The position numbers and the translations under genes are program-made. A DNA stretch of 64,000 bases from Iocasia fonsfrigidae (GTDB lineage Bacteria > Bacillota > Halanaerobiia > Halanaerobiales > DTU029), in NCBI RefSeq assembly GCF_017751145.1, contig NZ_CP046640.1, positions 1,716,137 to 1,780,136 on the forward strand, read 5' to 3'. Position 1 is the first letter of the stretch. The number at the start of each line of letters is the position of its first letter. Of this stretch, positions 1-64,000 are shown piece by piece. Under the pieces are notes generated by a model. That model had not been told where the DNA came from. It saw nothing but the letters and a program-made list of their open reading frames with translations, and ran no database searches.

Positions 1-1
1 T

Positions 2-661
2 CTTGAGACTGGTAAAGTGAAGTACCAGTTACAATTAACAGCAGAAGAAGACTGGTCTACAAGCTGGCAATCTTTTTTTAAGTCGCTTTATCTGGGTGAT
101 AGGTTTTTAATATGTCCTGGTTGGGAAGATTGTGATGATAAAGAACGTATTATTATTAAAATAGACCCGGGTATGGCTTTTGGAGTAGGTAGTCATGAAA
201 CTACAGAATTATCTATACAACTCCTGGAAAAGTATATAGGTAATAAGACAGTTAAAATGCTCGATATTGGTACGGGGACAGGGATATTATCTATTGTTGC
301 TGCCTATCTTGGTGTTAATAATATTTTAGGGATAGATATTGATAAAGCAGCAGTTAAGGCTGCTAGAGAGAATATTGTAATAAATAATGTTAGTGACAGT
401 GTTACGGTAATCCAGGGGGATCTTACTGAGAGCTTAAGTGTTAAATTTCCATTGATTATCGCTAATTTATTACCAGATATTATAGAAAGACTCTTAAAAA
501 CAGTCGTTTCTTTAATGGAAAAAGATGGTCTTTTAATATTATCAGGAATTATTAGTAATAAAGAAGATAAAATTATAAATTTAGCCCGTGGAGAGGGATT
601 AACAGTGATTGAGCAATGTTCCTTAGGGGAATGGGTTAGCCTGGTATTAAGGAAGGATTGA
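2..661 (+). CDS. prmA: Ribosomal protein L11 methyltransferase (5' partial)
   Basis: Methylates ribosomal protein L11 with S-adenosylmethionine in the cytoplasm. The frame is open to the left edge, so the N-terminal part lies outside the window; about 220 of the family's usual ~310 residues are visible. What remains holds the family signature DPGMAFGVGSH before the Rossmann fold, the SAM-binding loop DIGTGTGILS and the ANLLPDII motif. The GTG at 17 is therefore read as an internal codon, not the start. It is followed after 4 nt by rsmE. In Firmicutes prmA usually follows dnaJ, which would be expected just upstream; that is inference. Confidence 0.95.
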   Translation, partial: LETGKVKYQLQLTAEEDWSTSWQSFFKSLYLGDRFLICPGWEDCDDKERIIIKIDPGMAFGVGSHETTELSIQLLEKYIGNKTVKMLDIGTGTGILSIVAAYLGVNNILGIDIDKAAVKAARENIVINNVSDSVTVIQGDLTESLSVKFPLIIANLLPDIIERLLKTVVSLMEKDGLLILSGIISNKEDKIINLARGEGLTVIEQCSLGEWVSLVLRKD

Positions 662-665
662 TATT

Positions 666-1415
666 ATGCACAGATTTTTTGTAGATAAGGATGATATTGA
701 TGGTAGTGTGGTTAGAATCACAGGAAGTGATTTTAACCACCTTTCTCATTCACTAAGATTAGCCCCAGAGGATAAGATAATTGTCTCTAATGGGGACGGC
801 TGGGATTATCTTGTTGAACTACAAAATTTTAGTGATCAATCTGTTAAAGGCAGGATTATAAATAAGGAAAAAAACCGTTCTGAACCTTTATTAGATATAA
901 CAATAGCCCAGGCTATTCCTAAAAAGACTAATATGGATTATATTATTCAAAAATGTACTGAACTTGGGGTGAAAAATTTTATACCCCTGGATACTACTAG
1001 AACTATTGTTAAGTTAAAAGGGAGAAAAGAAGAAAAGAGAGTAAATAGGTGGCAGAAAATAGCCAGAGAAGCTGCTAAACAAGCCGGCAGGGGTATGATA
1101 CCAACTGTTGCCAGGGTACATAAATTAAGGGATTTAGTAAAATATAAAGATAAATATAATTTAATTATCATACCATGGGAAGAAGAGAAGTCTTGCTCAC
1201 TTATTAACCTAAAGGACAAAATAAGGGCAGTAGATAAGAGGGTACTAATAATTATTGGTCCTGAAGGGGGGTTTTCTGCTGAAGAAGTAGCAAGTATTAC
1301 TAAGATAGGTGGAATATCAATTACTTTGGGACCTAGAATTTTACGGACTGAAACGGCTGGTTTAGTTACTGCTACTGTAGTACTATATGAGACAAATGAT
1401 TTAGGGGGAAATTAA
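666..1415 (+). CDS. rsmE: 16S rRNA (uracil-1498-N3)-methyltransferase
   Basis: SPOUT-class enzyme that methylates U1498 of 16S rRNA. At 249 residues it has the normal family length. The C-terminal half carries the knot motifs GPEGGFSAEE (about residues 198-207) and LGPRILRTETA (about 221-231), which form the SAM site; the N-terminal ~70 residues are the PUA-like RNA-binding domain. It sits 4 nt after prmA and 1 nt before mtaB, so the three are surely one operon. Identification rests on motifs and on the conserved prmA-rsmE-mtaB order. Confidence 0.96.
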   Translation: MHRFFVDKDDIDGSVVRITGSDFNHLSHSLRLAPEDKIIVSNGDGWDYLVELQNFSDQSVKGRIINKEKNRSEPLLDITIAQAIPKKTNMDYIIQKCTELGVKNFIPLDTTRTIVKLKGRKEEKRVNRWQKIAREAAKQAGRGMIPTVARVHKLRDLVKYKDKYNLIIIPWEEEKSCSLINLKDKIRAVDKRVLIIIGPEGGFSAEEVASITKIGGISITLGPRILRTETAGLVTATVVLYETNDLGGN

Positions 1416-1416
1416 T

Positions 1417-2727
1417 ATGGCAACAGTAGCCTTCCATACACTGGGGTGTAAAGTTAACCACTATGAATCTGAAGCTATGATGGATCTCTTTAAAGATAAG
1501 GGCTATCAACTTGTTGATTTTAATGATAGGGCTGATATATATGTTGTAAATACATGTACTGTTACTAATGAAGCAGCCCGTAAATCGAGGCAGCTTGCCA
1601 GGAGGGCTAAGAGAAATAACCCGGTAGCAACTGTAGTAATGGTTGGTTGTTATACCCAGGTTTCACCGGATGAGGTTAGTAATATTGAGGAAATAGATTT
1701 AGTAATTGGGACTTCTAAGAGGCTTGATATTGTTAGAATGGTTGAGGAAGTGAGGTCTAACAGTAATTTCACTGCGGAAATAGTTGATTGGCAGGAACTC
1801 AAAGAATTTGAAGAACTAAGGGTTAATACCCTGACAGAAACCACAAGAGCCTATGTTAAGGTAGAAGAGGGGTGTAATCAGTTCTGTACTTATTGTATCA
1901 TACCTTATGCCCGGGGGCCGGTTCGGAGTAGGGAGATAGATTCTGTCCTTGAGGAGGTAGAAGAACTTGTTAATGGTGGTGTTAAAGAAATAATATTAAC
2001 AGGTACCCATCTAGGGGCATATGGTTATGACTGGGGGGGGAATGATAGTTTAGTAAAATTATTAAAACGTTTATCTGCTGTTGATGATTTAGCCCATATC
2101 AGGTTGAGTTCTATAGAGGTGACAGAAATAAACGATAATTTATTAGCCCTGATTGCCAGAGAAGATAAACTCTGTTCCCATTTACACCTTCCTTTACAGA
2201 GCGGAAGTGATTATATACTTAAAGCTATGAAAAGACCTTATTCAAAACGAGAATTTAATGTGGTTGTAGATAAGGTCAGGAATAAAATAGAAGATATTGC
2301 TATAACTACTGATCTTATTGTAGGCTTTCCAGGTGAAGCAGAAAAGTATTTTAAAGAGAGTTATGATTTTGTTAAAGAAATTGCTTTTAGTAGGCTTCAT
2401 GTTTTCCCATTTTCAGCCCGGCATGGTACCCCAGCTGCCAAAATGAAAGGCCAGTTAGCTGGGGATATAAAGAAATACTATAGTAAGATGATGCGTCAGT
2501 TAAATAAGGAATTAATGCAACAGTATCAACAGGAGTTTATTGGTGATATAAGAAGCCTTATTATTGAGGAAAAGAGGGATTACCAAACAGGTAAACTTAC
2601 AGGTATGACTGATAATTATCTTAGGGTATTATGTGATGGTGATAATGAAATGATGGGAAAACTGGTAGATGTAAAGTTAATTAATAGTTTTAATCATGAG
2701 AATCTTATTGGTAAAATTGTAATATAA
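1417..2727 (+). CDS. mtaB: tRNA t6A37 methylthiotransferase MtaB
   Basis: Radical-SAM enzyme that converts t6A to ms2t6A at position 37 of ANN-decoding tRNAs. The N-terminal UPF0004 domain shows its three cluster cysteines (Cys11, Cys47, Cys78). The radical-SAM cluster motif CNQFCTYC is at residues 153-160, and the last ~60 residues fit a TRAM domain. Total length of 436 is typical. LGCKVNHYES near the start separates MtaB from MiaB and RimO, which it resembles. The gene closes the prmA-rsmE-mtaB operon; a sigma-H-like promoter for the next gene begins about 24 nt after its stop. Confidence 0.95.
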   Translation: MATVAFHTLGCKVNHYESEAMMDLFKDKGYQLVDFNDRADIYVVNTCTVTNEAARKSRQLARRAKRNNPVATVVMVGCYTQVSPDEVSNIEEIDLVIGTSKRLDIVRMVEEVRSNSNFTAEIVDWQELKEFEELRVNTLTETTRAYVKVEEGCNQFCTYCIIPYARGPVRSREIDSVLEEVEELVNGGVKEIILTGTHLGAYGYDWGGNDSLVKLLKRLSAVDDLAHIRLSSIEVTEINDNLLALIAREDKLCSHLHLPLQSGSDYILKAMKRPYSKREFNVVVDKVRNKIEDIAITTDLIVGFPGEAEKYFKESYDFVKEIAFSRLHVFPFSARHGTPAAKMKGQLAGDIKKYYSKMMRQLNKELMQQYQQEFIGDIRSLIIEEKRDYQTGKLTGMTDNYLRVLCDGDNEMMGKLVDVKLINSFNHENLIGKIVI

Positions 2728-2751
2728 TAGAAAACTGTATCAAAGAAAAGC

Positions 2752-2776
2752 AGGAATTCTTTTTTCTATAGCGAAA
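2752..2776 (+). promoter_or_regulatory. Candidate sigma-H promoter upstream of the HIT gene
   Basis: AGGAATT, 11 nt, AGCGAAA. This matches the sigma-H consensus (RNAGGAWWW, 11-12 nt, RNNGAAT) except for the last base of the -10 box. It shares the extended GCAGGA -35 box with sites near 20480, 26764, 26816 and 40240. The distance of about 28 nt to the start codon is suitable. Confidence 0.5.
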
Positions 2777-2803
2777 TATAAATTAAAGGATGGTGATTAA
2801 TAA

Positions 2804-3148
2804 ATGAGTGATTGTATTTTTTGCAAGATTGCAAGTGGTGAGATGGATACTAAATTACTTTATGAAGATGAGCGGGTGGTTGTTTTTAGTGATATTGATC
2901 CACAGGCACCAGTACATTTGCTTATTATACCTAAAAAACATATATCAACTTTATTGGATATTTCAGCAGAAGATCAGGATTTAATTGGATACATATATAT
3001 GATTGCTGCCAAATTAGCGCGTGAAAATGGTATTGCTGAAGATGGGTTTAGAGTGGTATCTAATTGCAATGAAGATGGTGGTCAATCAGTTTATCATATT
3101 CATTTTCATTTACTGGGTGGACGCAGTATGCAGTGGCCTCCAGGTTAA
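2804..3148 (+). CDS. HIT-family nucleotide phosphoramidase/hydrolase (HinT-like)
   Basis: Small cytoplasmic purine-nucleotide hydrolase of the HIT superfamily. It starts with CIFCKIASGE, typical of the zinc-cysteine HinT branch, and has the catalytic histidine triad HIHFHLLGG with histidines at residues 98, 100 and 102. Length of 114 is the family norm. The start follows a GGATGGTGATTAATAA leader. In Bacillus and Clostridia this gene commonly neighbours rpsU and yqeY; here yqeY follows directly and rpsU is absent. The exact substrate cannot be told from sequence. Confidence 0.93.
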   Translation: MSDCIFCKIASGEMDTKLLYEDERVVVFSDIDPQAPVHLLIIPKKHISTLLDISAEDQDLIGYIYMIAAKLARENGIAEDGFRVVSNCNEDGGQSVYHIHFHLLGGRSMQWPPG

Positions 3149-3171
3149 TATAATCAATATATGGAGGTTTA

Positions 3172-3195
3172 ATGATAATATTTTCAGGGAGGTGA
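3172..3195 (+). CDS. Seven-codon leader ORF ahead of yqeY
   Basis: A GGAGG (3163-3167) lies 4 nt before an ATG that opens the frame MIIFSGR and stops at TGA. The GGGAGGTGA that ends this tiny frame is also the ribosome-binding site of yqeY. Translation of the leader could therefore couple to, or compete with, yqeY initiation. It sits where rpsU is found in related gene orders, so it may instead be the leftover start region of a lost gene. That either peptide is made is inference. Confidence 0.3.
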   Translation: MIIFSGR

Positions 3196-3200
3196 AAAAG

Positions 3201-3647
3201 ATAACCTCTTTAAGAGAAAAATTACTTGATGATATGAAAACTGCTATGAAGTCAAAAGACAAGGAACGTTTATCTGTGATAAGGATGGCTCGGGCTGCTA
3301 TAAAAAATGTAGAGATTGATAAAAGAAAAGACCTTGATGATAATGAGGTAGTGGAAGTTATTGCCCGCGAAGTAAAACAAAGAAGGGATTCAATTAGAGA
3401 GTATGAAAAGGCAGGAAAAGATGATATTGTTACGGGTTTACAAAGGGAAATAAAGGTTCTGGAAAAATACCTGCCTGAACAGCTAACAGAAGAAGAGATT
3501 GCAAAATTAGTAGATGATGTAGTTAAAGAGATTGGTGGAGATGATATGTCAGATATGGGAAAGATTATGGGGGCAATTATGCCGAGGGTAAAAGGCCGTG
3601 CTGATGGTAGAATTGTCAATAAAATTGTACAGAGGAAATTGAGTTAA
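3201..3647 (+). CDS. yqeY: YqeY (GatB/YqeY-domain) protein
   Basis: Member of the GatB/YqeY family, related to the tRNA-binding tail domain of the amidotransferase subunit GatB; its exact role is not established. The protein is about 148 residues from TSLREKLLDDMKTAMK to the end, the usual YqeY length, with the family stretch GADGRIVNKIV-like (GRADGRIVNKIVQRKL) at the C terminus. No ATG, GTG or TTG is well placed. A near-perfect ribosome site GGGAGGTGA ends 5 nt before ATA at 3201, which aligns with the family N terminus. The GTG at 3192 overlaps that site and would be too close. The start is thus uncertain; ATA is my choice. Confidence 0.85.
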   Translation: MTSLREKLLDDMKTAMKSKDKERLSVIRMARAAIKNVEIDKRKDLDDNEVVEVIAREVKQRRDSIREYEKAGKDDIVTGLQREIKVLEKYLPEQLTEEEIAKLVDDVVKEIGGDDMSDMGKIMGAIMPRVKGRADGRIVNKIVQRKLS

Positions 3648-3653
3648 GGGTGA

Positions 3654-3680
3654 GGCCAGGATTTCCTGGCCCTTGTTTTT
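3654..3680 (+). terminator. Rho-independent terminator after yqeY
   Basis: Perfect stem GGCCAGGA/TCCTGGCC with a two-base centre, followed by CTTGTTTTT. It closes the hit-yqeY unit just before repeat copy 1. Confidence 0.85.
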
Positions 3681-3847
3681 ATAACTTTAAAGACCGACAA
3701 ATATATTTACTTCCCTTGTCGTGTGCTGCGGTGTCCTACCTTCGCTTACTGTCTAGAAATTCTCCTTCGGCGTCCTGCCTACGGATAATTTCTAGAGTCG
3801 TCCAGTAAATATATTTGTCTGTATTATGATAACAAGTTTAGTGTAAG
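3681..3847 (+). repeat. Dispersed structured repeat, copy 1
   Basis: First of four copies. Perfect 16-bp inverted arms lie at 3696-3711 and 3804-3819 (GACAAATATATTTACT and its complement), 92 nt apart. An internal hairpin with arms TCTAGAAATT lies at 3752-3796. The inner part is GC-richer than its surroundings and contains GGYGTCCT-type direct repeats. Similarity to other copies runs from ATAACTTTAAAG on the left to TAGTGTAAG on the right. This accounts for half of the 337-nt gap between yqeY and nfeD. In the remaining 3848-3984 I see only a short ATGACGTAGTCAT palindrome near 3893 and the nfeD ribosome site. Confidence 0.9.
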
Positions 3848-3984
3848 AAGGATTCCTATAGTAAAAATTAATAATTATTCTCGATCAATTTAAGATGACG
3901 TAGTCATTTTATTCTCGTATTTTTTTAGGATTTAGCAAAATAATACTAATAGTTTATCTGCTGCAGAAAGGTGGTGATAAATGG

Positions 3985-5289
3985 ATGAGAGGGGTCAAAT
4001 ATGTTTTGGGTTTGATGGTATTATTTATTGTTTTGTCGGTTTTATCTGTCCAGGCTGTTGATAGGACAGAAATTGTCTATAAGATACCTATTACGGGTGA
4101 GATAGATAGGGGTTTAGTATATTTGGTAAAAAAGGGTATTAGTGAGGCGGAGGCAGAGGGTGCTGACCTGCTTATTTTTGAGATTGATACTTTTGGTGGG
4201 TATGTTGATTCAGCTATAGAGATAAAAGACCTTATCTATAATTCCAGGATCAAAACCCTTACTTTTGTTAAGGGTAGGGCCTGGTCTGCAGGGGCTTTGA
4301 TTACCCTGGCAGGTGATATAGTTGCAATGGTACCTGGTAGTAGTATCGGGGCTGCTGAGACAAGACCTAAGGAAGAGAAATATATTTCTGCCCTGAGGAA
4401 GGAATTTAAAGCAACAGCTGAAAGTAGGGGGAGATACCCAGAAATAGCAGCTGCTATGGTTGACTCTGATCTTGAGATTGAAGGATTAATTGCTGCTGGT
4501 AAATTACTTACATTAACTGCTGATGAAGCAGTAACACATAATATGGCAGAATATAAGGTGGGCAACCTTACAGAGTTATATGATATAATGGATTTTTCAC
4601 CAGCCCGGATTCTTTCTGTGCAGGTTAGTTCAGCTGAGAAATTGGCCCGTTTTATTATAAATCCCAATATTAGTACTGTGTTATTAACTATTGGTTTGAT
4701 AGCATTAATTGCCGAAACCTTCATAATGGGGTGGGGGATAGCAGGGACAGCTGGTCTTCTCTCCCTGGGGCTGGTATTTAGTAGTTATATCTATTTAGGT
4801 GTTGCTGGTTGGGGAGTAGTTGTTTTGCTGGTAGTTGGTTTAGTATTGTTAGCTCTGGAGGTATTTGTTGTCCCCGGATTTGGTATTACAGGAATAAGTG
4901 GAATTCTTGCTATTTTAGCGAGTTTTTATTTCCTCTTTCCTACGCCGACCACGGCTTTATTTGCGGTAGCAACAGTTCTTATACTATCAATTGCAGCTGC
5001 TATAGTTATTTTAAAGCTGTTTGGCGGCAGCCAGTTCTGGCAGAGGATTTCTCTTGGTGAAAGTCAGACTAAAGATTTAGGTTATATTGCTCAGTATGAT
5101 AAAAAAGAATATCTGGGTAAGACAGCCTATACATTGACACCTTTAAGACCAGCTGGTCTTATAGAGATCGATGCTAAAAGACTTGATGTTGTAAGTGATG
5201 GTGGTTTTATTGATAAGGATGTTAAGGTTAAGATAATAAAAATTACTGGTAACCGTGTTGTAGTTAAACAAATTAAGGAGGATGAGTAA
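3985..5289 (+). CDS. NfeD-family membrane-bound ClpP-class serine protease
   Basis: Membrane protease of the long NfeD type that works next to flotillin-like proteins. Residues 1-25 form a signal sequence. A ClpP/SppA-like domain follows (about 28-225), with [10 protein letters not shown] and the presumed nucleophile Ser101 in GRAWSAGAL, and a lysine-rich PKEEKY region near 130 that could supply the dyad lysine. About five membrane segments span roughly 230-350, and a C-terminal OB-fold (about 360-434) ends the protein. Length of 434 fits the full-length form. Its stop codon overlaps the start region of floA, the conserved partner. Confidence 0.93.
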
Positions 5290-5290
5290 T

Positions 5291-6298
5291 TTGACTGAAG
5301 TGTTGGCGATACTACTTATAGTTCTTGGTATAATCTTTTTGTCGGTTTTCTTTTATTTTATCCCTCTGGGATTATGGGTTTCTGCTGTAGCAGCTGGTGT
5401 ACGGATTGGTTTTTTTAACCTAATTGGAATGAGGTTAAGGAGGGTTGTACCTTCATTAATAGTAGGGCCTATGATTAAATCACATAAAGCAGGATTAAAA
5501 CTAGGGAGTGATAAACTGGAAGCACACTATCTGGCCGGTGGTAATGTAGACCGTGTAGTAGATGCTTTAATAGCGGCTCAGCGTGCTGAAATAGATTTGA
5601 GTTTTGAAAGGGCAGCTGCTATTGACTTAGCTGGTAGGGATGTACTGGAGGCTGTACAGATGAGTGTAAATCCTAAAGTAATTAAAACACCGGTTGTAAC
5701 AGCTGTGGCTATGGACGGGATTCAGGTTATGGCTACTGCCCGTGTAACAGTCAGGGCCAATATTGAACGGCTTGTTGGTGGTGCTGGTGAGGAAACAGTG
5801 CTGGCCAGGGTTGGTGAAGGTATTGTCACTACTGTTGGTTCTGCTGTTACCCATAAAAAGGTACTGGAGAATCCGGATTCTATTTCAAAAACTGTCCTGG
5901 GGAAGGGTCTTGATTCAGGTACTGCTTTTGAAATTCTATCTATTGATATTGCAGATGTTGATGTTGGCAAAAATATTGGTGCTCAACTGCAGACTGATCA
6001 GGCTGAAGCCGATAAAGAGATTGCCCAAGCCAAGGCTGAAGAACGAAGGGCCATGGCTGTTGCTCAGGAACAGGAAATGAAAGCTAAAGTACAGGAAATG
6101 CGGGCTAAGGTTGTTGAGGCTGAAGCAGATGTACCAAGGGCTATGGCAGAAGCGATGCGTTCTGGTAATATGGGTGTTATGGACTACCTTAATCTACAAA
6201 ATATTAAGGCTGATACCGGTATGAGAGATAATATCTCCAAATTAGGAGGTAATTCCAGTAATAGCTCTGAAAAAAAGATAGATGATGAGGATAAATAA
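5291..6298 (+). CDS. floA: Flotillin-like protein FloA
   Basis: Scaffold protein of functional membrane microdomains. An N-terminal hydrophobic hairpin (about residues 3-45) anchors it; a SPFH/band-7-type domain follows, then a coiled segment rich in Ala, Glu and Lys ([16 protein letters not shown]) around 235-300. Total about 335 residues is the FloA norm. Two starts are possible: ATG at 5282, which touches the AAGGAGG ribosome site, and TTG at 5291, which stands 9 nt after it. Spacing favours TTG. The pairing with the upstream NfeD protease is conserved in Firmicutes. Confidence 0.95.
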
Positions 6299-6311
6299 GG
6301 GGTTGATCTAG

Positions 6312-6794
6312 ATGGATGATATCTTAGGTGCTGTTATCTGGATAATTATTATGGTAGTGGGTTTCTACCTTAAGGGGAATAAGAATAAATCGGAAAATAA
6401 GCATAATACTAAAGAAAAAATTGGGAATAAATTGAATGATTTCTTTAAAGGAACTGTTGATGAAGAGGATGATTATCTACCAGCTTATATGGAATCTAAA
6501 GGGAGCACTATGCTTGACTCCAAAGTTGCTGAGGATGGTATAGATGAGAAACCAGTAGGTATTAGTGAAAATAGTAGTAAGAAAAAAAATACTAAGGTTG
6601 CTATTAAGGACTTTACCCAAGCTAAAAAGGAAGATAAGCCTCAGGGGTATAAGACTGCCAAAAAGGAAGATTGTAATTATGATTTGCAGATTAATAGAGA
6701 AAGGGATATTATACAGGGGATAATATTTAAAGAAATATTAGATAGTCCTCGGGCTTTAAAACCCTATCGCCCAATTTATTATCGTAGAAAATAA
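6312..6794 (+). CDS. Small membrane-anchored protein of unknown function
   Basis: 160 residues. One hydrophobic segment (about 4-20) is followed by a long, charged, Lys/Asp/Glu-rich and probably disordered stretch. The end is a short conserved-looking motif, IIQGIIFKEIL then PRALKPYRP. A similar C-terminal QGxIxxEIL...PRA pattern is familiar from small unnamed Firmicutes proteins near flotillin genes, but I cannot assign a function. It starts 13 nt after floA and is closed by a terminator, so it belongs to the nfeD-floA unit and may act with them at the membrane. Confidence 0.75.
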   Translation: MDDILGAVIWIIIMVVGFYLKGNKNKSENKHNTKEKIGNKLNDFFKGTVDEEDDYLPAYMESKGSTMLDSKVAEDGIDEKPVGISENSSKKKNTKVAIKDFTQAKKEDKPQGYKTAKKEDCNYDLQINRERDIIQGIIFKEILDSPRALKPYRPIYYRRK

Positions 6795-6800
6795 CTACAA

Positions 6801-6836
6801 AAACCCCATTAACCATTGTAAGTTAATGGGGTTTTC
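6801..6836 (+). terminator. Terminator after the nfeD-floA operon
   Basis: Stem CCCCATTAAC/GTTAATGGGG (6804-6813 with 6822-6831) followed by TTTT. The stem is perfect over 10 bp. Confidence 0.88.
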
Positions 6837-6888
6837 CCTGTTTAAACTAATCAATTTTGTTAATAATAATAGGCAGGGGGTTATAGTA

Positions 6889-7521
6889 GTGTTTACTCAT
6901 ATTATTAAAACAATATTTATTTATTTTGCAATGCTTGGTATAATTAGAATGATGGGTAAAAGAGAAATAGGTCAATTGTCTCCTTTTGATCTAGTAGTTG
7001 CTATTATGATTGCTGAATTGGCTATTTTTCCAATTGAAAATGAAGAATTAGGTATTATTGAAGGCCTTGTACCGATTGTAATTCTGGCATTTTTGGAGAT
7101 ACTGTTGTCTATTCTTTCTTTAAAGAGCACTTTTATAAGGGGATTAATAAATGGAAGGCCTGAAATATTAATAAAAAATGGTAAGATATTGTATAAGGCA
7201 TTAAAAGGGACTAAATATAATGTTAATGACCTTTTACAACAGTTGAGAACAAAAGACATCTTTGATATTGATGAAGTTAAAGTAGCTTTGCTGGAAACAT
7301 CAGGTGATATTACAGTACTTAAACAGGGGGCTAAATCCCTTAGGATGCCTGTTATAATAGATGGTAAGATATCTTATAATAAAGAACTTGTTAATATTAA
7401 TAAAGAGTGGTTGCAGAAAAAACTGCAGGATATAGGAGTAGATAAATCTCAAATCTTACTGGCTACTATTGATGAAAATAAAGAATTAAAGATATATCAA
7501 AGGAATGGTGATGATCAATAA
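6889..7521 (+). CDS. YetF-like (DUF421) membrane protein
   Basis: Predicted inner-membrane protein with three N-terminal membrane segments (about residues 5-85) and a cytoplasmic C-terminal domain. The signature MGKREIGQLSPFDLVV is the DUF421/YetF hallmark, and the RTKDIFDIDEVK region is typical of the soluble domain. The GTG at 6889 is preferred because GGGGG ends 8 nt before it; the frame is open further upstream, but that part runs back into the terminator of the previous operon. Family members include the spore germination-linked YetF-type proteins of Bacillus, but the biochemical role is unknown. The next gene overlaps its end by 11 nt. Confidence 0.9.
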   Translation: MFTHIIKTIFIYFAMLGIIRMMGKREIGQLSPFDLVVAIMIAELAIFPIENEELGIIEGLVPIVILAFLEILLSILSLKSTFIRGLINGRPEILIKNGKILYKALKGTKYNVNDLLQQLRTKDIFDIDEVKVALLETSGDITVLKQGAKSLRMPVIIDGKISYNKELVNINKEWLQKKLQDIGVDKSQILLATIDENKELKIYQRNGDDQ

Positions 7522-8266
7522 AATGGGGTTTTATAATCAATTTGCTAGTTATTATAATGATGTTTTTCCTTTATCAGTAGAAAAATTAAATTTTTTAAGT
7601 AATAAGTTTACTGATACTGATGATGGAAATAAAATTCTAGACATTGGTACTGCAACCGGGAGTTATGCAATTGCCTTAGCAGAAGAGGGTTATCAGGTTT
7701 CTGCCGTGGATCTTAATCATGAAATGATAAAATTAGCCCGCTTGCGCGTAGTTAATAGTAATTTAGCAGTGAATTTTAAAGTTGCTGACATGTTAAAACT
7801 TGATAAACTATATAGTGAAAATTATTTTAATGGTATTTATTGTATCGGAAATGTGCTTGTTCATCTTGATACAAAGAAAGATATTAAAAAAGCCCTTGGA
7901 ATTATGGCAAAATTATTAAAACCAAAAGGTGTTGTTATTATTCAGATTATTAATTATCAACGAATCTTAAAAAATAATGTTACACAGTTACCAGTGATAA
8001 TCAACGAAGACAAGGGGATTACTTTTAGCAGGAGATATTTACTGGAAGACAGTAAAGACAAGATTAGATTTATAACAAATCTGAGTATAGATAAAGGAGT
8101 AAAAAATAGTTATCAAAATACTATAAAGCTGTTACCATTACTGCCTGATGAATTATTGGATATTTTGGGTGAAATAGGTTTTCAGGATGTAAAACTATAT
8201 GCTAGTTTTTCAGGGGAAGGTTTTAATGAACAGGCAGTACCATGTATTGCTGTAGGACGATTGTAA
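7511..8266 (+). CDS. Class I SAM-dependent methyltransferase
   Basis: Soluble methyltransferase of about 251 residues. Motif I is DIGTATGSYAIAL, the ribose-binding acidic residue follows in VSAVDLNHEMI, and NYFNGIYCIGNVLVHL is the motif IV region. This is the general small-molecule methyltransferase fold, and I cannot name the substrate. Several starts are possible (ATG 7505, GTG 7508, ATG 7511); the AAGGA at 7499 fits 7511 best. It overlaps the upstream YetF-like gene, so the two are likely co-transcribed. Confidence 0.85.
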   Translation: MINKMGFYNQFASYYNDVFPLSVEKLNFLSNKFTDTDDGNKILDIGTATGSYAIALAEEGYQVSAVDLNHEMIKLARLRVVNSNLAVNFKVADMLKLDKLYSENYFNGIYCIGNVLVHLDTKKDIKKALGIMAKLLKPKGVVIIQIINYQRILKNNVTQLPVIINEDKGITFSRRYLLEDSKDKIRFITNLSIDKGVKNSYQNTIKLLPLLPDELLDILGEIGFQDVKLYASFSGEGFNEQAVPCIAVGRL

Positions 8267-8288
8267 GATTTTTAATATGTGTTATAAT
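8261..8288 (+). promoter_or_regulatory. Candidate sigma-A promoter for yqfC-yqfD
   Basis: TTGTAA, 16 nt, TATAAT. The -35 box overlaps the end of the preceding methyltransferase gene. It lies about 70 nt before the yqfC start. Confidence 0.4.
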
Positions 8289-8301
8289 ATAAATTAACCT
8301 A

Positions 8302-8330
8302 GCATTATTCTCCTTTTTTATGCATAAATT
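8302..8330 (+). promoter_or_regulatory. Possible sporulation sigma-E promoter before yqfC
   Basis: GCATTATT, 13 nt, CATAAATT. This is a partial match to the sigma-E pattern (KMATATT, 14-15 nt, CATACAMT). YqfC and YqfD belong to the sigma-E regulon in Bacillus, which makes the position attractive, but the match is imperfect. Confidence 0.3.
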
Positions 8331-8356
8331 TTTAATGCAGGGGAAGGGGGATAATA

Positions 8357-8638
8357 ATGGATAAAATAAAAAAGCAATTTTTAGATATCTTTGATCTATC
8401 GCCTGAAATTGTTCTTGATTTACCATTAATAATGCTGGTAGGTCAGCAGAAATTATATATAGAAAATCATAAGGGAATAAAAAATTTTGATAATGATAAA
8501 ATTAAAATCAGTATCAATAAGGGTTATCTTATTTTTTCAGGAAAAGAATTAGTTGTTGAGGAGATCAGGGAAGACTGCCTCTTTATTTCGGGAAATATTG
8601 TAATGATTCAATATGAAAAAAGGGGAGGGGCTGTCTAG
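8357..8638 (+). CDS. yqfC: Sporulation protein YqfC
   Basis: Small protein of 93 residues found in spore formers and their close relatives, of unknown biochemical activity. The pattern LDLPLIMLVGQQKLYIENHKG, split by a short beta-rich segment, then INKGYLIFSGKELVVEEI is characteristic of the family. A GGGGAAGGGGG ribosome site precedes the ATG. The stop overlaps the GTG of yqfD by one base, and the yqfC-yqfD-phoH order is conserved. It is one of the markers of endospore-forming ancestry in this window. Confidence 0.9.
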   Translation: MDKIKKQFLDIFDLSPEIVLDLPLIMLVGQQKLYIENHKGIKNFDNDKIKISINKGYLIFSGKELVVEEIREDCLFISGNIVMIQYEKRGGAV

Positions 8639-9810
8639 TGCTCAAATATCTGATTAGGTTTATTAAGGGTTATTTAGTAATAGATATTACAGGTAATGCT
8701 TTGGAGAGATTTATTAACCAGATGATAGCCCTGGATATTTTTATATGGGATTTAAGAAGGATTAAAAAGAGTCATTACCGTGCTAAGATATATACCGTTG
8801 ATTTTAGCAAACTAAGGTTACTTGTAAAAAGGAGGAAATGCCGGGTAAACATAGTCGAAAAAAAGGGATTACCTATCCTTTTTTTCAGGACTTATAAACG
8901 GAAATTTCTCTTAATAGGTTTTTTAATATTTATACTTCTGTTTTATGCTGGCTCATCTTTTTTATGGTTTATTGAAATAGAAGGCTTAGAGACTATTGAT
9001 AGAGAGGATATAATTAATATTCTTGAACATAATGGTATAAAACCAGGTATTTATAAAAGGAATATTAATCCTATAGATCTGGAGAGGGAGCTTCTAAAAA
9101 ATGAATCTAGACTGATCTGGGCAAATGTAAGGTGGCAGGGAACCTGCCTTAATATCAGGCTTGTAGAAAAGAAAACGGTTTCTAAAACAGCTAAGGGTAA
9201 CGTAGTAGCAGCTAAAAATGGGGTTATTAATGATTTTATTGTATTAAAGGGAAGAGGAATTGTTAGTAAGGGTGATACTGTTACTGAGGGCCAGCCTTTA
9301 ATTTTAGCTGGAGAAGGGGAAGAGAGGGCACATGGTATTGTCAGGGCATATGTATGGTATACAGCAGAAGCACTGTGCCGGTATAATATAAATGAGGTAA
9401 TTTTTACTGGAGAAAATAGAAAGTTTTGGGGAATTAAAATTGCTGATAAAACTTTCTGGTTGAAGCCGATAAAAGCCAATTTTAATAATTATAAAAGAAA
9501 AAGAGAAATAAAAACAATTCCAAAATGGAGGAATATTAATATCCCTCTAGAATTAATAATAGAAGAGCATAGGGAGATCAATTTTATATCAGAAAAATTA
9601 AGTAGGGAATCTGCGATCTTTCTGGCTAAAGAAAAGGCTTTATATACTATATTATCAGATATTCCTGCTGATGCAGTAATTCATAGTGTACAGTCAAGGG
9701 ATATTAGTCTTGATGATAAGACAGTTAAAATAAAATTATTGGTCAAAGTAGAAGAGGATATTGCAGATCTACCAGGTATAGATAAGGAGGGTTTTAGTGT
9801 CAAAGACTGA
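8638..9810 (+). CDS. yqfD: Sporulation protein YqfD
   Basis: Membrane-anchored sporulation protein needed for efficient spore formation in Bacillus; its mechanism is unresolved. The first ~80 residues are cytoplasmic, a single membrane segment spans about 82-105 (FLLIGFLIFILLFYAG), and the rest is outside. Just after the membrane comes a POTRA/FtsQ-like element (IEIEGLETIDREDI). Length of 390 is typical. It starts at a GTG that overlaps the yqfC stop and runs into phoH by 14 nt, so translation is coupled through yqfC-yqfD-phoH. Confidence 0.9.
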   Translation: MLKYLIRFIKGYLVIDITGNALERFINQMIALDIFIWDLRRIKKSHYRAKIYTVDFSKLRLLVKRRKCRVNIVEKKGLPILFFRTYKRKFLLIGFLIFILLFYAGSSFLWFIEIEGLETIDREDIINILEHNGIKPGIYKRNINPIDLERELLKNESRLIWANVRWQGTCLNIRLVEKKTVSKTAKGNVVAAKNGVINDFIVLKGRGIVSKGDTVTEGQPLILAGEGEERAHGIVRAYVWYTAEALCRYNINEVIFTGENRKFWGIKIADKTFWLKPIKANFNNYKRKREIKTIPKWRNINIPLELIIEEHREINFISEKLSRESAIFLAKEKALYTILSDIPADAVIHSVQSRDISLDDKTVKIKLLVKVEEDIADLPGIDKEGFSVKD

Positions 9811-10756
9811 AAAAACAATTGTATTTGATGATTATCAAGTTCTCCAGAATCTTTTTGGCAATAATGATAATAATCTTAAGATAATTGAAAAGAAAAATGG
9901 GATTAAGATTATTGCCCGTGGTAATTCTATTAAAATTAGTGGAGAACAAAGTGAGGTTGAACAAACTGAAAATATAATAAAAAAGCTTAGTGAGATTACT
10001 CAAAATAAAACAATTACAGAGCGTGAAGTTAAATATGCTGTAGAATTATTAAAAAGAGATGAGGGAATTGATTTAACAGATCTATATAGTGATGTGTTAC
10101 AGGTCAGTTATCGTGGGAAGAAAATATCTATTAAGACATTGGGGCAGAAATTATATATTGAGGCTATCAAGAAGTCGGATATTGTTTTTGCTATTGGACC
10201 TGCTGGTACAGGTAAAACATATCTGGCTATGGTTATGGCGGTTAAATATCTTTTAAACAAGGTGGTAAATAGGATTATTCTTACCAGGCCTGCTATAGAG
10301 GCAGGTGAAAAACTAGGTTTTTTGCCTGGGGATATGCAGGATAAAGTTGACCCTTATTTGAGGCCTTTATATGATGCTTTATATGATATATTAGGTCCTG
10401 AAAAAGTTGCCCAGTATCTAGAAAAAGATATTATAGAGGTTGCACCACTGGCTTATATGAGGGGGCGAACTCTTGATGATTCATTTGTAATCCTGGATGA
10501 AGCCCAAAATACTACCCCTGAACAAATGAAGATGTTTTTAACCAGGATAGGTTTTAATTCACAGGCAGTAATAACAGGTGATATTACTCAGGTAGATTTG
10601 CCAGGGAATAAGAATTCTGGATTGAACCAGGTCAGGGAAATATTGCAGGGTATTAAGGGAATAGATTTTGTCTATTTATCTAAAGAAGATGTTGTAAGGC
10701 ATGAATTGGTAAAAAAAATAATTCAGGCTTACGAAAGGCATGAGGACAGGAGTTGA
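9797..10756 (+). CDS. phoH: PhoH-like ATPase
   Basis: Cytoplasmic P-loop ATPase of the PhoH family, linked to RNA metabolism. The first ~90 residues resemble a KH-like nucleic-acid-binding region. Walker A GPAGTGKT lies near residue 135, and Walker B FVILDEAQ near 230. The GTG start at 9797 lies 6 nt after AAGGAGG, inside the end of yqfD. The downstream HD gene overlaps its stop region. The neighbours PgpH and YbeY are the conserved ones in Bacillus. Confidence 0.95.
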   Translation: MSKTEKTIVFDDYQVLQNLFGNNDNNLKIIEKKNGIKIIARGNSIKISGEQSEVEQTENIIKKLSEITQNKTITEREVKYAVELLKRDEGIDLTDLYSDVLQVSYRGKKISIKTLGQKLYIEAIKKSDIVFAIGPAGTGKTYLAMVMAVKYLLNKVVNRIILTRPAIEAGEKLGFLPGDMQDKVDPYLRPLYDALYDILGPEKVAQYLEKDIIEVAPLAYMRGRTLDDSFVILDEAQNTTPEQMKMFLTRIGFNSQAVITGDITQVDLPGNKNSGLNQVREILQGIKGIDFVYLSKEDVVRHELVKKIIQAYERHEDRS

Positions 10757-10758
10757 TT

Positions 10759-12945
10759 ATGCTTAATCATAGTATTATAAATAAATGGTGGAAAAAACTC
10801 TCTAAAAAAAGTGCTTCTATTAGCCCACACAGCAAGAAAATGTTTTGGGGGATCTCCTTTATTATAGTTATTATACTAATTTTAACTATTGATCTTTTTC
10901 CTAGTAATGTCAATTTAGAAACTGGACAAGTTAGTAAGCGGGATATTGAAGCCCCGATGACAATAACCTATGTTGATGAAGAAAAAACTGCTGAACTAAA
11001 GAGCATTGCTGCTGAATCAGCAGGTAGGGTCTATGAAGAAGATCGAAATATTGAAAATAGAATTGAAAAAGATATTAATGGTCTTTTTAAACAGATAAAA
11101 GAACTCAGGGATGAGGAAACAGCAGTTGATGAAGAAATGACTGCTGTAGATGGGAAAAATAGAGAAGAGTTAATTAAAGATATTGAAGCCAATTATCCAG
11201 TAATTACGCTTGAGACAATTGAAATTCTATTAGAAACCCCTCCAGATCTTTTTAATGAACTGGAACAAAGGTCTGTCAATACCATAAAGCTTAAGTTAAA
11301 GGAGCGTATTCATCCCGAAGACCTACCTGAAATCAGGGAAGAATTAGTACAGGAAGTAATGGCCATGGATCTTAATAAGGAATACCGGCTTGTTCTGGCA
11401 AATATTGTGGAAACAATGATCAGGCCTAATATGATATTTGATGAAGAGGCCACTAAAAAGAAACAGGAAGAAGCAGTTAAAAAGGTTGTTCCCTACAAAC
11501 ATACGATTAAACAGGGTGAAATGATTATCAGGAAAGGAGATATAGTTACTAGTGAGGATATAAAAGAATTAGAAGCTCTTGGTCTACAGAGACCACAAAT
11601 AAATTATCTTTCGATATTTGGTATAGTAACAATTATTCTTACATTAATTGTTATGGCCTGTCTGTATTTCTATAAATATCAACCTGACGTCTGGGAGGCA
11701 CAGCCTAAAATAATTTTATTGCAGTTATTAGTAATAATTGTGTTAATAATAGCCAAAATAATTGATATTATACCAGCAGTTAATTATTTTCATCTGCCTT
11801 ATCTGGTACCAGTTGCTATTGCTTCAATTCTGACAACTGTCTTAATCAGTACTGATGTTGCAGTTGTTTTAACAGTGTTTATTAGTTTTCTGGTAGCAAT
11901 TATTTTTAATAATGATTATAATATAGCGCTCACTGGGTTTATTGGTGGTTTGGTTGGTATTTTTAGTGTTTCAAAACTGAGCCAACGTAATGACCTGGTA
12001 AGGGCAGGTTTTAATGTAAGTGCGGTTATGGTAGTACTAATTATGGGTTTGACTTTTAATAGCCCTTTCAGGGGATGGCTTGATCTATTGGGTTATATTT
12101 CAGCTGGGGTAATTAATGGGGTTTTAGTGGCAATTCTGGCTAATGGCCTTTTGCCTTATCTGGAAAATGCCTTTGGATTGACCTCATCTGTTAAACTGCT
12201 TGAATTATCTAATCCCAGTCATCCATTAATAAAGAGACTTTTGGTGGAGGCTCCAGGAACATACCATCATTGTGTAATTGTGGGTAATCTGGCAGAAACA
12301 GCAGCAGATAATATTGGTGCAGATTCCCTCCTGGCCAGGGTTGGTGCTTATTACCATGATATTGGAAAGATGAAAAGGCCATATTTCTTTATTGAGAACT
12401 ATTATGCAGCAGATAATCCACATGATAAACTGTCTGCTAATCTTAGTGCTTTAATAATCAAGTCTCATGTAAAAGATGGTGTGGAACTGGCCCGGGAATT
12501 TAAGCTCCCTGAATCTATCATAGATATTATCAGACAGCATCATGGTACAAATCTTATTGCATATTTTTATCAGCAGGCTATAGAGGAAACCAGTGAACAT
12601 GATAATGTTGAGGAGAGTGATTTTCGTTATGATGGACCTAAGCCTCAGACCAGGGAATCAGCAGTTATCATGCTGGCTGATATTGTTGAGGCAGCTATTC
12701 GCTCCAAAAACTTTAATAAAAATAATCACAACCGGATAGAGGGATTTGTCCGGGAATTGATTAGAAATAAATTGATTGAAGGACAGTTAGATGAATCTGA
12801 CCTTAGCCTTAAAGAACTGGATATAATTACGGAGAGTTTTGTTAAGGTGTTAACTGGTATTTATCATCAAAGAGTAGAATATCCTGATAGTCTATTAAAA
12901 GAGATGAAAAGGGTTGATAAGAGTGATAAGGATAGAGATAAATAA
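10759..12945 (+). CDS. pgpH: Seven-transmembrane HD phosphohydrolase (PgpH/YqfF type)
   Basis: Membrane phosphodiesterase; characterised relatives hydrolyse the second messenger c-di-AMP. About 728 residues. One membrane segment (about 25-43) is followed by a large extracytoplasmic 7TMR-HDED domain (about 45-270), then a block of membrane helices (about 285-480), and a cytoplasmic HD domain with the metal motif YYHDIGKM near 528 and the IRQHHGT motif near 590. The ATG at 10759 stands 6 nt after AGGAG; the TTG at 10753 directly touches that site. Order phoH-pgpH-ybeY is conserved. The c-di-AMP role comes from the family, not from this sequence. Confidence 0.92.
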   Translation: MLNHSIINKWWKKLSKKSASISPHSKKMFWGISFIIVIILILTIDLFPSNVNLETGQVSKRDIEAPMTITYVDEEKTAELKSIAAESAGRVYEEDRNIENRIEKDINGLFKQIKELRDEETAVDEEMTAVDGKNREELIKDIEANYPVITLETIEILLETPPDLFNELEQRSVNTIKLKLKERIHPEDLPEIREELVQEVMAMDLNKEYRLVLANIVETMIRPNMIFDEEATKKKQEEAVKKVVPYKHTIKQGEMIIRKGDIVTSEDIKELEALGLQRPQINYLSIFGIVTIILTLIVMACLYFYKYQPDVWEAQPKIILLQLLVIIVLIIAKIIDIIPAVNYFHLPYLVPVAIASILTTVLISTDVAVVLTVFISFLVAIIFNNDYNIALTGFIGGLVGIFSVSKLSQRNDLVRAGFNVSAVMVVLIMGLTFNSPFRGWLDLLGYISAGVINGVLVAILANGLLPYLENAFGLTSSVKLLELSNPSHPLIKRLLVEAPGTYHHCVIVGNLAETAADNIGADSLLARVGAYYHDIGKMKRPYFFIENYYAADNPHDKLSANLSALIIKSHVKDGVELAREFKLPESIIDIIRQHHGTNLIAYFYQQAIEETSEHDNVEESDFRYDGPKPQTRESAVIMLADIVEAAIRSKNFNKNNHNRIEGFVRELIRNKLIEGQLDESDLSLKELDIITESFVKVLTGIYHQRVEYPDSLLKEMKRVDKSDKDRDK

Positions 12946-13351
12946 TAAACAGGATTTAGTAGAGCTTGATAATAACATTTACAAGCTTTTCCAGGAGATA
13001 GCTGAACGGACATCTCAAATAGAGGGATATAATCAGGGTGAGATTAGTTTTGCTCTGGTTGATAATAAGATTATTAGAGAATTAAATAAAAAATACCGTA
13101 ATAATGATCAGGCAACAGATGTCTTATCTTTTCCTATGGATGAGGAAATCTGGGGGGATATAATAATTTCAACAGAGAGGGCAGCTGCCCAGGCTAAAGA
13201 ATATGGGCATTCCTTAAAAAGGGAACTCGGTTATTTGGCTGTTCATGGTATAATGCATCTTCTAGGATATGACCATAAAACACCTGGTGAAAAAGCAGAG
13301 ATGCGTTATAAGGAAGAACGTGTTTTAAGTGAGTTGAATCTTCAGCGCTAA
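12923..13351 (+). CDS. ybeY: Endoribonuclease YbeY (rRNA maturation factor)
   Basis: Zinc-dependent single-strand RNase involved in 16S rRNA 3'-end maturation and ribosome quality control. The metal site HGIMHLLGYDH is intact and fits the HxxxHxxxxxH signature. Length of about 142 is normal. GTG 12923 is chosen; a TTG at 12914 in frame is only 2 nt after the purine-rich AAAAGGG. The gene overlaps the end of pgpH by 23 nt. Confidence 0.93.
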   Translation: MIRIEINNKQDLVELDNNIYKLFQEIAERTSQIEGYNQGEISFALVDNKIIRELNKKYRNNDQATDVLSFPMDEEIWGDIIISTERAAAQAKEYGHSLKRELGYLAVHGIMHLLGYDHKTPGEKAEMRYKEERVLSELNLQR

Positions 13352-13370
13352 TAAGGTTAGGTGATTCTTT

Positions 13371-14069
13371 GTGCAGTTTCATAGTTTAAGTGATAGTTTT
13401 AATTATGCCTTTGAAGGGCTGATTCATGCCTTTAGAACCCAGCGTAATATGAAAATTCATTTTATAGTAGCATTTATAGTACTCTTTGGAAGTTTGTTTT
13501 TTGAAATAGGGAAAATACAATTAGTATTGCTTTTTACGGTGATTAGTTTTGTAATTGCTATGGAGCTTATTAATACAGCTATTGAGGTTGTTATAGATAT
13601 GATAAGTCAGCAGTATTCTTTAAGGGCTAAAATTGCCAAAAATGTTGCAGCAGCGGGGGTGTTTATGGCTGCAATTAATGCGGTTATAGTTGGTTATTTG
13701 ATCTTTATTGATGATCTCAGGTCTTTGAGTTTTTCTTTGATAAATGATATTCAACAGGAAACAGCTCACTTAAGTTTTATAAGTCTGGGTTTATTAGTAA
13801 TTATAATTATAGCATTAAAGGCAGTGGGAGAAAGCGGCACACCTCTTCAAGGTGGTATGCCGAGCGGTCATAGTGCCATCTCCTTTCTAATAGCAACTAT
13901 CATAGTATTTTTGACCATGGATATTGTTATTGCTTCCCTAGTTTTTTTATTGGCTTTACTGGTTGTCCAGAGCAGGCTTCAGTCAAGGACTCATACGATG
14001 TTAGAAGTGGTAATTGGAGCGGTGATAGGAATATTGCTAGCTATAGTAATATTTAAACTTTTTGCTTAG
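13371..14069 (+). CDS. Undecaprenol/diacylglycerol kinase fused to PAP2 phosphatase-like domain
   Basis: Two-domain membrane protein of 232 residues. Residues 1-110 are a DgkA-type lipid kinase: EGLIHAFRTQRNM and the catalytic-helix motif AMELINTAIEVV. Residues 120-232 form a PAP2-like domain with a modified signature: K-x6-TP (canonical K-x6-RP), an intact PSGH, then SR-x5-H-x3-E (canonical D at the end). So the phosphate-handling lysine, both histidines and the second arginine are kept. Kinase activity on undecaprenol is the norm in Gram-positives; a fused phosphatase would catalyse the reverse step on the lipid carrier. It starts at GTG shortly after ybeY, a conserved neighbour. Whether the PAP2 half is active is unknown. 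Confidence 0.88.
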   Translation: MQFHSLSDSFNYAFEGLIHAFRTQRNMKIHFIVAFIVLFGSLFFEIGKIQLVLLFTVISFVIAMELINTAIEVVIDMISQQYSLRAKIAKNVAAAGVFMAAINAVIVGYLIFIDDLRSLSFSLINDIQQETAHLSFISLGLLVIIIIALKAVGESGTPLQGGMPSGHSAISFLIATIIVFLTMDIVIASLVFLLALLVVQSRLQSRTHTMLEVVIGAVIGILLAIVIFKLFA

Positions 14070-14080
14070 TTATAAGTGTA

Positions 14081-14133
14081 TGTTCGAAAAGGTATAATCC
14101 CCGGCGGGGGTATATACTGATACTTTTCGAACA
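14081..14133 (+). other. Long imperfect hairpin with GC-rich tip
   Basis: Perfect 11-bp outer arms TGTTCGAAAAG (14081-14091) and CTTTTCGAACA (14123-14133) enclose a GC-rich inner CCCCGGCGGGG. It lacks a T-run, so it is not a standard terminator. It sits between the lipid kinase fusion and the CorC-like gene and could be an RNA structure or an operator. I recognise no known element. Confidence 0.6.
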
Positions 14134-14169
14134 GACTCTATAAATAACTTGGATTATTGAGGTGTATTT

Positions 14170-15435
14170 ATGATTATATATTTAGCAAGTCTCTTATTGC
14201 TTTTTGCTTTATCTGCATTTTTTTCAGGTTCGGAAACCGCTCTTATGTCGGTGAATAGAGTTCGAATCAAAGAACTTAGTAATCATGGTGATAAAAAAGC
14301 AGTTCTGGTAGATAAATTATTAAAAAAACACACAAGACTTTTAGCTACTATTTTAATTGGGAATAATTTAGTTAATATTGCTGCTTCTGCTATTGCAACA
14401 TCTGTGGCAATTAAACTTTTTGGTAATAAAGGGGTAGGGATTGCTACCGGTGTAGTGACATTAATAGTTTTGATTTTTGGAGAGATAACTCCTAAATCAA
14501 TTGGCAGTAAAAAAGCGGTAAAATACTCTAAATTAGCAGCCCCGTACCTTTATTGGATGGAAAGGTTTTTGTCACCAGTTATATCATTTTTTGTTTATCT
14601 TATAAAATTAGTCGTAGGTGAAGCTAATCCTTTATCATCATCTTTTTTAAGTGAAGAAGAAATCAGACGTTTTGTTAATGTTAGTGAAGAAGAGGGAGTA
14701 ATTAAAAAGACAGAACGGAAAATGATAAATAGTATTTTTGAATTTGATGATACTACAGTTAGGGAAGTAATGATACCGAGAATAGATATGGTTTGTGTTG
14801 ATGAAGGTATTGAACTGGATGATTTTATTAGATTAGCTGTTCAAAAGGGTCATTCTCGTATCCCAGTTTATCATAATACAACTGATAAAATAAAGGGATT
14901 AATATATGTTAAGGATTTACTTGAATTATTAATAACTAAAAAGAAAGATTTTGTAATTAATGATTTTCTTCGTCCCGCTTTTTTTATTCCTGAGAGTAAG
15001 AAGATTAATGAATTATTAACTGAGATGAAAAAGAGGAAAATACATATTGCTATAGTTTTAGATGAATATGGTGGTACAGCAGGTTTAATTACTATAGAGG
15101 ATTTAATAGAAGAAATCATGGGTGATATCCAGGATGAATATGATCTGGAGCCAAAACAGATTGAGTTTTTAAATGATAAGGAGATGATAGTAGACTCAAG
15201 GATAGAAATAGATGAATTAAATGAAATACTACCTGAACCATTGAGTGATGAAGATAATTACAAAACTATTAGTGGTTTTATACTTTATTACCTTGGTTAC
15301 CTTCCAGATGAAGGAGAAAGGATTGTTTTAAATGATGATTTGCTTATTCAGGTTGAAAAAACTAGTGAACATAGAATAGAGAGATTAAAAATTATTAGTA
15401 CTAGCCCTTTTAATGGCTTTGATGATAGGGAGTGA
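14170..15435 (+). CDS. CNNM/CorC-like (HlyC/CorC family) membrane protein
   Basis: Membrane protein of the DUF21-CBS-CorC type, associated with magnesium and other divalent cation handling. The N-terminal DUF21 domain (about 1-185) has several membrane segments and the signature FFSGSETALMSVNRVRI. A CBS pair follows (about 195-330), containing VREVMIPRIDMV and VLDEYGGTAGLITIEDL. A CorC_HlyC domain ends the protein (about 345-415). Length of 421 is typical. A second cation transporter, MgtE, is about 4 kb downstream. DUF502 overlaps no coding sequence but starts 4 nt later. Confidence 0.92.
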   Translation: MIIYLASLLLLFALSAFFSGSETALMSVNRVRIKELSNHGDKKAVLVDKLLKKHTRLLATILIGNNLVNIAASAIATSVAIKLFGNKGVGIATGVVTLIVLIFGEITPKSIGSKKAVKYSKLAAPYLYWMERFLSPVISFFVYLIKLVVGEANPLSSSFLSEEEIRRFVNVSEEEGVIKKTERKMINSIFEFDDTTVREVMIPRIDMVCVDEGIELDDFIRLAVQKGHSRIPVYHNTTDKIKGLIYVKDLLELLITKKKDFVINDFLRPAFFIPESKKINELLTEMKKRKIHIAIVLDEYGGTAGLITIEDLIEEIMGDIQDEYDLEPKQIEFLNDKEMIVDSRIEIDELNEILPEPLSDEDNYKTISGFILYYLGYLPDEGERIVLNDDLLIQVEKTSEHRIERLKIISTSPFNGFDDRE

Positions 15436-15439
15436 TCAA

Positions 15440-16048
15440 GTGTTTAAGAAGATAAGAAATTTATTTTTAACTGGTATGGTAGTTGTTTTACCCCTGGTGG
15501 TTTCAAGCTATATAATTTACTTTTTGTTTAGTATTATTGATACAGGTACAGAACCATTGATAGAGTTGATTTTTGGGCGTGATATACCAGGTGTAGGAAT
15601 TATTTTTACCTTTATTATTATTTTATTGATTGGTATTATTGCTACTAATGTTATTGGAAAAAGGATAATTCAATTTGGGGAAAAGATGCTGCTAAAGATA
15701 CCATTTTTTCGTAATATATATATTAGTATTAAAAAGGTAATGGATGCTATTTTTACAAGACAGCATAGTTCTTTTAAAAAACCAGTATTATTTGAATATC
15801 CCAGGAAAGGCCTTTATCAAATAGGTTTTCTTACTAAAGAATCTTCACCATATTTTGATTCTATAACAGGTGAAGAACTATATAATGTTTTTTTACCGAC
15901 TACCCCTAATCCAACTTCGGGAATGTTTGTTATGGTTCCCAAGAAGGATGCCATAATTCTTGAGTTAAGTATAGAGGAAGCCCTTAAACTAATAATCTCA
16001 GGTGGTATTCTTGACCCTGAAATAATGTCTTTTGCTAAGGCGAGGTAA
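15440..16048 (+). CDS. DUF502 membrane protein
   Basis: About 202 residues with two clear membrane segments (about 8-30 and 50-75) and a C-terminal soluble part. The family stretches GTEPLIELIFGRDIPG, IPFFRNIYISIKKVMD and LPTTPNPTSGMFVMVP identify DUF502, a widespread family without known function. GTG 15440 is chosen because GGGAG lies 7 nt before it; an ATG at 15413 lies inside the preceding gene without a good ribosome site. The gene is tightly linked to the CorC-like gene upstream and DUF881 downstream. Confidence 0.88.
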   Translation: MFKKIRNLFLTGMVVVLPLVVSSYIIYFLFSIIDTGTEPLIELIFGRDIPGVGIIFTFIIILLIGIIATNVIGKRIIQFGEKMLLKIPFFRNIYISIKKVMDAIFTRQHSSFKKPVLFEYPRKGLYQIGFLTKESSPYFDSITGEELYNVFLPTTPNPTSGMFVMVPKKDAIILELSIEEALKLIISGGILDPEIMSFAKAR

Positions 16049-16072
16049 GGTAAGGGATAAGGAGAGGTGTTT

Positions 16073-17077
16073 ATGTTGAAAAAGTCAGGATACATATTAT
16101 ATACAGCGGTTATTTTGATTATACTGCTTAATATTATTTTGTTTCTTCGTATATTGAGTGTATTTTATTTCCCTGGTGAAATAACGCCGTTAGATAGGGC
16201 TTCCCAGGGGGCTCAATCTGTAATCGAATATAGCGAAGAATTAGCAAAAAGTTATGGTGTAGACGAACAGAAGTCGGTTACTGATATATTGGCCAGGTTT
16301 AAATATGAAGTTGAAAAAGCAAATAATGCAGAAGAACTGGCCAGTTTAATGGTAGACTACGGCCGACAGACACAGGATATAATTTTTCGTGAACTTCAAC
16401 AAAAACGGATTGATAAGGTTTTTAAGATTATTAACAGCCAGAACTTACCCAAAAAAGGGAAAATAACGATAGCCAGGACAGCTGAGCAATTAAAAATATT
16501 AGATCCTGATCAAATATTGACCAATAAAACCAGGGAAAAACTTGAAGGACTTACTTTTAATCAGACTATTGAGATTCAGATCAAGGATGGGAGGGCAAGT
16601 CTTGTCTCCACTGGTGATTTTTTTAATCAGGTAGATTTTCTACAGACAAAGCTTGCCTCTCTGGAAAGGCAATTAAAGTTGATTTCGCAAAAAGCTGGTT
16701 ATGAGCCGTTAAATGGTAGTGGGATAATAATCAATGTTTATGATAAGGACAATAATCTTGAAAAAATGGGTATTGTTCATGATGCTGATATAAGAAATAT
16801 TATCAATGAATTGGTAATTGCTGGTGCCGGGGGTATTGAAGTGGGTGGACAGAGATTAACTGTCCACTCGGCAATACGCTGTGTCGGCCCTACTATTCTG
16901 GTCAACAATAAACCGATCCCTGTTAATCCAATTATTATCAAGGCTGTTGGGGAGCCGAGGACTCTTGCCAGTAGCCTGGATATTGTTAGAAAACAGTTGG
17001 AGAATTTTGGTATTGAAATTGAGGTCGTAGCTGAGGATAATATACGTCTCAATGGCCAGAAAAATTATGAGAGGTGA
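16073..17077 (+). CDS. DUF881 protein with one membrane anchor
   Basis: About 334 residues. A single N-terminal membrane segment (about 7-30) is followed by a helical, probably coiled-coil region, then the DUF881 domain. The domain shows GSGIIINVYD, HDADIRNIINELVIAG, INxxRLTVHSAIRC-like (GGQRLTVHSAIRCVG) and a VVAEDNIRL-type end. DUF881 genes often occur near division genes in Firmicutes, but no function is proven. AAGGAG lies 8 nt before the ATG at 16073. The following lipoprotein gene starts 4 nt after this stop. Confidence 0.87.
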   Translation: MLKKSGYILYTAVILIILLNIILFLRILSVFYFPGEITPLDRASQGAQSVIEYSEELAKSYGVDEQKSVTDILARFKYEVEKANNAEELASLMVDYGRQTQDIIFRELQQKRIDKVFKIINSQNLPKKGKITIARTAEQLKILDPDQILTNKTREKLEGLTFNQTIEIQIKDGRASLVSTGDFFNQVDFLQTKLASLERQLKLISQKAGYEPLNGSGIIINVYDKDNNLEKMGIVHDADIRNIINELVIAGAGGIEVGGQRLTVHSAIRCVGPTILVNNKPIPVNPIIIKAVGEPRTLASSLDIVRKQLENFGIEIEVVAEDNIRLNGQKNYER

Positions 17078-17081
17078 TAAT

Positions 17082-18251
17082 ATGAAGAAAGCAATTGTTG
17101 TCTTATTAATTATATTTTTAACGGTTTTCATCTTAACTGCCTGTGATTCTCCTACTGATGAACTGGCATCAGAACCAGAGAAAAAGATAGAGGATGTTAT
17201 TACTCCGGAAGATAAAGAAGATGGAGAATTAATAGATGAGACAGAAGATAGAGAACAAGATAAATTAGCAGAGACTGAAAATGATAGAGATAATCTTGCT
17301 AGTGAGAATATTGAAGATGACCGTAGTGACAGGGACAGCTCGGTAGTGATGGAGGATCAGCAAATTGCATATCTATCCCCGTTTACCGGGCAACCAATAG
17401 AAGAAATAAAGAGGGAAAGGGCGATAATGGCTAGTATTGAAAATACCCAGCCTGCTCGTCCACAGTCTGGTCTAGAGGATGCTGATATTGTCTATGAATT
17501 TCTGGTAGAAGGGGGCATTACCAGGTTTCTTGCCCTTTACTGGGGGAAGATACCGGATAAGATTGGTCCGGTAAGAAGTGTAAGACCTTATTTGATCAGG
17601 ACTTCACAGGATTATCATGCTTTATTATTACATGCGGGAGCTAGTCCAGCTGGTTTTGCTCTTCTGCAGCAGGAAAATGTTTTGCACCTTGATCAGATCT
17701 ATAATGGGAGTTATTACTGGAGGAGTAGTGATAGAAAAGCACCACATAATCTCTATACTGGTGGTGACATAGTAAAACCTTATTTGAGAAATATTACTGG
17801 TCAAAAATATACCTCCCGTTTTAATTTCCAGAATGTTAGTTTGATTAATCCGGCTCAAATAAAGGCTAATATAATCAGAATAAACTACTGGGGTGATAAT
17901 AGACTATTATATAAATATAATGAAGATAGGAATATTTACCTGAGATATTACTCAAAATATAATATTCCTCATATGACTGATACTGGTGGACGCTTAAAAA
18001 CCAGGAATATCATTGTTCAATATGTAAAAACAAAGGTAATTGATGAGCAGGGTCGTCTGGAAATGGAACTTGAGGGCAGGAATAAAGCCCTGGTTTTTAA
18101 GGATGGTATAGTAATTAGTGGTTACTGGGAAAAAAATAATGATGAGTGGGCAAGGTATTATAATGAAACTGGAAATGAAATAGAATTAAATCCTGGAAAA
18201 ACCTGGATAGAGGTAGTGCCACTATCCTGTAGGGTAGAGTATGAGGAGTGA
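17082..18251 (+). CDS. DUF3048 lipoprotein (YerB-like)
   Basis: Secreted lipoprotein of about 389 residues. The signal peptide ends in the lipobox ILTAC, with the lipidated cysteine about residue 20. An Asp/Glu-rich linker (about 22-95) leads to the DUF3048 domain, seen in SPFTGQPIEEI, RPQSGLEDADIVYEF and GPVRSVRPYLI. Homologues include Bacillus YerB; function unknown. The start ATG at 17082 follows GAGAGGTGATAAT; an upstream in-frame ATG at 17052 overlaps the DUF881 gene and would hide the signal peptide. Confidence 0.88.
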   Translation: MKKAIVVLLIIFLTVFILTACDSPTDELASEPEKKIEDVITPEDKEDGELIDETEDREQDKLAETENDRDNLASENIEDDRSDRDSSVVMEDQQIAYLSPFTGQPIEEIKRERAIMASIENTQPARPQSGLEDADIVYEFLVEGGITRFLALYWGKIPDKIGPVRSVRPYLIRTSQDYHALLLHAGASPAGFALLQQENVLHLDQIYNGSYYWRSSDRKAPHNLYTGGDIVKPYLRNITGQKYTSRFNFQNVSLINPAQIKANIIRINYWGDNRLLYKYNEDRNIYLRYYSKYNIPHMTDTGGRLKTRNIIVQYVKTKVIDEQGRLEMELEGRNKALVFKDGIVISGYWEKNNDEWARYYNETGNEIELNPGKTWIEVVPLSCRVEYEE

Positions 18252-18262
18252 TATTAAGATAA

Positions 18263-19147
18263 ATGGCTTTTAAATCTGGTTTTGCAACTGTAATTGGCCG
18301 TCCTAATGTAGGCAAATCAACACTTATAAATACTATCATAGGTGAGAAGATAGCTATAACATCTCCAAAGCCTCAGACTACGCGCAATAAGATTCAGTCT
18401 ATTTATACAGCAGAGGAAGGACAGGTTATTTTTGTTGATACACCTGGAATCCATAAAGCTAAAAATAAGTTGGATGAATATATGCTTGAACAGGTTTTTA
18501 AGAGCCTGGAAGGTATAGACCTTGTTATTATTTTGCTGGATGCTACCAGCCCTTTTGGTCATGGGGATGAATATATTCTCCAGCATAGCAAGGCTCAAGG
18601 TCTGCCTTTTTTGCTTGTTTTAAATAAGATTGATAGTTTGAGTAATAAAATGTTGGCCAGTAGAATAACTCATTATGAAGAAAAAACCGGTAGAGAGATT
18701 ATACCGATTTCTGCTAAAAAGAAGAGGAATTTAAATACACTCTTTGAGGAGATATTTAAATTGCTGCCAGAAGGACCTCAATATTATCCCGAAGATATGA
18801 TTACTGACCAGATTGAACAATTTATTATTGCAGAAATGATTAGGGAGAAAATATTTTATCTTACCAGAGAAGAGATACCTTATGGTGTAGCAGTAAAGAT
18901 TGAAGAAATGACAGAGAGAAATAATGGTATGATATATATCAGGGCATATATATATGTGGAAAAGAAATCACATAAGGGAATAATTATAGGTAAAAATGGT
19001 TTGATGCTTAAAAAGATTGGACAGAAAGCAAGAAAAGATGTTGAAAAACTATTGCAGACTGAGGTTTATCTTGATTTATGGGTAAAGGTATTAAAAGATT
19101 GGAGGGATAAGCCGGAGTTAGTAAAACGCATGGGTTATAAGGAGTGA
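18263..19147 (+). CDS. era: GTPase Era
   Basis: GTPase that binds the 3' end of 16S rRNA and helps 30S assembly. The GTP-binding domain has GRPNVGKST (G1), DTPGIH (G3) and NKID (G4); a KH RNA-binding domain follows, with IGKNGLMLKKIG as its GxxG loop region. Length of 294 is normal. The AGGAG before the ATG is about 14 nt away, which is longer than usual. The gene is followed directly by mgtE; the recO gene, its usual partner, lies after deoC. Confidence 0.96.
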   Translation: MAFKSGFATVIGRPNVGKSTLINTIIGEKIAITSPKPQTTRNKIQSIYTAEEGQVIFVDTPGIHKAKNKLDEYMLEQVFKSLEGIDLVIILLDATSPFGHGDEYILQHSKAQGLPFLLVLNKIDSLSNKMLASRITHYEEKTGREIIPISAKKKRNLNTLFEEIFKLLPEGPQYYPEDMITDQIEQFIIAEMIREKIFYLTREEIPYGVAVKIEEMTERNNGMIYIRAYIYVEKKSHKGIIIGKNGLMLKKIGQKARKDVEKLLQTEVYLDLWVKVLKDWRDKPELVKRMGYKE

Positions 19148-19152
19148 TGATA

Positions 19153-20475
19153 ATGGAAGAGAAAATAAAGGACTATTTACCTACTGGTTATAATAACCTG
19201 GAAAATTTTTTTGATGAAGCCTATCCGGCAGATATTGCTGATTTTTTAATGTTACTTGATAGTGATGAAAAGGAATACATCTTAAAAAATAAGGCTAATA
19301 TTTCATTAATTATTAATATTATAAGTTATCTTGATTATGAGAACCAGAATATTGTCGCTAAATTGATGAATGAAGAAAAGCTCTCCACTATATTATCCAG
19401 GATATATGTTGATGATGCTGTAGATTTTTTGGGGTCTATGCCTGTAGGAAAAGTAAAAAAGATCCTAAATTTAATGAAGGAGCAAAAGGCATCAGAATTA
19501 CAGTCTCTGCTTGGTTATGATTATGAAAGTGCTGGTGGGTTAATGACCACTGAGTACTTGGCTTTTTATAATGACATGACTGCGGATATGGTCTTACAAA
19601 AGTTAAGGAAAATTAGTCCTGGTGCTGAGATGATTTATTATATTTATGTTATCTCAAGAAAAAAGGAATTGCTGGGGGTTTTATCAGTCAGACAGTTGTT
19701 GGCTGCCCAGCCTGATGAAAACTTAAAAGACCTAATGACAGAGAATGTAATTAAGGTTGGAATAAATCTTGATCAGGAAGAAGTAGCACATGTTTTTGCA
19801 AAATATGACCTGTTGGCTGTGCCAGTTGTAAATAAAAGGAACCAGTTAATGGGTATAATAACTGTAGATGATGCGATAGATGTTATTGAAGATGAAGCAA
19901 CTGAGGATATTTATAAAATGGCAGCTACCGGGGATATTCACGGTGGACTACTGGCAGCAGTGAAAAAACGAATACCCTGGTTGTTAATCTTATTAGTAGG
20001 GGACCTTTTATCTGGTTCTGTAATTAAAAACTTTGAAGAATCCTTACAGGTGGTTGTTGCACTGGCTTTTTTCATACCTGTCTTGATGGATATGGGAGGG
20101 AATGTAGGAACACAATCTTTGACTGTTGTGGTAAGGGGACTGGCTACCGGAGAATTACATTTTGCGAATTTCTGGCGCCATCTCTGGCAGGAAGTGAAAG
20201 TGGGATTTGTTATGGCTGTAATCCTGGGTTCAATGTTATCACTTATTGCTTTTTTCTGGCAGGGAAATCCCTTGCTTGGTCTAATTGTAGGGGGTTCTAT
20301 GTTTATGACTCTCTTAACAGCAGTAACAGCTGGTACATCTATACCATTTATCATGGAGGCCTTTGGGGCAGATCCGGCAGTTGCTGCAGGACCGTTTATT
20401 ACAACATTGATAGATATATCTGGTTTATTTATTTATTTTACAATGGCAACTATACTAATGGAAAAATTAATATAA
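19153..20475 (+). CDS. mgtE: Magnesium transporter MgtE
   Basis: Mg2+-gated channel in the cell membrane. The N-terminal helical MgtE_N domain (about 1-125) has YESAGGLMTTEYLAF at its end. A CBS pair follows (about 130-250), then five membrane helices (about 275-440) with GGNVGTQSLTVVVRG and the DPAVAAGPFITT motif of the pore. Length of 440 is typical. AAGGAG lies 8 nt before ATG 19153, so the in-frame GTG at 19144 and ATG at 19147 are less likely. Translation is probably coupled with era. Confidence 0.95.
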   Translation: MEEKIKDYLPTGYNNLENFFDEAYPADIADFLMLLDSDEKEYILKNKANISLIINIISYLDYENQNIVAKLMNEEKLSTILSRIYVDDAVDFLGSMPVGKVKKILNLMKEQKASELQSLLGYDYESAGGLMTTEYLAFYNDMTADMVLQKLRKISPGAEMIYYIYVISRKKELLGVLSVRQLLAAQPDENLKDLMTENVIKVGINLDQEEVAHVFAKYDLLAVPVVNKRNQLMGIITVDDAIDVIEDEATEDIYKMAATGDIHGGLLAAVKKRIPWLLILLVGDLLSGSVIKNFEESLQVVVALAFFIPVLMDMGGNVGTQSLTVVVRGLATGELHFANFWRHLWQEVKVGFVMAVILGSMLSLIAFFWQGNPLLGLIVGGSMFMTLLTAVTAGTSIPFIMEAFGADPAVAAGPFITTLIDISGLFIYFTMATILMEKLI

Positions 20476-20479
20476 TAGC

Positions 20480-20504
20480 AGGAAAAAAATAAAATATGAA
20501 GAAT
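20480..20504 (+). promoter_or_regulatory. Candidate sigma-H promoter upstream of deoC
   Basis: AGGAAAA, 11 nt, GAAGAAT; the -10 box matches RNNGAAT exactly, and the -35 has the same GCAGGA as other sites here. The -10 box lies in a 15-nt unit that is repeated in tandem. Confidence 0.5.
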
Positions 20505-20527
20505 ATAATATAGAAGAATATAATATA
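20498..20527 (+). repeat. Tandem 15-bp duplication in the deoC promoter region
   Basis: GAAGAATATAATATA occurs twice without a gap (20498-20512 and 20513-20527). The duplication repeats the -10-like GAAGAAT and a TATAAT-like stretch, 26 nt before the deoC start. Confidence 0.9.
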
Positions 20528-20553
20528 AAAGTGAGAATTAAGGAGTGAATAAT

Positions 20554-21255
20554 ATGGCTATTAAACCGCGTGATATGGCAAAAATGATTGATCATACTCT
20601 ATTAAAACCAACAGCCACTGTTGAAGATATAAAGAATCTATGTGAGGAGGCAGAGGAATATGAATTTGCTTCTGTCTGTGTTAACCCAATATTTGTACCA
20701 CTAGCTAATAAACTATTAACTGATAGTTCGGTTAAAGTTGCAACTGTAGTTGGTTTTCCACTTGGGGCCAATACTTCTGAAACCAAGGCCTTTGAAACCA
20801 GGAATGCTATAAAAAATGGTTCCCAGGAGATTGATATGGTTATCAATATGGGGGCTTTTAAATCAGGTGCCTATGATCTGGTGCAGGCAGATATTAAGGC
20901 TGTAGTTGATGCTACCAAAACTGCTGGTGTTAGTTCAGATATTATTGTGAAGGTGATACTGGAGACATGTTATCTTAGTGATGATGAGGTTGTTCAGGCT
21001 TGTAAGATCGCCAAAGAGGCCGGGGCTGATTTTGTTAAAACATCGACTGGTTTTGGGACAGCTGGTGCTACTGTGGAGGATGTTAGTCTTATGAGAAAGA
21101 CTGTTGGCAGAGAGATAGGTGTCAAGGCATCAGGGGGAATAAAGAATTATGATCTTGCCCTGGATATGTTGGATGCTGGAGCCAATAGAATTGGTGCTAG
21201 TTCTGGTGTTGCTATTGTTACTGGCTTAGGCACAGCAGAAGAAGAAAAACAATAA
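20554..21255 (+). CDS. deoC: Deoxyribose-phosphate aldolase
   Basis: Splits 2-deoxyribose-5-phosphate into acetaldehyde and glyceraldehyde-3-phosphate, the last step of deoxynucleoside breakdown. The class I aldolase barrel shows DHTLLKP near the start, the Schiff-base lysine in DFVKTSTGF and the second active-site lysine in GVKASGGI. Length of about 233 is normal. AAGGAG lies 8 nt before ATG 20554. RecO follows after 2 nt. In Bacillus, cdd occupies the place near era, so a nucleoside-salvage gene here fits the region. Confidence 0.96.
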
Positions 21256-21257
21256 AA

Positions 21258-22013
21258 ATGGCTGTATTTAAAACTGAAGCTATTGTATTAAAACAATATG
21301 ATCTGGGAGAAGCCGATAAAATTATTACCTTTTATACTAAAGATAATGGTAAGGTGAGGGCAGTTGCCCGTGGTGTTCGTAAAGGCAAGAATTCTGGCCT
21401 GCTGCTTCCTTTTAGTTATAATTACCTGACTGTTTATCAGGGGAAATCATTGGATAGAATAAATCAAATAAAAAACCTTTTTTCATTTTCCCCACTGCGA
21501 GAGGATATAACAAAGATGGCTTATGCCTCTTTTATGGCAGAATTAGTTGAGAAAGTAGGAATGCCAGCCGACCCTGATGAGGCCCTTTTTTCCCTGCTGC
21601 TTACTACATATCATCAGCTCTTAAAGGCAGCTGAAAAAGAGATAAAATATATTAATATTACTTTTAAAGCCCGTATTTTAGGTCTTTTGGGTCTAAAACC
21701 AGAACTTGATTCCTGTGTTTCCTGTAAAGAGAAAATCCCTGTGGGTGTAAGAAATACCCTTATTTTAAAACAGGGGGGCCTGGTATGTGAAAATTGTTAT
21801 TGTCAAGAAGAGGGTAAGGGATATCAACTGTCAGGGGAGGCTTTGCAGGTCTTTAAGCGTTTCTTTAAAACTGGGTTTGAGTTGAGCAAATTAAAGATCT
21901 CAGGAAAGGCTTTTAATGAACTGGATTCTTTTATTGATGATTATATGGTCTATCATTTAGATATTCATTTGAAGTCAGTTGGATTTTTGAATATGATTAA
22001 AAATTTAGGTTAA
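21258..22013 (+). CDS. recO: DNA repair protein RecO
   Basis: Mediator of RecA loading in RecFOR recombination. The OB-fold N-terminal domain starts with FKTEAIVLKQYDLGEADKII, and the C-terminal domain carries a four-cysteine zinc site, CVSCKE then CENCYC. Length of 251 is typical. There is no strong ribosome site, and the start lies 2 nt after the deoC stop, so translation is probably coupled. Era, recO and glyQS are classic neighbours. Confidence 0.95.
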   Translation: MAVFKTEAIVLKQYDLGEADKIITFYTKDNGKVRAVARGVRKGKNSGLLLPFSYNYLTVYQGKSLDRINQIKNLFSFSPLREDITKMAYASFMAELVEKVGMPADPDEALFSLLLTTYHQLLKAAEKEIKYINITFKARILGLLGLKPELDSCVSCKEKIPVGVRNTLILKQGGLVCENCYCQEEGKGYQLSGEALQVFKRFFKTGFELSKLKISGKAFNELDSFIDDYMVYHLDIHLKSVGFLNMIKNLG

Positions 22014-22033
22014 ACTTTTAATGAGGTGATATA

Positions 22034-22456
22034 ATGGAAAACCTGGAGAAAATAGACTTAATCAGGCAAAGAATCGATGTTAGTTATGAAAAAGCATATC
22101 AGGCCTTGCAGGAAACGGATGGTAATGTAGTAGAGGCTTTAATAAAATTGGAAAAGGAAGGGGATGGCCAGAAAAAATTCAATCTTGATACTGATCTTTT
22201 TCATGTAAAAGGGCAGGATTTAATCAATAAGATCAAGAATATAATAAAAGAAGGCAATGTAAATAAAGTAATTGTAAAAAATGATGAGAAAACCCTGGTA
22301 GAGATACCGGTTACTGCTGGAGTAGTTAGTCTGGTTTTGTTTCCTTATTTAACATTACTAGCTGGTGCTACTGCTATGTATAAGGACTACACCCTCGAAA
22401 TTGAAAGAAATAAAGAGGAAGAGCAAAATATAAATCAGCCAGAAAATGGTGAATAA
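22034..22456 (+). CDS. DUF4342 protein with UBA-like N terminus
   Basis: 140 residues. The first ~45 residues look like a UBA/TS-N fold, LIRQRIDVSYEKAYQAL then GNVVEALIKLE. The central to C-terminal part matches DUF4342: VNKVIVKNDEKTLVEIPVT followed by a hydrophobic stretch (about 93-115). Function is unknown; the hydrophobic stretch could be a membrane or hydrophobic-core helix. It is the last gene before a terminator and lies between recO and glyQ, a common place for this gene in clostridia. Confidence 0.85.
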   Translation: MENLEKIDLIRQRIDVSYEKAYQALQETDGNVVEALIKLEKEGDGQKKFNLDTDLFHVKGQDLINKIKNIIKEGNVNKVIVKNDEKTLVEIPVTAGVVSLVLFPYLTLLAGATAMYKDYTLEIERNKEEEQNINQPENGE

Positions 22457-22500
22457 AAGTTATTGTAGTGAATTATCTTGTTTGGCCGGGAAAGGTTTTA

Positions 22501-22531
22501 CCTCATCCTTATTTCAGGATGGGGTTTTTAT
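22501..22531 (+). terminator. Terminator before glyQ
   Basis: Stem CCTCATCCT/AGGATGGGG (one wobble) followed by TTTTTA. It closes the deoC-recO unit. No long T-box leader is seen between it and glyQ. Confidence 0.82.
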
Positions 22532-22562
22532 ATGATCATGAAAATGAGAGGATGGGGTAAAT

Positions 22563-23426
22563 ATGAATTTTCAGGATTTAATTAATCTGTTAAATAAATT
22601 CTGGGGTGAGCAGGGTTGTGTAATTGAACAACCCTATGATACTGAGGTAGGTGCTGGAACAATGAGCCCGGCAACTTTCTTAAGGTCATTAGGTCCAGAT
22701 AAATGGAATACAGCTTATGTTCAGCCGTGTAGAAGACCAACTGATGGAAGGTATGGTGATAACCCCTTTAGATTACAGCGCTATTTTCAGTACCAGGTGA
22801 TTATGAAACCTTCACCTGAAGATATTCAGGAATTATATCTTGATAGTTTAGAGTCTCTAGGTATTGATCCTTTAAAACATGATATTCGTTTTGTGGAGGA
22901 CAACTGGGAATCACCTACACTAGGTGCCTGGGGTCTTGGTTGGGAGGTATGGCTTGATGGTATGGAAATAACCCAGTTTACCTATTTTCAGCAGGTGGGG
23001 GGTTTTGAAGCAAAACCAGTTACAGCAGAAATAACCTATGGTCTAGAAAGGTTAGCTATGTATCTTCAGGAAAAAGAAAGCCTTTTTGACATAGAATGGG
23101 TTGATGGAATGAGTTATCGGGATATATACCTCCAAAATGAAATTCAGCAATCAACCTATAATTTTGAGGTTTCTAGTATCAAAACATTGTTAAAATTGTT
23201 TGCTCTCTATGAAGAGGAGGCAAAAAGGGCACTGGAAAATGATCTTGTATTACCAGCTTATGATTATACCTTAAAGTGTTCTCATACTTTTAATCTTCTT
23301 GATGCCAGGGGTGCTATTAGTGTAAGTGAAAGAACAAGATATATTTCCAGAGTAAGGGAGCTTGCCCATCTTTGTGCTAAAAAATATCTGGCTATTAATG
23401 TAAAAGGAGTTGAGAAAGATGTCTAG
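22563..23426 (+). CDS. glyQ: Glycyl-tRNA synthetase alpha subunit
   Basis: Catalytic subunit of the bacterial alpha2beta2 glycyl-tRNA synthetase, a class II enzyme that charges tRNA-Gly. It begins [18 protein letters not shown] and has [19 protein letters not shown] and [14 protein letters not shown], characteristic of GlyQ. Length of 287 is normal. The ribosome site is AGGATGGGG. It overlaps glyS by 8 nt. Confidence 0.97.
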
Positions 23427-25476
23427 AGACCTATTATTTGAAATAGGCACAGAAGAACTACCTGCTAACTATATGAGTACGGTCAGGAAAGACTTTAAAA
23501 ATCTGACTGAAAAAACATTTGAGAATAAAAGGCTTGTTTTTGATGATTGTCAGGTATATTCAACACCAAGGCGATTAACTCTTTACATGAAAGGTTTAAC
23601 TGAAAAGCAGGAAAATAAAAGTGAATCCCTCAGAGGCCCTGCCAAGAGTATTGCCTTTGATAAGGCTGGCAAACCAACTAAAGCTGCTCTTGGTTTTGCC
23701 CGCGGACAGGGGGTAGATATTGATGAACTTATTATCAGGGATGGTTACCTCTATCTTGAGCGTGTTATTGAAGGCAAAAAAACAGTAGATATATTAGCTG
23801 ATGTTTTTTTAAGTATTATTAATAAAATGAATTTTCCCAAGGCTATGCGTTGGGGAAATAGTACAGAGAGGTTTATCAGACCTATCAGGTGGTTGTTATT
23901 ATTATTCGGTGAGGAAAAAATTGATTTTTCTTTTGCTGGAATAGAATCTGATAAAAAGACCTATGGACATCGGTTTTTAACTGATAAAGCTATTACTATA
24001 GATAATCCAGCAGAATATTTTTCTAAACTGGAAGATGCCTACATAGTTGTTGACCATAATAAAAGAAAGGAGTTAATATTAAAACAAATAAAGGATTTAT
24101 CCCTTACTGAAGGAAATGTTCTTGTAGATGAAGAATTACTTTCTGAGGTAATAGAACTTATAGAATACCCAACTGCTTTTTTCGGTAGTTTTGATAGGGA
24201 GTATTTAAAACTACCAGAAGAGGTATTAACAACTTCAATGATGGAACACCAACGATATTTTCCTGTAGTAGATAAAAACAACAATTTATTACCCTATTTT
24301 GTGTTTGTTCGAGATGGTGCAGAGGAGTATATTGATGAGGTACGATATGGTAATGAGATGGTTTTAAGGGCCAGATTGGCAGATGCCCGTTTTTTCTATG
24401 ATGAGGACTTAAAGCTCAGCTCAGTAGATAGGCGGGAAAAACTTAAAGATATAGTTTATCAGGAAAAACTGGGTAGTATGTATGATAAGGTGCAACGTAT
24501 TAAATCTATTGTTTCAAAAATGGCTGTCTCTTTTGAACTTACTGCTGAACAGATAGATATTTTAAAAAGGGCAGCAGAACTGAGTAAAAATGATCTGGTT
24601 ACTGAAATGGTCAATGAATTTTCAAAACTTCAGGGTATTGTGGGGAAGGAATATGCCCTGGTAAATGAAGAGAGTTGGGAAGTTGCTGAGGCGATTTTTG
24701 AACAATATCTACCCCGTTATGCTGGTGACAGCCTCCCTGAGACTGTTTATGGGCAGATAATCAGTATTGCTGATAAAATTGATAGTATTGTAGGACACTT
24801 TAGTCTAGGTCACATCCCGAGTGGTTCACAGGATCCTTTTGCTTTACGACGTCAAGCTTCAGGTATAGTAAAAATTATCATTGAAAAAGACCTGAATCTT
24901 AAACTTGACACCTTAATCAGCTACACTTTTGAGGTTATGAATAAGCAGGATGAAAAACTATTACAGGAAATAAAGGATTTTCTAGTACAGAGAGTTAACA
25001 ATATATTAGAAGAAAAGGGTATCAGATATGATATTATTAAAGCTGTCATAGCGGTCAATAATAATGACCCAGTGGATCTTATGGATCGGGCAGAGGCAGT
25101 TATGGAATTGAGGGAGGATAATCCTGCCTTATTTATTGATCTGGTTAGAGGTCTTGTGCGGGCGAAAAACCTTGCCAGCAAGGCTGAGAAGGGATATAAC
25201 ATAGATAAGGGCTTGTTAAAAGAAAATGCTGAACTTGATTTATATAAGAGTTATCTGGAGTTTAGTGGTGAGATAAATACAATGTTTAGCCAGGGAAATT
25301 ATCTGTCTGGTCTAAAGAGATTTGTAGAATTGAAGGCGCCTATTGATAATTTTCTTGATAATGTAATAGTGATGGTTGAAGATGAAGATATAAAAAATAA
25401 TCGATTGGCATTATTACAAAAAGTGAGCGCTTTGATTACTGGGGTAATGGATATAGATAGTATTGCTTTAGATTAG
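23419..25476 (+). CDS. glyS: Glycyl-tRNA synthetase beta subunit
   Basis: tRNA-binding subunit of glycyl-tRNA synthetase. It opens with [16 protein letters not shown], the GlyS hallmark, and includes an HD-like core and a C-terminal anticodon-binding (DALR-type) domain. About 685 residues, the usual size. ATG 23419 has AAGGAG 9 nt before it; TTG 23410 is the only other in-frame candidate. Repeat copy 2 begins 4 nt after the stop. Confidence 0.97.
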
Positions 25477-25479
25477 GTT

Positions 25480-25652
25480 ATAACTTTAAAGGCCGACAAA
25501 TATATTTGTTTCCCTTGTCGCGCACTACGGCGTCCTGCCTTCGTTTACTGTCGAGAAATTGTCTTCCGGCGTCCATGCCTCCAGACAATTTCTAGAGTCG
25601 TCCAACAAATATATTTGTCTGGTTAATAGATTATTGATTAACTATGTGTAAT
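25480..25652 (+). repeat. Dispersed structured repeat, copy 2
   Basis: Perfect 16-bp inverted arms at 25495-25510 and 25604-25619 (GACAAATATATTTGTT and its complement). Compared with copies 1 and 4, two adjacent pairs are changed on both sides, so pairing is kept. The internal hairpin has arms with AGAAATTGTCT and AGACAATTTCT. The unit sits between glyS and the dNTPase gene, in the same orientation as the genes. Copies 2 and 4 also share a TTGATTAARTCTGGATG block further downstream (here 25683-25699). Confidence 0.9.
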
Positions 25653-25751
25653 AAATAGTTTGAGTTAAGAAAGCTGATGTTTTTGATTAAGTCTGGATGG
25701 CTGTTAGGTTACTTTGTTCAGGTAATAAGTAGTCTTTGGAGGGGAGGAAAT

Positions 25752-26753
25752 ATGTTAAAAAGGGTTGATATTGAAAAAAGAGAAGCAGAGATACTTTCTC
25801 CTTATGCCTTTTTAAGTAAGAATAGTCAGGGCAGGCTTAAGGAAGAGCCTGAGTGTGATATTCGTACTGTTTTTCAGCGTGACAGGGATAGAATAATCCA
25901 TTCCAAGGCTTTTCGCCGTTTAAAACATAAAACACAGGTTTTTATTGTGCCAGAAGGGGATCATTATCGAACCCGTTTAACCCATACATTTGAAGTTGCT
26001 CAGATTGCCAGGACTATTGCCCGTAGCCTTGGTCTTAATGAGGATCTTACTGAAGCAATGGCCCTCGGGCATGACCTGGGACATACCCCTTTTGGACATG
26101 CCGGGGAATCAGCTCTTAATGATATTTCTAATCTTGGTTTTAAACACAATGAACATAGTTTACGGGTTGTTGATTATATTGAATCTTTAAACTTAAGTTT
26201 TGAAGTAAGAGATGGTATTTTAAAACATACCGGGGATGAGATACCTCTGACCCTGGAGGGAGAGGTTGTTAGAATAGCTGATCGTATTGCTTATATTAAC
26301 CATGATATAGATGATGCCTTAAGGGCTGGGGTTATAAGTAGAGAAGATCTGCCGCTCAAAGAGATTAATCTTCTGGGAGAAACTCACTCAGAGAGAATAG
26401 ATACTATGGTCAGGGATATGATAAACTCAAGCTGGGAGCAGAAAGTTATTAAACGAAGTCCAGCAATAAAGGATGCTACGGAAAAGCTAAGATCTTTTTT
26501 ATTTCAGAAGGTTTATATTGGTTCAGCAGCCAAAAAGGAAGAAGAAAAAGCTAAAAGATTGGTACAACATTTATATGAATATTATTTATGTCATATAGAT
26601 GAAATCCCTGAACATTTTAAAAGTAAAGAAAAAGGAATAAGAATAAGTAATGAACAACTGGTAGTAGATTATATTGCTGGTATGTCAGACCAGTATGCTA
26701 TGAATAGATGGAAGGAATTATTTCTTCCCTTCCCCTGGATAGATAAAAAATAA
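25752..26753 (+). CDS. dGTPase-like dNTP triphosphohydrolase
   Basis: HD-domain protein of about 333 residues that is predicted to split dNTPs to deoxynucleosides and triphosphate. It has the family N-terminal RDRIIHSKAFRRLKHKTQV, HTFEVAQIARTIAR, and the metal motif GHDLGHTPFGHAGE, and later NHDIDDALRAG. GGAGGGGAGG lies close before ATG 25752, which is chosen over an upstream in-frame ATG at 25677 that has no ribosome site. In clostridia this gene often precedes dnaG-rpoD, as here. Substrate preference is not visible. Confidence 0.92.
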   Translation: MLKRVDIEKREAEILSPYAFLSKNSQGRLKEEPECDIRTVFQRDRDRIIHSKAFRRLKHKTQVFIVPEGDHYRTRLTHTFEVAQIARTIARSLGLNEDLTEAMALGHDLGHTPFGHAGESALNDISNLGFKHNEHSLRVVDYIESLNLSFEVRDGILKHTGDEIPLTLEGEVVRIADRIAYINHDIDDALRAGVISREDLPLKEINLLGETHSERIDTMVRDMINSSWEQKVIKRSPAIKDATEKLRSFLFQKVYIGSAAKKEEEKAKRLVQHLYEYYLCHIDEIPEHFKSKEKGIRISNEQLVVDYIAGMSDQYAMNRWKELFLPFPWIDKK

Positions 26754-26763
26754 AAATATTTGC

Positions 26764-26788
26764 AGGAGATTGTGGATTTTTAATGAAT
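26764..26788 (+). promoter_or_regulatory. Candidate sigma-H promoter 1 for dnaG-rpoD
   Basis: AGGAGAT, 11 nt, AATGAAT. The -10 box matches RNNGAAT exactly, with GCAGGA at the -35. It lies 52 nt upstream of a second such site. Confidence 0.4.
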
Positions 26789-26815
26789 TAATGAATATGT
26801 AAAAAAGATTAAAGC

Positions 26816-26840
26816 AGGAATTTTTCCTGTTATGACGAAA
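26816..26840 (+). promoter_or_regulatory. Candidate sigma-H promoter 2 for dnaG-rpoD
   Basis: AGGAATT, 11 nt, GACGAAA, with GCAGGA at the -35. In Bacillus the dnaG-sigA operon is known to have a sigma-H promoter, which supports this reading. The start codon of dnaG is 22 nt downstream. Confidence 0.55.
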
Positions 26841-26861
26841 CTTTAATTAGGGTGAGTTAAA

Positions 26862-28634
26862 TTGCCTGGAATAAATGATAGTTTTATTGAAAAATTAAAA
26901 GACAGGGCTAATATTGTTGAGCTGGTTTCAGATTATTTATCTTTAAAGAAAGCTGGCAAAAATTACAAGGGACTTTGCCCATTCCATCAGGAAAAAACCC
27001 CTTCATTTAATGTTGATCCTGAGAAACAGTTGTATTATTGCTTTGGCTGTGGCGCTGGTGGTGATATTATTTCATTCTTGATGGAGATTGAAAATACTAC
27101 TTTTATAGAGGCGGTTAAGGTTATAGCCAGAAGGGTAGGATTAGTTATCCCTGAAGAGAATCCTTATGAACAACAACAGACAAAGGCAAGGGATAGGGTT
27201 TTTACTATTAATAATCTTACTGCTCGTTTCTATAATTATCTATTATTAAATGACCAAGCGGGAAAAAATGCCCTGGCTTATTTATATAAAAGGGGGTTTC
27301 AGGAAGAAGATATAAAAAAATATCAACTGGGCTATGCACCTGACAGCTGGCATGCTTTATTAAAGTTTCTGGTCTCTAAAGGATATCAGAAAGAGGAATT
27401 ACATCAGATAGGATTGATTTCAAAGAGTAAGGGTAATTATTTTGATAAATTTAGAAATAGGGTGATATTCCCTATTTTTAATGTAAGGGGAGAGGTTCTT
27501 GCTTTTGGTGCTAGGGTAATAGATAGTGCTGACTCCTCTAAACCAAAGTATTTAAATTCACCAGAAACCTTAATCTATAAAAAGGGGGAAAATTTATACG
27601 GATTAAACTGGGCTAAAAATTCTATTCGCAGCAATAATTATTCTATAATAATGGAAGGTTATACAGATGTTCTGACAGCACATCAATATGGTATTGATAA
27701 TGCTGTGGCCTCACTGGGGACAGCACTGACAACTGAGCAGGCAAGATTGTTAAAGAGGTATGCTTCAACAGTATATATTGCTTATGATGCAGATGCTGCC
27801 GGAGCCAGGGCTACTATGCGCGGTCTTGACATATTAAAAAGTAATGGTTTAAAGGTTAGAATTGTTAGTTTGCCTGAAGATATGGACCCTGATGAGTATA
27901 TTAAAAAGGAAGGTGGAGATGCTTTTAGAAATTTTTTGAAGGAATCCCTTCCTTTAATTGATTTTAAAATAAAGGAACTTGTTAAGAACAGGGATTTTTC
28001 TCAAGTGGAAGAGCGAATAGATTTAACAAGGAAATTAATATATTTACTGATTAATATAGATGATAATATAGAACGTCAGGTATATGCCGATAAAATTGCA
28101 GAGAGATTTGCAATAGATAGGGCGCTTATTAAAAAAGAGCTTAATAAGGGTTTGCAGGAAAAAGATACTAAAAAAAAGGATAAAAATTATAAAAACAGAT
28201 ATACTAAAAAGGATAATGAGACAAATACCCCTAATAATATAAATAGAATAGAAACAATTATTATTAAACAATTGATTGATAGGCCTGATATCCGGGAAAA
28301 GGTGCTTAAGTATCTTGAAACAGATTTTTTTTCCAGGAATAATAGGAATATTATAGAGTATATTTGCAAAAATCCCCGTTTTGATGTTAAAGAAGATATT
28401 AATAAGCTACAGGATAAAGAATTAAAAAAAAGGATGCTTGCTTTTGCGGTTGCTAATAATAATAGCAATATAATTAACAAATTTGGGGTGATTTTTAGTA
28501 AATTTATTTTAGAGGTAAAAAAAAGATTATATGCCAGGCTTCAAAATAGTGATAATATAGAACTTGACGAATTAAATATCCTGTTATTGAATTTCAAAAA
28601 GTTGTCTGCTTATAATAGGAAGGAGGGATTTTGA
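26862..28634 (+). CDS. dnaG: DNA primase
   Basis: Makes RNA primers for replication. The N-terminal CHC2 zinc domain shows CPFHQEKTPSF and YYCFGCGAGGD. The Toprim core has MEGYTDVLTAHQYGI, SLGTALT and the acidic YDADAAG. The C-terminal helicase-binding region (about 450-590) is Lys/Asn-rich and poorly conserved. Length of 590 is typical. TTG 26862 follows AGGGTGAGTTAAA. The stop is directly followed by the GTG of rpoD. Confidence 0.96.
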   Translation: MPGINDSFIEKLKDRANIVELVSDYLSLKKAGKNYKGLCPFHQEKTPSFNVDPEKQLYYCFGCGAGGDIISFLMEIENTTFIEAVKVIARRVGLVIPEENPYEQQQTKARDRVFTINNLTARFYNYLLLNDQAGKNALAYLYKRGFQEEDIKKYQLGYAPDSWHALLKFLVSKGYQKEELHQIGLISKSKGNYFDKFRNRVIFPIFNVRGEVLAFGARVIDSADSSKPKYLNSPETLIYKKGENLYGLNWAKNSIRSNNYSIIMEGYTDVLTAHQYGIDNAVASLGTALTTEQARLLKRYASTVYIAYDADAAGARATMRGLDILKSNGLKVRIVSLPEDMDPDEYIKKEGGDAFRNFLKESLPLIDFKIKELVKNRDFSQVEERIDLTRKLIYLLINIDDNIERQVYADKIAERFAIDRALIKKELNKGLQEKDTKKKDKNYKNRYTKKDNETNTPNNINRIETIIIKQLIDRPDIREKVLKYLETDFFSRNNRNIIEYICKNPRFDVKEDINKLQDKELKKRMLAFAVANNNSNIINKFGVIFSKFILEVKKRLYARLQNSDNIELDELNILLLNFKKLSAYNRKEGF

Positions 28635-29723
28635 GTGACTGAAAAAAATGAACTCAATTCTATAAAAATTGCTGAGGTTAAAGAACTAATAGAAAAAGGT
28701 AAAAAAGAAGGAAGCTTAACATATGAAGAAATAATGGATGCCCTTGAAGAAATAGACCTTGGCTCTGATGAAATCGAAAAAATTTATGAGCTGTTTAATG
28801 AAATGAATATAGATATTCTTGATAATAATAATGATGATGAAGATAAACAGGAAGATGATGAAGAACATTTAGATATTAGTATACCTGATGGTGTTGGGAT
28901 AGATGACCCGGTAAGAATGTATCTAAAAGAGATAGGTAAGGTTCCTTTATTAACTGCTGAGGAAGAGGTTAAACTTGCCAAAGGTATGGAGGCAGGTGAT
29001 GAGGCCTGCAAAAGAAAGCTTATTGAAGCCAATCTACGTTTGGTTGTAAGTATAGCCAAGAAATATGTTGGCCGTGGTATGCTATTTCTTGATCTGATTC
29101 AGGAAGGTAATATGGGTTTGATTAAGGCTGTAGAAAAGTTTGACTATCGCAAGGGATATAAATTTAGTACTTATGCCACATGGTGGATTAGACAGGCGAT
29201 AACACGTTCTATAGCTGATCAGGCACGAACAATACGTATACCTGTCCACATGGTTGAAACTATAAATAAATTAATCAGGGTTTCACGGCAGTTATTACAG
29301 GAAATAGGTAGAGAGCCGACACCTGAAGAGATAGGTGAAGAAATGGATATGTCTGCTGAGAAGGTAAGGGAAATAATGAAGATTGCCCAGGAACCTGTTT
29401 CACTTGAAACCCCGATCGGGGAAGAAGAAGATAGCCATCTTGGTGATTTTATTGAAGATGAAGATGCTCCTGCACCAGCGTCAGCTGCATCCTTTATTTT
29501 ACTTAAGGAACAGTTAGATGATGTTCTTGATACCTTAACTGATAGAGAAAAAAGGGTTCTGGAATTGAGATTTGGTATTGAGGATGGACGTCCAAGAACC
29601 CTGGAAGAGGTTGGTAAGGAATTTGGTGTAACCAGGGAAAGAATTAGACAAATAGAGGCAAAAGCATTAAGGAAATTGAGGCACCCTAGTAGAAGCAAGA
29701 AATTAAAGGATTACTTAGATTAA
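28635..29723 (+). CDS. rpoD: RNA polymerase primary sigma factor (sigma-A)
   Basis: Main sigma factor. The acidic N-terminal region 1.1 (about 1-75) is followed by region 1.2 ([17 protein letters not shown]), region 2 ([19 protein letters not shown] and [13 protein letters not shown]), region 3, and region 4 with [17 protein letters not shown]. Length of 362 is the normal Firmicutes size. The GTG start stands directly after the dnaG stop, with GGAGGGA close upstream. Many promoters in this window fit its TTGACA/TATAAT preference. Confidence 0.98.
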
Positions 29724-29813
29724 AAAGGGTAGTAATAGAGAGCAAATAAAAGAATATACAGGTTTTTTATATTTTAAATTACTCCTATGGAATTAAATAG
29801 ACACTTTGCATGA

Positions 29814-29842
29814 TTGACCGTAAACTTATTATATCATATAAT
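29814..29842 (+). promoter_or_regulatory. Sigma-A promoter of the tRNA gene, with a palindrome over the -10
   Basis: TTGACC, 17 nt, TATAAT. A perfect 13-bp palindrome around a central C at 29835 (AAACTTATTATAT, C, and its complement; 29822-29848) covers the spacer and the -10 box. It is placed like an operator. As a weak alternative it could be an AT-only terminator of rpoD. Confidence 0.75.
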
Positions 29843-29904
29843 AAGTTTTGCGCGAATAAAGATAAACTTTCTGGATAAAACAGATTATTGTAGCGGGATG
29901 TAAA

Positions 29905-29981
29905 GGGCCCATAGCTCAGCTGGTCAGAGCAACCGGCTCATAACCGGTCGGTCCCAGGTTCGAATCCTGGTGGGCCCACCA
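29905..29981 (+). tRNA. tRNA with CAU anticodon (Met or lysidine-type Ile)
   Basis: 77-nt cloverleaf: acceptor GGGCCCA pairs with TGGGCCC, D arm GCTC/GAGC, anticodon stem ACCGG/CCGGT with loop CTCATAA, T arm CCAGG/CCTGG with TTCGAAT, and an encoded CCA end. The anticodon CAU can mean elongator Met or Ile2 with lysidine. The GGCTCATAACC arm resembles Firmicutes Ile2 tRNAs, so I lean to that, but sequence alone does not settle it. The 373-nt gap around it also holds its promoter and terminator and otherwise nothing recognised. Confidence 0.95.
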
Positions 29982-29993
29982 ATGAATATGCCA

Positions 29994-30028
29994 CCTTGTT
30001 CTAGTATACTTATAGAACAGGGTTTTTT
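29994..30028 (+). terminator. Terminator after the tRNA gene
   Basis: Stem CCTTGTTCTA/TAGAACAGGG with one wobble, then TTTTTT. Confidence 0.88.
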
Positions 30029-30096
30029 GATTTATAGATATAATATTATTGATTCACCAAAAAAAGCAATTTGAATATAATAAAGGAGAGGGTATG

Positions 30097-31203
30097 ATGA
30101 TAAAAGTACAGGATATCCTGGATAGTTTATATAAACTTGCTCCTGTAAGCCTAGCATTTGACTGGGATAATGTAGGACTTCAGCTTGGCAGCAGGACTCA
30201 AGAGATTTCTTCTGTTTTACTCTGTCTTGATGTAGACAATAGTATATTAGATGAGGCCCTGGGGAATAACTGCCAATTGATTATTTCTCATCACCCTTTT
30301 TTCTTTAATTCTTTAAAAAATATTGATCTGGATTCTAAGCAGGGTAATATAATTAAGAAGTTTATTAATAACGATATTAGTTTGTTGAGTTTTCATACAA
30401 ATCTTGATATTGCTGTTGAGGGCTTAAATGATTATCTGGCAGAAAAACTTGAGGTTTATAATTGTCAGAATCTTAAAGTCCTTAATTATGAAAAACTATA
30501 TAAGTTAATAGTCTATATACCTGAGTCTCATTATGAAAGGGTTAAGATGGCTATTTTAGATGCTGGTGCCGGCTGGTTTGGTAATTATAGTCATACTTCT
30601 TTTTCTACTGAAGGTAGAGGAACTTTTAAACCGTTGCCAGATAGTCAACCTTATTTAGGTAAAAAAGGGGTTATAAATACGGTAGATGAGATAAGGTTTG
30701 AAACAATTATAAAAGAGGAAGATCTAGAGACTATCTTAAAAGTAATGATTAATGAGCATCCTTATGAAGAAATTGCTTATGATCTATACCATTTGACTAA
30801 TAAGGGTAGAGAAGATGGGATTGGTAGGATAGGACGCCTTAGGAAGGCATGTACTTTAAAAGAGTATCTTGATTTTGTAAAAAGGCGCTTGGGATTAAAA
30901 CAACTACGTTTTGTTGGTGAAAATAACAGACACATACGTACAGTTGCTCTCTGCTGTGGAAGTGGGTCTGATCTGATTGAGTCTGCCAGTAAAGCAGGGG
31001 CAGATTTATATATAAGTGGGGATATAAAGTATCATGATGCCCAATTGGCTGAGCGACTAGATATGGCTTTGCTAGATGCTGGTCATTATGAGACAGAGAT
31101 TATTGTTAAAGAGTTATTACGTGAATATTTATCTAAAGAAATAAAAGGGATTAACTATCTTGTTTCCAGTGTTAATACAAATCCCTGGAAATACAGGGGA
31201 TAG
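30097..31203 (+). CDS. Nif3-like dinuclear metal-binding protein (YqfO type)
   Basis: Member of the Nif3/YqfO family (often annotated as GTP cyclohydrolase 1 type 2 homologue). The N-terminal half has SLAFDWDNVGLQLGS and the metal site ISHHPFFF, and the C-terminal half has SGDIKYHDAQLAER and LLDAGHYETE. Between them lies an inserted domain (about 135-240) with the PYEEIAYDLY motif, as in Bacillus YqfO. About 368 residues. The start may be ATG 30094 or 30097; AAGGAG spacing slightly favours the latter. Function is not well established. Confidence 0.9.
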   Translation: MIKVQDILDSLYKLAPVSLAFDWDNVGLQLGSRTQEISSVLLCLDVDNSILDEALGNNCQLIISHHPFFFNSLKNIDLDSKQGNIIKKFINNDISLLSFHTNLDIAVEGLNDYLAEKLEVYNCQNLKVLNYEKLYKLIVYIPESHYERVKMAILDAGAGWFGNYSHTSFSTEGRGTFKPLPDSQPYLGKKGVINTVDEIRFETIIKEEDLETILKVMINEHPYEEIAYDLYHLTNKGREDGIGRIGRLRKACTLKEYLDFVKRRLGLKQLRFVGENNRHIRTVALCCGSGSDLIESASKAGADLYISGDIKYHDAQLAERLDMALLDAGHYETEIIVKELLREYLSKEIKGINYLVSSVNTNPWKYRG

Positions 31204-31233
31204 ATTATATCTTTAAAAGGGAGGGTAAATCAT

Positions 31234-31425
31234 ATGATTATGTTCTTTCATACCTGTATTAAATGTGGAAGATTAATAAATCCCGAAAGGTTAGAGGTCC
31301 TCCCTGAGACCAGAATTTGTAAGGATTGTGCAGAAAAACTTGGGAGTGATATGATTATTAAAGATACTAAGATAGGAATGGACCTTGATACCTATAAGGA
31401 TTTACTTGGTGCGATCAGGAGTTAA
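31234..31425 (+). CDS. Small zinc-ribbon protein (DksA/TraR-type finger)
   Basis: 63 residues with a CxxC...CxxC zinc ribbon: CIKCGRLI and CKDCAEKL, spaced by RLEVLPETRI, which is the pattern of the DksA/TraR C4 finger. It lacks the long coiled-coil of true DksA, so a role at RNA polymerase is only a guess. AAGGGAGG precedes it. It follows Nif3, a familiar pairing in clostridia. Its stop is 11 nt before the rnpB promoter. Confidence 0.8.
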   Translation: MIMFFHTCIKCGRLINPERLEVLPETRICKDCAEKLGSDMIIKDTKIGMDLDTYKDLLGAIRS

Positions 31426-31436
31426 GGTATGAAACC

Positions 31437-31465
31437 TTGACATTGATTATATACAGTGTTATACT
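31437..31465 (+). promoter_or_regulatory. Sigma-A promoter of rnpB
   Basis: TTGACA, 17 nt, TATACT: a near-consensus promoter. Transcription would start near 31472, leaving about 48 nt before the mature RNase P 5' end. Confidence 0.85.
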
Positions 31466-31519
31466 AACAATGAATTATTTATATCGAACAAAAGTACTAG
31501 GTTGATTTTAAAATAGCAT

Positions 31520-31857
31520 AAGTTGACCGGGTGATCGCAACTATTATTATAGTTGAGGAAAGTCCGAGCTCCATAGGGTAGGATGCTGGATAACGTCCAG
31601 TGGAGGTGACTCCCAGGAAAGTGCCACAGAAATAAACCGCCTGTTAATTTTTTAGCAGGTAAGGGTGAAAAGGTGAGGTAAGGGCTCACCAGTGTTCAGG
31701 TGACTGAACTGCTAGGTAAACCCCATCTGGAGAAAGTCCAAATAGAGAGAACTAAGGTGGCCCGCCTGTTCTCCGGGTAAGGACGCTGGAGATATCAGGT
31801 AACTGATATCTTAGATAGATGATCATCCCAGACAGAACTCGGCTTACAGGTCAACTT
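31520..31857 (+). ncRNA. rnpB: RNase P RNA (type A)
   Basis: Catalytic RNA that trims tRNA 5' ends. The terminal P1 helix is formed by AAGTTGACC at the 5' end and GGTCAACTT at the 3' end. The conserved core GAGGAAAGTCCGAGCTCC and GTGCCACAGAAA is present near the 5' side, and GGTAAACCCC and the final ACAGAACTCGGCTTACAG match the 3' core. The length of about 338 nt is normal. The layout looks like the common type A rather than the Bacillus type B, judged from the core spacing. It fills most of the 483-nt stretch without protein genes. Confidence 0.95.
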
Positions 31858-31908
31858 ATTCTATCTACATCAAAAAAGAATAGTTGTGTTAGGCTTGGGG
31901 GCGAAAAG

Positions 31909-33402
31909 ATGGTGGGTAAAAACCTCATAGAAGACTTTTTGGAATTTTGTCTAAGCTTAGATGCCTCAGTAAGTAAAGAATTTATAATGGACAGTATTCA
32001 TAATTTTGCTGTTAACCATTTTCCCATTATTAGAAGCGGTTTATTCTTAGAAAAAGAAAAAAAACTTACTATAATTCCCAAAAATAATTTTAATACAAGT
32101 GAAATGCCTCCCGAGCGGTATTTACTCAAAGAAATAAAGGCTAACAGGGGTTTGATAATTGAAGAGCTAAACAATGAATATAAACTGTTTCCTGGACTTG
32201 AAGAACAGGATAATCCTTCAAATATAATAATACTCCCTCTTTATGATGGGGCTGATTATATTGGCTTTTTATTTTTTTATACAGGCACAGTTGTTGAACT
32301 GAATAATTTAGAAGAAAGTGTTTTGTTATTAACCGGTAAATTTTTTTCTATTATACTAAATAAAAATATATTATACAATAAAATGGAACAGAGACTGGCT
32401 GAATTACTTACCCTACAAAATGTAAGCGATTTTGTTAATTCAACCCTGGATTTTGAAAAATTAATTGATATTACTTTAGATGCCATAGTAGGTTTAATTG
32501 GTCTGCGTTCCTGTTCTATTACTGTTTTTATAGATAAACTTTTTGATGATGTATTTTCACGTAAACAAAAGGCTTTAATTGCCAGTATGGAAAATAAAAA
32601 AGAAATCGTAATTGACCTTAATAAGGGTATTTATAAGAAATTGGCCAGCAAAAGGTCACTAATTTCTGGAATGGTAGAGATTAATGATGGAGATGACATA
32701 TTTTCTTTTTTCCCCTCAAAAGAGATAAGTAATAATACTAGATACCAATATATTGTTTTGCCTATAAATAAAGGAAATGAATTATATGGTTCTATCAATA
32801 TTTTTGACCCTACCTTGGAACATCTTAATAACATCCAACATAATTTTCTTGAATCTTTTGTTAATCAGTTTAGTATTGCTCTACAAAATGCCAAATTATA
32901 CCGCAAACAGGAAGAGATGGCAAATAAGGATGGTTTAACTGGTTTATTTAATCACGGCTATTTTCAGAATAGATTAAGTCTTTTACTAAATGAAAAAAGT
33001 AAATGGCCTATTTCACTGCTTCTTCTTGATATAGATGATTTTAAAAAAGTAAATGACCAATATGGTCATTTGATTGGAGACAAGGTTTTAAAGGAACTGG
33101 CTGTTATTTTTAAAAAATATACCCGTGATGGTGATCTAGTTGCCCGTTATGGTGGTGAAGAATTTGCTATTCTATTACCTGAAACAGATCTAGCAAAAGC
33201 GGATGCTCTGGCTAATAGGTTAGTGAAGATAATCGATAATAATAAGATTAAACTTGATAATGAAAGATTACATATAACTGTGAGTATGGGTGTGGCAGAA
33301 TATACCCCTGATCAGTCTAAGGAATATTTTATTGACACTGTAGATCAATTATTATATCAAGCAAAAGACAATGGAAAAAATAGGGTTGAAACCGCCGAAT
33401 AA
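31909..33402 (+). CDS. Diguanylate cyclase with GAF-like sensor domains
   Basis: Makes c-di-GMP from GTP. About 497 residues: two GAF-like sensor regions (about 1-160 and 165-330), then a GGDEF domain (about 335-495). The active-site motif is GGEEF at 415-419, and the product-inhibition I-site RxxD (RDGD, 406-409) stands exactly five residues before it, so feedback control is likely intact. No membrane segment is seen. The frame extends upstream into rnpB (31819), but ATG 31909 is the sensible start, with GGGGGCG before it. No terminator separates it from rnpB. Confidence 0.93.
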   Translation: MVGKNLIEDFLEFCLSLDASVSKEFIMDSIHNFAVNHFPIIRSGLFLEKEKKLTIIPKNNFNTSEMPPERYLLKEIKANRGLIIEELNNEYKLFPGLEEQDNPSNIIILPLYDGADYIGFLFFYTGTVVELNNLEESVLLLTGKFFSIILNKNILYNKMEQRLAELLTLQNVSDFVNSTLDFEKLIDITLDAIVGLIGLRSCSITVFIDKLFDDVFSRKQKALIASMENKKEIVIDLNKGIYKKLASKRSLISGMVEINDGDDIFSFFPSKEISNNTRYQYIVLPINKGNELYGSINIFDPTLEHLNNIQHNFLESFVNQFSIALQNAKLYRKQEEMANKDGLTGLFNHGYFQNRLSLLLNEKSKWPISLLLLDIDDFKKVNDQYGHLIGDKVLKELAVIFKKYTRDGDLVARYGGEEFAILLPETDLAKADALANRLVKIIDNNKIKLDNERLHITVSMGVAEYTPDQSKEYFIDTVDQLLYQAKDNGKNRVETAE

Positions 33403-33477
33403 ATTTTGTACAATTATTGTATTATTTTAAGGGAAAATTATTATAATATAAATAACAAATAATAATGAGGTGTTAAA

Positions 33478-33720
33478 ATGAAGAAGGGGAATGTATTAGA
33501 TGCTGTAGAACGCCTGAATTCTACACTAAGCAAAGTGGCAGAATTTGATGTCTCAGATGTAAATCTAAGTGATAGAGTCCTTGATAATCGGATCATTACC
33601 CTTGAGGGATATCTTAGATTCCTGGAGAGTGAGGGGATTCCCAAGATTGAGTTGATTAATAAGTTGTTAAAAAAGCAAAACGGAGAAGGTGAGTTAGATG
33701 ACAGACCAGATCTACTATAA
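33478..33720 (+). CDS. Small protein of unknown function A (tandem pair)
   Basis: 80 residues, not recognised. Predicted mostly helical. The C-terminal half ITLEGYLRFLESEGI, then INKLLKK, resembles the same part of the next gene, so the two appear to be tandem relatives. The ribosome site is AATGAGGTG. The end overlaps the next gene by 23 nt, which suggests coupled translation and perhaps a two-subunit product. Codon use is like the neighbours. Confidence 0.7.
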   Translation: MKKGNVLDAVERLNSTLSKVAEFDVSDVNLSDRVLDNRIITLEGYLRFLESEGIPKIELINKLLKKQNGEGELDDRPDLL

Positions 33721-33904
33721 AGTTCAGTACCCACTTAAAAAGGCAATCAATATTATTAAAAGAATAGACCCTGATGATCCCTTTAATGGTAAGGAAATAA
33801 CAAGAGAAGAACTGGCAGAGATTGATTCATTTCTACGCCTGTGGAATTCAGAAGGCAAGCAGAATTTACAGGATGTAATTAGTAAATTAAAGAAGATACA
33901 ATAA
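33698..33904 (+). CDS. Small protein of unknown function B (tandem pair)
   Basis: 68 residues, not recognised. The C-terminal half contains EIDSFLRLWNSEGKQNLQ then ISKLKK, similar to the preceding protein (shared pattern FLR...SEG...I.KLKK). The start ATG has GGAGAAGGTGAG before it, inside the upstream gene. A hairpin follows about 80 nt downstream. Confidence 0.7.
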   Translation: MTDQIYYKVQYPLKKAINIIKRIDPDDPFNGKEITREELAEIDSFLRLWNSEGKQNLQDVISKLKKIQ

Positions 33905-33979
33905 CAGATATGATGATCAAATTTATGGTGATAATGTCAAGGGATAGATTCTTCAATTTTTCCTTGACATTTATCTTTT

Positions 33980-34012
33980 AGCCCTGTGATTTTAACCAGG
34001 GCTGATATTTTA
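33980..34012 (+). terminator. Possible terminator after the small-protein pair
   Basis: Stem AGCCCTG/CAGGGCT with a loop of about ten bases, followed by a short run of T after GATA. The weak T-run makes it only a moderate candidate. Confidence 0.5.
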
Positions 34013-34018
34013 AGTTCA

Positions 34019-34047
34019 TTGAAAACTCTATTAAAGTATGTTAAAAT
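34019..34047 (+). promoter_or_regulatory. Sigma-A promoter of yebC
   Basis: TTGAAA, 17 nt, TAAAAT, about 34 nt before the yebC start. Confidence 0.6.
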
Positions 34048-34080
34048 AAACTTCGAGTTTATTATTTAAGGAGGGGTTGT

Positions 34081-34842
34081 ATGGCTGGTCATTCAAAATG
34101 GGCTAATATAAAACATAAAAAATCGAAAGAGGATGCCAAGAGGGGAAAGTTGTTTTCTAAATTGAGTAAAATGATCTCTTTAGCTGCCCGTGAAGGTGGC
34201 GGTGATCCAGAGATGAATTCTGATTTGCGTCTAGCTATTCAAAAGGCTAAGGATAATAATATGCCGAATGATAATATAGAAAGGGCTGTAAAAAGAGGTA
34301 CAGGTGAACTTGAAGGTGTAGATTATGAAAAGTTTGTCTATGAGGGCTATGGCCCTGGTGGTGTTGCTTTATACCTGGATCTTATGAGTGATAATAGGAA
34401 TAGAACAGCTGCTGAAATTAGACATCTGCTTAGCAAGCATGGTGGTAATCTAGGTGAATCAGGTTGTGTAGCCTGGATGTTTAAACGGAGAGGCCAATTA
34501 ATTGTTGATTTAGCAGAGATTGATTATGATGAAGATGAAGTAATGCTGGAGGCATTAGAAGCAGGTGCAGAAGATGTAAGTGTAGAAGATGGGATGGTAA
34601 CAATATTTACTGCTCCTTCTAATTTTGAAGAAAGCAGAAAGAAACTTGAAGAGGTAGGTTTAAAGTTTTCTGCTGCAGATATAGCAATGATACCTGATAA
34701 TACGATAGAACTGGACAAAGTAACTGCCAAAAAAAACCTCAAGTTGATGGATGTCCTAGAAGACCATGATGATGTACAGGAGGTTTACTCAAATTTTGAT
34801 ATTCCAGATGAGATCATGAATGAAATATCAGAAGAAGAGTAA
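34081..34842 (+). CDS. yebC: YebC/PmpR-family translation or transcription factor
   Basis: Cytoplasmic protein of the YebC family (253 residues), linked to transcription control and, in recent work on relatives, to relief of ribosome stalling. It begins MAGHSKWANIKHKK and has the conserved GYGPGGVALYLD and NRNRTAAEIRHLLSKHGG. AAGGAGGGG precedes the start. It has its own promoter and a strong terminator, so it is mostly monocistronic. It stands ahead of bofC-ruvCAB, as in Bacillus. Confidence 0.96.
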   Translation: MAGHSKWANIKHKKSKEDAKRGKLFSKLSKMISLAAREGGGDPEMNSDLRLAIQKAKDNNMPNDNIERAVKRGTGELEGVDYEKFVYEGYGPGGVALYLDLMSDNRNRTAAEIRHLLSKHGGNLGESGCVAWMFKRRGQLIVDLAEIDYDEDEVMLEALEAGAEDVSVEDGMVTIFTAPSNFEESRKKLEEVGLKFSAADIAMIPDNTIELDKVTAKKNLKLMDVLEDHDDVQEVYSNFDIPDEIMNEISEEE

Positions 34843-34849
34843 GGTCCAG

Positions 34850-34875
34850 GACACTGATTTTTCAGTGTCTTTTTG
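34850..34875 (+). terminator. Terminator after yebC
   Basis: Perfect stem GACACTGA/TCAGTGTC with a TTTT loop and a T-run. Confidence 0.92.
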
Positions 34876-34932
34876 TATATTTTTTGGGTTTATGGGTAAA
34901 ATAATCCTAAAAATATACAGGGGATGGAATTC

Positions 34933-35613
34933 ATGCGTAAGATAACAAGACAGGTTTTGTTAGTTTCTTTTTTAATCTTTGCCATTATGCTTATCTGGAA
35001 TGAAGTTGATACTAATCATCATAATAATTCTTTAGATACACCGAATATTAAGCTGTCTAAGTTACCTGATGATATTGCTGAATCATTATCACTACTAAGG
35101 GAAAGGGCTGCAGAAATGAAGGATGAAGTGGTAAGAAATTATGATTTTAGTCTGGATATTGTTTTTCTTAGCAAAGATAAATATATTAATGCCAATACTC
35201 CTTTGATCTTACAAACATATTATAAAGATAAGAATAAATTAATACATAATATTACTGATATGCCTGATGATTTTGTAGGCTTATCAGTAGGTGAACTAAA
35301 TTCTATTAGTGGTGATTGGACGGTTAAAGAGTATGTTCCTGATAAGTCATTGATTTTATATAGGAGAAGTGTCTCACCGGGAGTTCAATCTAATCATTTT
35401 AATCAAGAGAATATTATTATTGGTTTAAAAGATGGCAAAATAGCAATATATACTGGTAATAAAGAAGCAAGGGAATTGGAGAAAGTAACTGATATATCTG
35501 TTCTTGATTTGCCTGATAACGAGAGGAAAATTCTGGAAAAAGGAATTCAGGTTTACTCCCAGGAAGAGTTATTAACAATCCTTGAAGGTATGAGGAGTTT
35601 TATTCAGGATTAA
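34933..35613 (+). CDS. BofC-like sporulation checkpoint protein
   Basis: About 226 residues with one N-terminal membrane or signal segment (about 7-22). The C-terminal half has the BofC pattern: [30 protein letters not shown] and a [17 protein letters not shown] end. In Bacillus, BofC is a secreted protein that helps time sigma-K activation during sporulation. Its place upstream of ruvA-ruvB-queA-tgt matches the Bacillus order. Overall similarity to BofC is weak, so I call it BofC-like. ATG 34933 has a better-spaced ribosome site than ATG 34924. Confidence 0.75.
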
Positions 35614-35666
35614 TAGCTATAGTTATTACATTTTATAGTACATATATCAGCAATGGGGTGGTTTTT

Positions 35667-36152
35667 TTGCTAATAATAGGTATTGATCCAGGGTTGGCTA
35701 TTGTGGGTTATTCCCTGGTGAAAAAGGAGGGCAACCGTTTTTCAGTTCTTGATTATGGTGTAGTCAGGACACCTTCCAGTGACGACAACATTAATCGTCT
35801 AAAAAAAATATATATTTCACTGACTGATATAATTAAGGAATATAAGCCAGATGAGATGGCTGTGGAGGAATTATTTTTTAATAAAAATGTTAAGACAGCT
35901 ATCAGGGTTGGTCAAGCACGTGGGGTAATACTTTTGGCAGGGGCACAGGCTGATATAGTAGTGGCTGAATATACACCATTACAGGTTAAACAGGCTGTAG
36001 TAGGTTATGGACGTGCTGCTAAACAGCAAGTGCAGGAGATGGTAAAGGCTCTATTGAACTTAGAAACTGTCCCCAGACCGGATGATGCTGCTGATGCCCT
36101 GGCTGTGGCTATTTGCCATGGTAATAGTCAGGGAATAAATAGTATGTTGTAA
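35667..36152 (+). CDS. ruvC: Holliday junction resolvase RuvC
   Basis: Endonuclease that cuts Holliday junctions. The RNase H-like acidic residues are seen in [21 protein letters not shown] and, at the end, [14 protein letters not shown]. About 161 residues. TTG 35667 is chosen because GGGGTGG lies at proper distance; GTG 35658 overlaps that site. It is followed by ruvA and ruvB after 24 and 3 nt, respectively, so the three form one operon. Confidence 0.96.
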
Positions 36153-36176
36153 ATAAAACAAAATGGGGGAATAATA

Positions 36177-36761
36177 TTGATAGGATATCTGGATGGACAG
36201 GTACAATGGTATAAGGGTAATACCGTTATAGTTAATATTAATGGTATAGGGTATTATGTTGAGGTAACAGATGCTGCTATAATTCCTGAAGTAGGTAAAG
36301 GGATTAAATTATATATTTATACCTATGTTAGAGAAGATGCCCTATCCCTCTATGGTTTTAAAGAGATTGAGGAGAGGGAACTTTTTACCACTTTACTTAC
36401 AGTCTCTGGAATTGGTCCTAAAGCTGCCCTTAATATATTAGCAACCCTATCTTATGATAGTTTTATAAATTCAATTTTGACAGAAAATCTGGCTGTTCTG
36501 AAACAGGTTTCTGGGATTGGTCCTAAAACAGCCCGCCGTTTAATACTGGAATTACAGGGCAAAGTTGGAGAACTGGCTAATAATCTTTCACAGGGCATTA
36601 TAAAATCTTCTGATGATGAAGAAATTTATTTAGCGTTACAGGGACTGGGGTATTCTCCTCAGGAAATTAAGCAGTCTCTTTCAGGGATGGAGTTTGCTGA
36701 AAACACTACTATAGAAGAAAAAATTAAAAAAGCCTTGACCCGGCTGGGGAAGGAGAGATAG
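36177..36761 (+). CDS. ruvA: Holliday junction DNA helicase RuvA
   Basis: DNA-binding subunit of the RuvAB branch-migration motor. The N-terminal OB-fold is followed by two helix-hairpin-helix motifs, VSGIGPKAALNIL and VSGIGPKTARRLI, and a C-terminal domain III (about 145-194) that contacts RuvB. Length of 194 is normal. It starts at TTG with GGGGGA before it. Confidence 0.97.
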   Translation: MIGYLDGQVQWYKGNTVIVNINGIGYYVEVTDAAIIPEVGKGIKLYIYTYVREDALSLYGFKEIEERELFTTLLTVSGIGPKAALNILATLSYDSFINSILTENLAVLKQVSGIGPKTARRLILELQGKVGELANNLSQGIIKSSDDEEIYLALQGLGYSPQEIKQSLSGMEFAENTTIEEKIKKALTRLGKER

Positions 36762-36764
36762 CTT

Positions 36765-37790
36765 ATGGAAGATGAAAAGAGAATTATTTCAGCTGATAGG
36801 ATCCCTGATGATCTTCCCCTTGATAACACTTTAAGGCCGGGAAAACTTAAATATTATATTGGACAGAGTAAGGTTAAAGAAAAACTGGAGATTTTTATTG
36901 AAGCTGCTAAAGCACGTGGTGAAGCACTTGACCATGTACTACTTTATGGTCCACCTGGTTTAGGCAAGACTACTCTGGCTAATATTATTGCCAATGAATT
37001 AAATGTTAATATACATACAACCTCAGGTCCGGCAATTGAACGCCCGGGGGATCTGGCAGCTATTTTAACAAATCTTCAAGCTAATGATGTCCTTTTTATT
37101 GATGAAATACACCGTTTAAATAAGGTGGTTGAAGAGGTGTTATACCCTGCTATGGAAGATTTTTCACTGGATATAATAATTGGTAAAGGACCCAGTGCAA
37201 GATCGGTAAGATTGGATTTGGCTCCTTTCACTCTGGTAGGGGCTACTACACGGGCGGGTTTATTAAGTTCCCCATTACGGGATCGTTTTGGGGTAATTAA
37301 TAGATTGGAGTTTTATAATAAGGAAGAACTGGCCTGTATTATTGAAAGGTCAGCCAGGGTTCTGGGGATAGAGATAGCCAGACAGGGTGCCCTGGAGATA
37401 GCCTGTAGATCTCGTGGTACCCCTCGTATAAGTAATAGATTATTAAAAAGGGTCAGAGATTATGCTGAGGTGAAAGCAGAAGGGGATATAACACCGGTAG
37501 TGGTTGATAAGGCTTTGAAATTAATGGAGATTGACAGCCTGGGGTTGGACAGTACGGATCACAGACTCCTGCGCTCTATCATTAAGAAATTTTCTGGTGG
37601 ACCTGTTGGCTTAAATACTATTGCTGCTGCCATCAGTGAGGAATGTGAAACCATTGAGGATGTTTATGAACCTTTTTTACTGCAGATCGGATTTATTGAG
37701 AGAACACCCCGGGGAAGGGTAGCGACTTCATTGGCTTATGAACACCTTAATATAAAAAGGGATGAGGATAGTGATAGTCTTTTTGGGTAG
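36765..37790 (+). CDS. ruvB: Holliday junction DNA helicase RuvB
   Basis: AAA+ motor ATPase of the RuvAB complex. Walker A is GPPGLGKTT, Walker B is FIDEIHRL, sensor 1 lies in [10 protein letters not shown], and the C-terminal winged-helix domain has RTPRGRVAT. Length of 341 is typical. The start is 3 nt after ruvA. Repeat copy 3 begins 30 nt after the stop. Confidence 0.98.
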
Positions 37791-37820
37791 TAAGTGTTTG
37801 AATGTGTTTTTAAGTTGTAT

Positions 37821-37990
37821 ATAATTTTGAAGACCGACAAATATATTTGTTTCCCTTGTCGTCAGCTCCGGCGTCCTGCCTTTGCTTACTGTCAAGAAAT
37901 TGTCTTCCGGCGTCGTGCCTTCAGACAATTTCTAGAGTCGTACAACAAATATATTTGTCTGATTTATGATAATTAGTAACTTTGTGTAAA
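37821..37990 (+). repeat. Dispersed structured repeat, copy 3
   Basis: Perfect 16-bp inverted arms at 37836-37851 and 37944-37959, of the same GT type as copy 2. The internal hairpin AGAAATTGTCT/AGACAATTTCT is present. It lies between ruvB and queA in gene orientation. A short open frame across it (37794-37976) is a by-product of the repeat, not a gene. Confidence 0.9.
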
Positions 37991-38046
37991 ATATATTTTG
38001 TTTTTATGGTAATAATAATTACAATACTTGTAAGGGGTTTAGAGTC

Positions 38047-39069
38047 ATGGATGTGAATGAGTTTGATTATTATCTCCCTGAAAAACTGATAGCTCAGCAG
38101 CCTGTACCAAACAGGGATGAATCCCGCTTGATGGTTTTAGATAAGGCAACAGGAGAGATTGAAGATAGAATATTTAAAGATATTATTGATTTATTAGACC
38201 CCGGTGACCTCCTGGTTATGAATAATAGTAGGGTTATACCTGCCAGGTTGTATGGGAAAAAGGTTCCGACAGGTACTGATATAGAGGTCTTACTCCTGAC
38301 AGAGAAAGAGGAAGGGGTCTGGGAGGTTCTGGTCAGGCCGGGAAAAAGGGTGAAAAAGGGTGTTGAAATATCATTTGGGGATAATGAATTAATGGCTAAG
38401 GCTGTTGAGTATACTGAATTTGGTGGTAGGATAATGGAGTTTTCCTATCAGGGTAAGTTTAATGAAATCATTGAAAGACTGGGGGAGCTTCCCTTGCCAC
38501 CCTATATTCACGAGAAATTAGCAGAACCTGGACGGTATCAAACAGTATATGCTAGAAAACCTGGGTCTGCAGCTGCACCAACTGCTGGTTTGCATTTTAC
38601 ACCACAATTAATTAAACAGTTGGAGGAAAAAGGGATAGATATTGCTTATATTACCCTCCATGTTGGGCTTGGTACCTTCCGACCTGTTAAGGTTGATAAG
38701 GTTGAAGAACACCAGATGCACTCTGAATACTATGAACTTGATGCTGCAACTGCAAGATTAATCAAAGAAAAAAAGGAATCAGGTAAAAGAGTTATATCTG
38801 TGGGGACTACTGTTACCCGGACACTGGAGACTATAGCTGCCAAAGGGGAAATTGCTGCTAAAAAAGGGTGGACAGATATTTTTATTTATCCCCCATATAA
38901 GTTTAAAGTAATTGATGGTTTAATTACTAATTTTCATCTTCCCAGGTCTACCCTGTTAATGCTGGTAAGTGCTTTTGCGGGGAAAGAGAAGGTCTTAACT
39001 GCCTACAAAGAGGCAGTTAACAGGGAATATCGTTTTTTTAGTCTGGGGGATGCAATGTTTATTAAATAA
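38047..39069 (+). CDS. queA: S-adenosylmethionine:tRNA ribosyltransferase-isomerase
   Basis: Transfers and rearranges the ribosyl part of SAM onto preQ1 in tRNA, making epoxyqueuosine. It begins [17 protein letters not shown] and has [19 protein letters not shown] and [11 protein letters not shown], all QueA hallmarks. Length of 340 is normal. Tgt follows after 46 nt, giving the conserved queA-tgt-yajC order. Confidence 0.97.
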
Positions 39070-39088
39070 CAATTATTCTGTATTATAA

Positions 39089-40225
<1,137 letters not shown>

Positions 40226-40239
40226 TTAAGACTTTATGC

Positions 40240-40264
40240 AGGATTTTTCTTTTTACTGTTGAAT
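40240..40264 (+). promoter_or_regulatory. Candidate sigma-H promoter of yajC-secDF
   Basis: AGGATTT, 11 nt, GTTGAAT: an exact RNNGAAT -10 box with GCAGGA at the -35. It stands in the 96-nt gap between tgt and yajC, 58 nt before the start codon. Confidence 0.6.
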
Positions 40265-40321
40265 AATGAATAGTGGAGTTTTACCTTTAAGGTACAAAAA
40301 TAAAATATAGGAGGAATTTTC

Positions 40322-40633
40322 ATGGAAGTTTTAGTGAGTATTTTACCCTTTGTCGTAATCTTTGGTGTCTTCTGGTTCTTTTTAATCAGGCCGCAGCAGA
40401 AAAAACAAAAAGAACATCAAGGAATGGTTAATAATTTACAGCCAGGTGATAATATTATTACTATTGGTGGAATTAAGGGCAAGATAGTAAAAATCAAAGG
40501 TGATAATATCAGGTTAAGGGTATCATCTAATGTAGATATTGATGTTATAAAACAGAGTATTGGTCGTATGAATCCAGAGTTTGATAAGATTGAGGAAAAT
40601 AAAGAAGAAAAAGAGGAGTCTGCTGAGAATTAA
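40322..40633 (+). CDS. yajC: Preprotein translocase accessory subunit YajC
   Basis: Small membrane protein that joins SecDF at the translocon. One membrane segment (about 3-22) is followed by RPQQKKQKEHQGMVNNL and GGIKGKIVKIKGDNI, the YajC signature. 103 residues is the usual size; the C terminus is Glu/Lys-rich. AGGAGG precedes it. Signal peptidase and secDF follow in the same operon. Confidence 0.96.
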   Translation: MEVLVSILPFVVIFGVFWFFLIRPQQKKQKEHQGMVNNLQPGDNIITIGGIKGKIVKIKGDNIRLRVSSNVDIDVIKQSIGRMNPEFDKIEENKEEKEESAEN

Positions 40634-40653
40634 TATATAGTTGGGGTGAAGTC

Positions 40654-41190
40654 ATGATTGATAGTGGAGATATTAAGGAGTTTTTACAATCGTTAGTGAT
40701 TGCAGCCATACTGGCTTTTTTTATAATTACTTTTATTGCACAATCTTTTGTAGTAGATGGTCAATCTATGGAACCTACCCTACATGATGGAGAGAGGTTG
40801 TTTGTCAATAAGTTTATTTATCGTTTTCATCCACCGGAAAGATTGGATATTATTGTTTTTAAACCTCATGGTGCTCCCAGGAATAAGTTTATCAAACGGG
40901 TAATTGGTTTGCCTGGTGAAACAATATATATACATAATGGTAGGACATTTGTTGATGGTGAACCCCTTAAAGAGGATTATATTAACGAAAAAATGCAGGG
41001 GGAATATGGACCATATCAGGTGCCAGAGGGTCATGTTTTTGTAATGGGGGATAATAGAAATCATAGTGCTGATAGTCGTATACCCTCATATGTAGGTTAT
41101 GTAGATTATAAATCAATTTCTGGTAAAGCCTTCTGGGTCTACTGGCCATTAAATAAGATGAGAGTTATTAGGCATAAGGAAAATACATAG
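40654..41190 (+). CDS. lepB: Type I signal peptidase
   Basis: Cleaves signal peptides of exported proteins at the outer face of the membrane. A single N-terminal membrane segment (about 11-30) leads to the catalytic domain with the Ser in DGQSMEPTL, the Lys in FIKRVIGLPGE, and MGDNRNHSADSR. Length of 178 is typical of Gram-positive SipS-type enzymes. It lies inside the yajC-secDF operon, which groups export machinery. Confidence 0.95.
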   Translation: MIDSGDIKEFLQSLVIAAILAFFIITFIAQSFVVDGQSMEPTLHDGERLFVNKFIYRFHPPERLDIIVFKPHGAPRNKFIKRVIGLPGETIYIHNGRTFVDGEPLKEDYINEKMQGEYGPYQVPEGHVFVMGDNRNHSADSRIPSYVGYVDYKSISGKAFWVYWPLNKMRVIRHKENT

Positions 41191-41210
41191 TTAGGGGGAT
41201 ATACTAAATC

Positions 41211-42428
41211 ATGAGGTATAAACAAAAAAGAATTTTAAAACTTGTTTTTATTGTAGCCATTATTCTTTTTTCTTATTTTTTATATCACTTTTATGGTATA
41301 AACCTGGGCCTTGATCTTGAGGGTGGTTCTCATATTGTGCTACAGGCTGAACCAACTGAACAACGAGAGATCAGTGATGAGGTAATGAAGGTGATCAGTA
41401 ATATTATTGAGCGCCGGGTTAATCAGATGGGACTAGCAGAGGCTCTAATCCAACGAGAAGGTAGAGATAGGGTAATTGTTGGTTTGCCTGCTGTTGATAA
41501 TCCCAATGAGGCAATAAAAACAATCGGTAGAACAGCTGTCTTAACCTTTAGGAATGCCCAGGGGGATGTTTTGATGACAGGTGATGCTATAAAAAGTGCT
41601 AAGGCTGGTTATGGTGGGGCATTTAGAGAACCTGTGGTGAATTTTGAACTAACTCCTGATGGTTCTAAAAAGTTTGAGGCTATAACTAGACAATATTTGG
41701 GACAGCATATTGCTATTTATCTTGATGATGAGGAATTGATGAATCCTGTTGTTAATGAAGTAATAAGGGGTAGTGGAAGTATTTCTGGAAACTATAAAAG
41801 TGTTGAAGAGGCGCAAAATGATGCTGTTTTAATAACTGAAGGGGCTTTGCCTGTACCCGTCAAGGTTGTACAATCACGTATTGTAGGGCCAACACTTGGA
41901 AAAATTTCTATTCAAAAGAGTATAACTGCAGGTTTGTTTGGTTTATTACTTGTAGGAATTTATATGCTTATCTATTATCGTTTTCCTGGTTTACTAGCTG
42001 CTGTTATTCTGGCTATCTACGGGCTTATACTATTGGGAACTCTTGCTGGACTGGGGGCAACACTGACTTTACCTGGTATAGCTGGTTTGATTTTATCAAT
42101 TGGTATGGCAGTTGATGCAAATATCATTATCTTTGAGCGGATCAAGGATGAACGCAGGAGTGGTAAAACACTCAAGGCCTCAATAGATGCTGGTTTTAAA
42201 CGGGCATATACTACCATTATTGATGCAAATGTAACTACAATAATTACAGCTTTAATCCTGGCTTATTTCACCAGTGGTACTGTACGTGGGTTTGCTGTTA
42301 CACTGGGTATAGGTGTTATTGTTAGTATGTTTACTGCCTTTTTTGTTACCAGGAATGTAATAGATTTATTTGCTGATACCAAACTCCTTAATAGTGGGGC
42401 TGCATTCGGCTTGAAAGGGAGGAAATAG
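41211..42428 (+). CDS. secD: Protein-export membrane protein SecD
   Basis: RND-type subunit that uses the proton or sodium gradient to help protein export. One N-terminal membrane segment is followed by GLDLEGGSHIVLQ, a P1 head domain, then five membrane helices with AGLILSIGMAVDANIIIFERIKDE split across the fourth helix. Length of 405 is typical of short clostridial SecD. SecF starts 4 nt later. Confidence 0.96.
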   Translation: MRYKQKRILKLVFIVAIILFSYFLYHFYGINLGLDLEGGSHIVLQAEPTEQREISDEVMKVISNIIERRVNQMGLAEALIQREGRDRVIVGLPAVDNPNEAIKTIGRTAVLTFRNAQGDVLMTGDAIKSAKAGYGGAFREPVVNFELTPDGSKKFEAITRQYLGQHIAIYLDDEELMNPVVNEVIRGSGSISGNYKSVEEAQNDAVLITEGALPVPVKVVQSRIVGPTLGKISIQKSITAGLFGLLLVGIYMLIYYRFPGLLAAVILAIYGLILLGTLAGLGATLTLPGIAGLILSIGMAVDANIIIFERIKDERRSGKTLKASIDAGFKRAYTTIIDANVTTIITALILAYFTSGTVRGFAVTLGIGVIVSMFTAFFVTRNVIDLFADTKLLNSGAAFGLKGRK

Positions 42429-42432
42429 TATA

Positions 42433-43299
42433 ATGAATATACTTGGAAAAAGAAAAATATGGTATACAATTTCTCTAGTTATTCTAATAATTGGCTTATT
42501 ATTTATCTCTTTTAAGGGAATGAATTTTGGGCTTGATTTCAGAGGTGGAACCCTACTGGAGTTTAAATTTGATCAAGAGGTAAGTAATGAGGAGGTTAGA
42601 ACCCTCCTGGCAGATACTGGACTAATTGAAGGGGCTAAAGTACAGCAAACAGCTGAAGAGGGGATCAACGGGGTTCTGATTAGAACAAAAGAATTAAGCC
42701 CTGAACAGATTACTGAAATTCAGGATATTTTAAGTCAAGCATATCCTTCAACAGAGGTATTAAGAACTGATATGGTAGGTCCTTTAATCGGTCAGGAATT
42801 AAGGGTAAAGGCATTATTGGCTTTATTATTTGCTTCAATTGCTATAATAATCTATATAAGCATTCGTTTTGAGTTTCGTTTTGCAGTAGTTGCTATTTTA
42901 ACACTCTTACATGATGTTTTTATTACTTTAGGGGTTTTTGCGGTTATTGGTAGAGAGATTAATACAGCCTTTGTGGCTGCCTTATTAACAATTATTGGTT
43001 ATTCAATAAATGATACTATAGTTATTTTTGATAGAATAAGGGAAAATATGAAATACTATCAGCGGAAGATGTCTTTTGTTGAACTGGCTAACAAGGCGGT
43101 AATTGATACACTTCCTAGATCAATTAATACTTCAATCACTACCTTGATTACTATTCTGGCTGTGTATTTCTTTGGTGGTGCTTCTATTAAAACATTTATG
43201 CTGGCATTATTTGTAGGAATGTTTGCTGGTACTTATTCATCTATCTTTATAGCAAGCCCATTACTGGTAACCTGGCAAGATAAAATATCTGTTAAGTAG
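42433..43299 (+). CDS. secF: Protein-export membrane protein SecF
   Basis: Partner of SecD. It has one N-terminal membrane segment, GLDFRGGTLLEFKF, then a group of five helices with the functional motif YSINDTIVIFDRIREN. Length of 288 is normal. The separate secD and secF genes are typical for clostridia, unlike the fused Bacillus form. A terminator follows. Confidence 0.97.
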   Translation: MNILGKRKIWYTISLVILIIGLLFISFKGMNFGLDFRGGTLLEFKFDQEVSNEEVRTLLADTGLIEGAKVQQTAEEGINGVLIRTKELSPEQITEIQDILSQAYPSTEVLRTDMVGPLIGQELRVKALLALLFASIAIIIYISIRFEFRFAVVAILTLLHDVFITLGVFAVIGREINTAFVAALLTIIGYSINDTIVIFDRIRENMKYYQRKMSFVELANKAVIDTLPRSINTSITTLITILAVYFFGGASIKTFMLALFVGMFAGTYSSIFIASPLLVTWQDKISVK

Positions 43300-43309
43300 G
43301 AGATAGGAT

Positions 43310-43340
43310 AACCCCCTTGCTTAAAAATAGGGGGTTTTTA
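43310..43340 (+). terminator. Terminator after secF
   Basis: Stem AACCCCC/GGGGGTT followed by TTTTA. It closes the yajC-lepB-secDF operon, just before repeat copy 4. Confidence 0.85.
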
Positions 43341-43360
43341 TATTTTCATTATAATGTGGA

Positions 43361-43590
43361 ATGACTTTGAAGACTGACCAATATATTTACTTCCCTTGTC
43401 GTGTACTACGGCTCACTGACTCTTCTTTTTATTACGCATGGTCGAGTCAGCATCAGGTCATCGAGACCAAGCTCCTGCCTTCGTTTACTGTCGAGAAATT
43501 GTCTTTCGGCGTCCATGCCTCCAGACAATTTCTAGAGTCGTCCAGTAAATATATTGGTCTGTTTTATGATAAGTAGTTAACTTTGAGTAA
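43361..43590 (+). repeat. Dispersed structured repeat, copy 4, with insertion
   Basis: Perfect 16-bp inverted arms at 43376-43391 and 43544-43559 (GACCAATATATTTACT and its complement); the fourth pair differs from the other copies on both sides. The internal hairpin is intact. About 60 bp of extra sequence lie near 43412-43471 and are not found in copies 1-3. The repeat and the terminator before it fill the 349-nt gap between secF and the UbiB-type gene. A short open frame across it is not a gene. Confidence 0.88.
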
Positions 43591-43648
43591 GAATTATTAT
43601 AAACTTCTTGATTAAATCTGGATGTTCTAAAAGAGGAGTAGACATTTT

Positions 43649-45325
43649 ATGGTTTTTAACTTACCTAAACAATATCAACATTTCCAGAGATATCGAAAGA
43701 TTACCCAGATTTTATTGAAGAATGGATTGGGGATATTAGTAGACTGGTTAGAATTAGATAAATACCTTCCGTTTAAAGAAAGATTGAATAGGGATGAAAA
43801 CAGCTTAAATAAAAAGAGTTTTGCTGCCAGGGTAAGACAGGTATTACAGGAACTGGGTCCTACTTATATTAAATTCGGACAGCTTTTAAGTACCAGGGCT
43901 GATATTTTACCGCCTGTTTATATTAAGGAATTAAGAAAACTGCAGGATAAGGCAGAACACCTTTCTTTTTCAGATATGGAAAGGGTTTTGATCGAAGAAC
44001 TGGGTGATCATTATCAGGAAAAATTTCTTGAAATAAATAAAAAACCTCAGGCTACAGCATCAATTGCCCAGACCCACCGGGCAAAATTAAAAGACGGCAG
44101 TGATGTGATTTTAAAGATACAGAGACCAGGTATTGAAAAATCAATCAAAACAGATCTGCAAATTCTGGCCAATCTAGCTGGCCTCGCTACAGAAAAAGGG
44201 CTTTTTCCACCTTTCTTCAAGACAGATAGATTAATAAACGAGTTTAAGGAGAGTTTGCAAAAAGAACTTGATTTTAAACGGGAACTTTCTAATATGAATA
44301 AATTTGCAGCTAATTTTGGGCAAAATGAGTTTGTAATAATACCTACCGTTTATGAAGAACTTTCCGGTAAAAAACTCCTTGTCCTTGAAGAAATTAAGGG
44401 TATTAAATTGAGTGAAATTGATGAACTACTTAACCCTGATATAGATGCTGCATTTATAGCTGAGATAGGTGCTAAAGCTTTAATGCAGCAGATATTGCTC
44501 GACGGATTTTTTCATGCAGATCCACACCCGGGTAATATTTTTATAGTTGATAGAAATAAACTGGCCTACATAGATTTTGGTTTGATGGGTCAATTGACAG
44601 CTGAAGACCGGGATAAGATGGGAATATTGTTTGTGGCAGTACTTAAAAAGGATATTGATATAGTAGTTGATATCTTGATAGATATTGGTGACCTTGATCC
44701 TAATCTAAATATAAGGAAATTTAAACTTGAAATTCAGGACTGGTTTAATAGGTATTATGGTGCAGAACTGGCAGAAATAGACTTTCTTGGGATTATAGAT
44801 GACCTGGAAAGGTTATTATACAACCTAAAGATTAGAATGCCAGAGGAATTTTTTCTCTTATTCAGGGCGATTGCAGTAAGCCAGGGGGTTGCTTATAAAT
44901 TAGATCCTAATTTTAATATAATTGAAGTGGCCAATGATTTTCTTATTGAATTATTAATTAATAGATTTCAACCCAAAAAACTTTTTAGTAGACTTCTTAA
45001 TAAATTATGGGACTATCGTCATGCTACTAAAGATATTCCTGGAAGAGTAAGTAAAATTATCAATAAGGTAATTAGTGATGATTTAACAATTAATTTTAAA
45101 CACAAGAATCTCGAAGGTCTTAGTAATCAACTTGATATTGTGTCAAACCGGCTGTCAATAAGTATGATTATTTCTGCTTTGATAATTGGCTCATCTATGA
45201 TAATTCAGACAGATATGAAACCTGTTTTATTCGGGATCCCCCTACTGGGGTTCCTTGGTTATAGTGTAGCAGGTATTATGGGTTTATTCCTGGTTATTTC
45301 AATTTTTAAATCCGGTCGTTTTTAA
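43649..45325 (+). CDS. UbiB/AarF/ABC1-family atypical kinase
   Basis: Member of the UbiB protein kinase-like family (558 residues). It has the family KxGQ motif in YIKFGQLLSTRADILP, ATASIAQTHRAKLKDG in place of a P-loop, and FFHADPHPGNIF plus YIDFGLMG as catalytic loop and metal site. Two hydrophobic helices end the protein (about 510-555). In aerobes the family supports ubiquinone synthesis; here the role is unknown, and a link to another isoprenoid lipid is only a guess. It is monocistronic-looking, with HisC 24 nt downstream. Confidence 0.93.
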   Translation: MVFNLPKQYQHFQRYRKITQILLKNGLGILVDWLELDKYLPFKERLNRDENSLNKKSFAARVRQVLQELGPTYIKFGQLLSTRADILPPVYIKELRKLQDKAEHLSFSDMERVLIEELGDHYQEKFLEINKKPQATASIAQTHRAKLKDGSDVILKIQRPGIEKSIKTDLQILANLAGLATEKGLFPPFFKTDRLINEFKESLQKELDFKRELSNMNKFAANFGQNEFVIIPTVYEELSGKKLLVLEEIKGIKLSEIDELLNPDIDAAFIAEIGAKALMQQILLDGFFHADPHPGNIFIVDRNKLAYIDFGLMGQLTAEDRDKMGILFVAVLKKDIDIVVDILIDIGDLDPNLNIRKFKLEIQDWFNRYYGAELAEIDFLGIIDDLERLLYNLKIRMPEEFFLLFRAIAVSQGVAYKLDPNFNIIEVANDFLIELLINRFQPKKLFSRLLNKLWDYRHATKDIPGRVSKIINKVISDDLTINFKHKNLEGLSNQLDIVSNRLSISMIISALIIGSSMIIQTDMKPVLFGIPLLGFLGYSVAGIMGLFLVISIFKSGRF

Positions 45326-45349
45326 TGTAAGTATTAAGGAGGTATTATT

Positions 45350-46414
45350 TTGACTAGATTCTGGAGTGAAAAAACAAGAAGAGTAGAGCCCTACGTCCCT
45401 GGTGAACAGCCTCTTGATAAGAAGTATATTAAGCTAAATACTAATGAAAATCCCTACCCACCATCACCAGCAGTAAAAGAGGCAATAGTTTCTAATGTCA
45501 GCAAACTGAGTTTATATCCAGATCCAGATTGTACTGCTTTAAAAGAGCTTATTGCCCCAAAAGAGTCTCTTAATATAGAAAACGTTTTTATTGGGAATGG
45601 TTCAGATGAGGTTTTAGCTTTTTCCTTTATGGCTTTTTTTGATCCTGATAGTACAATATTATTTCCAGAAATAACATATAGTTTTTATCCAGTCTATAGT
45701 TCATTATTTAATATTAATTATAATTTTATATCTATGAAAAAAGATTTTACATTCCATAAAACCGATTTTTTTCAGAAAAATGATGGTATAATATTTGCGA
45801 ATCCCAATGCCCCTACAGGGATTTATCTGACCCTTGACAATATTGAAGAAATACTTCTAGGAAACAGGGATAGTTTGATGATAGTTGATGAGGCTTATAT
45901 AGATTTTGCTGGCGAACCTTCAGCAGTAGCTTTGATTAAAAACTATGATAACCTCTTAGTAGTTAGGACCTTTTCTAAATCACGTTCTTTAGCTGGTTTG
46001 AGAGTAGGTTATGCCCTGGGACAGCCCTCCTTGATAGAAGGGTTAGAACGGATAAAGAATTCAATTAATTCTTATACAATAGACAGGCTAGCTCTGGCTG
46101 GTGCACAGGCAGCATTAGAGGATGAGGATTATTACAAAGAGACTATTAAGATGATTATAAGGACAAGGAATAATACTGCAGATAAATTAGAGGACTATGG
46201 TTTTAAAGTGCTGCCTTCCAGTAGTAATTTTCTGTTTGTCAGCCACCCAGATTATAATGCTGAAGACCTGTTTTATGTCCTGAAAGAGAAGGGTGTTTTA
46301 GTTAGATATTTTAAGCAGAATAAAATTGATAATTACTTGAGGATTTCTGTTGGGTCAAGTGAAGAAATGAACACATTTTTAAGTGTAATTCGAGAATTAT
46401 TGGAGGGATTTTAA
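45350..46414 (+). CDS. hisC: Histidinol-phosphate/aromatic aminotransferase
   Basis: Class I/II PLP-dependent aminotransferase of the HisC family (354 residues). The N terminus has KLNTNENPYPPSP, the middle FANPNAPTG and IVDEAYIDFAG, and the PLP lysine lies in TFSKSRSLAGLRVGYALG. The enzyme converts imidazole acetol-phosphate to histidinol phosphate; relatives also act on aromatic keto acids. It stands outside a his operon and close to a tryptophan transporter gene, so an aromatic role is possible. It begins with TTG, well spaced after AAGGAGG. Confidence 0.9.
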   Translation: MTRFWSEKTRRVEPYVPGEQPLDKKYIKLNTNENPYPPSPAVKEAIVSNVSKLSLYPDPDCTALKELIAPKESLNIENVFIGNGSDEVLAFSFMAFFDPDSTILFPEITYSFYPVYSSLFNINYNFISMKKDFTFHKTDFFQKNDGIIFANPNAPTGIYLTLDNIEEILLGNRDSLMIVDEAYIDFAGEPSAVALIKNYDNLLVVRTFSKSRSLAGLRVGYALGQPSLIEGLERIKNSINSYTIDRLALAGAQAALEDEDYYKETIKMIIRTRNNTADKLEDYGFKVLPSSSNFLFVSHPDYNAEDLFYVLKEKGVLVRYFKQNKIDNYLRISVGSSEEMNTFLSVIRELLEGF

Positions 46415-46761
46415 TGCAAAAAAAAATAATCTTAATATTATTATTTGCATTAGTAGTGGCGGCTTTTTCAATCCAAAACGCTGGCTCTGTTTCTATTTCA
46501 ATACTTACCTGGCACTACGAGGTTTCTCTTGCTATTATTGTACTGGGTGCTATTGCCCTGGGTGTAATAATTATGGGTTTATTTTCTTCATTAAATCAAT
46601 TAAGATTAAAAAAAGAAATCCGCCATCTCTCAAAAGAGAAAGAGCAGTTATCTCTTGAAAACAAACAGCTAAAGGATAGTTTAATATTGAAACAAAAAAA
46701 ACAAGAGAGAGATAATCAAGTTAATGATAAGGGTAGTATTGTTGATGAAAAGGGAGAATAA
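46414..46761 (+). CDS. LapA/DUF1049 small membrane protein
   Basis: 115 residues with two membrane segments (about 4-20 and 36-58), the motif FSIQNAGSVSISILTWHYEVSL that is typical of LapA/DUF1049 but shortened here to its core, and a coiled-coil tail rich in Lys, Glu and Gln. In Proteobacteria the family helps lipopolysaccharide assembly, which cannot apply directly here; function unknown. Its ATG overlaps the hisC stop by one base. Confidence 0.82.
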   Translation: MQKKIILILLFALVVAAFSIQNAGSVSISILTWHYEVSLAIIVLGAIALGVIIMGLFSSLNQLRLKKEIRHLSKEKEQLSLENKQLKDSLILKQKKQERDNQVNDKGSIVDEKGE

Positions 46762-46785
46762 CGGGAAAGAAAATTGATTGCTAAC

Positions 46786-46814
46786 TTGACAAAGTTATAT
46801 AAGTAAGATAAAAT
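46786..46814 (+). promoter_or_regulatory. Sigma-A promoter of the trpP-like gene
   Basis: TTGACA, 17 nt, TAAAAT: a consensus -35 with good spacing. The start codon is 37 nt downstream. No T-box or attenuator fits in this leader. Confidence 0.8.
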
Positions 46815-46850
46815 TTTATTAATACCATAATAAAGGAGAGATGAGTTGAG

Positions 46851-47387
46851 ATGAGTACTAAGGGTTTTGAGATTAGAGATTTAGCTGAGGCGGCTTTACT
46901 GGTAAGCATTGGTTTTATTCTTCATGCCTTTTTTCCGGCTATTGTTATGGGAATGAAACCTGATTTTTCACTGGCTATGATGTTTATTGTTTTAATAGTA
47001 AAAAGGGATTTAAAACTGGGGTTTCTAGTAGCATTAGCTACAGGTATTTTTACTGCACTTACAACAACTTTCCCGGGTGGACAATATGCTAATATAATTG
47101 ATAAGTTAGTTACTTTTGCTGCAGTATCTGCTATTATAAGATTACTTGCTGATAGTTTGGATAATCGAATAGGAGTTGGTATTGTTACAGCAGTAGGTAC
47201 TGTAATCAGTGGAGCAGTTTTCCTTGGATCAGCTGCCTTGATAACAGGATTACCAGGGCCGTTTTCTATACTATTTTATACAGTAGTACTTCCAGCGGCA
47301 GTAATTAATGCCGTAACTTCTGTAGTCTTATATATGGCCTTTACCTATAGTAGGGGTTTTGTTAGTAAAAAAGATACAAGTATATAG
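46851..47387 (+). CDS. trpP: TrpP-family tryptophan transporter
   Basis: Membrane protein of 178 residues with about five hydrophobic segments. The combination of EAALLVSIGFILHAFFP, GMKPDFSLAMMFI and TTTFPGGQYANIIDK is that of the TrpP (YhaG) family of tryptophan importers. It has its own promoter and terminator, so is likely transcribed alone. Substrate is taken from the family. The HisC/aromatic aminotransferase gene lies just upstream. Confidence 0.88.
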   Translation: MSTKGFEIRDLAEAALLVSIGFILHAFFPAIVMGMKPDFSLAMMFIVLIVKRDLKLGFLVALATGIFTALTTTFPGGQYANIIDKLVTFAAVSAIIRLLADSLDNRIGVGIVTAVGTVISGAVFLGSAALITGLPGPFSILFYTVVLPAAVINAVTSVVLYMAFTYSRGFVSKKDTSI

Positions 47388-47416
47388 TATTAACTTTAAA
47401 ATAAATTGTAATTTTA

Positions 47417-47449
47417 CTCCCCTCTGCATGAAAGAGGGGGTTTTATTTT
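47417..47449 (+). terminator. Terminator after trpP
   Basis: Stem CCCCTCT/AGAGGGG with a 7-nt loop, then a T-rich tail. Confidence 0.85.
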
Positions 47450-47463
47450 GTTCTTAAAACAAC

Positions 47464-47488
47464 AGGAAATAGCAGTTTTGTGTTGAAT
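47464..47488 (+). promoter_or_regulatory. Candidate sigma-H promoter of recJ
   Basis: AGGAAAT, 11 nt, GTTGAAT: the -10 box equals that of the yajC site, and the spacing is the same. The recJ start lies 22 nt downstream. Confidence 0.6.
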
Positions 47489-47509
47489 AAATAATTGTGG
47501 TGATAAATT

Positions 47510-49990
47510 ATGCAAAAGGCAATGAGGTTATATTTGAGTGATGAATATAATCAAGAACTTAAGTTAGATCCATTATTGGTTCAGATACTGGCCAAACGAG
47601 GTATAAATAATGAAGATGCGGTTCAAAGATTTCTTTATAATGGACTTGATGATTTATTTGATCCATTAGGAATGAAAGGTATTAAGAAGGCTGTCCAGAG
47701 AATACTAAAAGCCATTAATAATAAGGAAAGAATTATTGTTTTTGGTGATTATGATGTTGATGGGATTACATCTACTGCCTTATTAAATCTCTATTTTAAA
47801 AAGAAGTTTAATACAGTTGTCGATTATTATTTGCCTAACCGACACAAAGAAGGTTATGGTCTTAATCTTCCGGCTGTAAAATCCTTTGTAGAAGATAATT
47901 ATGATTTGTTAATAACTGTTGATTGCGGTATTACAGCGGTTAAAGAGGTGGCTTATGGGATGGATAACGGTTTAGATGTTATTGTCACTGATCATCACCA
48001 GCCAGGTGAAGAGCTTCCGGAGGCGGTTAGTGTAGTAGATCCCTATCAACAAGATGACCCCTATCCTTTTAAATCACTGGCCGGTGTTGGGGTGGCTTTT
48101 AAATTATGCCAGAGTCTTGAGTTTTTATCTTCTGGTCAAAGAATTAATGAAACTCTGAAAAATTTAATGGATATTGTAAGTCTGGGAACAGTAGCTGATA
48201 TTGTGCCCTTGCTGGAAGAGAACAGGATAATAGTCAAAAAAGGTCTTTTATTAATGGAAGATAGCAAAAATATTGGTCTGAGGGCTTTAATAGATAGAGT
48301 TGGATTAAAAGGTAGGAGCTTAACACCTGGTCAGATAGCCTACATTATTGCCCCGCCATTAAATGCTGCTGGCAGGGTAGAGGATCCGGAGTTGGGTATA
48401 AAACTTTTGATTACAGATGATATTAATGAGGCAGAAGAGATAGCTGACAGACTTGTTCAATTAAATAGTGAACGCCAAAAAATAGAGGGAGATATACTCA
48501 AGGAAGCTGTCAATATGGTAGAGGAGGAAATAGATCTCAAGAAAGAAAAGGCAATTGTTCTTCATTCTACCGACTGGCATCATGGTGTTATTGGAATAGT
48601 TGCCTCAAAACTGGTGGAACGTTACTACAGACCAACTATTTTAGTTGCCTGTGATGAGGGGATAGGTCGGGGTTCATGCCGTAGTATAAAGGGTTTAAAT
48701 ATTTATCAGGCCTTAAGTAATTCCTCTGATTATCTTGAGGAATATGGAGGGCATGCTATGGCTGCTGGTATTACTATTAAACAGGATGATATAGTTAAAT
48801 TTAGAATGGGATTTAATGATTATCTGGATAGTATTTTAGATGATGAAGACCTTATTCCAGAATTAAATGTAGATGCTTTACTAACTGGGGATGAAATCAA
48901 TAAAGAATTATATAATAAACTAAAAATACTTGAGCCCTATGGTGTAGCTAATCCGAGGCCCAGGTTTCTTATTAACAGGGTTGAATTAGACAAACTGTAT
49001 CAGGTTGGCAAAAGTAAGCAGCACCTCAAGTTTACTCTTAGTAATGGGGTAGAAGGGATTGGTTTTGGCTTTGGCAGTATTTTGCCTGATTTAAAGGGTA
49101 AAAAAGTAGATTTGGCCTGTCAAATTGATATAAATAGATGGCAGGATAAGGAAAAAATACAAGTAAATCTCGAAGGGTTTAGTATCAGGGAGAAAGCAAG
49201 CCATTATCCAGTTAGTTTTGAATCAGGCAACTGGGAGATAATAGATAAGAGAAACTGTCTTGAAGTCTTTGATTACCTCAATAACCTCCTGTTTGAGCAG
49301 AGAAAGGTCGCTGTTTTTTTAAATAATTCACAACTTTGTAGAAAATATATAAAAAGGCTTGCAGATGTAAAGGTATTTTCAGCTGGCAGCAAAAAAGAAG
49401 TAGATAACTTTAAGAGGCATGATTCTGGCAGTATTTTGTTTTTTAATAATCTTAAAAACCTTGAAAATATCAGAATAAGTGATCTTGTATTTATTTCCCT
49501 GCCATTTTCTATGGGGGAGATGGCTAATATAATTAAAAATTTTATTTTTAAGAAAAGAGTAATACATCTGCTTTATGGTCAGCGGGAATATGACATAAAT
49601 AATAAAATTATTAAAAATAGACTGCCTGTTGATAAATACCTGAGAAAACTGTATTTGTATTTAAGGTCATTTGCTTGCCAGGAAATTTATATTGAAGACC
49701 TTAATAAGGCTATTGTACAAAATGAAAGTATATCAACTAATAAAATATTATTGAGTAAAGGGATTACTATCTTATCTGAAATAGGATTATTGAAGAAAAA
49801 GAATGGAAAGCTTACTCTATTACCGATTTCTGGGGAAAAATTGGACTTATCTGATTCGATAAGTTATAATAATAATATTGATATTATAGAAAAGTTCAGG
49901 TTGTTTTCCAATCTAGCATTTAATGATAATGTTTTTAAGTTAGTATATTATTTAAAAGAATATATTGGGGGGAATAGCAATGAATCTTAA
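47510..49990 (+). CDS. recJ: Single-strand DNA exonuclease RecJ
   Basis: 5'-3' exonuclease of the DHH family, used in recombination and repair. DHH motifs include FGDYDVDGITSTALL, TVDCGIT, VTDHHQPGEELP and the later DHHA1 region with GGHAMAAGI. An OB-fold follows (about 455-560), and a further ~250-residue C-terminal part is present, as in the long Bacillus form. Length of 826 is in the range of long RecJ. The last 11 nt overlap the apt start. Confidence 0.95.
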   Translation: MQKAMRLYLSDEYNQELKLDPLLVQILAKRGINNEDAVQRFLYNGLDDLFDPLGMKGIKKAVQRILKAINNKERIIVFGDYDVDGITSTALLNLYFKKKFNTVVDYYLPNRHKEGYGLNLPAVKSFVEDNYDLLITVDCGITAVKEVAYGMDNGLDVIVTDHHQPGEELPEAVSVVDPYQQDDPYPFKSLAGVGVAFKLCQSLEFLSSGQRINETLKNLMDIVSLGTVADIVPLLEENRIIVKKGLLLMEDSKNIGLRALIDRVGLKGRSLTPGQIAYIIAPPLNAAGRVEDPELGIKLLITDDINEAEEIADRLVQLNSERQKIEGDILKEAVNMVEEEIDLKKEKAIVLHSTDWHHGVIGIVASKLVERYYRPTILVACDEGIGRGSCRSIKGLNIYQALSNSSDYLEEYGGHAMAAGITIKQDDIVKFRMGFNDYLDSILDDEDLIPELNVDALLTGDEINKELYNKLKILEPYGVANPRPRFLINRVELDKLYQVGKSKQHLKFTLSNGVEGIGFGFGSILPDLKGKKVDLACQIDINRWQDKEKIQVNLEGFSIREKASHYPVSFESGNWEIIDKRNCLEVFDYLNNLLFEQRKVAVFLNNSQLCRKYIKRLADVKVFSAGSKKEVDNFKRHDSGSILFFNNLKNLENIRISDLVFISLPFSMGEMANIIKNFIFKKRVIHLLYGQREYDINNKIIKNRLPVDKYLRKLYLYLRSFACQEIYIEDLNKAIVQNESISTNKILLSKGITILSEIGLLKKKNGKLTLLPISGEKLDLSDSISYNNNIDIIEKFRLFSNLAFNDNVFKLVYYLKEYIGGNSNES

Positions 49991-50492
49991 GGAGACAATC
50001 AGGAATATACCTGATTTCCCTAAAGAAGGTGTAATTTTCAAAGATATTACTACTATGCTCAAGGATCCTGCTGCTTTTAAAGAAGCTATTGATCACATGG
50101 CAGAAAAATACAAGGATTGTGATATAGATTATGTAGTAGGTATTGAAGCCAGGGGATTTATTTTAGGTGCACCAATAGCCCTGGCTCTTAATAAGGGTTT
50201 TATCCCTGTTAGAAAGCCAGGCAAACTACCTGCTGAGACAGTTGTAGCTAGCTATGAACTGGAATATGGAACTAACCAGGTTGAGATGCATCAGGATGCT
50301 ATAACAGAGGGTGATAAGGTTCTGATTATAGATGATCTACTGGCTACAGGTGGTACTGTAAGTGCTGCAGTTGATTTAGTAGAAAGACTGGGTGGAGAGG
50401 TTATTGGTATAGGATTTTTGCTTGAGCTATGTTTTTTAAAAGGAAGGGATATATTAAGTAATTATGATGTGTTTTCTTTACTACAGGAATAG
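49980..50492 (+). CDS. apt: Adenine phosphoribosyltransferase
   Basis: Salvages adenine with PRPP to give AMP. The type I PRTase loop is VLIIDDLLATGGT, and GIEARGFILGAPIA and the N-terminal FPKEGVIFKDITT are Apt hallmarks. About 170 residues. ATG 49980 lies 6 nt after GGGGGG, inside the end of recJ; an ATG-like codon at 49965 is less well placed. The recJ-apt-relA order is conserved in Firmicutes. Confidence 0.97.
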   Translation: MNLKETIRNIPDFPKEGVIFKDITTMLKDPAAFKEAIDHMAEKYKDCDIDYVVGIEARGFILGAPIALALNKGFIPVRKPGKLPAETVVASYELEYGTNQVEMHQDAITEGDKVLIIDDLLATGGTVSAAVDLVERLGGEVIGIGFLLELCFLKGRDILSNYDVFSLLQE

Positions 50493-50504
50493 AGGAGAGT
50501 CTTA

Positions 50505-52661
50505 ATGGAATTGGATGAATTGCTGAAAAAGATAGAATCATATATAGACAATCCAGATATAGAACTTATCAGAAAGGCCTATAATTTTGCAGAAAGAGCT
50601 CATAGGAGGCAGAACCGAATATCTGGGGAGCCGTTTATAGAACATCCACTGGGTGTTGCCTTAATACTGGCTGATTTAGGTCTTGATATTATTTCAATTG
50701 CCGGTGCCCTTCTTCATGATGTGGTAGAGGATACAGAGGTTACAAGTGATGAGATTGAAAGGGAGTTTGGAGGAGAAATTGCCCTGCTGGTTGATGGTGT
50801 AACCAAATTGACCAGAATAAAATTTAAATCTAAAGAGGAACATCAGGCTGAGAGTCTACGCAAAATGTTTATTGCTATGGCTGAGGATATCAGGGTGATT
50901 TTAATAAAATTAGCTGACCGGCTTCATAATATGAGAACCCTGGCTTATTTAAGGAAATATAAACAGATTCAAAAGGCTACTGAGACAATAGAGATATATG
51001 CACCACTTGCCCACCGTCTTGGTATGTCCAAAATAAAATGGGAATTGGAAGATCTTTCTTTCCGTTATTTGGATAAGGATATGTACTATGAGGTAGCCAA
51101 AAAGGTAGCTGCTAATCGTGCTGAAAGGGAAAAAGACATTAAAGATGCGATAGATTATCTGAGTAAGAAATGTGCATCCCAGGGCATAGCAGCCAATATA
51201 TATGGTAGACCTAAACATCTGTATAGTATTTATCAAAAAATGAAACGCAAGGAAGTTGATTTTACTGAGATATATGATTTAACAGCAATCAGGGTTATTG
51301 TAGATTCTGTCAGGGAGTGTTATGAGGTACTGGGTATGGTTCACGAAATATGGAAACCAATTCCAGGTAGATTTAAAGACTATATAGCAATGCCTAAATC
51401 AAATATGTATCAATCCCTCCATACAACGGTAATTGGTCCTAAAGGTGATCCCCTGGAAGTACAGATCAGGACACTGGAGATGCATCGAACTGCTGAATAT
51501 GGTATCGCTGCCCACTGGCGTTATAAAGAAGGGAAAACTGGTGATGAGGCCTTTGAGGAGAAACTTTCCTGGTTGAGGCAGTTACTTGAGTGGCAGAAAG
51601 ATCTGCAGGAACCACAGGAATTCATGGAGGCATTAAAGATAGACCTGTTTGAAGATGAGGTTTTTGTTTTTACCCCTAAAGGAGATGTTATTTCTTTGCC
51701 CAGGGGAGCTACACCGGTTGATTTTGCTTATTATATTCATACCGAGGTAGGTCACAGTTGTGTTGGTGCAAAGGTTAATGGGAAGATTAAGCCACTGGAA
51801 TACAGGTTGAAGAATGGTAATATTGTAGAAATACAGACCTCCAAAACCAGTAATGGCCCCAGCCGTGACTGGTTAAAATATGTTAAGACCTCAAAAGCTA
51901 GGAGTAAGATAAAACACTGGTTTAAACAACAGGAAAGAGACCAGATTATTCAGCGTGGTAAGGATTTGTTAGAGAAGGAATTAAAAAGACGACATATTGA
52001 ACTAAAAGAACAGGAAAAACAGGAAGAGCTAGTCCGTATTGCTGGTAAAATGGGTAAAAATAATGTTGACGAATTACTTGAACTTGTTGGTTATAATCAG
52101 ATTAATACCCAGCAGGTTATTAGTAGATTGAAGGCTGTTCAAGAAGATAATAATATAAAGCTTGAAGATATGAAGGGATTAACTAAAAGGGTTGTAAAAA
52201 AATCAGCTGATAAGGGTGTTAAGGTAAAGGGGATAGATGATCTGCTTGTCAGGATTTCAAAGTGTTGTAATCCGGTTCCCGGGGATGATATTACTGGTTA
52301 TATAACCCGGGGTAGGGGTGTATCTATTCACCGTTGTGACTGTCCAAATTTACAGAACTTAATTGAGCATGATCAGGAAAGATTAATTAATGTTAGTTGG
52401 GATGAGGAACGTTCTGAATCCTATGAGGTTAACCTTGCTATAGAAGCAGTAAATAAAAAGGCTTTGTTAAATGATATTACTTCTCTGATAAAAGAAGAAC
52501 AGATTAATTTATTATCGGTGATTGCACGTACAGATAAATATAACCGGGCACATATAAAATTAGTACTGGAATTAAGTAGTTTAGAACACATGAGGGATAT
52601 AATTTCTAAATTAGGTGATATTTCAGGGATATTATCAGTTGAACGGGCCAAACCAACTTAA
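50505..52661 (+). CDS. relA: Bifunctional (p)ppGpp synthetase/hydrolase (RelA/SpoT)
   Basis: Stringent-response enzyme that makes and degrades (p)ppGpp. Residues 1-200 form an HD hydrolase domain with LLHDVVEDT and IKLADRLHNMRTL. The synthetase domain is at about 220-350 (GRPKHLYSIYQKM, YQSLHTTVIGP). A TGS domain (about 390-450), a helical and zinc-finger-like part (CCNPVPGD) and a C-terminal ACT domain follow. Both activities appear intact, as in the long Rsh enzyme of Bacillus. Length of 718 is typical. Dtd follows, as in Bacillus. Confidence 0.97.
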   Translation: MELDELLKKIESYIDNPDIELIRKAYNFAERAHRRQNRISGEPFIEHPLGVALILADLGLDIISIAGALLHDVVEDTEVTSDEIEREFGGEIALLVDGVTKLTRIKFKSKEEHQAESLRKMFIAMAEDIRVILIKLADRLHNMRTLAYLRKYKQIQKATETIEIYAPLAHRLGMSKIKWELEDLSFRYLDKDMYYEVAKKVAANRAEREKDIKDAIDYLSKKCASQGIAANIYGRPKHLYSIYQKMKRKEVDFTEIYDLTAIRVIVDSVRECYEVLGMVHEIWKPIPGRFKDYIAMPKSNMYQSLHTTVIGPKGDPLEVQIRTLEMHRTAEYGIAAHWRYKEGKTGDEAFEEKLSWLRQLLEWQKDLQEPQEFMEALKIDLFEDEVFVFTPKGDVISLPRGATPVDFAYYIHTEVGHSCVGAKVNGKIKPLEYRLKNGNIVEIQTSKTSNGPSRDWLKYVKTSKARSKIKHWFKQQERDQIIQRGKDLLEKELKRRHIELKEQEKQEELVRIAGKMGKNNVDELLELVGYNQINTQQVISRLKAVQEDNNIKLEDMKGLTKRVVKKSADKGVKVKGIDDLLVRISKCCNPVPGDDITGYITRGRGVSIHRCDCPNLQNLIEHDQERLINVSWDEERSESYEVNLAIEAVNKKALLNDITSLIKEEQINLLSVIARTDKYNRAHIKLVLELSSLEHMRDIISKLGDISGILSVERAKPT

Positions 52662-52673
52662 GGAGTTGTTTTG

Positions 52674-53123
52674 ATGAGGGCTGTTATACAACGAGTTAAG
52701 GAAGCTAAGGTTAGTGTTGATAATACAATAATCGGGAAAATAAATACCGGTTTATTGGTCTTTCTCGGGGTTGGTGAAGGTGATAATAAAGAAGATGTTG
52801 ATTATTTAGTAAAAAAGATAATAAATCTAAGGGTATTTGAAGATGTAGATGGGAAGATGAATCTGTCTGCTAAAGATACCAATAAAGAATTGTTAGTTGT
52901 TTCCCAGTTTACTTTGTATGGGGATTGTCGGCAGGGAAGGAGACCAAGTTTTTTTACTGCTGCCAGCCCTAAACAGGCTAAAAAACTATATGAATACTTT
53001 GTTTTAAGGGTTCAAGAGACAGGACTTAAAGTAGAGAGTGGACAATTTCAGGCTATGATGGATGTCGCCCTGGTAAATGATGGTCCAGTAACACTTTTAC
53101 TTGATAGTAATAAACAATTTTAG
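52674..53123 (+). CDS. dtd: D-aminoacyl-tRNA deacylase
   Basis: Removes D-amino acids mischarged on tRNA. The active-site motifs are SQFTLYGD and the cross-subunit NDGPVT near the C terminus. It begins [15 protein letters not shown]; length of 149 is normal. ATG 52674 has AAGGAG upstream; TTG 52671 is in frame but closer. It is tightly linked to relA. Confidence 0.96.
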
Positions 53124-53141
53124 ATTAAGAGGTGTTATATT

Positions 53142-53744
53142 ATGCAGGTAAAGAGGATCCCGGTAGGTTTTAATAAAACTAATTGTTACCTTATAAAATT
53201 AGTTGATACTGATGGTTTATTGGTTGACCCTGGTGGAGAAGGAGATAAGATAATTAAGGAAATAAATAATATGGATATTTCAATTAAAAAGATCATCTTA
53301 ACACATGGCCATTTTGATCATATAGCTGCTTTAGCTTATCTAAGGGATAGCCTCCAGGCAGAGGTATATATTCACAAATTAGATAGTGAAATGCTAGTTG
53401 ATCCTTCTAAAAATCTTTCTTCATCATTTGGTTCTGATATAGAAACAGTTCCGGCTGATCATTTATTAAAGGATGGTGATATGATTAATGGATTTAAGAT
53501 AATCCATACTCCTGGACATACTCCGGGAGGGATTTGTTTATATCATAAAGAAGAAGGTATCCTTTTTAGCGGTGATACTATCTTTGCCATGGGGGTAGGG
53601 AGAACAGATTTTCCTGGTTCCAGTACTAAGGATTTACAGAATAGTATAGAACAGATCAAGAATAATTTGCCGGTAGAGACTGTTATTTACCCTGGTCATG
53701 GACCACAGACGGTTCTCGAGGATTTTATGAATTATTATGGCTAA
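53142..53744 (+). CDS. MBL-fold metallo-hydrolase (glyoxalase II-like)
   Basis: Soluble metallo-beta-lactamase-fold hydrolase of 200 residues. Metal motifs: THGHFDHIAAL, HTPGHTPGG, SGDTIFAMGVGRTD and a final PGHGP. This is the small glyoxalase II-like subclass common after dtd in Firmicutes. Substrate unknown; a thioester or lactone hydrolase is likely. It closes the recJ-apt-relA-dtd unit. Confidence 0.92.
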   Translation: MQVKRIPVGFNKTNCYLIKLVDTDGLLVDPGGEGDKIIKEINNMDISIKKIILTHGHFDHIAALAYLRDSLQAEVYIHKLDSEMLVDPSKNLSSSFGSDIETVPADHLLKDGDMINGFKIIHTPGHTPGGICLYHKEEGILFSGDTIFAMGVGRTDFPGSSTKDLQNSIEQIKNNLPVETVIYPGHGPQTVLEDFMNYYG

Positions 53745-53762
53745 TTTTACCATACTGATATA

Positions 53763-53791
53763 TTGACAAGTATAGTCTAATAAGATAAAAT
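53763..53791 (+). promoter_or_regulatory. Sigma-A promoter of the foldase gene
   Basis: TTGACA, 17 nt, TAAAAT. It closely resembles the trpP promoter, including an AAGATAAAATT run at the -10 box. Confidence 0.8.
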
Positions 53792-53820
53792 TAAAAAGAA
53801 TTCTAGAAAGGAGTGGAATG

Positions 53821-55248
53821 ATGTTAAAGAGCTTACGGAATTATAGTAAAATTATTATTATTGTTATTGTTGTTGCTATGGTTGTTACCGGTGCTTTATT
53901 AGGGTATGGCAGGTATCTTAATAAACCAGCTACAACAAAGGCTCAATCTCAATATGTTGCGCAAGTAAATGGCAGTAATATTTCTGAAGAAGAATATTAT
54001 TATATTATGCAGAATCAAACTGCAGGGGCGAATTTTGAACGTTCACAGATAGTACCGTTTAAAGTAAGGGTTCTGGATTCTATAATTGAAACTGAGATAC
54101 TTTTACAGGAAGCGGACAAAATGGATATCCAGTCAACTATAACTGAAGAAGATGTACAAGATTATTATGATACCTTCTTAGAAAATAATGAAATGACTGA
54201 AGAAGATTTAGTTGCGGAGCTGGGAGAAAATACGAAACTGACTGATTTTAAAGATTATATTAGGAATAGCTTGGAAAAGAATGATTTAATTAATCAGGTT
54301 ATGGAAAGAAGTTATAGTAATGTTACTGTTACTGAGGATGAGGTAATTGAGGCTTATGAAACAATTCAACCCCAGGTTATTATGGTTAGGTTTGGCGAAG
54401 ATAAAGATGCAGCCAGAGCTAAAATAGAAGAAGCCTATGCTGAGCTTAAGGCAAGCAAAGATTTTGCTGGGGTGGCTGATGAATACTCTGACCTGGTTGT
54501 AGGTGAGGGTAAACTTGGTAATATAAACCGTGATAATGGTTATTTTAGTGAAGAGACTAGTAATGAATTGTTTAATCTGGACAAGGGTGTTGTCAGCGAT
54601 ATTATTACTGATGATAAGGCCTATTATATTGTTAAGGTATTAGATAAGAAACTGGCTGAGGGAGAAGATTATCAGGCAGAAAAAGAAGAAATAAAAGAAC
54701 AATTGTTAAAGAGCAAACAAAATAAGGCTTTTGCTAACTGGCTTGAAAGTGTTAAGGCTGAAAGCGATATCCAGATAAATGATCCACAATTAAGTGGATA
54801 TAAATATTTATCACAGGGGAATTATCAAAAGGCTGTTGAACAACTTGAACTTGCTCTGAAGACTTATCCTGTACCAATGACCTATCTATATCTTGCTGAG
54901 GCTTATAAGGCTAATTCAATGATAGATAAGGCTGATGAGACATATAAAAAGGCTGTTGAGGCCTTCCCTGAAGATTGGGAACTAAATCTTTTATATGGTA
55001 ATTTTCTTGCCGGGAGAGATGAAGTAGAGACTGAAGATGCCTTAGCTAAAATTGATGCAGCATCAAAACTAGCTGGTGATGATATAATGGCCCATTATAG
55101 GGTTTTTATGGTTTACAGCCAGTTAGGTGCAGATGAAAAGGCTGATGAAGAGGCAGCAATAATAAAGGAAATACAGGAAAAAATAAAAGCTGAACAGGAA
55201 GAAAATATTGAATCATCAACTGATGATAATGATACAACTAATGAATAA
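53821..55248 (+). CDS. Membrane-anchored SurA/PrsA-like peptidyl-prolyl isomerase with TPR tail
   Basis: About 475 residues. A membrane anchor (about 10-30, VIVVAMVVTGALLGY) replaces the lipobox seen in PrsA. A SurA_N-like helical domain follows (about 50-180), then a parvulin-type domain (about 185-285) seen in IMVRFGEDKDAARAKIEEA and GVVSDIITDDKAYYIVKV. The end (about 315-450) has TPR-like repeats (LSQGNYQKAVEQLELAL and YKANSMIDKADETYKKA). It probably folds exported proteins outside the membrane. ATG 53818 is also possible. The parvulin consensus is weak, so activity is uncertain. Confidence 0.85.
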   Translation: MLKSLRNYSKIIIIVIVVAMVVTGALLGYGRYLNKPATTKAQSQYVAQVNGSNISEEEYYYIMQNQTAGANFERSQIVPFKVRVLDSIIETEILLQEADKMDIQSTITEEDVQDYYDTFLENNEMTEEDLVAELGENTKLTDFKDYIRNSLEKNDLINQVMERSYSNVTVTEDEVIEAYETIQPQVIMVRFGEDKDAARAKIEEAYAELKASKDFAGVADEYSDLVVGEGKLGNINRDNGYFSEETSNELFNLDKGVVSDIITDDKAYYIVKVLDKKLAEGEDYQAEKEEIKEQLLKSKQNKAFANWLESVKAESDIQINDPQLSGYKYLSQGNYQKAVEQLELALKTYPVPMTYLYLAEAYKANSMIDKADETYKKAVEAFPEDWELNLLYGNFLAGRDEVETEDALAKIDAASKLAGDDIMAHYRVFMVYSQLGADEKADEEAAIIKEIQEKIKAEQEENIESSTDDNDTTNE

Positions 55249-55261
55249 TAAGGGTGATTAG

Positions 55262-56515
55262 ATGAAACTTAAAGCACCACGGGGGACAAATGATATTTTG
55301 CCCCCCGTTTCTTTACAATGGCAGTATATTGAAGACTTAACAAAAAAAATACTACATAACTATAATTATCATGAGATCAGGACCCCTATTTTTGAATATA
55401 CAGAATTATTTCAAAGGGGTATTGGTGAAGTGACAGATATTGTGGAAAAAGAGATGTATAGCTTTACAGATAAGGGTGGTAGGGGTATAACTCTTCGACC
55501 AGAAGGAACTGCTTCTGTTGTCAGGTCTTTTATGGAAAATAAGGTATATGGCCAGGCACAACCAACAAAGTATTATTATCTTGGACCTATGTTCCGCTAT
55601 GAAAGACCGCAAGCAGGTAGATTTCGTCAGTTTCATCAGTTGGGGATAGAGGCCTTTGGTTCCAATGACCCGGCACTTGATGCTGAAGTAATAGCCTTGG
55701 GACTTAATATATTAAAAAAACTTGGTTTAAATAACTTAGAGGTATATCTAAATAGTATTGGCTGTCCTGAATGCCGTGTTAAGTATATAGATAAGCTGAA
55801 GGCATATTTATTAAAATATGAGGATGAACTCTGTTCTGACTGCCAGCGCAGGTTACAACGTAATCCTTTTCGTATCTTGGACTGTAAGATAGATAATGAG
55901 ATTATTAAAGAAGCACCTATAATTACAGATTATCTCTGTGAGGAATGTAATCAGCATTTTAATATGGTAAAAAAATACCTTGATTCTATTGAGGTTAAAT
56001 ATATAGTAGAGCCAACCCTGGTAAGGGGTCTTGATTATTACACTAATACTGCCTTTGAGGTTAAATATACTGGACTTGGCGCCCAGGATACTATTTTTGG
56101 TGGTGGGCGTTATAATGGGCTTGCTGAAGAGATTGGAGATAAGGCTATACCTGGCATAGGGTTTGCTATTGGTCTGGAGAGAATACTTTTGACTATTGAA
56201 AGACAGGGTATTAAACTGCCTATTGAAGAAAGCCTTGACCTCTTTATTACTACAATAGGTGAAAAGGCCAAAGAGGCTGCTTTTGGATATATATATAAAC
56301 TAAGGGAAGTCGGTTTGAAGGTTGAAATGGATTACCTGGGACGAAGTGTTAAGGGGCAGATGAAATCTGCTGATCGTATGAATGCTACCTATACCATTAT
56401 TATTGGTGATAATGAGCTAGATAATGGAGTTGCTACAATAAGGAATATGAAATCTGGTGAAGAGCTTGAAATAAAGCTGATAGAGATGACAGAAAAAATG
56501 CAATCAATGGTTTAG
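55262..56515 (+). CDS. hisS: Histidyl-tRNA synthetase
   Basis: Class II synthetase that charges tRNA-His. Motifs: PRGTNDILPP at the N terminus, TLRPEGTASVVR (motif 2 loop with RYERPQAGRFRQFHQ), and the His-specific GLDYYTNTAFEV and GGGRYNGLAEEIG. A C-terminal anticodon-binding domain covers about 325-417. Length of 417 is normal. AspS follows after 16 nt; hisS-aspS is the standard Firmicutes pair. Confidence 0.98.
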   Translation: MKLKAPRGTNDILPPVSLQWQYIEDLTKKILHNYNYHEIRTPIFEYTELFQRGIGEVTDIVEKEMYSFTDKGGRGITLRPEGTASVVRSFMENKVYGQAQPTKYYYLGPMFRYERPQAGRFRQFHQLGIEAFGSNDPALDAEVIALGLNILKKLGLNNLEVYLNSIGCPECRVKYIDKLKAYLLKYEDELCSDCQRRLQRNPFRILDCKIDNEIIKEAPIITDYLCEECNQHFNMVKKYLDSIEVKYIVEPTLVRGLDYYTNTAFEVKYTGLGAQDTIFGGGRYNGLAEEIGDKAIPGIGFAIGLERILLTIERQGIKLPIEESLDLFITTIGEKAKEAAFGYIYKLREVGLKVEMDYLGRSVKGQMKSADRMNATYTIIIGDNELDNGVATIRNMKSGEELEIKLIEMTEKMQSMV

Positions 56516-56531
56516 AAAGGGGAAGCTTGTT

Positions 56532-58304
56532 ATGGGTGAAGTAAAAAAGGGATTTAAGAGAACCCATCACTGTGGTAAATTATCTCTGACAAATGCAGAG
56601 GAGACTGTTACTGTTATGGGTTGGGTTCAGAAAAGGAGAGATCATGGTGGGGTTATTTTTATTGACTTGAGGGACCGTTCAGGTTTTGTACAGGTTGTAT
56701 TTAATCCTGATATAGATGAGGAGTCATTTCAACTGGCAGATCAACTGCGTTCAGAGTACGTTGTAGCTGTTAAGGGAAAGGTAGAAAAAAGACCAGAGGG
56801 TAATATTAATCCTGATCTCCCTACAGGTGAGATTGAGCTTAATGGCAGGGAATTAATAATTCTTGATAAAGCAAAAACTCCTCCTTTTATAATTGATAAT
56901 GATATAGACATAAATGAGGATATTAAACTAAAGTACCGTTATCTTGATCTGAGAAGACCTAAAATGAAGGATATTATTGCCTTGAGACACCAGGTAATGA
57001 AAGCTACCAGGGATTATCTTGATGAAAATGAATTTTGGGAAGTTGAAACCCCTATACTGGGTAAGAGTACTCCTGAAGGTGCCCGGACATATCTGGTGCC
57101 CAGTAGGATTAATCCTGGTAATTTTTATGCACTGCCACAGTCACCACAGATCTATAAGCAGTTATTAATGGTTTCTGGGGTGGAAAAATACTTTCAGATA
57201 GCCAGGTGTTTTCGGGATGAAGATTTAAGGGCAAATAGACAGCCTGAATTTACCCAGATTGATATTGAGATGTCATTTATTAACGAAGAAGATATCTTTG
57301 AAATGGTAGATGGCCTGATGAGGAGATTATTTGCAATTAAAGGTATAGAACTACCAGCAAGATTACCAGTCATGAGCTATCAGGAGGCTATTGATAATTA
57401 TGGTTCAGACAAACCTGATCTGAGGTTCGACATGAAAATTAAGGATATATCTGATTTAGTTATTGATAGTCAATTTAAGGTTTTTAGTGGTACTGTTGCA
57501 AATGGAGGTCAAGTCAGGGGTATTAACTTTAAGGGTGGGGCATCTTCGCCCAGAAGTAAAATAGATGCTTATACTGATTTTGTTAAAATATATCAAGCAA
57601 AGGGTCTGGCCTGGATAGCACTTAAAGAAGGCAGCTTGAAATCACCTATTACCAAGTTTCTCACTGATGCTGAGATAGATGGTATTAAACAAAGAATGCA
57701 GGCTGAAGAAGGTGATTTGCTCCTGTTTGTTGCTGATAATCCTTCTATAGTGGCCAGTTCACTGGGGAATCTGCGCTTGGAAATTGCTAAAGAAGAAGGT
57801 CTTGTTGACCAGGAAACATATGAATTTGTTTGGATTGTGGATTTTCCATTACTTGAATATAATGAGGAAGAGGATCGCTATGATGCAATGCATCATCCGT
57901 TTACCTCGCCACTTGACGAAGATATTGCTTTATTGGAGATGGAACCAGAAAAAGTGAGATCGAGAGCCTATGACCTGGTCTTAAATGGTGAGGAATTAGG
58001 TGGTGGAAGTATTCGTATTAATAATCGTGAACTACAGGAAAAAATATTTAAAGTCTTAAATATTGGTGATAAGGAAGCAGAAGAAAAGTTTGGATTTTTA
58101 CTGGAGGCCTTTGAATATGGTACTCCTCCACACGGTGGAATTGCTTTTGGACTCGACCGTTTAATTATGATCCTTGGTAAAACAGAGTCTATTCGGGATG
58201 TGATAGCTTTTCCTAAAACTCAGAAGGCGACTTCTCTCTTAACAAATGCTCCTTCAAGAGTTTCTGAAAAGCAGTTAAGGGAGTTAGGAATTAAAGTAGA
58301 CTAA
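56532..58304 (+). CDS. aspS: Aspartyl-tRNA synthetase
   Basis: Class IIb synthetase. An N-terminal OB anticodon-binding domain (about 15-110) with GWVQKRRDHGGVIFIDLRDR leads to the catalytic core: TPEGARTYLVPSR, FRDEDLRANRQPEFTQID and, at the end, GIAFGLDRLIMIL. A bacterial GAD-type insertion lies at about 310-410. Length of 590 is typical of the bacterial type. Its stop codon overlaps the stop of the convergent minus-strand gene. Confidence 0.97.
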   Translation: MGEVKKGFKRTHHCGKLSLTNAEETVTVMGWVQKRRDHGGVIFIDLRDRSGFVQVVFNPDIDEESFQLADQLRSEYVVAVKGKVEKRPEGNINPDLPTGEIELNGRELIILDKAKTPPFIIDNDIDINEDIKLKYRYLDLRRPKMKDIIALRHQVMKATRDYLDENEFWEVETPILGKSTPEGARTYLVPSRINPGNFYALPQSPQIYKQLLMVSGVEKYFQIARCFRDEDLRANRQPEFTQIDIEMSFINEEDIFEMVDGLMRRLFAIKGIELPARLPVMSYQEAIDNYGSDKPDLRFDMKIKDISDLVIDSQFKVFSGTVANGGQVRGINFKGGASSPRSKIDAYTDFVKIYQAKGLAWIALKEGSLKSPITKFLTDAEIDGIKQRMQAEEGDLLLFVADNPSIVASSLGNLRLEIAKEEGLVDQETYEFVWIVDFPLLEYNEEEDRYDAMHHPFTSPLDEDIALLEMEPEKVRSRAYDLVLNGEELGGGSIRINNRELQEKIFKVLNIGDKEAEEKFGFLLEAFEYGTPPHGGIAFGLDRLIMILGKTESIRDVIAFPKTQKATSLLTNAPSRVSEKQLRELGIKVD

Positions 58305-58609
58305 ATAATATTTGTTTTTTGTTTATCAAAAACCGATATTATATCATGGACTGCATTAGAACCTCTTGAAATAATAATACCGGTAATTATGTAATCTATT
58401 ATTGGTTGACTAATTCCTATATCAAATTTTTGTAAGATACCTATGTGTGTTGAGATACATAGGATTATTCCTACTACGGCAGCTGCGATCCGGCTGCCAT
58501 TTTTATTTTCTCCTCCTTTAATAAAAGGCATGGCACCTTTAATTGCATTAGTTACCACTTCAACAATAACAGCCAGCAAGGCAATTGTTGTCAGGGATTC
58601 GGCAACCAT
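58301..58609 (-). CDS. Small holin-like membrane protein
   Basis: 102 residues and the only minus-strand gene in the window. Three hydrophobic segments (about 5-22, 38-58 and 68-83), a short charged loop KGGENKNGSR between the first two, and a tail with IISRGSNAVHDIISVF, a pattern that recalls small phage holin-like proteins. GGGGG lies before its ATG. The stop overlaps the aspS stop. No other phage gene is near, so it may be a domesticated or stray holin, or an unrelated small membrane protein. Function not proven. Confidence 0.75.
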   Translation of the reverse strand: MVAESLTTIALLAVIVEVVTNAIKGAMPFIKGGENKNGSRIAAAVVGIILCISTHIGILQKFDIGISQPIIDYIITGIIISRGSNAVHDIISVFDKQKTNII

Positions 58610-58708
58610 TTGATTACCCCCTTTCTTATTATAAAGATATGTACAAAAAACTCTTAATATTACTCATTCTTTTAAGCATTTTCCTGTTTTTACTAGTGGC
58701 CAATATGC

Positions 58709-58737
58709 TTGCAATGACAGGGTTTTTATGATAGTAT
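58709..58737 (+). promoter_or_regulatory. Promoter of the 6S-like RNA
   Basis: TTGCAA, 17 nt, TAGTAT. Transcription would start near 58745, at the base of the closing stem. Confidence 0.6.
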
Positions 58738-58744
58738 ATATTTA

Positions 58745-58936
58745 AATTAAGAGTGGTTGTTCTACTGTGTGCGTGATGATTATACAATTTTTGACCAACA
58801 CCTACACATAGGGAGCCTGGACTCTATCTGCGGCGCATATGCCTTTTTGCAGGACATGTAAACCAGATAGGAGGGCACCCACCTGGAAGATAGGGATCAA
58901 AAACAGTGATCACACGGCATGGTGGAACATACGAAA
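58745..58936 (+). ncRNA. ssrS: Probable 6S RNA
   Basis: A stretch of ~190 nt with its own promoter and a terminator. The closing stem is formed by GTTCTAC and GTGGAAC (one wobble) plus GTGTG with CACAC. The inside is one long interrupted rod with a bulge near the middle, the plan of 6S RNA, which binds the sigma-70-type polymerase and inhibits it in stationary phase. It lies just ahead of the 5-formyltetrahydrofolate cyclo-ligase gene, the classic ssrS-ygfA arrangement. It is neither SRP RNA nor tmRNA, whose conserved cores are absent. Identification by structure and context only. Besides it, the 490-nt gap holds its promoter and terminator. Confidence 0.75.
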
Positions 58937-58963
58937 AACTAACCATTAAGGTTAGTTTTTTTA
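58937..58963 (+). terminator. Terminator of the 6S-like RNA
   Basis: Stem AACTAACC/GGTTAGTT around ATTAA, followed by a run of T. Confidence 0.9.
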
Positions 58964-59099
58964 TAGGCATAAGATACTATAATTTGTATAATTATAGATA
59001 AATATATATTATAAAAAACTAGTTATTATAGATTAGCTAGTAATTTGCTTAAAATAGTATTATAATTAGATTTGTAATTATTTTAAGGTGGTGATAAGT

Positions 59100-59681
59100 A
59101 TGATAGATAAGAAAAAATTAAGGGAAAAATATTTAGCTAAACGCAGCTCACTTACAGCCGGACAGGTTAAAAAGGCCAGTGATAAAATAGCCGCTAAATT
59201 TCTGGATATAGTTGATAGAATAGCTGCTGAAAGGATTATGCTCTATTATTCCTTTAGAAATGAAGTCATTACCCATGATATTATAGATAAATTATTGGTT
59301 CAAAATAAGGAGGTTTTTCTCCCTTATACAGTAGTGGCCGAAAAAGAGCTCCAAATAAGTCGGATAAATGATATAAAAGAAGATTTGATTGAAGGGGTTT
59401 ATGGGGTTATGGAACCAAGGAAAAAAGAAAATCAATCTATCAAAGATTTAGATATAGTTGTAGTTCCGGGAATGGTTTTTACTAAAAAAGGGTATCGATT
59501 GGGTTATGGTGGTGGTTATTATGACCGTTTTCTATCCCGTTTATCAGAAATTACCCGGACAATTGGATTTGTATTTGATAGTTTTCTGCTGAATGAACTT
59601 ACACTTGAGGAGCATGATTTACCAGTTGAAATGATTATCACTGAAAAAAATATTATTGATTTCAGGGGTGATGATTATTAA
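59100..59681 (+). CDS. 5-formyltetrahydrofolate cyclo-ligase
   Basis: Converts 5-formyl-THF to 5,10-methenyl-THF with ATP, returning stored folate to the active pool. About 193 residues. It has the N-terminal KKKLREKYLAKRSSL, and the strongly conserved RLGYGGGYYDRFL (folate and ATP site). ATG 59100 follows AAGGTGGTG; an upstream GTG pair overlaps that site. The 6S-like RNA precedes it, as ssrS precedes ygfA in Proteobacteria. RarA overlaps its end. Confidence 0.95.
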   Translation: MIDKKKLREKYLAKRSSLTAGQVKKASDKIAAKFLDIVDRIAAERIMLYYSFRNEVITHDIIDKLLVQNKEVFLPYTVVAEKELQISRINDIKEDLIEGVYGVMEPRKKENQSIKDLDIVVVPGMVFTKKGYRLGYGGGYYDRFLSRLSEITRTIGFVFDSFLLNELTLEEHDLPVEMIITEKNIIDFRGDDY

Positions 59682-61014
59682 TCTCTTTGAACAAAAACAA
59701 TCTGAGGAGATGGCAGATAAACCATTGGCTTTTCGCATGCGTCCCCGTACACTTGATGAGGTTTATGGTCAGGAAGAGATTATAGGTGAGGGGAAATTGT
59801 TAAATCGGGCTATTAAGGCAGACCGTTTACAATCACTAATTTTTTATGGACCTCCTGGTACTGGAAAGACAAGCCTGGCTTATGTGATAGCTAATCATAC
59901 TGAGGCAGATTTTATTCGTTTAAATGCTGTAACATCTGGTGTGAAACAATTGCGTGAAGTAATTAAACGGGCAGCTAATAATTTGTCATTACATAATCAA
60001 AAAACAATTTTATTTATAGATGAGATTCACCGTTTTAATAAATCTCAACAGGATGCCTTATTACCTGCTGTAGAAAAAGGGACGATAATAATGGTAGGGG
60101 CTACAACAGAAAATCCATATTTTGAGGTTAATTCACCATTATTATCACGTTCCAGGATATTTAGTTTGAAACCACTGCAAGATAAAGAAATTATCTCTAT
60201 CCTGAAAAGGGCCCTTAGTGATAAAGAACGGGGGTTGGGTGACTATGAAATAGGTATTGGAAAGAAAGAGTTGGAATATATAGCTGACTTAGCAGCTGGT
60301 GATGCAAGGACTGCCCTAAACGCCCTGGAATTAGCTGTCTTGACAACCCCTCTTGATGAAGATGGTCTAATAACAATAAATAAAGAGGTAATTGCTGAAT
60401 CACTACAAAAGAAAGTTTTAAATTATGATAAAAATGGTGATAATCACTATGATAATATTTCAGCTTTTATTAAGAGTATACGTGGTTCAGATCCTGATGC
60501 AGCATTATTTTGGTTAGCTAAGATGATAGTGGCCGGTGAGGATCCTAGATTTATTGCCAGGCGCGTGATTGTTCATGCTGCAGAAGATATTGGGCTGGCT
60601 GACCCTGCGGCATTAGAGATAGCAGTGGCGGCTGCTCAGGCAGTTGAACATGTTGGTTTTCCAGAGGCACGAATACCCCTGGCTGAAGCAGTTCTTTATC
60701 TAGCCACAGCACCTAAGAGTAATTCAGTAGTAAGAGCTATAGATACTGCAGTGAATTATGTGCAGAATAACCCTACTGGTTCTGTTCCATTACATCTGCG
60801 AGATGTCCATTATCAAGGGGCAGAAACCCTGGGACATGGTAAGCAATATAAATATCCTCATGATTATCCAGATAATTATGTTAAACAACAGTATCTACCT
60901 GATGGTTTAGATGGTTTAGAGTTTTATCAACCTGGAACAGAAGGTAAGGAGATTGCAATAAAAGAAAGAATGATAAAACTGTATAAAAGAAATGTTGGGC
61001 GGACAGATGAGTAA
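59671..61014 (+). CDS. rarA: Replication-associated recombination protein RarA (MgsA)
   Basis: AAA+ ATPase of the RarA/MgsA/WRNIP1 family, which acts at stalled replication forks. ADKPLAFRMRPRTLDEVYGQ begins the fold at its core; Walker A is GPPGTGKTS, Walker [10 protein letters not shown], sensor 1 VGATTENP. The C-terminal tetramerisation domain ends with LPDGLDGLEFYQPGTEG-like sequence. About 447 residues. ATG 59671 overlaps the folate gene; GTG 59668 and TTG 59656 are alternatives. Clamp-loader function is excluded by the family motifs. Confidence 0.95.
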   Translation: MIINLFEQKQSEEMADKPLAFRMRPRTLDEVYGQEEIIGEGKLLNRAIKADRLQSLIFYGPPGTGKTSLAYVIANHTEADFIRLNAVTSGVKQLREVIKRAANNLSLHNQKTILFIDEIHRFNKSQQDALLPAVEKGTIIMVGATTENPYFEVNSPLLSRSRIFSLKPLQDKEIISILKRALSDKERGLGDYEIGIGKKELEYIADLAAGDARTALNALELAVLTTPLDEDGLITINKEVIAESLQKKVLNYDKNGDNHYDNISAFIKSIRGSDPDAALFWLAKMIVAGEDPRFIARRVIVHAAEDIGLADPAALEIAVAAAQAVEHVGFPEARIPLAEAVLYLATAPKSNSVVRAIDTAVNYVQNNPTGSVPLHLRDVHYQGAETLGHGKQYKYPHDYPDNYVKQQYLPDGLDGLEFYQPGTEGKEIAIKERMIKLYKRNVGRTDE

Positions 61015-61050
61015 TATCTTTCTTTGGTATTATCAAAAGGAGTGATAGGG

Positions 61051-61677
61051 GTGGAAGAATATTTTTATACAGCAGCCAGTAGGATTGAAGTGATAAATAA
61101 AGTAAAAGATAGTAAGTTTTTTGCTAGTATAGCCCCTATAAATAATGAAGAAGATGCGAATGACTTTGTTAGTAATATTAAGAACAAATATCATGATGCT
61201 AGCCATAATGTTTCAGCATATAAACTGGGTACTGGTGATCAGGCAATAAAATATTCTAATGATGATGGTGAACCAGCTGGATCCTCTGGGCCTCCTGTAT
61301 TACAGGCTATTGAAGGTGAAGGTCTTAGTAATACCGTGATAGTGGTAACACGGTATTTTGGAGGTACTAAATTAGGTATAGGTGGTTTGATAAGGGCCTA
61401 TGGTAATAGTGCCAAACTTGCTATTAAGGAAGCAGGCATTAAAAAGCTTGAACTATTTGATAAACTTATTATTTCAGGAACCTATCAATTAATCGGTACT
61501 ATCCTGGGTCAGATTGAAGCAGTAGGTGGTCAGATATTGTCTACTGATTATAAAAATGATGGTGGAGATATAAATGTTTTAATCAGACCTGTAAATTATC
61601 AAACACTGGAAAAAAAATTGATCGAACATACTGGTAATAAAGTGGATATAAGAGTTGTTGAAAGGGTTTATTTATAA
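61051..61677 (+). CDS. YigZ/IMPACT-family protein (YvyE)
   Basis: About 208 residues. The UPF0029 N-terminal domain has SKFFASIAPINNEEDA and the signature DDGEPAGSSGPPVLQ, TRYFGGTKLGIGGLIRAYG; a short DUF1949 domain ends the protein. Relatives (yeast YIH1, mammalian IMPACT) modulate translation control; the bacterial role is unclear. GTG 61051 has AAGGAG 8 nt before it. It ends about 40 nt before the iscR promoter. Confidence 0.92.
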   Translation: MEEYFYTAASRIEVINKVKDSKFFASIAPINNEEDANDFVSNIKNKYHDASHNVSAYKLGTGDQAIKYSNDDGEPAGSSGPPVLQAIEGEGLSNTVIVVTRYFGGTKLGIGGLIRAYGNSAKLAIKEAGIKKLELFDKLIISGTYQLIGTILGQIEAVGGQILSTDYKNDGGDINVLIRPVNYQTLEKKLIEHTGNKVDIRVVERVYL

Positions 61678-61716
61678 GATTTAGAGGAGTATTTTTTAAG
61701 TATTTGGGAGAAATTA

Positions 61717-61745
61717 TTGACAGTTTGTAACTACTATGCTAAAAT
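61717..61745 (+). promoter_or_regulatory. iscR promoter
   Basis: TTGACA, 17 nt, TAAAAT. The -10 box overlaps the inverted repeat described separately. Confidence 0.85.
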
Positions 61746-61749
61746 AGTA
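61732..61749 (+). promoter_or_regulatory. Likely IscR operator
   Basis: Inverted repeat TACTAT, 6 nt, ATAGTA across the -10 box of the iscR promoter. Rrf2 regulators commonly repress their own isc operon through such palindromes, so autorepression is likely; the match to a known IscR box was not computed. Confidence 0.5.
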
Positions 61750-61796
61750 TTAGAAAGTTGATAAGATTACTAGGAATTCATACAGGGGTGACAGTT

Positions 61797-62234
61797 ATGA
61801 AGATTTCTACCAGGGGAAGATATGGTTTGAGAGCGATGATTGACTTAGCTGTACATGAGAACATAGGGGCAATCCCTTTAAGAGAGATTGCTGAAAGGGA
61901 GAAAATATCTGAACAGTATTTAGAGCAGTTGTTTGCTAATTTGAGAAAATCAGGACTTGTTAAGAGTGTGAGAGGAGCACAGGGGGGTTATCTGTTAAAC
62001 CATCCAGCTGAAGAAATTACAGTTAAGGATATTATAACAGCACTGGAAGGTCCGATTGCCCCGGCTGAATGTGTAATAGATGATAATGATTGTGATTATA
62101 ATAGTAATTGTGTTACACAGAAACTCTGGATACAGGTTAAGGAGAAAATTGATGAGTTTTTTGATTCAGTTACTTTAGCCAGCTTAAAGCGAGATTATCA
62201 AGCTAATCAAGGGAATTTTATATACCATATCTAA
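61797..62234 (+). CDS. iscR: Rrf2-family iron-sulfur regulator (IscR-like)
   Basis: Transcription regulator of about 145 residues. It begins MKISTRGRYGLRAMIDLA, the Rrf2 start, with a winged helix whose recognition part is ISEQYLEQLF and SVRGAQGGYLL. Three cysteines near residues 90-108 (ECVIDDNDCDYNSNC) can bind a 2Fe-2S cluster, as in IscR. ATG 61797 is the natural start; the frame runs upstream without homologous sequence. It heads the iscR-iscS-iscU cluster. Confidence 0.93.
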   Translation: MKISTRGRYGLRAMIDLAVHENIGAIPLREIAEREKISEQYLEQLFANLRKSGLVKSVRGAQGGYLLNHPAEEITVKDIITALEGPIAPAECVIDDNDCDYNSNCVTQKLWIQVKEKIDEFFDSVTLASLKRDYQANQGNFIYHI

Positions 62235-62246
62235 GGGGTGATAATA

Positions 62247-63416
62247 ATGAACAAGATATATTTAGATAATGCAGCAACAACACCTGTTGCAGAGGAAGTA
62301 TTTGAAGCCATGAAACCATATTTTACTAATTCTTATGGTAATCCATCAAGTGTTTATACAACTGCTCAGGAAGCTGCTATGGCTGTAGGTGAAGCGAGAG
62401 AAAGGGTTGCACGTTTACTTGGGGCCAGTAGTGATAGGGAGATTATTTTTACTTCAGGAGGCACAGAGGCCGATAACTTGGCTATTAAAGGGACTGCGAT
62501 GGCTCTTAAGTCTAAAGGGAACCATATAATTACATCAAAAATTGAACACCATGCTGTATTACATTCCTGTCAATACCTTGAAAAGTATCTTGGTTTTGAG
62601 GTTACTTATCTGGATGTTGATAAAAAAGGGTTTGTTGACCCTATTGATGTGAAGGAGGCAATTAGAGACGATACCATACTGGTTACAATAATGATGGCCA
62701 ATAATGAAATAGGAACTATAGAACCTATTAAAGAAATTGCTAAAATTACACGGGAAAAAGATGTTTGTTTCCATACTGATGCTGTGCAGGCAGTTGGTCA
62801 AATTCCAATAGATGTTAATGATTTACAGGTAGATTTATTATCATTATCGGCTCATAAAATTAATGGCCCTAAGGGTGTGGGTGCTCTATATGTTAGAAAA
62901 GGTAGTAAACTTACACCTCAAATGTCAGGTGGTGCCCAGGAATGGAAACGCAGAGGTGGTACGGAGAATGTACCGGGTATAGTAGGTTTAGGAAAGGCTG
63001 CTGAATTAGCCTTAGAAAATATGGATAATAAAAATAAAAGAATTAAGAAGTTGAGAGATAGATTGATATCAGGTATAAATAAGGAGATTGATGATGTTAT
63101 TTTAAATGGTCCAGAAGGTGAAAAACGCTTACCCAATAATGTTCATTTCTGTTTCAAATATATTGAAGGGGAATCTATTTTATTAAATCTTGATATGTTG
63201 GGTATTGCTGCTTCAAGTGGTTCAGCTTGTACTTCTGGTTCTCTTGATCCATCACATGTTCTTCTGGCTATTGGACATCCACATGAAATTGCTCATGGCT
63301 CATTAAGACTTACCCTGGGAATTAATAATACTGAAGAAGATGTTACTTATCTACTTGAGGTATTACCGGGAATAATACAGAAAATCAGGGATATGTCTCC
63401 ATTATATAGTGTATAA
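62247..63416 (+). CDS. iscS: Cysteine desulfurase
   Basis: PLP enzyme that takes sulfur from cysteine for Fe-S clusters and other thio-cofactors. The N terminus is KIYLDNAATTPVAEEV, the PLP lysine lies in SLSAHKINGPKGVG, and the persulfide-forming loop SSGSACTSGSLDPSHVL keeps its cysteine. About 389 residues, of the NifS/IscS group I type. ATG 62247 follows AAGGGGTGATAATA. Lying between iscR and iscU, it is surely the dedicated desulfurase. Confidence 0.97.
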   Translation: MNKIYLDNAATTPVAEEVFEAMKPYFTNSYGNPSSVYTTAQEAAMAVGEARERVARLLGASSDREIIFTSGGTEADNLAIKGTAMALKSKGNHIITSKIEHHAVLHSCQYLEKYLGFEVTYLDVDKKGFVDPIDVKEAIRDDTILVTIMMANNEIGTIEPIKEIAKITREKDVCFHTDAVQAVGQIPIDVNDLQVDLLSLSAHKINGPKGVGALYVRKGSKLTPQMSGGAQEWKRRGGTENVPGIVGLGKAAELALENMDNKNKRIKKLRDRLISGINKEIDDVILNGPEGEKRLPNNVHFCFKYIEGESILLNLDMLGIAASSGSACTSGSLDPSHVLLAIGHPHEIAHGSLRLTLGINNTEEDVTYLLEVLPGIIQKIRDMSPLYSV

Positions 63417-63450
63417 TTGACATAATCGTTCAATGAAAGGGGAGGTTATA

Positions 63451-63837
63451 ATGTATTCTGATAAAGTAATGGAACATTTTAATAATCCGCGTAATGTTGG
63501 TCAGATAGAAGATGCTAATGCTGTAGGTGAGGTAGGGAATGCAGTCTGTGGAGATATTATAAAACTCTATCTTAAAATAAAAGATGATGATGTTATTGAA
63601 GATATAAAATTCAAAACCTTTGGTTGTGGGGCAGCTATTGCTACCAGTAGTATGGTTACCGAATTAGTCAAGGGCAAAAAAATAAATGAAGCCCTCCAGA
63701 TAAGCAAAAATACTGTTGCAGAAGCCCTTGATGGTTTACCACCTGCTAAAATGCATTGTTCTAACCTGGCTACAGATGCCCTTAAAGATGCTATAAATAA
63801 TTATCATGGCAGCAGTAAGAGCAAAGGAGATAAATAG
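63451..63837 (+). CDS. iscU: Iron-sulfur cluster scaffold IscU/NifU N-terminal
   Basis: Scaffold on which Fe-S clusters are built. About 128 residues, beginning MYSDKVMEHFNNPRNVG. The three conserved cysteines are present in NAVCGD, FGCGAA and MHCSNLA; the aspartate after the first cysteine that affects cluster release is kept. It lacks the extra NifU domains. ATG 63451 lies just after AAGGGGAGG. It works directly with iscS. Confidence 0.97.
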   Translation: MYSDKVMEHFNNPRNVGQIEDANAVGEVGNAVCGDIIKLYLKIKDDDVIEDIKFKTFGCGAAIATSSMVTELVKGKKINEALQISKNTVAEALDGLPPAKMHCSNLATDALKDAINNYHGSSKSKGDK

Positions 63838-63884
63838 TTCAATATTAGATAACAATAAATATTTGTTTAAATAAGAGAATAAAA

Positions 63885-63923
63885 GGGTCCAGGGGTTATA
63901 AGTTAACCCCTGGATCCTTTTAC
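63885..63923 (+). terminator. Terminator after iscU
   Basis: Long stem of about 14 bp (GGGTCCAGGGGTTA with TTAACCCCTGGATCC, one wobble) and TTTT. It closes the isc operon. Nothing is recognised in 63924-64000. Confidence 0.9.
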
Positions 63924-64000
63924 TTTGAGTAAAAAATTGCTTTATCATATTTGATGATTATAATTTTCTTTATTAAATGAATAGAGTATATTATTTTTAG

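Follow-up and report, generated by a model that had tools for sequence, protein, structure and literature searches.

The gene at positions 13371 to 14069 of the window, the 64,000-nucleotide stretch of the Iocasia fonsfrigidae genome analyzed here, encodes a DgkA-type lipid kinase and a PAP2-like phosphatase domain in one membrane protein. The same fusion is found in several phyla, and the membrane topology read from its sequence and structure model suggests that the PAP2 active site likely, though this is not proven, faces the cytoplasm, unlike that of E. coli PAP2 enzymes.

The fusion architecture itself is presumably already catalogued in CDD as cd03383, PAP2_diacylglycerolkinase, which we take to cover PAP2-like domains fused to E. 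coli DgkA-like kinases in some prokaryotes, with an undetermined cellular function. Our protein fits this description and we know of no difference; nor do we know of any discussion of topology or motif changes in that entry. The inward orientation is the new testable point. A literature search on the name and number of cd03383 found no papers, and the literature searched, which covered few subscription papers and included partial texts of PMC5852022, PMC5723303, PMC7413402, PMC12401180 and PMC7559476, yielded no account of a DgkA-PAP2 fusion and no earlier account of an inward orientation or of the moved charge described below.

The fusion gene and its two halves

The open reading frame begins with GTG, ends with TAG and encodes 232 amino acids, and its coordinates were exactly confirmed. 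A Pfam search bore out the first-pass annotation, which had proposed both domains from the sequence: DAGK_prokar (PF01219) matched residues 11-112 with 109.4 bits (cut-off 22.3; profile positions 1-102 of 102), and PAP2 (PF01569) matched residues 155-230 with 43 bits (cut-off 27.2; profile positions 47-124 of 130). The sole NCBIfam match was to an LpxE model, with 17.5 bits and thus far under its cut-off of 177 bits. The motifs K-x6-TP, PSGH and SR-x5-H-x3-E, which the annotation had also named, were found as described at residues 150-158, 164-167 and 201-212. The gene, its parts and its conserved neighbor are as follows.

13371..14069, + strand: whole fusion gene (open reading frame, DNA, Pfam)
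13401..13706, + strand: DgkA-type lipid kinase domain, residues 11-112, with catalytic-type E65, N68, E72 and K90 (Pfam PF01219, fold match to 3ze5)
13710..13766, + strand: linker, residues 114-132, extending the third membrane helix and poorly conserved (hydropathy, model, identity)
13767..14063, + strand: PAP2 half with four membrane helices, in the model 131-152, 166-182, 185-204 and 210-231 (Pfam PF01569, model, fold matches)
13818..13844, + strand: motif 1, K150-x6-T157-P158, in which Thr replaces Arg (alignment of 125 sequences)
13860..13871, + strand: motif 2, PSGH, residues 164-167 (alignment of 125 sequences)
13971..14006, + strand: motif 3, S201-R202-x5-H208-x3-E212, in which Glu replaces Asp (alignment of 125 sequences)
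12914..13351, + strand: ybeY, directly upstream, a conserved neighbor (present in 79 of 80 related loci)

A structure model built from 78 window and locus sequences reached a mean pLDDT of 88.9 and a pTM of 0.53, a value that leaves the relative packing of the two halves unfixed. Its helices span residues 6-23, 25-41, 48-78, 84-129, 131-152, 166-182, 185-204 and 210-231, with a mean pLDDT of 56 at residues 121-130. Among solved structures, the first half was matched best by E. coli DgkA (3ze5; model residues 2-117, Z 15.5, 2.2 Å over 115 residues). Residues 130-230 matched LpxE (6ebu, chain residues 53-165; Z 12.4, 1.8 Å over 100 residues), and the second half also matched B. subtilis YodM (5jki, chain residues 76-195; Z 12.4, 1.7 Å over 103 residues) and human G6PC1 (9jtm; Z 13.6). 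For helical bundles, Z scores below about 13 may reflect a common arrangement of helices; unrelated structures scored about 8 or below here, and the profile match agrees with the fold match. In the model and the profile alignment, the C-terminal half is made up of the last four PAP2 helices, with the first two absent and the kinase in their place. Profile and fold together place it in a divergent branch of this superfamily, apart from the canonical PAP2 enzymes.

Both halves are conserved to a similar degree. Identity to the nearest relative was 78% in the PAP2 half, 71% in the kinase half and 42% in the linker, and identity to five other relatives was 48-51% in the PAP2 half and 47-58% in the kinase half. 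The dN to the nearest relative was 0.16 and 0.18 in the PAP2 and kinase halves, respectively; dS came to 1.05 for the kinase half and had no computable value for the PAP2 half, and we used only dN and identity and no dN/dS. According to the Pfam search, the fusion protein is the only DgkA-type kinase of its host genome, a single contig of 3.93 Mb, which also encodes one further PAP2 protein and one BacA.

Directly 3' of the gene lies a strong hairpin (14078-14140; -25.6 kcal/mol, z -4.7). When the 100 bases at 14070-14169 were compared with the genome, all 40 scored matches had E ≤ 0.001, two of them being the element itself and most falling in its right half (positions 24-78). The left end of the element occurs 16 times in the genome with up to 3 mismatches, versus 5 times for a reversed control. 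The hairpin looks like one member of a family of palindromic repeats scattered through the genome, similar to REP/MITE elements.

A conserved fusion family at the ybeY locus

The fusion was found in two collections. In a sample of 299 genomes of the phylum, the protein search matched 245 genomes; in at least 50 of the 299, the host genome included (30 + 20), the match reached residue 226 or beyond. At least 48 of the 299 genomes encode a fusion with PAP2 motifs, the other two of the 50 (L053 and L054) lacking these motifs. A scan of a named genome collection found at least 551 confirmed relatives, and the best 80 of these, which we analyzed, were fusions without exception. The proteins of these 80 have 229-240 amino acids except in L142, which ends at a contig edge before motif 3, and L131, which has a frame break near the start. 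Judged by the names of the database records, many of which are metagenome bins, the best 80 come from Clostridia (Thermoanaerobacter, Clostridium, Halanaerobium, Clostridioides and others) and from Actinomycetota (Thermoleophilia, Coriobacteriia), Fusobacteria (Propionigenium), Nitrospirae, Omnitrophota and a deltaproteobacterium.

The position of the gene is equally constant. We found ybeY in 79 of the 80 loci; of the 79 that extend far enough upstream to contain it, 75 have it no more than 300 bases ahead of the gene. The sole locus without ybeY (L153) belongs to a record that starts 150 bases before the gene. In the phylum sample, all 40 loci from L035 to L074 (14 fused, 6 degenerate, 7 truncated and 13 unfused by our own labels) adjoin ybeY on the same strand. 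Because fused and unfused forms share this neighborhood, they represent one orthologous dgkA locus, which occurs with or without the PAP2 half. Chance or mis-assembly as a source of the fusion was ruled out, as all of the best 80 loci share it and the gene occupies the position where dgkA normally lies. The gene neighbors are no guide to the substrate, because ybeY adjoins the fused, degenerate, truncated and unfused forms alike.

We counted motif residues in 125 fusion sequences (81 from the set of the named-collection scan and 49 from the phylum sample, less 5 incomplete or motif-less ones). Catalysis in DgkA-type kinases depends on Glu, Asn and Glu in helix 2 and Lys in helix 3, and the corresponding residues E65, N68, E72 and K90 are kept in all 125 fusions. 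The kinase half resembles the DgkA proteins of B. subtilis and E. coli (3ze5) in its three-helix unit, its catalytic residues and its place next to ybeY, where unfused dgkA is also found. It differs from them in the PAP2 domain at its C-terminus and in Asn91, present in 49 of the 125 sequences including that of the window, at the place of Asp95 in E. coli DgkA.

In the PAP2 half, the core residues are nearly invariant: K150 is kept in 124, S165 in 125, H167 in 122, R202 in 125 and H208 in 124 of the 125 sequences, and all five occur together in 121. Hence, most copies of the fusion look like working enzymes. The changes around this core set the family apart from the unfused control PAP2 proteins, which were the best profile hits of a 61-genome sample and lean to the canonical form (30 loci, of which L180 was not parsed and 29 were used). 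Motif 1 of the form K-x6/7-RP is present in 28 of the 29 controls; position 157 of the fusions is Thr in 76, Arg in 13 and Ser in 11 of the 125 sequences, and the protein of the window has K-x6-TP. The distance from the motif-1 Lys to motif 2 is 14 residues in the fusion, compared with 22-29 in the 28 controls with K-x6/7-RP. At position 212 the fusions have Glu (106), Gln (18) or Gly (1) and never Asp, the residue found in 28 of the 29 controls (Tyr in the other). Within PSGH, the Gly persists in 121 of the 125 sequences, and no sequence has Asp in its place. The fusion shares its four-helix core, including motifs 2 and 3, with LpxE (6ebu) and YodM (5jki). It differs from them in missing the first two PAP2 helices, in having Glu or Gln for the Asp of motif 3, and in its predicted membrane orientation, which is the opposite one. 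Two residues after the motif-3 Arg, position 204 is acidic in most fusions (Glu in 98 and Asp in 10 of the 125; Gln in the window protein), and all 29 parsed controls have Tyr there (SRxY); going by the alignment, the acidic residue is possibly part of a changed pocket.

These counts do not support the view of the first-pass annotation that the altered motif is a sign of changed activity or of a binding role. As the family commonly has Thr instead of Arg and Glu instead of Asp, the alteration is not a defect of one copy; by sequence comparison, the changes in motifs 1 and 3 are a signature of the fusion family, whose core residues are intact and whose PAP2 half is conserved about as well as the kinase half. 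In many members the positive charge of motif 1 seems to have moved elsewhere. Among 107 fusions remaining after removal of near-copies, residue 160 was basic in 1 of the 13 with a basic residue 157 and in 61 of the 94 without (nominal p = 1e-4; this and all other p-values given here are nominal, and the sequences are related to each other). Selection for a positive charge in the pocket would be expected to produce such an exchange. Neither position is basic in 33 of the 107, and the window protein (T157, Q160) is among these.

Some lineages have lost parts of the PAP2 half. Four of the 48 PAP2-bearing phylum genomes lack one catalytic residue: in L038, L040 and L044 of family f57, PSGQ and NR stand in place of PSGH and SR (H167 to Gln), and in L051 H208 is changed to Ser. 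We also observed dgkA genes at the same ybeY locus that stop shortly after the fourth membrane helix (L055 and L056 of f57; L058-L060 of f53). In two further genes (L053, L054), the DgkA part continues into a hydrophobic C-terminal half that is similar in length to the PAP2 half and shows none of its motifs; this half is either a PAP2 domain changed beyond recognition or another domain. In those lineages where residues are lost or the half is cut off, the PAP2 half is dispensable. A tree of the kinase half (69 sequences, 116 columns) was poorly resolved; the fused sequences did not form one clade and implied 11 changes, of which the supported branches force only 2. It paired some truncated with fused forms (L050 with L071, support 99/92; L028 with L057, 90/85). 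The PAP2 half was probably lost more than once, and we read the phylogenetic pattern, without regarding it as shown, as gain followed by repeated loss at one locus.

The lost histidines, the cut-off and motif-less halves, and the replacement of Arg in motif 1 and of Asp in motif 3 could also indicate that the PAP2 half is a pseudoenzyme whose role is only to anchor, dimerize or regulate the kinase, or to bind a lipid phosphate. We regard this as improbable, because the five core residues persist in 121 of the 125 sequences, basic residues at 157 and 160 replace each other, and the decay seen is limited to a few lineages, which is how loss from a functional enzyme should look.

Orientation of the PAP2 active site

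DgkA kinases need cytoplasmic ATP and have a C-out topology. The family-mean hydropathy indicates seven membrane helices in the fusion, two of which lie between the kinase loop (77-90) and the PAP2 loop (151-167). Because the kinase uses cytoplasmic ATP and only two helices separate the loops, the PAP2 site should be cytoplasmic as well. We compared the charge of the loop between the PAP2 helices after PSGH, which is cytoplasmic in ordinary PAP2 enzymes. It has 1.62 Lys/Arg and 0.28 Asp/Glu residues in the 29 controls (net +1.34), whereas the corresponding loop has 0.50 Lys/Arg and 0.79 Asp/Glu residues in 80 fusions (net -0.29) and a net charge of -0.26 in 43 fusions of the phylum sample. The linker of the window protein (114-132) has four acidic residues and one basic residue, and hence fits a place outside, where helix parity puts the linker.

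Alternatively, the linker or an unnoticed segment could cross the membrane once more, giving an outward PAP2 site that recycles lipid (pyro)phosphates outside independently of the kinase. An outward site would match the E. coli PAP2 enzymes, all of which face the periplasm (PMC12401180, partial text). It would also better suit the family-mean linker, which is positive, with Lys or Arg at positions 115 (81%), 126 (57%) and 128 (85%), and which fits poorly outside and better inside by the positive-inside rule. The charge of the C-terminal tail gave a split picture: the first comparison of fusions with controls showed a weaker difference than the loop did (p = 0.01), and the second showed none (p = 0.54). 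However, residues 114-132 contain no hydrophobic stretch of sufficient length, the family-mean hydropathy (15-residue averaging) staying under 0.9 across residues 113-133 and falling to about zero at 119-128; the model continues from helix 84-129 to helix 131-152 with no further crossing; and the loop joining the PAP2 helices carries no positive net charge and the linker of the window protein is acidic. We therefore consider an outward site unlikely and an inward, cytoplasmic site likely, though not proven.

Combined with the presumed identity of the kinase, this orientation would make the protein a cytoplasm-facing PAP2 phosphatase tethered to an undecaprenol kinase and, to our knowledge, the first PAP2 enzyme on the cytoplasmic leaflet. 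This full combination is less likely than not on present sequence and model data.

Substrates and proposed function

The name undecaprenol kinase (rather than diacylglycerol kinase), which the first-pass annotation gave to the first half, rests on work with B. subtilis DgkA, which the available part of PMC5723303 describes as an undecaprenol kinase. The degrees of confidence we attach to the several explanations overlap, since the nature of the substrate and the direction in which the site faces are two different issues. Diacylglycerol and phosphatidic acid (or PGP) would be the substrates if the fusion served phospholipid rather than cell wall carrier metabolism, a reading suggested by the best solved match of the first half, E. 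coli DgkA, being a diacylglycerol kinase and by the presence of YodM (5jki, titled phosphatidylglycerophosphate phosphatase) among the best fold matches of the second. Given the description of the B. subtilis enzyme as an undecaprenol kinase (PMC5723303, in part), we find this rather unlikely.

Mutants of E. coli PgpB offer some guidance on the phosphatase half, for which the Ser, His, Arg and His residues lead us to expect chemistry of the phosphohistidine type, as in PgpB and the other PAP2 C55-PP phosphatases. According to the portion of PMC7413402 available, PgpB R104A keeps 2% and D211A 0.07% of the activity on C55-PP, H163A keeps 27% on C55-PP and 0.09% on PGP, and R201A keeps 25% and 0.3%, respectively; the effects of D211A and K97A reported by another group differ, as that paper notes. 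Since the counterparts of R104 and D211 are both replaced in the fusion, its activity could be low. The counterparts of H163 and R201 are H167 and R202, kept in 122 and 125 of the 125 fusions. The same source reports Asp at the place of the motif-2 Gly in C55-PP phosphatases other than PgpB, and the fusions differ from those enzymes in this respect and from PgpB and all of them in the inward-facing site that we predict. As motif 2 has Gly and never Asp, and as H167 and R202 are kept and their PgpB counterparts matter far more for PGP, the sequence comparison leans, weakly, toward a phosphomonoester substrate rather than C55-PP.

The argument bears on a convergent model, in which the kinase acts on undecaprenol and the inward PAP2 half on newly made C55-PP, so that both yield undecaprenyl phosphate and the protein supplies the inner leaflet. 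Helix parity, the structure model and the loop charge would all place the two sites on the same face as this model needs, metabolic logic speaks for it, and it would fill a gap, as no C55-PP phosphatase oriented to the cytoplasm is known according to the parts of PMC7413402 and, for E. coli, PMC12401180 that were available. The protein could thus be a cytoplasmic C55-PP phosphatase as far as topology is concerned, but the motif-2 Gly (121 of 125, never Asp) and the retention of H167 and R202 do not fit, and the genome already has BacA and a second PAP2 protein. We consider the convergent model quite unlikely, about as much so as the pseudoenzyme.

Our leading, if still tentative, explanation is instead a two-way membrane enzyme that acts on one lipid at the inner face and sets the balance of the phosphorylated carrier. 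That the halves catalyze opposite steps on the same lipid carrier, as the first-pass annotation had supposed, is possible, and more so if both sites are cytoplasmic. The gene product would be a membrane enzyme with two domains that takes part in the recycling of lipid carriers or of phospholipids. Its three-helix DgkA unit would phosphorylate a lipid alcohol (undecaprenol or diacylglycerol) with cytoplasmic ATP at the inner face of the membrane, and two membrane crossings on, the PAP2 pocket would open on the same face. There, Ser165 and Arg202 would hold a lipid phosphate for attack by His208; His167 would serve as acid/base, and Glu212 would take the place of the usual Asp. The likeliest substrate would be a phosphomonoester, for example the kinase's own product, and the protein would, under some form of control, set how much of the carrier in the inner leaflet is free undecaprenol and how much is undecaprenyl phosphate. 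DgkA works as a trimer, and a trimer of the kinase would place three phosphatase units around it.

The two-way enzyme could also help to explain an observation in S. aureus, for which the accessible text of PMC5723303 reports C55-P phosphatase activity without an assigned gene; the same text treats the source of undecaprenol as an open question, above all in B. subtilis, and the fusion is a candidate explanation for both. If the PAP2 half does face inward and is tethered to an undecaprenol kinase, the fusion would supply one of two missing activities, either the release of undecaprenol from undecaprenyl phosphate or a phosphatase for new undecaprenyl pyrophosphate, and with the kinase on the same polypeptide it would carry its own control of the carrier pool. 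Undecaprenyl phosphate limits cell wall synthesis and is a drug target. With a widespread fusion whose phosphatase site is likely inside, a single gene makes both the source of undecaprenol and the dephosphorylation of C55-PP at the inner face testable questions.
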